A DNA stretch of 32,131 bases, from contig CAIZNP010000101.1 in NCBI GenBank assembly GCA_903934375.1, positions 1 to 32,131 on the forward strand. The letters run 5' to 3'. The position numbers were made by a program, and so were the translations under genes. Below are positions 1 through 32,131 of the stretch, piece by piece. Positions within the stretch are counted from its first letter, which is position 1. Every line of letters begins with the position of its first letter. Below the pieces are notes generated by a model, which searched no databases, was not told the origin of the DNA, and saw only the letters and a program-made list of their open reading frames with translations. Origin of the DNA: an uncultured Synechococcaceae cyanobacterium (GTDB lineage Bacteria > Cyanobacteriota > Cyanobacteriia > PCC-6307 > Cyanobiaceae).

Positions 1-320
1 CCGGCGGCCAGCACCAGCTCCAGCACCCGCTGCACGCAGATCAGGCCGCCGTGGCAGTGGAACTCCACCACGGTTTCGCGGGTGAAGCTGCGCGGGGCCC
101 GCATCAGCAGCAGCAGGGCCTCATCCACACGCTCACCGCTGGCGGGATCCAGCACATGGCCATACAGCACGCGGTGGCTGTCCCAGTCCTGCTGGCCCGG
201 AGCCTGGAACAAGCGCCGACCAATGGCCTCGGCCTCAGGGCCGGAGAGACGCACGATCGCCACGCTGCCCTGACCGGCGGCAACGGCCGTGGCCACGGCA
301 GCGATGGTGTCTTCAAGCAA
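1..320 (-). CDS. mnmE: tRNA uridine-5-carboxymethylaminomethyl(34) GTPase MnmE, N-terminal part (continues beyond window start)
   Basis: Reverse-strand translation gives [44 protein letters not shown]...[58 protein letters not shown], typical of the MnmE N-terminus. No in-frame ATG; a TTG at about 320 is possible and the frame stays open further upstream, so the start is uncertain. Confidence 0.85.
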
Positions 321-390
321 CGGGGCAACGATCGGGGCAGCCGACCACGGGCACTGGGCATCCCCAGTGTCCTGCCCGGCGTGCCGTGGC

Positions 391-579
391 TCAGACGGCG
401 GGGAAGCCCGGGCAGACCATCAGGTCGATATGCCCGCCATCGGGATGGCGCCACTCGCGGAACTCCTCCGCCAGGGCGCGGTGGGCGCGCCCCTGCTGCT
501 TCTGCTCCAGCACCACGAGGCGCTGGTGCACCAGATCAAGGGTGTCGTCGATCAGTTGAGCAGCCTGTTCAGAGGTCAT
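391..579 (-). CDS. small conserved-type hypothetical protein, 62 aa
   Basis: [62 protein letters not shown]; non-repetitive, protein-like composition, ATG start, located between mnmE and the divergent aldolase. Confidence 0.6.
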
Positions 580-716
580 GGCAACTCGTGCGGTTCGAGC
601 GGTTGTAGGCAGAGCAAGGCGCTGGAGCTGTAGTGAGGTACACCCGGCGGGACTGTGTGGGCGGATCGAAACGGGACGGGCGGGCTTGCCAGCATGGTGT
701 CTGCGGCGCAGAGCCC

Positions 717-1529
717 ATGGCCGATCCACGCAGTCCCGGCGCAATCGACGGGATCCCCCTCACCCCCAAGCCGCTGCGGGACCTTTCACCGCCGTGCTTC
801 AGCGATGTTGCGTCCGAACGGCGCCATCGCCAGGAACGCCTGGCCGGAGCCCTACGCATCTTCGGCCGGATGGGGTTCGGGGAAGGCGTGGCAGGCCACA
901 TCACCGCCCGTGATCCGGAGTTTCCGGATCACTTCTGGGTGAATCCCTTCGCCCTGTCGTTCAACCGCGTGCGCGTCAGCGACCTGCTGCTGGTGAACCA
1001 CGCCGGCGAGGTGGTGATCGGCGATCGGCCCGTGAACCGAGCCGCATTCGTGCTGCATGCAGCCATTCACGCGCGGCGCCCGGAGGTGATCGCCGCGGCC
1101 CATGCCCACTCGCCCTACGGCAAGGCCTTCTCGAGCCTGGGCAAACACCTCGATCCGATCACGCAGGACTGCTGCCTGTTCTTCAACGACCACCAGCTGA
1201 TCCAGGTGGATGGCGGCAAGGTGGTGCTGGAAGAGGCCGCCGGCCAGACCTTCGCCGAGCACTTCCTGCAGGGCAAGGCCGCCATCCACCAGAACCACGG
1301 CCTGTTCAGCGTGGGCGAGAGCGTGGATGCCGCCGCCTTCTGGTTCATCGCCCTGGAGCGCTGCTGCCAGACCCAGCTGCTGGCCGAAGCGGCCGGCAGC
1401 CCGCAGCTGATCCGCGAGGAATGGGCCGCCTACACCCAGCGCAACATCGGCAGACCCCAGGACGGCTGGATGGGGTTTCAGTCGTTCTGGGAGGACATCC
1501 TCCACAGCGATCCTGAGCTGCTGGAGTGA
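717..1529 (+). CDS. class II aldolase/adducin family protein
   Basis: Start at MADPRSPGAIDGIPL; contains AHAHSPYGKAFSSLGKHLDPITQDCCLFF and HQNHGLFSVGESVDAAAFWFIALERCCQTQL, typical of class II aldolase/adducin proteins. Confidence 0.88.
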   Translation: MADPRSPGAIDGIPLTPKPLRDLSPPCFSDVASERRHRQERLAGALRIFGRMGFGEGVAGHITARDPEFPDHFWVNPFALSFNRVRVSDLLLVNHAGEVVIGDRPVNRAAFVLHAAIHARRPEVIAAAHAHSPYGKAFSSLGKHLDPITQDCCLFFNDHQLIQVDGGKVVLEEAAGQTFAEHFLQGKAAIHQNHGLFSVGESVDAAAFWFIALERCCQTQLLAEAAGSPQLIREEWAAYTQRNIGRPQDGWMGFQSFWEDILHSDPELLE

Positions 1530-1533
1530 GGGG

Positions 1534-1990
1534 CTTGAGCTCTGGCCGAAGCAACGCCGGCTTGAGGCCCTGCAGCAGGCGTATCCCCAGCTGGGACAGC
1601 TGGAGGGTGGTGACGCCGCAGCCCGCGCCACAGCCATGGGGAGCGCCAGCCTTGAGCAGCTTGATGACGAAGCCGGATCTCAGCCAGCCCCAGCGCGGCT
1701 GCCTCTACTCCTGGCCCCGCAATCGCACCTTCGGCGACAACAAGGTCAGGCCAATGCTGGGTCGTTGTGCCCATCAGCACGGATGCACGCCTGGCGGGCC
1801 ACCCCCTGGCCGTATCGCTCGCGGCAACGGTGCAAACGGGTCTGCCTCAGCCCAGCCATGCCATGGACGAGCCCTGGCGGCCGGACGGCATCAACCGCTG
1901 AGGCCCCGTTGCCGATCGTGGCGCTGTGCTGTTGAAGGTGCCAGGCGGCAGCGTGGTGCTTTCCGGCGCGATGACCGTTCGCGACGACGG
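1534..1990 (+). pseudogene. probable decayed toxin-antitoxin locus (antitoxin remnant plus frameshifted PemK/MazF-like toxin)
   Basis: Frame 1 from about 1537: ELWPKQRRLEALQQAYPQLGQLEGGDAAARATAMGSASLEQLDDEA (no start codon found). Frame 2 from ATG 1664: MTKPDLSQPQRGCLYSWPRNRTFGDNKVRP. The protein-like reading then shifts to the third frame: CWVVVPISTDARLAGHPLAVSLAATVQTGLPQPSHAMDEPWRPDGINR-stop. Fragments resemble PemK/MazF layout (RG.xY...GDxKxRPxLVV..ISTD..LxxxPLxV). Confidence 0.45.
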
Positions 1991-2017
1991 CCAGTAATCC
2001 CCGTCGCCCACTGATCC

Positions 2018-4387
2018 TCAGCCGATCCCCGTGCGCGCGATGTCGAGCACATCGGCCATCGAGCGAATCTGATCCATGGTGTTGCGCAGCTGGGCGGAGC
2101 TGAGCAGCTCCACGCGCAGGTCGATCCGGGCCGGTTTGCCGGGATTGGTGCGCACACGGGCATCACTCACGTTGATGCGGTGATCGGACAGACGGGTGAG
2201 GATGTCCTTGAGCACGCCGACCCGATCCAGCACCTCAATGCGCAGCTGCACCGGGTAGCGCCGGCGTTGCTCCTCGGCCGCCAGAGGGTTCCAACGCACC
2301 GGCAGGCGACGCTCGGCAGGCACGCTGACTAAATTGCCGCAGTCCTGGCGGTGGATCGTGATGCCGTGGTTGCCCAGAGCAACCGTGCCAACGATCTCCT
2401 CCCCCGGCAATGCGCTGCAGCAGCCCCCCAGGCGGTATTCCAGGCCCTCCAGCCCCACGATCGGGCTCGCATCGCCATGGGCGGTGGCGGCCGGGGCGGC
2501 CGCAGCGGCCTGCTCCCCCTGGGCCGACACCGTGCGGGCCAGCTCCTCATTGCTCTGCACCGGCACCGCCGCGGCGGAGAGCAGGCGAAGTTCCTCGCGC
2601 AGGCGGTTGAGCGCCTGGTGCAGGGTCACCCCACCGAAGCCGATGGCGGCCAGCAGATCATCCGTGCCCACAAGGTTGCAGCGGCGGGCCACCTTGGCCA
2701 TCGCCTCACCGTTGAGCAGGGCATCAAAACCGTCGCGGCCCAACTCCCGCTCCAGCATCGCCGTGCCGCGCAGGATGTTCTCCTCACGGTGGCTCTTCTT
2801 GTACCACTGGCGGATGCGATTGCGCGCCGTGGGGGTGGCAACAAAATTCAGCCAGTCGAGGCTGGGATGGGCCGACTTAGCGGTGACAATCTGCACGAAA
2901 TCGCCGTTCTGGAGCGGCGTGGCCAACGGGCAGAGGCGGTCATTGATGCGCACTCCCTGGCAGTGATTGCCAACCTCGGAGTGGATGCGATAGGCGAAAT
3001 CCACCGCCGTGGAGCCCTTACGCAGACCCACCACATCACCGCTGGGAGTGAACACGTAGACCTCCTCATCGAACAGGTCTTCTTTGATTGAGCGCAGGAA
3101 ATCGCTGCTGTCCTCCCCCACATCGTCCTTCTGCCAATCAACGAGCTGGCGCAGCCAGTTGAAGCGCTCGGCGTCGTTGCCGATGGCCGCAGGCGACCCC
3201 CCCTCCTTGTACTTCCAGTGGGCGGCGATGCCGAACTCCGCCACCTGGTGCATCTCGGCCGTGCGGATCTGCACCTCGATCGGCCGGTGGCGGCCGATCA
3301 CAGCCGTATGCAGCGACTGATAGCCATTCGGCTTGGGCAGACCGATGTAATCCTTGAAGCGACCCGGAATCGGCCGGAAGGTGTCGTGCACCACCGCCAA
3401 GGCCCGGTAACAGCTCTCCAGATTCGGGCAGATGATGCGCAGGGCCGCCACGTCATAGATCTCGTGGAACGCCTTCTGCTGGCGCTGCATCTTGCTCCAG
3501 ATGCCATAGAGATGCTTGGGCCGGCCACTCACGTCAACCCCCTCCAGCCCCGCCGCCAGCAGCCGCTCGCGCAGCAGGCCGGCCGTCACCCCCAGCCGCT
3601 CCTCACGATCGGAGCGCTTGCTGGCCACCTGCTGCTGGATCTCGCGAAAGGCCTCCGGCTCGAGGATCTTGAAGGCCAGATCCTCCAGCTCCCACTTCAG
3701 CCGGCCGATGCCGAGGCGATTGGCCAGGGGGCCGTAGATCTCGCGCGTTTCGCGGGCGATCCGCTGCTGCTTCTCCTGCTTCAGCGCGCCGAGGGTGCGC
3801 ATGTTGTGCAGCCGGTCAGCCAGTTTCACCAGCACCACGCGGATGTCGCTGGCCATCGCCAGGAACATCCGCCGCAGGTTCTCCGCCTGGGCCTCGGTCT
3901 TGTTGGTGAAGTGGATACCGCCCAGCTTGGTGACCCCCTCCACCAGCCCGCGCACCTCCGCTCCGAAGTGCTCCTCGATCTCCTCGGGGGTGACGTCCGT
4001 GTCTTCCACCACGTCGTGCAGGAAGCCGGCGGCGATCACGCCGGCGCTGGCGCCGATGTCGCGCAGCAGATCGGCCACCGCCACCGGATGGCAGATGTAG
4101 GGCTCACCGCTGGCGCGCACCTGGCCGTCGTGCAGCTGATAGGCGAAGTGGAAGGCGGAGGCGAGAAGACCTTCGGTGTCGGTGGGGCAGCTGTCACCGG
4201 CACCGGGGGGCACGTGCTCGATGCAGCGGCGCAGCCAGTCCGGCAGGGCGATGCCGTAATCATCGGCGCACCGAATCGCCCGCGGGCCGCTCAGCCCAGC
4301 CGGAGCGCCATCCAGTAGTGCCGCAGCAGCTGTGGGCGCGGCTCCAGGGACCGCAGTCTCCGCCGTGTCGGGCACCGCCTGGAGCAT
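2018..4387 (-). CDS. spoT: bifunctional (p)ppGpp synthetase/hydrolase, RelA/SpoT family
   Basis: From MLQAVPDTAE...: HD domain (HPVAVADLLRDIGASAGVIAAGFLHDVVEDTDVTPEEIEEHFG), synthetase motif (YGIWSKMQRQQKAFHEIYDVAALRIICP...YIGLPKPNGYQSLHTAVIG), TGS (VYVFTPSGDVVGLRKGSTAVDFAYRIHSEVG) and C-terminal ACT-like domain (VLDRVGVLKDILTRLSDHRINVSDARV). Confidence 0.95.
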   Translation of the reverse strand: MLQAVPDTAETAVPGAAPTAAAALLDGAPAGLSGPRAIRCADDYGIALPDWLRRCIEHVPPGAGDSCPTDTEGLLASAFHFAYQLHDGQVRASGEPYICHPVAVADLLRDIGASAGVIAAGFLHDVVEDTDVTPEEIEEHFGAEVRGLVEGVTKLGGIHFTNKTEAQAENLRRMFLAMASDIRVVLVKLADRLHNMRTLGALKQEKQQRIARETREIYGPLANRLGIGRLKWELEDLAFKILEPEAFREIQQQVASKRSDREERLGVTAGLLRERLLAAGLEGVDVSGRPKHLYGIWSKMQRQQKAFHEIYDVAALRIICPNLESCYRALAVVHDTFRPIPGRFKDYIGLPKPNGYQSLHTAVIGRHRPIEVQIRTAEMHQVAEFGIAAHWKYKEGGSPAAIGNDAERFNWLRQLVDWQKDDVGEDSSDFLRSIKEDLFDEEVYVFTPSGDVVGLRKGSTAVDFAYRIHSEVGNHCQGVRINDRLCPLATPLQNGDFVQIVTAKSAHPSLDWLNFVATPTARNRIRQWYKKSHREENILRGTAMLERELGRDGFDALLNGEAMAKVARRCNLVGTDDLLAAIGFGGVTLHQALNRLREELRLLSAAAVPVQSNEELARTVSAQGEQAAAAAPAATAHGDASPIVGLEGLEYRLGGCCSALPGEEIVGTVALGNHGITIHRQDCGNLVSVPAERRLPVRWNPLAAEEQRRRYPVQLRIEVLDRVGVLKDILTRLSDHRINVSDARVRTNPGKPARIDLRVELLSSAQLRNTMDQIRSMADVLDIARTGIG

Positions 4388-4525
4388 GAAGCGCTGCAGT
4401 TCAGTCCATCGTATGCAGGGGCTGAGACAAAGCATCCGCCTGCCACCCCAACGTGTGGCTTCCCCGGTCAAGCTGCCTGGATGTAAGCGCGCGGCTGTCG
4501 CCGTGACGGCTGTTCCCAGAGCTGA

Positions 4526-6148
4526 GTGCCTGTGCCCGAGTCCAAGCCCGATCCGGTGCTGCGCCTGCAAGGGCTGGTGGTGCGTTACCCGGGCAGTGCC
4601 TCCGCCACCCTCGACGGACTGGATCTGAGCCTGGTGGCCGGGGAGCGCCTGGCCCTGGTGGGTCCCTCCGGCTGCGGCAAGAGCACCGTGGCACGGGCCG
4701 TGCTGCAGCTGCTGCCGGCCGGCAGCAGCTGCAGCGGCGAGCTGCGGCTGCAGGGGCAGGACCCGCGCGCGCTGCGGCGGGGCGCCCTGCGCCGGCTGCG
4801 GGGCGAAGCGGTGGGGCTGGTGTTCCAAGACCCGATGACGCGGCTGAACCCGCTGCTGAGCGTGGGCGATCACCTCAGCGACACCCTGGCCGAACACCGC
4901 CCCACCTGGCGGCGCCGCCAGGTGCGCCAGCGGGCAGAGGAGCTGCTGGAGCGGGTGGGGATCACCCCCGATCGCTACGGCAACTACCCGCACGAATTCA
5001 GCGGCGGCATGCGCCAGCGCCTGGCGATCGCCCTGGCCATGGCCCTGCGGCCGGCCCTGGTGATCGCCGATGAGCCGACCACCAGCCTCGATGTGGCGGT
5101 GGCGGGCCAGGTGATGGCGGAGCTCTGCCAGCTGTGCGAGGAGGCCGGCAGCGCCCTGCTGCTGATCAGCCACGACCTGGCCATGGCCGGCCGCTGGTGC
5201 CGGCAGATCGCCGTGCTCGATCAGGGACGACTGGTGGAGCAGGCGCCGGCGCAGCAGCTGCTCACGGCGCCGCAATCGGCCCTGGCCAAGCGGCTGGTGG
5301 GAGCCGCCCGCACCCGTGAAGGCAGCGCCACGCCGCCTGCCCCCACGGCGGCGCCGCTGCTGCTGGAGCTCGAGGAGCTGCGCTGCTGGCATCCGCTGCC
5401 GGGGCTGCCCTGGCAGCGCCGCTGGTATCGCGCCGTGGACGGCGTCAGCCTGCAGCTGCGCGAGGGGGAGATCCTCGGCGTGGTGGGGGCGTCGGGTTGC
5501 GGCAAAAGCACCCTCTGCCGGGCGCTGATGGGGCTCACGCCCGTGCGCGGCGGCACCGTGAGGCTGCGGGGGCAGGAGCTGGGGGCCCTGCGGGGCCGGG
5601 CACTGCGCCGCGCCCGCCGCTCGATCCAGATGGTGTTTCAGGACCCGTTGGCCTGCCTCAATCCGCGCATGAGCGTGGGCGAGGCGGTGGCCGATCCACT
5701 CCTGATCCACGGGCTGGCCAGGCGCGGCGCCGCCCGCACCCGGGCCCGCGAGGTGCTGGAGGCCGTGGGGCTGACGCCGGCGGAAGCGTTCGAGCAGCGC
5801 CTGCCCCGCCAGCTCTCCGGCGGCCAGCAGCAGCGGGTGGCGATCGCCCGCGCCCTGGTGCTGGAGCCGCGCGTGCTGCTCTGCGATGAGAGCGTGAGCA
5901 TGCTCGATGCTGAGGTCCAGGCGGAGGTGCTGGCCCTGCTCAAGACCCTGCAGGCCAGGCTGGGGCTGGGGATGATCTTCGTCACCCACGACCTGTCGGT
6001 GGCCAGCGGCTTCTGCCAGCGGTTGATCGTGCTCGACGGCGGCCGCATCGTGGAGGAGGGCCCCGGCGATCGGCTGCTGGCCGATCCGCAGGCGGCGATC
6101 ACCCGCACCCTGGTGGAGGCCTGCCCGCGGCTGCCGGCGCTGGCCTAG
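4526..6148 (+). CDS. ABC transporter ATP-binding protein with two fused ATPase domains (peptide/nickel, Dpp/Opp/GsiA type)
   Basis: GTG start; two Walker A motifs (GPSGCGKSTVARA, GASGCGKSTLCRA), two signature motifs (FSGGMRQRLAIA, LSGGQQQRVAIA), two Walker B regions (LVIADEPTTSLD, VLLCDESVSMLD). Confidence 0.92.
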   Translation: MPVPESKPDPVLRLQGLVVRYPGSASATLDGLDLSLVAGERLALVGPSGCGKSTVARAVLQLLPAGSSCSGELRLQGQDPRALRRGALRRLRGEAVGLVFQDPMTRLNPLLSVGDHLSDTLAEHRPTWRRRQVRQRAEELLERVGITPDRYGNYPHEFSGGMRQRLAIALAMALRPALVIADEPTTSLDVAVAGQVMAELCQLCEEAGSALLLISHDLAMAGRWCRQIAVLDQGRLVEQAPAQQLLTAPQSALAKRLVGAARTREGSATPPAPTAAPLLLELEELRCWHPLPGLPWQRRWYRAVDGVSLQLREGEILGVVGASGCGKSTLCRALMGLTPVRGGTVRLRGQELGALRGRALRRARRSIQMVFQDPLACLNPRMSVGEAVADPLLIHGLARRGAARTRAREVLEAVGLTPAEAFEQRLPRQLSGGQQQRVAIARALVLEPRVLLCDESVSMLDAEVQAEVLALLKTLQARLGLGMIFVTHDLSVASGFCQRLIVLDGGRIVEEGPGDRLLADPQAAITRTLVEACPRLPALA

Positions 6149-7089
6149 CGCCGGCGGAGCAGCGCCAGCAACTTCTCGAACACCGGCGGCGGCGGGGCCT
6201 CGAACAACAGCCGCTCGCGGCTGATCGGGTGATCGAGCCCGAGCTGGAAGGCATGCAGGGCCTGGCCCGGCAGGGCGATCGGCAGTTTGCGACAGCGGGA
6301 ATACAACGGATCGCCCACGATCGGATGGCCGATGTGGGCGCAGTGCACGCGGATCTGGTGTGTGCGGCCGGTGTCGAGCTTGAAGCGCAGCAGGGCGTAG
6401 TCGCCCAGGCGCTCCAGCAGGGTCCAGTGGGTGCAGGCGTGGCGACCGGAGTCGTCGTGCACCACGGCGTACTTCTTGCGATCGGCCGGGTGGCGGCCAA
6501 TGGCGCCCACGATCGTGCCGTGATCGGCGGCCGGGGCGCCGTGCACCACCGCCAGGTATTCGCGCGAGGCCACCCGCTGCTGGATCTGCACCTGCAGCCT
6601 CACCAGCGCCTCCTGGCTCTTGGCCACCACGATGCAACCGGTGGTGTCCTTGTCGAGCCGGTGCACGATGCCGGGACGCATCTCACCGCCAATGCCGGGC
6701 AGATCGGGGCAGTGATGCAGAAGGCCGTTTACCAGGGTGCCGTCCTTGTTGCCCGGCGCCGGATGCACGGTGAGACCGGCCGGCTTGTTGAGCACGATCA
6801 GATGGGCGTCCTCGTAGAGCACATCCAGGGGGATGTCCTGAGCCAGCAGATAGGGCAGCGGCTCCGGCGGCGGCATCCACAGCTCCACCATGTCGTGCTG
6901 ACGCAGGGGCGTCTTGGCCCGGCCGGTCACGCCATTCACCCGCACATAGCCGGCATCGATGAACTTCTGGATGCGGGCTCGACTCTGCTCCGGTCGTTGG
7001 GCCACCAGCCAGCGATCCAGCCGCATCGGCAGCGGCTTGGGGTAGACGAGCGTCAGCAGCTCCCCCTCGCCTTCAGCGAATGCGCTCAT
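6145..7089 (-). CDS. RluA-family 23S rRNA pseudouridine synthase (S4 domain plus catalytic domain)
   Basis: MRLDRWLVAQRPEQSRARIQKFIDAGYVRVNG (S4), YEDAHLIVLNKPAGLTVHPAPGN, GIVHRLDKDTTGCIVVAKS (catalytic HRLD), TGRTHQIRVHCAHIGHPIVGDPLY. Confidence 0.93.
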   Translation of the reverse strand: MSAFAEGEGELLTLVYPKPLPMRLDRWLVAQRPEQSRARIQKFIDAGYVRVNGVTGRAKTPLRQHDMVELWMPPPEPLPYLLAQDIPLDVLYEDAHLIVLNKPAGLTVHPAPGNKDGTLVNGLLHHCPDLPGIGGEMRPGIVHRLDKDTTGCIVVAKSQEALVRLQVQIQQRVASREYLAVVHGAPAADHGTIVGAIGRHPADRKKYAVVHDDSGRHACTHWTLLERLGDYALLRFKLDTGRTHQIRVHCAHIGHPIVGDPLYSRCRKLPIALPGQALHAFQLGLDHPISRERLLFEAPPPPVFEKLLALLRRR

Positions 7090-8156
7090 CGGCGGGTCGC
7101 GGCGGATCCAGCGGCGGATCGAGCCGCGGGGGGCAACTCGAGTGCGATCGGCCCAAGCTGGCCGCGGCGGAAATCATCGAGCAGGCGCTGGGCCATGCGG
7201 GCCGTATCGCCGCTGGTGTGGCGGGCGGCGACGGCGGCGAGCCAGCCGGCGGCATCCGGCGGCTGGTGGCCAGGCAAAGCGAGCGAGGGGCTTGCAGCGG
7301 GCGCGGCCAGGGCTTCAACGCCAGCCGGGGCAGCCTCGCCAGGCTCTCCGGCATTCCGTACGGCCTGTACAGGCTCAGGGACAGTGCCGCGAAGGCGCTC
7401 CAGCACAACGCCATAGCGCCGCTCCAACAGGCCCGCCGGAACTCCGGCCGCAGCCACCGGCTCCAGGCCTGCCAGCAGCATCACGAAAGCCATGGCCACC
7501 GCTTCGCCGTCGTAGGCGGCCTGGCCGATGTCGTCGCACAGGGCCAGGTGCAGGGCCGCCAGCTGATTGTCGAGGCGGGGCGGCAGCACTCCGGGGGCAT
7601 CGAGCAGGTCAATGTCCTGCCCCAGGCGCACCCAGCGCAGGCTGCGGGTGACGCCGGCGCGGCGGGCGCTCTCCACCACCTTCTGACGCACCAGCCGATT
7701 GATCAGAGCCGACTTGCCCACGTTCGGGAAGCCCAGCGTCAGCGCCCGCACCGGCCGGGGCTTCATGCCCCGCTCGCGGCGGCGGGCGTTGAGGGCCTCG
7801 CCGGCACGGATCGCTGCCTGCTGCAGCTGCTTCACACCGGTGCCGGCCTTGGCGTCGCACCACCACACCGTCTGACCGGCGGCGCGGAACCAGGCATCCC
7901 AGGCCTCACGAGCCTGTACGGACACCATGTCGCGCCGGTTGAGCACCAGCAGGTGCTGCTTGTTGCCGATCCAGCGCTGCAGGCGTGGATGGCTGGTGGC
8001 CAGCGGGATGCGGGCATCGCGCACCTCGATCACCAGGTCCACCTTGGCCAGGTTGTCGGTGAGGGCCCGCTCCGCCTTGGCGATGTGGCCCGGGTACCAC
8101 TGGATCGCCGGGGCGGCCGCGCTCAGCAGACCGGCCGCGCCGGAAACCTCACTCAC
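7086..8156 (-). CDS. ylqF: ribosome biogenesis GTPase YlqF/RbgA
   Basis: IQWYPGHIAKAERAL, circularly permuted GTPase motifs (LNRRDMV, GFPNVGKSALINRL, DAPGVLPPRLDN); 4-bp ATGA overlap with the downstream rlu gene. Confidence 0.92.
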   Translation of the reverse strand: MSEVSGAAGLLSAAAPAIQWYPGHIAKAERALTDNLAKVDLVIEVRDARIPLATSHPRLQRWIGNKQHLLVLNRRDMVSVQAREAWDAWFRAAGQTVWWCDAKAGTGVKQLQQAAIRAGEALNARRRERGMKPRPVRALTLGFPNVGKSALINRLVRQKVVESARRAGVTRSLRWVRLGQDIDLLDAPGVLPPRLDNQLAALHLALCDDIGQAAYDGEAVAMAFVMLLAGLEPVAAAGVPAGLLERRYGVVLERLRGTVPEPVQAVRNAGEPGEAAPAGVEALAAPAASPSLALPGHQPPDAAGWLAAVAARHTSGDTARMAQRLLDDFRRGQLGPIALELPPAARSAAGSAATRR

Positions 8157-8530
8157 GGCACCACCAGCACGGGGCAGGGCGCCAGCTGGATCACCCGCGA
8201 GGCGGTGCTGGGGGCCTCATCAGCCTCCAGGCTCAGGCCGCGGGTGCCCATCACGATCACATCAGCATTGATCTCATCGGCAACATCGCAGATCACGAAC
8301 GCGGGCTTGCCCTCCCGCTCGATCACCTCGCAGGCCACCCCCTGCTCATGAAAGCGGCTGCGGGCCTGCTGCAGCAGCTCTGCCACCGCAACGGGATCGT
8401 CCTCGCCGGGCTCCACTACCGAGAGCACCACCAGGCGACTGCCGTGCTGCCGGGCCAGCTTCAGGGCCGTGGCGGCGGTCTCAGCGGCCTGACGGCTGCG
8501 GTCGATGGGGAAGAGAACGATCTCGAACAT
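8153..8530 (-). CDS. universal stress protein (UspA family)
   Basis: MFEIVLFPIDRSRQAAETAATALKLARQHGSRLVVLSVVEPGE...INADVIVMGTRGLSLEADEAPSTASRVIQLAPCPVLVVP. Confidence 0.9.
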   Translation of the reverse strand: MFEIVLFPIDRSRQAAETAATALKLARQHGSRLVVLSVVEPGEDDPVAVAELLQQARSRFHEQGVACEVIEREGKPAFVICDVADEINADVIVMGTRGLSLEADEAPSTASRVIQLAPCPVLVVP

Positions 8531-8675
8531 GGCCGGCGGGCCGGGGTACCGCTGTCTTGCCCTCACTGTCTAGCGCCCGCTGCCGCGGGGGCCAGGGGAG
8601 CAGACCGCCCCAGGCGGCGGGATCACCCCTTGACCGGCCCGCTAAATTCGCCCGACCCTTCATTTGCTTAACGCC

Positions 8676-9881
8676 ATGGCGAAGCGCTCCCTGGCCAGCC
8701 TCTCCGCTGACACCCTGCGCGGCAAGCGCGTGCTGGTCCGGGTCGACTTCAACGTGCCCCTCAACGACGCCGGTGCCATCACCGACGACACCCGCATCCG
8801 CGCGGCGCTGCCGACGATCAACGACCTCACCGGCAAGGGCGCCAAGGTGATCCTGGCGGCCCACTTCGGCCGCCCCAAGGGTCAGGTGAACGAGGACATG
8901 CGCCTCACCCCCGTGGCCGCTCGCCTGAGCGAGCTGCTCGGCAAGCCTGTGGTCAAGACCGACAGCTGCATCGGCGCTGACGCCGAGGCCAAGGTGGCCG
9001 CCATGGCCGAAGGCGACGTGGTGCTGCTCGAGAACGTTCGCTTCTTCGCTGAAGAAGAAAAGAACGAGAGCGACTTCGCCAAGCAGCTGGCCTCGCTGGC
9101 CGATGTGTACGTGAACGACGCCTTCGGCGCCGCCCACCGCGCCCACGCCTCCACCGAGGGCGTGACCCAGTACCTGAGCCCCAGCGTGGCTGGCTATCTG
9201 ATGGAGAAGGAACTGCAGTATCTGCAGGGCGCCATCGATGAGCCCAAGCGTCCCCTGGCCGCGATCGTGGGCGGCTCCAAGGTGAGCTCGAAGATCGGCG
9301 TGCTCGAGGCCCTGCTCGACAAGTGCGACAAGATCCTCGTGGGCGGCGGCATGATCTTCACCTTCTACAAGGCGCGCGGCCTGGCCGTCGGCAAGAGCCT
9401 GGTGGAGGAGGACAAGCTCGAGCTCGCCAAGGAGCTTGAGGCCAAGGCAGCCGCCAAAGGCGTGCAGTTCCTGCTGCCCACCGATGTGGTGCTGGCCGAC
9501 AACTTCGCCCCCGATGCCAACAGCCAGATCGCCGGTGTGGACGCCATCCCCGACGGCTGGATGGGCCTCGACATCGGCCCCGACTCGGTGAAAGTGTTCC
9601 AGGACGCCCTGGCGGACTGCAAGACCGTGATCTGGAACGGCCCGATGGGCGTGTTCGAGTTCGACGCCTTCGCCGCCGGCACCAACGCCATCGCCACCAC
9701 CCTGGCCGACCTGAGCGGCAAGGGCTGCTGCACGATCATCGGCGGCGGCGACTCCGTGGCCGCCGTGGAGAAGGCCGGCCTGGCCGATCAGATGTCGCAC
9801 ATCTCCACCGGCGGCGGCGCCAGCCTCGAGCTGCTGGAGGGCAAGGTGCTGCCCGGCGTGGCTGCCCTGGATGAGGCCTGA
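8676..9881 (+). CDS. pgk: phosphoglycerate kinase
   Basis: [31 protein letters not shown]..., [82 protein letters not shown]. Confidence 0.98.
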
Positions 9882-10830
9882 TCCGGCCGCCATCGGCCGC
9901 GACGCCATTGGCTTCATCGGTCTGGGGGCCCTCGGGGCCCCCATGGCCGCCAATCTGATCACTGCCGGCTTCCCGCTCACGCTGCATAACCGCAGCCGCC
10001 AGCGGGAAGCCGTTGTGCAGCAAGCGGCCGCGAACCACTCCGAGAGCTCCGCCAATGCCGTCAGCGCCGACAGTCCGGCGGCCGTGGCCCGGGCCAGCAG
10101 CATCCTCTGCCTCTGCCTCAGCGACGATGCCGCCGTGGAAGCGGTGCTGCTGGGGGGCGGCGGTGCCGCCATCCATGGCCTGCAGCCCGGTTCGCTGCTG
10201 ATCGATTTCTCAACCATCAGCCCCGCCACCACCCACCGACTGGCCGAACGGCTGGCGGAAGCAGGTGTGGCCTGGCTGGATGCGCCGGTGACAGGCGGCA
10301 CCGAAGGCGCCAGGGCCGGCACGCTCTCGGTGCTGGTGGGCGGAGAGGCGGCGGATCTGCAGCGGGCGCGGCCGCTGCTGGAGGTGATCGGCGGCCGCAT
10401 CACCCATCTGGGCTCGCTGGGGGCGGGGCAGCAAGCCAAGGCCGTGAACCAGGTGCTGGTGGCCGGCAGCTACGGCGCCGTGGCTGAAGCCCTGGCCCTC
10501 GGCCAGCGGCTGGGACTGCCGATGGCGCTGCTGGTGGAGGCGCTGCAGGCCGGCGCCGCCGGCTCCTGGGCCCTCACCCATCGCTCCGGCCACATGCTGG
10601 AGGGAAACCATCCGCTGGGGTTCCGGCTGTCCCTGCACCGCAAGGACCTGGCCATCGCCCTGGAGACGGCAGCCGCGGTGGAGTTGGATCTTCCCCTCAG
10701 CCGGCGCATCGCCCAGCTGGAGGATGACCTGATCGCTCGCGGCCACGGTGATGAGGACGTCTCAGCCCTGGCGCGCTGGTTTCGCGCCGCAGGCGATCCG
10801 CCGCCGACTCAGGATCAGGACCAGCCTTAG
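9871..10830 (+). CDS. NAD(P)-dependent oxidoreductase, 3-hydroxyisobutyrate dehydrogenase-like family
   Basis: [28 protein letters not shown] (Rossmann), [62 protein letters not shown]; overlaps pgk by 11 bp. Confidence 0.9.
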
Positions 10831-11336
10831 GGCAGCTGCGGCGCAGACTGCCACGGCTGGAGCGGCTGGGGCTGCGACTGCTGCCGTAGCGATTGCTGGC
10901 GCCCCGGCTGGGGGCGCGCTTCATCCCCTTGCCAACCTCGGGAGCGCGGCATCGGCAGCCCGAAGCGCTGGATGAGGGCCTGCTGCTGCTGCATCTGCTG
11001 CCGGCGCTGCTGCTTCTGGGCCCTGGCCAGGGACTGCCAACAGCTGCGGACGGCCGTGACGGCACCGGCCTGGGCCAGACAGCGCTGGGTCTGATCCAGC
11101 TGGGTCAGGCGCGCACGGCTGCGGGAGTCCTCCAGGGTCCGGAGTGCCTGCAGATAGTCGCGGCGCTGGGATGGGCTGAGGCGGCTGAGGGCCTCGAGCA
11201 GGGGCTCCGCCTCACCGTCACGGGAGCCGTCATGCGGGCCGGCCGGCGCCGCCTGGCTCCAGCCGGAGCTGGTGCCCAGCAACAGGACTCCCGCGAGGGA
11301 GAGGACGATACGGGATCGATGGGAGGGGGTAGCCAT
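10827..11336 (-). CDS. Gln/Arg-rich secreted hypothetical protein
   Basis: MATPSHRSRIVLSLAGVLLLGTSSGWSQA signal-peptide-like N-terminus, then LSRLSPSQRRDYLQALRTLEDSRSRARLTQLDQTQRCLAQAGAVTAVRSCWQSLARAQKQQRRQQMQQQQALIQRFG; same strand and downstream of the histidine kinase. Confidence 0.65.
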   Translation of the reverse strand: MATPSHRSRIVLSLAGVLLLGTSSGWSQAAPAGPHDGSRDGEAEPLLEALSRLSPSQRRDYLQALRTLEDSRSRARLTQLDQTQRCLAQAGAVTAVRSCWQSLARAQKQQRRQQMQQQQALIQRFGLPMPRSRGWQGDEARPQPGRQQSLRQQSQPQPLQPWQSAPQLP

Positions 11337-11458
11337 GGGCGTTGGACAGGAGACACCTGCAGACTGCCGCCCGGGCTCAGGGAGGGTGCAGCCGCACTGC
11401 CGGCGAGGTGTGACCAGATGCGACCCGCACGGCACGCACGAGCCCAGAACCCCTGGCT

Positions 11459-12805
11459 TCAGGAGCTGCCGGTACCCGCCCCTGCCGCCGGCAGCGGTGC
11501 CGAAGGATCCGGCAGCGAGCGTGCCCGCAGCACCACCGCAAAGCCGTCGGCCGCGGCCTCACCGCGGCGCATCTCCAGCCCGCCGCCATGGGCCATCGCC
11601 ACACGGGCCGCGATGGCCAGCCCCAGGCCGCAGTGGCCGCTACCACCACGAGCCTGATCCAACCGCTGGAAGGGCTGCAGGGCCTGGAGCCAGGCGGTCT
11701 GCGGGATGCCGTCGCCCCGATCCCAGACCTCGATTCGAAAGCCGGGGTGAGCCCCGTCAACGCCATCCGGTCTCAGCACCAGCCGCAGGGGTGGCCTGCC
11801 ATGGCTGAGGGCGTTATCGATCAGGTTGCCCACGGCCCTGCCCAGAGCCGTGGGCTGGATGCAGGCCTCGATCGGCTCCAGATCCAGCTCCAGATCTCCG
11901 GGGTCGAGGACCGCCGTGAGCTCCGCCAGCCACTGCTCCAGCGGGACCCGCACGGCGGGTTCCGCATCGCCGCCGCCGGCGAACAGCAGGAACTGTCCGG
12001 TGATGCGCTCGAGGGCATCGAGATCGGCCTCAGCCCTCTGGCGGTCATCTGCAGCGGGATGGTCCAAGCCCAGCCGCAGCCGCAGGCGAGTGAGGGGACT
12101 CTTCAGGTCGTGGGCGATGCCGGCCAGCATCGTGGCCCGGTCGCGGTCGCTGTCGACCAACCGCCGCACCATGGCATTGAAGTGATCGGTGAGACGGCGC
12201 ACCGCCGCCGCTCCCCGCGGCGGCAGCGGGGCCTGAACGGACGCCTGACCGGAGGTCTGCAGGCCCACCTGGGCCAGGGCCTGCTCCAGCTGCTGCAGGG
12301 GACGCCGCACCTCAACCCACAGGTAGAGGAACGAGGCGGAGATGCTCCCCGCCAGCAGGGCCGCCGCCAGAAGAAGCGGATCCGGCGGCCAGCGCCGGGG
12401 CGAGCCGACTGGAGCCAGCAGCCACACCGGTTCCAGCGGCGAAAGCACCTGCACCCACAGCCCCGGCACCTCCACCGCCGCCGGCAGCACCGGTGGGCAG
12501 GGATCAAGGCGCTGGCAGAGATCTCCGCGCAGCTGATCGGCCTGGCGTCGCAGTCGGCCATCGCTGCTGACGGGGGGGCGCTCGCCGATCAGCAGCGGCA
12601 GTCCGCTGAGCCGTGCCAGGGCCTGGGGGGGCAGACGATCCAGGGCCAGCTCCGCCAGGCGCAGATTGAAGGCCACCTCCGGCCCCATCTGGGCGATCTG
12701 AGCCCGCTCGAGCCGCTGAGCCAGCAATGTCTGCAACAGGGCCAGGGCGAGGGCCGAGATGCCTGCCCCGAGCAGGGCATACCTAGCGGGTGCGGGGCTG
12801 GCCAT
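11459..12805 (-). CDS. sensor histidine kinase (EnvZ-like: two TM segments, HAMP, HisKA, HATPase)
   Basis: MLAGIAHDLKSPLTRLRLRLGL (H-box), NLIDNALSHG (N-box), VWDRGDGIP and GLGLAIAARVAMAHGG (G boxes); N-terminal TM and second TM LLLAAALLAGSISASFLYLWVEVRRPLQQLEQAL. Confidence 0.93.
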   Translation of the reverse strand: MASPAPARYALLGAGISALALALLQTLLAQRLERAQIAQMGPEVAFNLRLAELALDRLPPQALARLSGLPLLIGERPPVSSDGRLRRQADQLRGDLCQRLDPCPPVLPAAVEVPGLWVQVLSPLEPVWLLAPVGSPRRWPPDPLLLAAALLAGSISASFLYLWVEVRRPLQQLEQALAQVGLQTSGQASVQAPLPPRGAAAVRRLTDHFNAMVRRLVDSDRDRATMLAGIAHDLKSPLTRLRLRLGLDHPAADDRQRAEADLDALERITGQFLLFAGGGDAEPAVRVPLEQWLAELTAVLDPGDLELDLEPIEACIQPTALGRAVGNLIDNALSHGRPPLRLVLRPDGVDGAHPGFRIEVWDRGDGIPQTAWLQALQPFQRLDQARGGSGHCGLGLAIAARVAMAHGGGLEMRRGEAAADGFAVVLRARSLPDPSAPLPAAGAGTGSS

Positions 12806-13523
12806 CGGGCACGAAGACGTATCCGTAACCCCACACCGTCTGCAGATAGCGAGGCCGGGCGGGATCCGGTTCCACCAACCGGCGCACCCGCGACACCTGC
12901 ACATCCATGCTGCGGCTGTCAGTGTCTGATCCGGGCCCGCGGGCCAGCTCGATCAGCCTCTCCCGCGACAGCGGCCGGTGGGGGTGCTGCACGAAGGCCG
13001 CCAGCAGGCTGAACTCACCGCTGGTGATCACCACAGGCTGCCCCCCCCGCTCCAGGCAGCGTGCCGCCAGATCGAGCCGGCAGGCGCCGAACTCCACCAG
13101 CTGCCCCTCGGCGAGCGGTGTGCCGGCGGGCAGGGCGATGCGGCGACGCAGCACCGCCTCAATCCTGGCCGTGAGCTCCCGGGGCAGGAATGGTTTGCCC
13201 AGATAGTCGTCAGCCCCCTGCTCCAGCCCGATGATCCGGTCAACGCCATCCCCCCGTGCGGTAAGCATCACCACCGGAAGGTCATCACCGCTGTCCCGCA
13301 GGCGCCGCAGCAGGGTGAGGCCATCGTCGCCCGGCAGCATCACATCCAGCACCACCAGGTCTGGCCGCTGGCCCGCCAGCCGTGCCATCAGCTGCTCGCC
13401 ACTGGCCAGACAACGCACGTCGTAACCCTGATCGGTGAGGTAAGTGCCCACCAGCCGGCGCTGTTCCGGATCGTCGTCCACCACCCAGATACGCGCCGGA
13501 GCGCTGCGCTGTGAATGGGCCAT
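12783..13523 (-). CDS. OmpR/PhoB-family response regulator
   Basis: IWVVDDDPEQRRLVGTYLTDQGYDV...DLVVLDVMLPGDDGLTLLRRLRDSGDDLPVVMLTARGDGVDRIIGLEQGADDYLGKPF; C-terminal winged helix ending in YLQTVWGYGYVFVPDG; overlaps the kinase gene by 23 bp. Confidence 0.95.
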   Translation of the reverse strand: MAHSQRSAPARIWVVDDDPEQRRLVGTYLTDQGYDVRCLASGEQLMARLAGQRPDLVVLDVMLPGDDGLTLLRRLRDSGDDLPVVMLTARGDGVDRIIGLEQGADDYLGKPFLPRELTARIEAVLRRRIALPAGTPLAEGQLVEFGACRLDLAARCLERGGQPVVITSGEFSLLAAFVQHPHRPLSRERLIELARGPGSDTDSRSMDVQVSRVRRLVEPDPARPRYLQTVWGYGYVFVPDGQPRTR

Positions 13524-13660
13524 GGCGGCGGCCAGGGGCAGGCATGACTGGGCCGACTGTATGGAGATCGGTCCCTGGCGTCAGCGCCAGACAGATCTGG
13601 TCATACCTATGGGGCAACGCGCAAGGCAGCAGCGCGGCGAACGCTCCATAGCCTTGGCCC

Positions 13661-14173
13661 ATGGCACGCCAGCGGATGGGCAGGGGCAAGGGGGCAACCA
13701 TGCTGGCGTTGCTGCTGGTCGGCGCTGGCCAGGCGACATTGATCGATTCCGGCACCCTTGCGGTGCACGCCCAGACCCAGCTGGAGGTCAGGACCTACCA
13801 ACAGCGCCTGCTGAAGCTCTTCCAGCGCCTCGATCGCGACAGCGACCAGCGGCTCGAGCGCAGCGAGGTGGAGGGGCATCCCTACCTGGAACGGCACTTC
13901 GAGCGGCTCGATCAGCAGAAACGGGGCTATCTCTCTCCGGCTGATCTGCGCCCCCCAGCGGGCTCTGCCGGCGGGAACGAGCGGGCCCGGCGCTTCCTCA
14001 CCCTGGCCGACCGCAACGGCGACAACCAGCTGGACCGGCAGGAAGCGGAGCCCTACCCGTGGCTGCAGCGGCTGTTCAATGCGATCGACCGCAACGACGA
14101 CGGCCGGATCAGCGGCGATGAGCTGCGCCAGCTTCGCGGCAGTGGTGGCGCCAGCCGACCGGACGCTCGCTGA
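13661..14173 (+). CDS. secreted EF-hand domain protein
   Basis: N-terminal hydrophobic segment MLALLLVGAGQATLI; EF-hand loops DRDSDQRLERSE, DRNGDNQLDRQE and DRNDDGRISGDE. Confidence 0.8.
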   Translation: MARQRMGRGKGATMLALLLVGAGQATLIDSGTLAVHAQTQLEVRTYQQRLLKLFQRLDRDSDQRLERSEVEGHPYLERHFERLDQQKRGYLSPADLRPPAGSAGGNERARRFLTLADRNGDNQLDRQEAEPYPWLQRLFNAIDRNDDGRISGDELRQLRGSGGASRPDAR

Positions 14174-14181
14174 AGCGACCC

Positions 14182-14931
14182 TCAGGGCTGCAGCGACTGC
14201 CTGTCAGCCACCACGCGCACCTGCTTGCTGGCGGCCACCACACCCTTCGGATGCACGAGAAGCACGGCCCAGGTCTGGCTGCCGGGCTGATAGGGCGCCT
14301 GCACGCTCTTGAACAGACCACCACCACCGAGGGCCTCCAGCGGCAGATCGGGGGTCTGCAGCTGCAGCAGCTGGGCAGCGCTGACCGGCTGAATCGCTCC
14401 AGCCACCACCGCACCATCCAATGGGTCGTCGAAAAGCACGTCAAGGTCGTAGCGCTGACCGGTGAGCACCGCATCGGGGATCAGCAGGCTGACCTTCAGA
14501 TCGGCATCACCGCTTCGCACGATCGAGCTTTCGCGGATCACCTCCTGACGGCTGAAACGCGGCCCACTGCCGCCGAGCAGCAACTGCTGGCGGGCCTCCA
14601 GGCGGAAACGGGTGGGGCCTTCTCTGTCGCTGCCGGTCACGACCACCTCGGTGGTGGATCGGCCATCGCGCAGAGGCGGCCCAGGCTGCACCCGCCAGCG
14701 GGCATCGGGGAAGCGCTGGCGCAGGACGGCACGCCGCTGCTCAAGCTGAGCCGGATCCAGCCCAGGCCCCGGTTCGAGCACGGCGGAGAGCGCCGCGGGT
14801 GAAGGGTCGTTGAGGGCATCCTCGAGGGCCTGAAGGCTCGGGGCGGCCCGCAGTGGCCCCACCAGCAGACCGGAGCCGATCACCACACCGGCCAGAGCGA
14901 AGGCGGCAGGCGGGAGACGGCGCAGCGGCAC
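14182..14931 (-). CDS. hypothetical secreted protein (cyanobacterial type)
   Basis: MPLRRLPPAAFALAGVVIGSGLLVGPLRA signal peptide followed by a beta-rich, protein-like sequence; 249 aa. Confidence 0.7.
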   Translation of the reverse strand: MPLRRLPPAAFALAGVVIGSGLLVGPLRAAPSLQALEDALNDPSPAALSAVLEPGPGLDPAQLEQRRAVLRQRFPDARWRVQPGPPLRDGRSTTEVVVTGSDREGPTRFRLEARQQLLLGGSGPRFSRQEVIRESSIVRSGDADLKVSLLIPDAVLTGQRYDLDVLFDDPLDGAVVAGAIQPVSAAQLLQLQTPDLPLEALGGGGLFKSVQAPYQPGSQTWAVLLVHPKGVVAASKQVRVVADRQSLQP

Positions 14932-14997
14932 GGGGGCAGGACAGTGATCTGGTCCTTAAGTTAGGCGCGCTTCCAGGCCCTCGCCCATGACGCGCCC

Positions 14998-16074
14998 ATG
15001 ACCCGCCTGCTGATCGCAGCCAGCGGCACCGGTGGGCACCTGTTTCCCGCGCTGGCCGTGGCGCAGGCCCTGCCTCCGGACTGGACGATCCACTGGCTCG
15101 GGGTGCCGGACCGGCTGGAGCAGCAGCTGGTGCCGGCGGCCTACCCGCTGCACACCGTGAACGCCGGTGGACTGCAGGGCCGGGGCCTGCAGAAGCTGCT
15201 CAACCTGCTGCGGCTGCTGACCGCCACCTGGAGCGTGCGTCGCCTGATCCGGCGTGAGCGGATCAGGCTGGTGTTCAGCAGCGGCGGCTACATCGCCGCG
15301 CCGGCGATCCTGGCGGCGCGCTGGTGCGGCATCCCAGTGGTGCTGCATGAATCCAACGGTGTGCCCGGCAAGGTGACACGGCTGCTCGGCCGGCTCTGCA
15401 CCCGTGTGGCGGTGGGCCTGCCCCAGGCCGCCGAGCGGCTGCCCCGCTCTCAGCCGCGCGTCACCGGCACTCCCGTGCGCCAGGCTTTCCTGCAGCCGGC
15501 CCCGTTGCCCGACTGGGTGCCCACCGGAGGCGGACCGCTGCTGCTGGTGATGGGCGGCAGCCAGGGGGCGGTGGGGCTGAACCGGATGGTGCGACCGCTG
15601 CTGCCAAGGCTGCTGGCCTGCGGCTGCCGGGTGGTGCACCTCAGCGGCAGCAACGATCCCGACAGCGGCCAGCTGCAACACCCTGCCCACGTGGAGCGCC
15701 CGTTCAGCGAGGAGATGCCGGGCCTGTTACAGCACGCCGATCTGGTGATCAGCCGCGCCGGAGCCGGCAGCCTCAGTGAGCTGGCGGTGAGCGGCAGCCC
15801 GACGATCCTGGTGCCCTTCCCCCAGGCGGCCGACCGCCACCAGGACGCCAACGCCGGTGCCGCCGCAGCCGCGGCTGCGGCCGTGATCGTGTGGCAGCAC
15901 CCACCGGAGCATCCGGCTCTGGCCCAGGCGATCTGGCGGCTTCTCGGTCCGCGGCTGCGCGACTGCGATCCGGTGCTTGATCCGCTGTGCCGGCTCAAGG
16001 CCGGCATGGAACGGCTGGCGGTGCGCGATGCCGATCAACTGGTCGCTCAACTGCTGCTGGAGCTCAGCGGTTGA
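14998..16074 (+). CDS. murG: UDP-N-acetylglucosamine--N-acetylmuramyl-(pentapeptide) pyrophosphoryl-undecaprenol N-acetylglucosamine transferase
   Basis: [114 protein letters not shown]. Confidence 0.96.
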
Positions 16075-16080
16075 TGCGCC

Positions 16081-17226
16081 TCAGCCACGAAGCTCGCGGG
16101 CGAGGGCGTCAACGAGGCGGCGGTTGCCGGCGCGGTCCTGGTAGCCGAGGCGCAACCAGCTCTCCCCCAGTCCCTCAAACGAGCGGCAATCGCGCAGCAG
16201 GATGCGATGGCGCTGCTCCAGCGCCAGGCGCAGCGGCTCCAGGCTGATCGGGAGCCCCTGGCACACCCCCTGAAGCAGCAGGAAATTGGCGGCCGAGGGC
16301 AGAGGCCGCAGCCCTGACAGCAGGGCCAGGCGCTGCTGGAGCCAGGCCCCCTCTGCCGCCACCCAGCCCTGCACACGCCGGCACCAGCGCCCGTAGAAGC
16401 GGGCATCGGCCAGCAGCGCTTCCCCGGCAGCGGCGGCCAGCCCATTCACCGGCCAGGGATCGCGCCAGCCGCTCCAGCGAGCCAGGCGCTGCGGGTCTCC
16501 CAGGGCATAGCCCAGCCGCAGCCCGGCGATGGCGAACAACTTGGTGAGGCTGCGGATCACCACCAGATTGGAGTGGCTCGCCAGCAGCGGCACCAGCGAC
16601 TGAGCCTCGCCGCCGGCAACCAGCGGAAGAAAGGCCTCATCGCAGATCACGAGCGCATGGTTCCGGAGCAGCGGCTCGAGCGAGGCGCGGCTCCAGAGCT
16701 GGCCCGTGGGGTTGTGGGGGTTGGTGACCCACAGCACAGCAGGAGCGTCAGCCCGGTCCGCAGCCTCGAGCAGGGGCCAGGGCTGGGGGCTGGGCTGGAG
16801 CCCCGGCTGGCCCCCCGGCTGCGCACACTCCAGGGGGAGCGGCGCAGCCACAGGCTCACTCCCCCAACAGGCCAGAGCCCGCCTGTAGTCGGCGAAGCCC
16901 GGCTCCGGCAGCTGGCTGCGGCCGAGAGCCGCAGCATCACGGGCCGCCCAGGTGAACAGTTCGGCAGCGCCGTTGCCCGGCAGCACCCAGGCCGGATCGA
17001 GCTGGTGCAGCACCGCGATCGCCCGGCGCAGATCGGTGTACTCGCGATCCGGGTAGGGCCGCAGCGCGGCCTGACGCAGCACCCGCCGCAGCGGCGCCGG
17101 TGGCCGGAACGGCACCAGCGAGGCGCTGGCATCCAGCAGCTGCTCCGGGCGGCAGCCAAGGCGTGCCGCCGCCGCCGCCAGGTTGCCTCCGTGGCGCTCA
17201 CTACTGCTGGAGGCGGCGGCGCTCAC
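16081..17226 (-). CDS. class I/II aminotransferase, CobC (threonine-phosphate decarboxylase)-like
   Basis: ERHGGNLAAAAARLG, LDASASLVPF, VLPGNGAAELFTW, VLWVTNPHNPTGQLWSRASLEPLL, VICDEAFLPLV, VIRSLTKLFAIAGLRLGYALGDP. GTG start at 17226 preferred; an upstream ATG at 17286 would overlap the divergent moxR start. Confidence 0.88.
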   Translation of the reverse strand: MSAAASSSSERHGGNLAAAAARLGCRPEQLLDASASLVPFRPPAPLRRVLRQAALRPYPDREYTDLRRAIAVLHQLDPAWVLPGNGAAELFTWAARDAAALGRSQLPEPGFADYRRALACWGSEPVAAPLPLECAQPGGQPGLQPSPQPWPLLEAADRADAPAVLWVTNPHNPTGQLWSRASLEPLLRNHALVICDEAFLPLVAGGEAQSLVPLLASHSNLVVIRSLTKLFAIAGLRLGYALGDPQRLARWSGWRDPWPVNGLAAAAGEALLADARFYGRWCRRVQGWVAAEGAWLQQRLALLSGLRPLPSAANFLLLQGVCQGLPISLEPLRLALEQRHRILLRDCRSFEGLGESWLRLGYQDRAGNRRLVDALARELRG

Positions 17227-17284
17227 TGAACGGGTGGCGTGTCTGCTTAGCCTGACTGGCCACCGGCCAGGGTGCTCCGTTTCC

Positions 17285-18184
17285 ATGGGATCCGCCCCCC
17301 TACACAACCTGCTGGCGGCCCTCAACGGCGTGCTGCTGGGCAAGGAGCAACAGGTGAAGCTGGCGGTGAGCTGCCTGCTTGCCGGCGGCCACTTGCTGAT
17401 TGAAGATCTGCCCGGCGTAGGCAAGACCACCCTGGCGGAAGGTCTCGCCCGGGCCTTCGGTCTGGAGTTCAAGCGGGTCAGCTTCACCAGCGACCTGCTG
17501 CCGGCGGATCTCACCGGCATCAACGTGCTCGACCCCGCCACGGGCAGCTTCCGATTCCAGCCAGGCCCCCTGTTCAGCCAAGTGCTGTTGGCGGATGAGA
17601 TCAACCGCGCCAGCCCCCGCACCCAGAGCGCCCTGCTTGAAGCCATGGCCACCGGACGGGTGAGTGTGGACGGCACCACTCACGCCCTGCCACGACCGTT
17701 CATGGTGATCGCGACCCAGAACGGAGTGGACCAGGTGGGCACCGCTCCGCTACCCGAATCCCAGCTCGACCGCTTCCTGATGCGGATCAGCCTGGGCTTC
17801 CCGACCCGGGAAGCGGAACGCGCCCTGCTGGCCCGCGAGAGCCTGCCCCTGGAATCCATGGCCAGCACCAACACAGCCAGCGACCTGCTCGGCTGGCAGG
17901 GGCAGTGCCGGCAGCAGCACAGCAGTGATGCTCTGCTGGAGTACGTGCTCGACCTGATGGCCGCCAGCAGGGCTGAGGAGCGTGATGGCGCCCCCCTCTC
18001 GCCCCGTGCCTCCCAGGGGCTGCTGGCCGCAGCCAGGGCCTGGGCGCTGTTGGCACAGCGCGACTTTGTGACCCCGGCAGACATTCAGGCCGTGTTCACG
18101 GCCGTGGCTGAGCACCGCCTTGATCCCAGCGGCCATGGCGAACGCAGCGCAACCCTCCTGCACCAGGTGCATGCGATCCGTTGA
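17285..18184 (+). CDS. MoxR-family AAA+ ATPase
   Basis: LIEDLPGVGKTTLAEGLARAF (Walker A), VLLADEINRASPRTQSALLEAMATGRVSVDG, FMVIATQNGVDQVGTAPLPESQLDRFLMRISLGFP. Confidence 0.95.
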   Translation: MGSAPLHNLLAALNGVLLGKEQQVKLAVSCLLAGGHLLIEDLPGVGKTTLAEGLARAFGLEFKRVSFTSDLLPADLTGINVLDPATGSFRFQPGPLFSQVLLADEINRASPRTQSALLEAMATGRVSVDGTTHALPRPFMVIATQNGVDQVGTAPLPESQLDRFLMRISLGFPTREAERALLARESLPLESMASTNTASDLLGWQGQCRQQHSSDALLEYVLDLMAASRAEERDGAPLSPRASQGLLAAARAWALLAQRDFVTPADIQAVFTAVAEHRLDPSGHGERSATLLHQVHAIR

Positions 18185-19100
18185 CGTGACCCGACTGGGT
18201 CCGCTGCAGGCTGGCCCTGAGCTGCGCCTCGGCCTGCGCAACCTTTACATCGTTCCCACCCGCTTCGGCGCCCTGTGGATGGCGGGAGCGGCCCTGCTGC
18301 AGATGGTGGGCATTCAGACGCAACGCAATGGTCCGCTGCTGCTGAGCTTCGTGATGCTGGCGCTGATGCTGCTGGCGCTGCACCTCACCCAATTCAATCT
18401 GCAGGGGCTGGAACTGCGAAGCACGGAACCGAGGCCCGGCTTTGCCGATGAACACCTGCGCTACCCGCTGCAACTGCACAGCAACTGCCGCCGGGAAGCT
18501 ATCGACCTGCGGCTGGAGGGTGGTGAGCCTCTGCCGCCCCAACGCCTGGATCCCGGCAACACCCGCGTGGGGCTGAGCTGGCGGTGCAGCCGGCGCGGGC
18601 TGCAGCGGCCGGGCCCAGTGCTGATCCGCAGCACCGCACCCCTGGGTCTGTTCATCTGCTGGAGCCGCTGGCAACCCAGCAGCGAGCAGGCGGTGATTCC
18701 AGCGCGGCGGCAGGGACCCGTGGGCTCAATAGGCGCTGACCAGCCTTCGCGGACACTGGCCGACCAGCGGGCCAGCAGCCGCGAGAGCAGCGAGCACTGG
18801 CACGACCTGCGGCCCCACCGGCCCCAGGACAGCCAGGCCCGCCTGGCCTGGAAGGCGCTGGCCCAGGGGCGGGGGCGACTCAGCAAGGTGTTCCGCGAGG
18901 AGGAACGGGAAACAGTGGTGCTGACCCCAGCGCCCGGCATACCCCACGAGCAGGCCCTGCAGCACCTCAGCGCAGCGGTCTGGCAGCTCAGCCAGCGGGG
19001 CGAGCGCTACGGCCTGCGGCTGGCCGACACGCTGATCCCGCCGGGCCAGGGGCGCGAGCATCGCGACCGCTGCCTGCTGGCCCTGGCCCTCGCCAGCTGA
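18171..19100 (+). CDS. DUF58 domain-containing protein
   Basis: Two N-terminal TM segments, then IGADQPSRTLADQRASSRESSEHWHDLRPHRPQDSQARLAWKALAQGRGRLSKVFREEERETVVL; follows moxR and precedes a transglutaminase gene. Start codon inferred (M at 18171). Confidence 0.8.
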   Translation: MRSVDVTRLGPLQAGPELRLGLRNLYIVPTRFGALWMAGAALLQMVGIQTQRNGPLLLSFVMLALMLLALHLTQFNLQGLELRSTEPRPGFADEHLRYPLQLHSNCRREAIDLRLEGGEPLPPQRLDPGNTRVGLSWRCSRRGLQRPGPVLIRSTAPLGLFICWSRWQPSSEQAVIPARRQGPVGSIGADQPSRTLADQRASSRESSEHWHDLRPHRPQDSQARLAWKALAQGRGRLSKVFREEERETVVLTPAPGIPHEQALQHLSAAVWQLSQRGERYGLRLADTLIPPGQGREHRDRCLLALALAS

Positions 19101-19107
19101 AACGGCC

Positions 19108-20952
19108 ATGGCACTGCCCTCCCGACGCTTGCAATGGCTGGCCCAGGCGGTGCTCATCGCCGGCTGCATCGGGCTTGATCCTGGCTGGCTGCTGGGGGGC
19201 TTCAGCCTGGCCCTCGTGCTCATGGCAGGCCTGAAGCTGCTGGAGGCCCGCGACCGCGCCGGCCGGCGGTTGGTGGCCCTGCTGCAGCTGGTGGGCTGCG
19301 GCCTGCTGGCGGCCCAGCAACCCGATCTGCTGCCCAGCCTGGTGCAGCTGCTGGCGGCGGTACTCAGCCTGGCGGGGCTACTGCAGCTGGAGAGCGGCCA
19401 GCGCCTGGCCTGGCGGGTGCTGCTGCGGCGCAGCGTTCAGGTGCTGGCGGCGGCGCTGCCGATGGCCCTGGTGCTGTTTCTGCTGGTGCCTCGCGTCAGC
19501 CCCCTGGGCTCCGGGCTCAACGGCCCTGGCGCCCGTGCCAGCACCGGCCTCAGCGACAGCCTCGATCCGGGTTCAATCGCCAGCCTGGCGAGCGATCAGG
19601 GCCCTGCGGCGCGGGTGGCCTTCAGCACCAACCGGCCGCCACCGCCACAGGAGCGGTACTGGCGGGTGCTCGTGCATCCCCTCTTCAACGGCAACACCTG
19701 GGAGCGGGATCCCCGCGCGGAGACCCGTCGTCCGCCAGAGCCGATGCCCGCGCCAGCCTCCCTGCAGGGCCGCGATCAGATCTGGCTGGTGGAACCGAGC
19801 CGCTTCACGGCGGTCCCCTGGGATGGCCAGGCCCTGCCGGTGGATCCAAGCCTGCGGCTGGGGGCGGATGGGGAGATACGGCTGCTGCGGCCAGCCCTGG
19901 AGCGGCGCAGCTACCGGCTTCTGGAGCAGCCCCAGCCCCTGGAGTGGCAGCGCATGCCGCCCAGCTGGGGCGATCTGGCCCTGCCTGCGGAATCAAATCC
20001 CCGCCTGCTGGCCCTGGGCCGCAGCTGGGCCACGCTTCCAGACATGGCCGCCCGGGTGATGGCGGCTCGTGCGTTCTTCGAATCAGAGAACTTCCGCTAC
20101 ACCACAACCCCCGGCACCCTGCCGGAGCACAACGGACTGGATGTGTTCCTTTTCGAGCGGCGCCTTGGCTTCTGCGGCCATTACGCCAGTGCCTTCAGTG
20201 CCCTGATGCGTGCGGCGGGTGTACCCAGCCGGGTGGTGAGCGGCTACCTGGGGGGGAGCTGGATCGAGCCGTTCAACGGCTCGAGCTACCTGGAACTACG
20301 CCAGCGCAATGCGCACGCCTGGAGCGAGGTCTGGCTGCCTGGCGTTGGCTGGCAGCGGGTGGATCCCACCCGCTGGGTGAGCGGCGCTGGCGCCGCCGAT
20401 GACCAGCGCACGGCCGGCCTGGATGCAGCCGGCTGGCCCCTCGCGCGCCAGTGGCGCTGGCTGCAGCGCCAGTGGTGGGGCCTCGACATGGGCTGGAGCC
20501 GCTGGTGGCTCGGCTTCGATCGCTCACGGCAGGAGGAACTGCTGCAATGGCTGTTGGGGGAACGCCGCTGGGCGCTGGGCTGGCTGCTGCTCGCCGGTGT
20601 GGCTGCCTGCCTGGGAGCGGCTCTGCTGCTGCTGCGCCTGCAGAAGCGCGAGCCGCGCGACCGGCTGGAGCGAGAGCTGCGTGCACTGCTTCAGGCGCTG
20701 GAGCGGCTGCAGATCACCGCCGTGCCCGGCGACACCCTGGAAGCCCTGACAGACCGGGCCGCCCGGGCCTTCCCGGCACTGTCCGAGCCGTTGGCGGAGC
20801 TCGCAGCGCTGCACAGCGAGCAGCGCTACGCCCCCGGCGGCTGGTCCGGGCAGCGTCGCCGGAGGGCTCGCCAGCGCTGGCAACTGGCCCTGAGACAGGT
20901 GAAGGGCCAGCGGATCAACGCTATAAGCCGAGGGTGTGGATCCAACCGATGA
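19108..20952 (+). CDS. TgpA-type membrane transglutaminase (DUF3488/transglutaminase-like/DUF4129)
   Basis: Multiple N-terminal TM segments; transglutaminase core RLGFCGHYASAFSALMRAAGVPSRVVSGYLGG...RNAHAWSEVWLPGVGWQRVDPTRW; C-terminal TM and DUF4129-like tail. Confidence 0.92.
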   Translation: MALPSRRLQWLAQAVLIAGCIGLDPGWLLGGFSLALVLMAGLKLLEARDRAGRRLVALLQLVGCGLLAAQQPDLLPSLVQLLAAVLSLAGLLQLESGQRLAWRVLLRRSVQVLAAALPMALVLFLLVPRVSPLGSGLNGPGARASTGLSDSLDPGSIASLASDQGPAARVAFSTNRPPPPQERYWRVLVHPLFNGNTWERDPRAETRRPPEPMPAPASLQGRDQIWLVEPSRFTAVPWDGQALPVDPSLRLGADGEIRLLRPALERRSYRLLEQPQPLEWQRMPPSWGDLALPAESNPRLLALGRSWATLPDMAARVMAARAFFESENFRYTTTPGTLPEHNGLDVFLFERRLGFCGHYASAFSALMRAAGVPSRVVSGYLGGSWIEPFNGSSYLELRQRNAHAWSEVWLPGVGWQRVDPTRWVSGAGAADDQRTAGLDAAGWPLARQWRWLQRQWWGLDMGWSRWWLGFDRSRQEELLQWLLGERRWALGWLLLAGVAACLGAALLLLRLQKREPRDRLERELRALLQALERLQITAVPGDTLEALTDRAARAFPALSEPLAELAALHSEQRYAPGGWSGQRRRRARQRWQLALRQVKGQRINAISRGCGSNR

Positions 20953-21752
20953 GTCGCCGCCACTGGATCACCTTGATGGCCGCTGCGGCACTGGCCGTGA
21001 CGCCCGCGGCCAGTGCCGGCGATGAAGCTCTGATCCGATTGCTGGAGAAACGCAGCTGCGCGCGCTGCAACCTCGCCGATGCCGATCTTGTCCATGCCGA
21101 TCTCCGCGACGCCAACCTGAAGGGCGCCAAACTGCAACGTGCCAACCTCAGCCAGGCCCGCCTCGACGGCGCCCAGCTGACGGGCGCCGATCTGAGTTTC
21201 ACCAGCCTGCTGGGCGCCTCACTGCGAGGAGCCGATCTGCGTGGCGCCCGGCTGGAAGGCACGGATCTTCGACAGGCTGACATTAGCGGCGCCCAACTGG
21301 ATCCTGGCGCCCTCAGTCGCACCCACTGGCAGAAAGCCCTTGGCGTTTCCGCCAACCAGCTGAGCTATGCCGAACTGCACAATGCCGGCGTGGAAGCCTC
21401 CAAAGCAGGACGTCATCCAGAAGCCGAACACTGGTTCAGCGATGCCATCCGCCGGCAGCCGGACTCAGCGATCAGCTGGGTGGCCCGTGGCATCAGCCGC
21501 AATGAGCAGGGCAACCTGCAAATGGCCGCGGCCGATTTCACCTATGCCGCCAGCCTGTACCGGACACGCGGCGAAGACAGTGAAGCCATGATCCTCGACG
21601 GTGCCGCCAAACAGCTCACCACGCCAGCGAAAAAGCTCAAGGGGGGCAACGGTAGCGGTGGTCAGATGATTGAGGGCGCCGTCGCAGCACTGAGGTTGCT
21701 GGCACCACTGGCTCAGATCGCAGCCAAATCGTTCATTCCGATGGGCTTCTAA
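20949..21752 (+). CDS. secreted pentapeptide-repeat protein with C-terminal TPR-like segment
   Basis: Signal peptide MSRRHWITLMAAAALAVTPAASAG; KRSCARCNLADADLVHADLRDANLKGAKLQRANLSQARLDGAQLTGADLSFTSLLGASLRGADLRGARLEGTDLRQADISGAQL; then NAGVEASKAGRHPEAEHWFSDAIRRQPDSAISWVARGISRNEQGNLQMAAADFTYA. ATGA overlap with the preceding gene. Confidence 0.88.
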   Translation: MSRRHWITLMAAAALAVTPAASAGDEALIRLLEKRSCARCNLADADLVHADLRDANLKGAKLQRANLSQARLDGAQLTGADLSFTSLLGASLRGADLRGARLEGTDLRQADISGAQLDPGALSRTHWQKALGVSANQLSYAELHNAGVEASKAGRHPEAEHWFSDAIRRQPDSAISWVARGISRNEQGNLQMAAADFTYAASLYRTRGEDSEAMILDGAAKQLTTPAKKLKGGNGSGGQMIEGAVAALRLLAPLAQIAAKSFIPMGF

Positions 21753-21821
21753 GAGTCTCCAAACCCTCAGGATTCCATGCGGTAGCGAGGCTGACCAGAG
21801 CCGAGGCTTCAGATCGCAGCA

Positions 21822-24458
21822 TCAACCTCCCGTCAGCCTGCGGGCCTCCGGAGTGGACGGCTGGTAGCCATAACCGAAGCCACCACCCTGATTGTCATCA
21901 ATGATCCTGGGGGTGACCATGATCACAAGTTCCCGCTTGCGGCGATCGCCGGAGCTGGCACGGAAGAACTGACCAATAAGCGGAATATCACCCAGGATGG
22001 GCCATTTGGATACGGTCTGAACATCCGCATCGGAGATCACGCCGGTGAGCACCAGGGTCTGACCATCACGAACGCGAGCACTGCCGGTATCAAGACGACG
22101 AACCGCCAGGATGTCAATAGGTCCACATCCGCGGATATCTATCTCTTTTGTCTTGGCGGTGATCTGGGGCGACATGGTGAACGTCACGAAGCCATTGTCG
22201 TCAATCCGCGACACACGGGCACCGAAAGTAAGCCCGGCAATACCAAAATCCGGCTGACAGGCCAGACCGACATTCCCCTGAGTGCCCTGGCTGACCTCAT
22301 AACTGGTGATCACCTGCTCACCGACCGTGATGAACGCCTCATTGGCATTGGGACGACCAATGGAAGCGGCCCCGAAACCCGAACCCCCACCGCTGCCACC
22401 ACTACCTCCGCTACCGCCGCTACCGCCGCTACCACCAGCGGAGCCGAGCTGTGGAGAGACTTCAGCGCCCCTAGGAATCTCATCCTGATTTTCCGAAAGG
22501 ATCAATGTTGGGCTCGCAAGGATCTTGGCGCTTTTAGAAATGATCTGTGCGCGTAAGAAATCAACGAACTGACTAGCGGGTGCGCCAGCACTCCCGCCGA
22601 TTGGCGTGGTATTTGTAGAAGTCGTTGTTGTCGTTGTTCTATTGTTGGCAAATCCGCTACTAGAATTGCTAACTGCTGACGTGTCAATCTGGTTGCTATT
22701 AACGCCGGTGACTCGCTGAATCGCGTTTTCGAGACGACTGGATAGCTGATCCGTCAGCCTGGCATTATTAGCTTCAGAAGTCCCAGCCGCCGGCGTGAAG
22801 GTAAATGTGCGCGTCGAAGGATTGTAGGTTGAAATACCCGGGACTTCTTGACTGAGCACATTGTTAACGTCCCGAATCTGGCCATCACTGAGTCTTTGAA
22901 AGTCCTCAGATCTGAGGTTAACCGTTGTATCCCTACCGCTCTGATTGGAGAATGACGAATCCCCACCCGTGTTGGCCGTACTCACCGTGGTTGAGGTAAC
23001 AGAGCCAGTCGGAGCCGTACCCGCGGTAGCCTGATCCCTGCCGAACTGGGCCACCAGCGCACCAGATTCATTGAAAATAAAATTGTTGCCAAATCGGAAG
23101 GCAAAACTGTTATCAATTTCCGTGGCATTATCGAGCGTGATATCAAGGATCTTGACACTCAGCGCAACCTGCCGCTGGCGCAGATCGATCTGACGAAGAT
23201 AGTTTTCAGCCACTGAGATCAACTGCGAATCACCAACAAGCGTGATGGTCTGCAGCCGCGAATCGGTCGTGCCGGTCAGTCCTCTGAGCGGTCCGGTGGA
23301 GGCTCCGTAGGTTTCGGTACTGGTGATCTGCTGGGTGGTGGTCTGTTGGCTAGTGGACCCTCCAGCCACCTGCTGGGCCTGGGGCGTGCCCTGGGTGACC
23401 GAGTTAGTGATCACGTTCACCTTCGTGATCGAGGCACCGAGACTGGCCAAATACTCGGCCGCTGAGTTCGCTGAGGCCTGATTGAGCCGATAAACCTTCG
23501 AAACCTGGGTACCGAAGGACTTGCCCAGTACCGAGGGGCCGGCCAGGATCATGTTGCCCTCAATGCGACCCTGCAGTCCTGCCGCCAGCAAGATGGCGTT
23601 CAGCGCCCGCGAATAGGGCTCCCGCTGAAAGGCGATGGACACGGGCCGCACCTGAGTACCACCAGCGCCGGTTGTGGTGGATGCCCCGCCGGAACCGGCA
23701 GGGTTGTCATCCACAAAAACGAAGCCATAGCCGCCCATCTGAGCGAGAGCCATCAGGGCATCTCTAGCAGGAGCGTTGCGCAAGGTCATCGTCACCGGTG
23801 GACCGCTGACGTTGATGAAGCTGCGGTTACGCAGCACCATGCTGCCCACCGCCATATCCCCGAGCGGCGGTGCCATGGCCCGCGGCTGCAGGGGCGGGGC
23901 AAAGGCCGGCTGGGGCACGCTCCCCGGCTGACGCAGATCCAGGAGGGCTGTCTGCTGCGTCAGAGAAGCCGGCGCAGGGAAGCTGATCAGCAGATTGCGT
24001 CCATCCGCGCTGATCACAGGCCAGCCGATCGGCAGGCCCGGCACGGGAACCACCTCCAACTGATAGTCGCTGCCGCTGCCGCTCAAGCTCACCGACTGCA
24101 GGCCCGCCTCCGGCAGCGCAATGCGCTGAGGCCCCAGGCGCAGGCCCATGGGTGTTGCCGTGCGCAGGATGCCCTGCCACCCACCACCGGACTGGCCCTG
24201 CTGCAGCACCGGCGCTGGACCGGTTCCCTCCACCAGCAGATCGATCGCGCCCGCCGAGCGGCGCACCCGCAGCATGAGAGCACCGCCAGGTGTCACCGGC
24301 GGAGAGACAGGGATGGGCGTGGCAGACGACGCTGCGGCGGGGCCAGCTGCGGCGCCAGCGGCCGGGGTGCTGGATGACCAAGGAGCCGACCAGACCGGGC
24401 TTGCCGAGACAACCGCTGTCAGCAGAGGCAGGACCAACCGACGGGTGGACAGCAGCAC
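21822..24458 (-). CDS. pilQ: type IV pilus secretin PilQ
   Basis: Signal peptide, AMIN-like N-terminal region, ISVAENYLRQIDLRQRQVALSVKILDI, C-terminal secretin signature VRDGQTLVLTGVISDADVQTVSKWPILGDIPLIGQFFRASSGDRRKRELVIMVTPRII. Confidence 0.93.
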   Translation of the reverse strand: MLLSTRRLVLPLLTAVVSASPVWSAPWSSSTPAAGAAAGPAAASSATPIPVSPPVTPGGALMLRVRRSAGAIDLLVEGTGPAPVLQQGQSGGGWQGILRTATPMGLRLGPQRIALPEAGLQSVSLSGSGSDYQLEVVPVPGLPIGWPVISADGRNLLISFPAPASLTQQTALLDLRQPGSVPQPAFAPPLQPRAMAPPLGDMAVGSMVLRNRSFINVSGPPVTMTLRNAPARDALMALAQMGGYGFVFVDDNPAGSGGASTTTGAGGTQVRPVSIAFQREPYSRALNAILLAAGLQGRIEGNMILAGPSVLGKSFGTQVSKVYRLNQASANSAAEYLASLGASITKVNVITNSVTQGTPQAQQVAGGSTSQQTTTQQITSTETYGASTGPLRGLTGTTDSRLQTITLVGDSQLISVAENYLRQIDLRQRQVALSVKILDITLDNATEIDNSFAFRFGNNFIFNESGALVAQFGRDQATAGTAPTGSVTSTTVSTANTGGDSSFSNQSGRDTTVNLRSEDFQRLSDGQIRDVNNVLSQEVPGISTYNPSTRTFTFTPAAGTSEANNARLTDQLSSRLENAIQRVTGVNSNQIDTSAVSNSSSGFANNRTTTTTTSTNTTPIGGSAGAPASQFVDFLRAQIISKSAKILASPTLILSENQDEIPRGAEVSPQLGSAGGSGGSGGSGGSGGSGGGSGFGAASIGRPNANEAFITVGEQVITSYEVSQGTQGNVGLACQPDFGIAGLTFGARVSRIDDNGFVTFTMSPQITAKTKEIDIRGCGPIDILAVRRLDTGSARVRDGQTLVLTGVISDADVQTVSKWPILGDIPLIGQFFRASSGDRRKRELVIMVTPRIIDDNQGGGFGYGYQPSTPEARRLTGG
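22390..22437 (-). repeat. tandem Gly-Gly-Ser coding repeat inside pilQ
   Basis: Near-perfect 9-bp repeats (accgccgct / accaccagc type) encoding GGSGGSGGSGGSGG. Confidence 0.8.
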
Positions 24459-24528
24459 ACGAGTGATGGAGCCTATGAGGTGGATGGTATCTGGGCTGCG
24501 CAGCCAGCACCAGTTGCAACAGCCCTGT

Positions 24529-25284
24529 TCAGGATTTGGCCGGCGCGGCTGGCGGCGATTGGCTGGGCGCCTCAGGCGCCGGGGAGGGGGCGGCAGCTGA
24601 GGCCTTGGAGTAGACGCTGAGGGTGAGCTTGAGCGTGGTGAGGCCTGAAACAGCGGTCTTGCCTGCTTCCGTTGCCTGAGCCACCTCGGTCTTCAGGCTG
24701 AGATCGCTCTGCGCCACCAGCAGGCTGAGGCGCTCAAGACGGCGCAGAAAATCCTGCAGCTGAGGACCGCTGCCTTTGGCGGTGATCAGCACACTGGTTT
24801 TCTGGAGTCCTGGTGCCACCAGGGGATCCCCCGGTGCCGCTGCCGGCTGGGGTTGCTGCGGATTGGGCGTGGCAGAGGCAGCGGGAGGCTTCTGGCCTGC
24901 GGGCGGTGTGGTCACCGGGGCGGCCACCGGTTCATAGCTGTCCAGCTGCACACCGCTGCTGCGGGCCTCGCGGGAGAGCTGCGCCATGAACGTGCTGATG
25001 TCGCCGCTGCCGGCGATCAGCTGCAGGATCTGCTTCTCGCCCTGCTGGGCCTCCTCCAGAGCCTCCTGCTGCTGGGTGAGCTGCTGACGCAGCAGGGGGA
25101 GCCGGGCCTCCTGCTCCTTGAGATCAGCCAGTTCCTGCTGCTTGCTGGTGAGTTGCTGCACCGCCGGCACGAGCAGCAGTGCCGCGGCAGCGATGGCCAC
25201 AACACCGCCCAGGGCAACGGGAGTCCACAACAGGATCAGCTCCCGCGAAACCCTGGCTGGGGGAGCAGCCTGAAAGTTCGTCAT
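24529..25284 (-). CDS. pilO: type IV pilus assembly protein PilO-like
   Basis: Single N-terminal TM (LILLWTPVALGGVVAIAAAALLLVPAV), coiled coil QQLTSKQQELADLKEQEARLPLLRQQLTQQQEALEEAQQGEKQILQLIAG; position between pilN and pilQ. Confidence 0.8.
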   Translation of the reverse strand: MTNFQAAPPARVSRELILLWTPVALGGVVAIAAAALLLVPAVQQLTSKQQELADLKEQEARLPLLRQQLTQQQEALEEAQQGEKQILQLIAGSGDISTFMAQLSREARSSGVQLDSYEPVAAPVTTPPAGQKPPAASATPNPQQPQPAAAPGDPLVAPGLQKTSVLITAKGSGPQLQDFLRRLERLSLLVAQSDLSLKTEVAQATEAGKTAVSGLTTLKLTLSVYSKASAAAPSPAPEAPSQSPPAAPAKS

Positions 25285-25994
25285 GGCAGGACTCCAGTGC
25301 GGACAAGATCCTTGAGGCGGGCCAGCATGCCGTCAGCGCCGAGGCGCCGCAGCACGCTCAGCTGATCAGCCGGTTTCAGAGGCTTGAGCGTGGCAACAAG
25401 CTCCCAGCTCACCGGTGGGAGGATGTATGGCACGTTGGCGACGGTGCTGGCGTCCGAACGCAGCAGCTTGACCACCTTCACATCGGGCTTGAACAACGGC
25501 GCATAGGCCAGCAGCAGGCTGAGGGCGTTCACCCGCGCGAAGGCGCCTGGATCATCCGCCAATCCCTTCAGCGTGAGGGCGGTTCCGGTCACCGTGGCCT
25601 CGGTGATCTGGACCCCCTGCGGAGTGAGCTGCGCCAGCTGGGTGACCAGGGCCGATCCGGAGGACACGGCCACCAGTCCGCGCAGCAGAAGGTCGTTGCT
25701 CTTCTGCTGCCGATTGAGCTTGCCCTGGCCATCGCGCAATGCCGTCTCCATCTTGAGCAACTGGCCGGGAATGCCGCTCATGCCGTTGATCTCAGCCGAC
25801 ACCATCCGATCCCTGAAGGCGATGAACGCCAAGCTGAACAGCACCAGGGCCAGCAGGGCTGTGCCGAGGCTGGTGCCGATCAACAGCAGACGCCGGGCCG
25901 AGGCCAGCTGCGGGGCCTCCGCCGGCAGACCACGCTCAAGGCGCCGCTGGCGCAGCAGATCCTGCTGATCAACCAGGTGGGACACGGTGCTCAT
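25281..25994 (-). CDS. pilN: type IV pilus assembly protein PilN-like
   Basis: Cytoplasmic N-terminus, TM LLLIGTSLGTALLALVLFSLAFIAF, periplasmic part with LVTQLAQLTPQGVQITEATVTGTALTLKGLADDPGAFARVNALSLLLA; ATGA overlap with pilO. Confidence 0.85.
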   Translation of the reverse strand: MSTVSHLVDQQDLLRQRRLERGLPAEAPQLASARRLLLIGTSLGTALLALVLFSLAFIAFRDRMVSAEINGMSGIPGQLLKMETALRDGQGKLNRQQKSNDLLLRGLVAVSSGSALVTQLAQLTPQGVQITEATVTGTALTLKGLADDPGAFARVNALSLLLAYAPLFKPDVKVVKLLRSDASTVANVPYILPPVSWELVATLKPLKPADQLSVLRRLGADGMLARLKDLVRTGVLP

Positions 25995-26965
25995 GCCAGC
26001 AGCCCCACAGCCGCCAGACCCCAGAGCGACGCCAGAGCGGGACCATCGGGACGCAGACCCTGCTCAGGCGAAACATCCACAAGCCACTCCTGGGCCAGGG
26101 GATCGATCACTTGGACGCGGCAGCCCACCGCCTCGGCCAGTTCAGCGGCCTGAGCATCGTTGCTCAGGGCAGATCCATGCAGGAGAAGCAGAGGTGGCTC
26201 CAGCAGCTCCGGCCGCAGCTGACGCCAGAACTCCAGGCAGACCTGCAGCTCAGACGTCAGGTCTTCCTTGTTGGTGGCTCCGGAGAGTTGCCGGCTGTAG
26301 GCCGGAAGATCATTCTCCAACACCAGCAAGTCACTGCGCTGGGACTCCAGCTGCAGCACCAGGATGAGGGTGCCGAGAGGCTGCTCCTGCAGGAGCGGCT
26401 GCACCCCGCGACAGAGGCAGAGGCTGCCCGATTCCATGCGATCCAGAGAAACCCCAGCAAGATCGAACACCTCAATCCAGCGGTCGAGCGTCGAGCTCGG
26501 CACGGTGACCAGAAGGCTTGTGGGCGGATCGCGATCAAGGCCCACCAGATGCAGATCCAGGTACTGCAGCTCCCCCAGGGCAAGCGGCTGTTCGTTCTCG
26601 CTCAGGGTTCGCTCGGGATCATCCGGCCAGGCAGCATTGGGCCATTGCACAAGGCGCAACTGGCTGGCGGCCGGCGGCAACACCGCTTCAACACGGGCAC
26701 TGCTGAAGCCCCGTTCCACGAACAGATCACCCAGCAGATCAGCGAGGGATTCGGCATGAATCGGTTCGCCGTTCTTGCAGAGGCCGGGCGGCAGGGACAC
26801 GCTCTCCAGCCAGATGATCCGCCGGCCCTCCAGTGCCATGGCGGTGATGGAATGGTCCCCCAGCTGCAGGTAGACGCGGCGAGGGAACAGCCAGGCCCGC
26901 AACGGGCTGATGCGCTCCTGAAAGCGCTCCTGGACTGCGGAGAACAACTCCACTCTCAATGGCAT
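25991..26965 (-). CDS. pilM: type IV pilus assembly protein PilM-like
   Basis: Actin-like ATPase fold pattern: VYLQLGDHSITAMALEGRRIIWLESVSLPPG... LLGDLFVERGFSSARVEAVLPPAASQLRLVQWP; operonic with pilN (4-bp overlap). Confidence 0.82.
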   Translation of the reverse strand: MPLRVELFSAVQERFQERISPLRAWLFPRRVYLQLGDHSITAMALEGRRIIWLESVSLPPGLCKNGEPIHAESLADLLGDLFVERGFSSARVEAVLPPAASQLRLVQWPNAAWPDDPERTLSENEQPLALGELQYLDLHLVGLDRDPPTSLLVTVPSSTLDRWIEVFDLAGVSLDRMESGSLCLCRGVQPLLQEQPLGTLILVLQLESQRSDLLVLENDLPAYSRQLSGATNKEDLTSELQVCLEFWRQLRPELLEPPLLLLHGSALSNDAQAAELAEAVGCRVQVIDPLAQEWLVDVSPEQGLRPDGPALASLWGLAAVGLLA

Positions 26966-26985
26966 TCCATAAAGTTATCGAACTT

Positions 26986-28146
26986 TCAGAGCCATGGCCT
27001 ACCACTGCCCACGGCCTCGCTGATGTGGCGAAAACCGTGCCGGTCGAGCTGGAGGCTGAGTCCCTCCAGAATCGTAGGCACCAGCATCGGGCCTTCATAG
27101 ATCCAGCCGGTGTAGAGCTGGATCAGCGAGGCCCCGGCGCAGATCCGCTCCCAGGCGGCCTCGGCCGAATCAATACCGCCCACGCCGATCAGCGGCAGGC
27201 CCGGTCCGGCGGTGACCCGCAGGCGACGCATCACCTCCAGGGCACGGGCCCGCAGGGGCACACCGCTGAGGCCGCCGGCCTCCTCCGCCAGGCTGTTGCC
27301 GGTCTGGCTGAGGCGGCGCTGCTCCAGCCCAAGGCGATTGAGGCTGGTGTTGACGGCGATCACCCCCGCCAGCCCTTCCTCATAGGCCAGGCGGGCGATC
27401 GCATCGATGGCCTCATCGTCGAGGTCGGGGGCGATCTTCACCAGCAGGGGCGGGCAGGCCGGCAGCCGCCGCAGCCGCTCCACCAGCCGTCTCAGCAGCC
27501 GCTCCTCCTGAAGCTCCCGCAGCCCGGGGGTGTTGGGAGAGCTCACGTTAATCACCGCATAATCCGCCAGCGGCGCCAGCAGCTCCAGGGAGGAGGCGTA
27601 GTCGTCCGGGGCGAGTTCCAGCGGCGTGACCTTGGATTTGCCGAGATTGAGCCCAAGCACCGCCGGCCGCTGCCCCGCCGGCGGCAGGGCCTGGCGCTCA
27701 AGGATGCGGCGCACCGCCTGAGCCCCTTGATTGTTGAAACCCATGCGGTTCAGAGCAGCCCGCTCCGACGCCAGCCGGAACAGGCGCGGCCGGGGGTTAC
27801 CCGGCTGGCCATGCCAGGTCACGGTGCCGAGCTCAGCGAAGCCGAAACCGAACAGATGCCAGATGCCCGCCGCCACGGCGTTCTTATCGAAGCCGGCCGC
27901 CAGGCCCACCGGGTTGAGGAAACGACAGCCGAACAGGGTCTGCTGCAGGCGCAGGTCGCGGCGCTGCAGCTCACTGCCCAGGCCTTCCAGCGTGGTGCTC
28001 AGCAGCGGCCAGTGGCGCCGCAGGCTGGCCTGGCCGAGCAGTTGCAGGCTCACCTGGCTGAGCTGCTCAGCGTCGGCTCCCTCATCGCGGCTGAGCAGCG
28101 GGCCGACGAAGCGGCGGTAGAGCGCTCCAGTGCCGGCCTCAGCCAT
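26986..28146 (-). CDS. pyrD: dihydroorotate dehydrogenase (quinone), class 2
   Basis: [126 protein letters not shown]. Confidence 0.96.
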
Positions 28147-28948
28147 CCTGTGCGTCCCCATCACGGGTATCCACCGATCCTGACGCGTCACGTCGCAGGC
28201 GCCAGCGACCGTCCCCGGCCGGCAGCACCTGCCAGTCGCGCCAGTTCCATGGACCCTGGCGCCCCTCCAGGCGTTTGAGCGGCTGTTCCACCAGCTGGGC
28301 CAGCTCCGCCAGGCTGAGGGCATAGCCCCCGGCTGCAAGGCGATCCGCCAGCTCCAGGCGACTGAGGAGCTGCTGCAGCACCGCGGGTGCTGGCTCCGGC
28401 TCCGGGGCGGCAGCGGGAGCATCCACCATCAGACCGCCATAGTCGCCCCGGGCGAGCTGGGGGCGACCGCCTTTGGAGAAGGCCGCGGCGATCGCATCGC
28501 AGCGGTCGTTGTCCGGATCACCGCTGTGGCCCTTCACATAGGTGAACGGCAGATCCGGCAACCGGGCGGCATCAAGGGCCTCCCAGAGATCGCGGTTGAG
28601 CACCGGCGCGCCGGCGGCGGTGCGCCAGCCCTTGCGCTTCCAGCCCTGGATCCAGCGGCTATAGCCATCGATCAGATACTTCGAGTCGGTTCGGATCGTC
28701 AGATCCGGATGGCGGGGAAGGTCCCTGAGCTTCTGCAACAGGGTCAGCGCCGCCGAGAGTTCCATGCGGTTGTTGGTGGTGTTCGCCTCCATCGCACCGA
28801 ACTCCTGCACGGAGCCATCGTCAAAGCGCAGCAGACAGCCCCAGCCGCCGGGCCCGGGATTGCCGCTGCAGGCGCCGTCGCAGGCGGCAGCCACCACCCG
28901 CGGTGCTGTGGCGGGCTTGGACGTGGCGTTGGCGTGGTCTGCTGGCAC
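28139..28948 (-). CDS. rnhA: ribonuclease HI with a roughly 100-aa C-terminal extension
   Basis: GTG start; [84 protein letters not shown]; then an additional C-terminal domain. Confidence 0.92.
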
Positions 28949-29008
28949 TGGGCGATCTCCTGCCGATCCGGTACAACTCAGCTCCCAGGCAGCATCGAGG
29001 AGAGCCCC

Positions 29009-29764
29009 ATGCAGCGAACCTACAGCCGCTGGCCTGGCAGGTCCTGGCCCAACCTTGGCCTGGGGCTTGGCCTTGGCCTGGCCGCCGCCACAGCCGGCGC
29101 CGCGGGCCTCAGCCTGCCGACCGGCAGTGCCGCCATGGCCCTGTTCGGCAGCAGGCCTCTGGATGGCAGTCGCTTTGCGGTGCTGGCCAAGCCGGTGGGC
29201 CGCGGCGACTGGACCCTGCTCGTTCTGGAGCAGATCCAGCCCCAGCCACGCTGCTGGGAACAGCGTCCCGACGGGCTGATCGATCCGGCCCTGAACCGCT
29301 TTGATTTCACAGGCATCTGCAGCCGCTACCTCGACAGCAACGGCTACTCCCTGCGCATCGGCGAGGAGGACCTGGCCAGCCGCTACCGCCTGCGCCTGGA
29401 GCAACGCGGCACGAGCCTGGCCCTGCTGGCCATGAGCCCCGGCGAGCCCAGCCAGCTGCTGGTGGGGCAGGGCCTGGTGCCCCTGCGGGACCGAGACGGC
29501 TTCGTGCAGATCCGGCTGGAGCCGGGCTGGCAGCTGCAGCGACGGGTGTACGGCCAGCAGACCCTCAGCCACGTGTATTTCGCCAACGGCACGCCCCTGA
29601 ACCAGCTTCTCGGCCAGGAACGCGGCGGCGCGAATCTTGCAACAGCTCCCTGGCAGCAACCGGTCCAACTCACCAACCCGGGCCGCAGCCTTCCCGCAGG
29701 ACCGCATAAACCGATGCTGTCGCAGGGACCGATCGCCCTGCAGGTGATTCCGTTCCGGCCCTGA
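29009..29764 (+). CDS. DUF3747 domain-containing secreted protein
   Basis: Signal peptide; [89 protein letters not shown], which I recognise as the cyanobacterial DUF3747 type. Confidence 0.82.
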
Positions 29765-29820
29765 GGGAAGCCCGAGAGGTGTGCCAGCACTGTGCCAGTT
29801 GACGGGGCGACCGAGTGATC

Positions 29821-29850
29821 TTGCCGCTCCTTTCGCTTCCACCGTATGGT
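29821..29850 (+). promoter_or_regulatory. putative sigma70-type promoter for the sRNA
   Basis: TTGCCG (29821-29826), 18-bp spacer, TATGGT (29845-29850); predicted start about 29855-29858. Confidence 0.5.
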
Positions 29851-29856
29851 CTGGGC

Positions 29857-29952
29857 GTGTGAGGAGTGCGGGACACCACTTCCGGGGTCGAAACGAGGAC
29901 AGACTCCCGGAAGCGTTCCGGCTCAAGCCCTGCCTTCGGCGGGGCTTTTTTA
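29857..29952 (+). ncRNA. Yfr2/cyano-1-type small RNA candidate
   Basis: 5' GUGUGAGGAGU (29857-29867), perfect hairpin CUUCCGGG/CCCGGAAG (29879-29886/29906-29913) with 19-nt loop GUCGAAACGAGGACAGACU, then intrinsic terminator. No ORF explains the segment convincingly. Family assignment is from memory of the cyanobacterial Yfr RNAs. Confidence 0.62.
29926..29952 (+). terminator. Rho-independent terminator of the sRNA
   Basis: AGCCCTGCC-TTC-GGCGGGGCT (9 pairs including one G-U) followed by TTTTTTA. Confidence 0.88.
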
Positions 29953-30018
29953 TTGGAGCACCCATCGCTGAGGCCCGCCCGTGCTGTTGAAGTGGTGGCT
30001 TGGCAGCCTGGATAGACA

Positions 30019-30046
30019 CAAAAAACCGGCCCCCGAGGGGACCGGT
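30019..30046 (-). terminator. Rho-independent terminator downstream of rplL
   Basis: Reverse strand ACCGGTCCCC-TC-GGGGGCCGGT followed by TTTTTTG. Confidence 0.85.
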
Positions 30047-30091
30047 GACACGGCCTGAACCGTGTGTTGTGCGTGCAAGGGGCGTGGGGTG

Positions 30092-30119
30092 CGATGGCTC
30101 GCCTTACGGCGAGCCATCG
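30092..30119 (-). repeat. perfect 12-bp inverted repeat just 3' of the rplL stop codon
   Basis: CGATGGCTCGCC-TTAC-GGCGAGCCATCG; no U-tract follows on the reverse strand. Confidence 0.85.
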
Positions 30120-30126
30120 GCGGCGA

Positions 30127-30510
30127 TCACTTGATGGAGACCTTGCCGCCGACCTCTTCCACAGACTTCTTGATGGCTTCGGCGTCAGCCTTGGAAATGC
30201 CTTCCTTGATCGGGCAGGGAGCGCCTTCGACCAGAGCCTTGGCTTCGCCCAGGCCGAGGCCGGTGGCCTCGCGGACAGCCTTCAGCACTTTGATCTTGGC
30301 AGCGGCATCGAAGCCATCAAGGATGGCGTCGAATTCGGTCTTCTCTTCGGCGGCCTCAGCGGCAGCTGCGGGTGCAGCAGCCATCACGACGCCAGCGGAC
30401 GCGGCGGCGGACACACCGAAGGCCTCTTCAATCTGCTTGACAAGCTCAGAGGCTTCCAGCAGCGAGAGGGTCTTCAGCTGTTCGAGAATGTTGTCGGTGG
30501 TAGCGGACAT
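30127..30510 (-). CDS. rplL: 50S ribosomal protein L7/L12
   Basis: [37 protein letters not shown]...[72 protein letters not shown]. Confidence 0.98.
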
Positions 30511-30570
30511 GGTTGGGTAAGCAACAGATCTGTGAAAACAGTCGGATCGGGGAGCTCAGCTGAGCAGGCC

Positions 30571-31104
30571 TCAGGAGGCCGTGCCCTCGCCATCGGCGTG
30601 CTGCTTGAGCGCCCGGGCAAGACCGGACGGAACCTCGTTGATGCCCACGGCCAGCTTGGTGGCCACGGCATTGATCGCACCGGCGATCTGGGCCATGAGC
30701 ACCTCCTTGGAGGGCAGATCCCCGATGGCCTTGATGTCGGACTGGGAGAGGAGCTTGCCTTCGAAAAGGCCACCCTTCACCTCAGACTTCTTCGTGTCCT
30801 TCTGGAAGGACTGAACGGCCTTCACCGCACCGCCAACGTCGCCCTTGACGAGCACGAAGGCATTGGTGCCGGTGAGCAGGGAATCGAGATCCGACCAGGC
30901 ACTGTCGCCATCAATGGCACGGCGCATCAAGGTGTTTTTGGTCACCTTGCACACGCCGTTGCTGGCCTGCAGACGCGTCCGCAGATCAGACATCTCCTTG
31001 ATGGACAGACCCTTGAAATCAAGGACCAGCGCCATTTCGGCCTCACCGAGGAGCCCCTTGAGCTCTTCGACGATCTGTTGCTTGCTCTCCAGCGTGCGGC
31101 CCAT
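30571..31104 (-). CDS. rplJ: 50S ribosomal protein L10
   Basis: [64 protein letters not shown]... Confidence 0.97.
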
Positions 31105-31140
31105 AAGAAGTGGAACGGATCGGGGGAACAAGCCGGGTAC

Positions 31141-31183
31141 GCAGCCCTGACCGCCCCGAGTGGGGTGGTCTGTCGAGGGCTGC
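31141..31183 (-). promoter_or_regulatory. structured hairpin in the rplJ 5' leader (candidate L10-leader regulatory element)
   Basis: Reverse strand GCAGCCCT-CGACA-GACC-A-CCCC-ACTC-GGGG-C-GGTC-AGGGCTGC: three consecutive helices with a 5-nt bulge, about 37 nt upstream of the rplJ ATG. Confidence 0.6.
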
Positions 31184-31364
31184 AGAGGGCTTGGAAGCTC
31201 TCCTTGCTTCTGATCCGGTCCCAGGGGTGACACCCACAGGGGCAAAACCAAACGCGTGCACCTCGGCAGGGTTTACGACTCCAGATAAAAACCTGGTGAT
31301 GACCTGCTGTCTTGGGTCGGGCGCGTGCCCATCTGGCACTAGCCAGATTGCAACCATACAACAA

Positions 31365-31386
31365 AGCCCCCGCCTGAACGGGGGCT
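31365..31386 (-). terminator. Rho-independent terminator downstream of rplA
   Basis: Reverse strand AGCCCCCG-TTCAGG-CGGGGGCT followed by TTGTTGT (imperfect U-tract). Confidence 0.72.
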
Positions 31387-31406
31387 GAGGTGAACCGTGG
31401 AGCGAC

Positions 31407-32114
31407 TCAAGCCTCCTGCTTGATGTCCTGCAGAGCCGTCACATCCACGGGCACCGAGGGGCCCATGGTGGAGGTGATGTAGAGGCTCTTCCAGTAGCGG
31501 CCCTTGGCACCGCTCGGCTTGTTGCGGTCGATGGTCTCCTGCAGGGCCTTGAGGTTGTCGAGCAGCTTGGCTGCATCGAAGCTGGCCTTGCCGAAGCGCA
31601 CGTGCACGATGCCGGTGCGGTCGGCCCGGAACTCGAGTTTGCCGGCCTTGAACTCACTGATGGCGCCGGCGAGGTCGGTGGTCACGGTGCCGGCCTTGGG
31701 GTTCGGCATCAGGCCGCGGGGGCCGAGCACCCGGCCGAGCTTGGCCACCTTCGGCATCATGTCCGGGGTGGCGATCAGCAGATCGAAATCCATCTCGCCC
31801 TTGGCGATGGTCTCCACCAGCTCGTCGTCGCCGGCGAGGTCGGCACCGGCGGCCTTGGCCTCAGCCACCTTCTCACCGCGGGCGATCACGGCGATACGGA
31901 TGGTCTGACCGGTGCCATGGGGCAGCGCCACAGTGGTGCGCAGCTGCTGGTCGGTGTACTTGGGATCGATGCCGAGGCGGGCGTGGGCCTCGAGCGTCTC
32001 ATCGAACTTGGCCGTGGCGTTGGCCTTCACCAGCTCCACCGCCTCCTGCGGGGTGTAGGTGCGGTCTTCGACTTTGCCGGCCGCGGTGGTGTAGCGCTTG
32101 GAAACCTTGGGCAT
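31407..32114 (-). CDS. rplA: 50S ribosomal protein L1
   Basis: [92 protein letters not shown]...[20 protein letters not shown]. Confidence 0.98.
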
Positions 32115-32131
32115 GACGGGAATGGGGTGAG

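Follow-up and report, generated by a model that had tools for sequence, protein, structure and literature searches.

A Yfr2 (Cyano-1) small RNA beside rplL in a Cyanobium-like picocyanobacterium is exactly complementary to the core of the genome's own Yfr1

We identified a small RNA of the Yfr2 (Cyano-1) family on the plus strand of a 32,131-nt contig (C101; hereafter the window, meaning the whole stretch of DNA analysed) from a cyanobacterial genome of 2.7 Mb. The best explanation as a whole, to which we assign a probability of about 0.9, is a Yfr2 small RNA with its own promoter, its own terminator, and a 5′ end that pairs with the core of the small RNA Yfr1. The rplL protein of the window shares 99% identity with its counterpart in Cyanobium sp. 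E1_MAG_00006, and thus the host is a Cyanobium-like picocyanobacterium. The RNA is a new member of a known family. The reading given in an earlier note on this DNA is correct and mostly already known; Yfr2–Yfr1 pairing has been described before, and the conserved rplL locus and upstream element are modest additions.

When the whole window was compared with all Rfam families (cmscan), Cyano-1/Yfr2 (RF01701) was the only match above threshold. It spans 29853–29922 (+) and model positions 1–69, full-length, at 44.4 bits (E = 1.1e-4), which exceeds the curated gathering score of 41 bits by only 3.4 bits. This Infernal/Rfam check had been proposed in the earlier note for what it called a Yfr2-like sRNA, and it bears out that identification; the genome's Yfr1 (RF01116) was matched as well. 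In a search of the host genome, the window copy was again the sole Cyano-1 match above threshold. A second match (C2:1028–1098; 16.8 bits, E = 4.6) was discarded as noise. The predicted transcript occupies 29857–29951 (+), about 95 nt, with the start placed at 29857 because of the position of the −10 box and the conserved 5′ motif. The −10 box and terminator, both predicted from the sequence, fit a transcript of ~90 nt with its own start site, and Yfr2–5 of MED4 are 89–95 nt long (PMC1242208). A small protein encoded by an overlapping 69-aa ORF (29781–29990) was also considered and rejected, as conservation tracks the RNA motifs and structure.

The main hairpin (29879–29913, +) is supported by the fold, the consensus fold, and covariation. 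The perfect 8-bp helix claimed in the earlier note is present (CTTCCGGG/CCCGGAAG at 29879–29886/29906–29913), and GUC/GAC also pairs inside it, leaving a 12-nt loop, GAAACGAGGACA (29890–29901), and one conserved bulged U at 29905. A 12-nt conserved loop on a long stem and a bulge at position −4 from the loop are features of the Yfr2 family (PMC2662882), and U 29905 is the fourth base after the loop. Below this hairpin, a lower stem pairs GGGAC (29870–29874) with GUUCC (29915–29919) on the plus strand; all five of its pairs show changes on both sides, and 75% of cells are paired. Across 52 picocyanobacterial copies, standard pairs make up 82% of the stem, against 67.6% in shuffles, and 106 cells show changes on both sides, against 36.9 for shuffles, none of 500 being as high; both measures drop when the two strands are offset by one to three columns, and these controls leave some effect of relatedness in the values. 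The loop-closing pair is C-G in 39 sequences and G-C in 13. The terminator hairpin with U6 that had been claimed is likewise in place as an intrinsic terminator at 29925–29951 (+), a 10-bp stem (AAGCCCTGCC-TTC-GGCGGGGCTT) followed by T6, and the aligned copies likewise continue into a hairpin and a T-run.

Like other members of the family (RF01701, including MED4 Yfr2–5 and Synechocystis Yfr2a–c), the window RNA combines an unpaired 5′ GUGUGAGGAGU, a long stem, a 12-nt GAAAC.AGG loop, a bulge at position 4 from the loop, a length of ~90–95 nt, and its own terminator. The window loop (GAAACGAGGACA) differs in being closed by C-G (GUC/GAC) rather than G-C (GUG/CAC). The earlier note had observed that this loop departs from GGAAACA, and suggested a divergent member. 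The departure is real, as the window loop has CGAAACGAGGACA and lacks the GGAAACA repeat of the MED4 type, but the suggested divergence did not hold up, as the loop is found in all 20 rplL-linked relatives of the genus and GTCGAAAC occurs in the primers for Synechocystis Yfr2b/c (PMC2662882). GGAAACA describes MED4 Yfr2–5 (PMC1242208), and it does not define the family, since the verified Synechocystis Yfr2b/c have TCGAAACAAGG and share the loop sequence GUCGAAAC (PMC2662882). The oddity of the loop is therefore explained by a G-to-C change that is compensated, constant in the rplL-linked copies, and present in the Synechocystis primers.

The 5′ motif of the RNA, GTGTGAGGAGT (29857–29867, +), includes the conserved 5′ stretch of Cyano-1 (GUGUGAGGA). 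The earlier note had recognized an exact 11-nt reverse complement of the Yfr1 core, and advised locating the genomic Yfr1. That gene was found (RF01116; 68.3 bits, E = 2e-12) between trxA-like and guaB-like ORFs, both named from sequence, and the guaB–trxA spacer is the usual position of yfr1 (PMC6778093). It bears the exact ACUCCUCACAC core, complementary to the window motif, at G000:C177:10874–10884 (G000 being the host genome). The complementarity is a family property and not peculiar to the window copy, since the Rfam RF01701 consensus itself starts uugUGUGUGAGGAGu. The motif is kept in 20 of 20 rplL-linked copies of the genus; ACTCCTCACACC was found in 25/25 genus genomes, and Cyano-1 in 14/14 of those of good quality. 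MED4 Yfr2 (GUGUGUAGGAG) pairs with Yfr1 via a bulge and a mismatch, whereas the window copy is a perfect complement. The Yfr1 core is fully unpaired in the predicted fold, as are the first 7 nt of the Yfr2 motif; the last bases (GAGU) fold into a weak lower stem. The computed cost of opening the Yfr2 5′ end is about 3.6 kcal/mol and the 11-bp hybrid yields −18.5, for a net energy of about −14.9 kcal/mol. The co-fold gain of Yfr2 with Yfr1 is −16.2, compared with −7.3 ± 3.4 for shuffles, and 1% of 300 shuffles were as good.

The Yfr1–Yfr2 interaction in Prochlorococcus that the earlier note mentioned was put forward in 2008, and experiments in MED4 supported it in 2019 (PMC6778093). In that work, MED4 Yfr2 captured Yfr1 and Yfr10 in a pull-down, was protected from RNase E when paired, and reversed the repression by Yfr1 of the PMM1121 (porin) 5′ UTR in a GFP rescue in E. 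coli (PMC6778093). The window Yfr2 likely acts in a similar way, with capture of Yfr1 and Yfr10, release of repression, and protection from RNase E. A Yfr2 that acts mainly via its loop on mRNAs, with Yfr1 pairing secondary, is possible though on balance improbable. The loop core GAAAC.AGG is invariant in all aligned copies, MED4 Yfr2 pulled down 302 mRNAs (PMC6778093), and co-occurrence of the two RNAs is imperfect, as several genomes have Cyano-1 and no Yfr1 match at the search sensitivity used (some Prochlorococcus without Yfr1 retain Yfr10; PMC6778093). However, TGAGG[AG]G stands at the 5′ end of all 77 rplL-type copies, for whose selection only the loop was used, and the frequent A-to-G variant still pairs with Yfr1 as G-U. 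The rescue in E. coli also speaks for the pairing with Yfr1.

The window Yfr2 probably faces two partners, Yfr1 and a Yfr10-like RNA. This is suggested by a weaker Yfr1-like match of 28.4 bits at G000:C332:21157–21212 (− strand), where AUUCCUCACACC precedes a terminator, and by four sister loci (L036, L037, L058, and L059) in which the same core precedes a Yfr2 paralog by 127–221 nt, resembling the Yfr10–Yfr2 arrangement in MED4 (PMC2518516). Yfr1- and Yfr10-type RNAs are predicted partners in that they bear the complementary core (ACUCCUCACAC and AUUCCUCACAC, respectively); they differ from Yfr2 in the opposite sense of the motif, and are different RNAs encoded at other loci. The C332 candidate (L188) has GGTTGCACCATTCCTCACACCACCC followed by a GC-rich terminator. 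At two further loci (L055 and L060), a Yfr1-like RNA (hairpin, ACTCCTCACACCCCCC, terminator) has its core at position 1423 on the strand opposite Yfr2; it is convergent to a Yfr2 paralog, making the partner RNAs neighbours.

Upstream of the RNA, the −10 box TATGGT lies at 29845–29850 (+), and relatives from 30 genera have an A/T-rich −10 at this position. The promoter claimed in the earlier note can be read in the window (TATGGT, TTGCCG at 29821–29826, and an 18-nt spacer), but its −35 box is probably not real, judging from the occurrence of TTG[AC]C there in only 3 of the 30 genera. When one locus per genus was compared, 25 of 30 genera had [AC]CAGT[TC] at a distance of 58–62 nt upstream of the base that precedes GTGTG; shuffled sequences gave a mean of 0.9 and at most 4 of 30. 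The promoter is therefore better described as a −10 box plus an upstream regulator site. The window copy of this hexamer (29795–29800) is inside the conserved element CCAGTTGACGGGGCGACC at about −60 (29795–29812, +), a candidate regulator site. Two MED4 Yfr2 homologs are under the GntR protein PMM1637 via the CGRE1 motif (PMC6778093). The host genome has a GntR gene (C331, 52.6 bits), and by analogy with MED4 its product may control Yfr2. The four paralogs in sister loci mentioned above have a perfect palindrome, ACTGGCAC.GTGCCAGT, roughly 20–40 nt upstream of the predicted start, which is possibly a regulator site; a related sequence, CACTGTGCCAGTTG, occurs in the window at 29788–29801.

The RNA gene sits between a plus-strand DUF-type ORF (28526–29764) and rplL (30127–30510, − strand), the convergent neighbour that marks a locus conserved in relatives. 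The 20 genus copies converge on rplL and are preceded by rnhA and the DUF-type ORF, the L045 contig being too short to include the upstream genes. The loop pattern GGGTCGAAACNAGGNNAGACTC was found in 91 of 151 family genomes, singly in all but one of them (reversed control, 0). Of the 42 loci that we inspected, 41 have a convergent rplL no more than about 550 nt away, and the remaining one has rnhA and the DUF-type ORF with no rplL hit in the stretch; as these loci were chosen by the loop pattern, they show where this loop type sits and not the Yfr2 copy number elsewhere. An rplL-linked copy is present in Synechococcus WH 5701, S. lacustris Tous, Synechococcus AG-670-A05, and Prochlorococcus AG-409-P01. 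The pattern scan detected no copy at most other Prochlorococcus rplL loci (L076, L082–L092) or in the filamentous cyanobacteria checked. The yfr2 genes have been described as being without fixed position (PMC1242208; PMC6778093), in contrast to the conserved rplL locus of the window copy, and a literature search for Yfr2 together with rplL found nothing.

That the sequence is a bare terminator or 3′ UTR of its neighbours, either the rplL operon or the upstream ORF, is very unlikely. The rplL operon converges on the RNA, which starts 93 nt past the stop of the upstream ORF with no obvious terminator between, and in Axmann 2005 a cluster found in MIT9313 and WH8102 (cluster 226) was set aside, without a test, as possibly a bidirectional terminator of rplKAJL. 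Against such a role, there is the Cyano-1 match, a T-run after the hairpin on the plus strand only, and a conserved upstream element and −10 box. The RNA is also retained at loci of the Prochlorococcus type, in which the upstream ORF was not found and rnhA is divergent upstream. Furthermore, rplL is followed by a terminator-like hairpin of its own (ACCGGTCCCCTCGGGGGCCGGTTTTTT; 30020–30046, − strand), so that Yfr2 and the rplL operon each end at a site of their own. Cluster 226 was not recognized as Yfr2 in 2005, but it lies at the end of the same operon as the window copy. Cluster 226 probably is, or contains, the rplL-linked Yfr2. Genome G071 holds a copy there (L180, 5′ end GTGAGGGGT) and is probably MIT9313, as its Yfr1 and Yfr2 positions agree with published coordinates.

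Taken alone, the motif would be weak evidence, because about 1.3 occurrences of any 11-mer are expected by chance on the two strands of 2.7 Mb. The 11-mer or its complement occurs at exactly two places genome-wide, and these are the window Yfr2 and the Yfr1 at C177. That the complementarity is due to chance, or purely to a GAGGAG (Shine-Dalgarno-like) resemblance, is extremely improbable given conservation of the motif in the genus and family, at the 5′ end of the RNA, and as part of the consensus of a known RNA family.

Returning to the reading as a Yfr1-pairing Yfr2, and by analogy with MED4, transcription of the window RNA would rely on a promoter and a terminator of its own. In the cell, its largely single-stranded 5′ end would base-pair with Yfr1 at the exposed ACUCCUCACAC core, and probably also with the Yfr10-like RNA bearing AUUCCUCACAC. 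The occupied core would keep these RNAs off their mRNA targets, and they in turn would shield Yfr2 from RNase E. The 12-nt loop, for its part, probably serves a different set of targets. We consider it an even bet that the Yfr2 family, which has been described as multi-copy and without a fixed place, includes an rplL-anchored, nearly always single-copy orthologous member with a C-G closed loop and the −60 element. This member would range from Cyanobium across marine Synechococcus to part of Prochlorococcus and be missing at most of the other Prochlorococcus rplL loci examined; the first screen probably dismissed it as a terminator, and it may represent the ancestral Yfr2 of picocyanobacteria. 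Yfr1 and Yfr2, which act on each other, belong to the small number of regulatory RNAs that nearly all cyanobacteria retain. Cyanobium-type genomes, with one detectable Yfr2 at a fixed locus and a perfect Yfr1 match, would offer a simpler test case than the multi-copy Prochlorococcus and marine Synechococcus, and the conserved upstream element provides a concrete site for finding the regulator of Yfr2.
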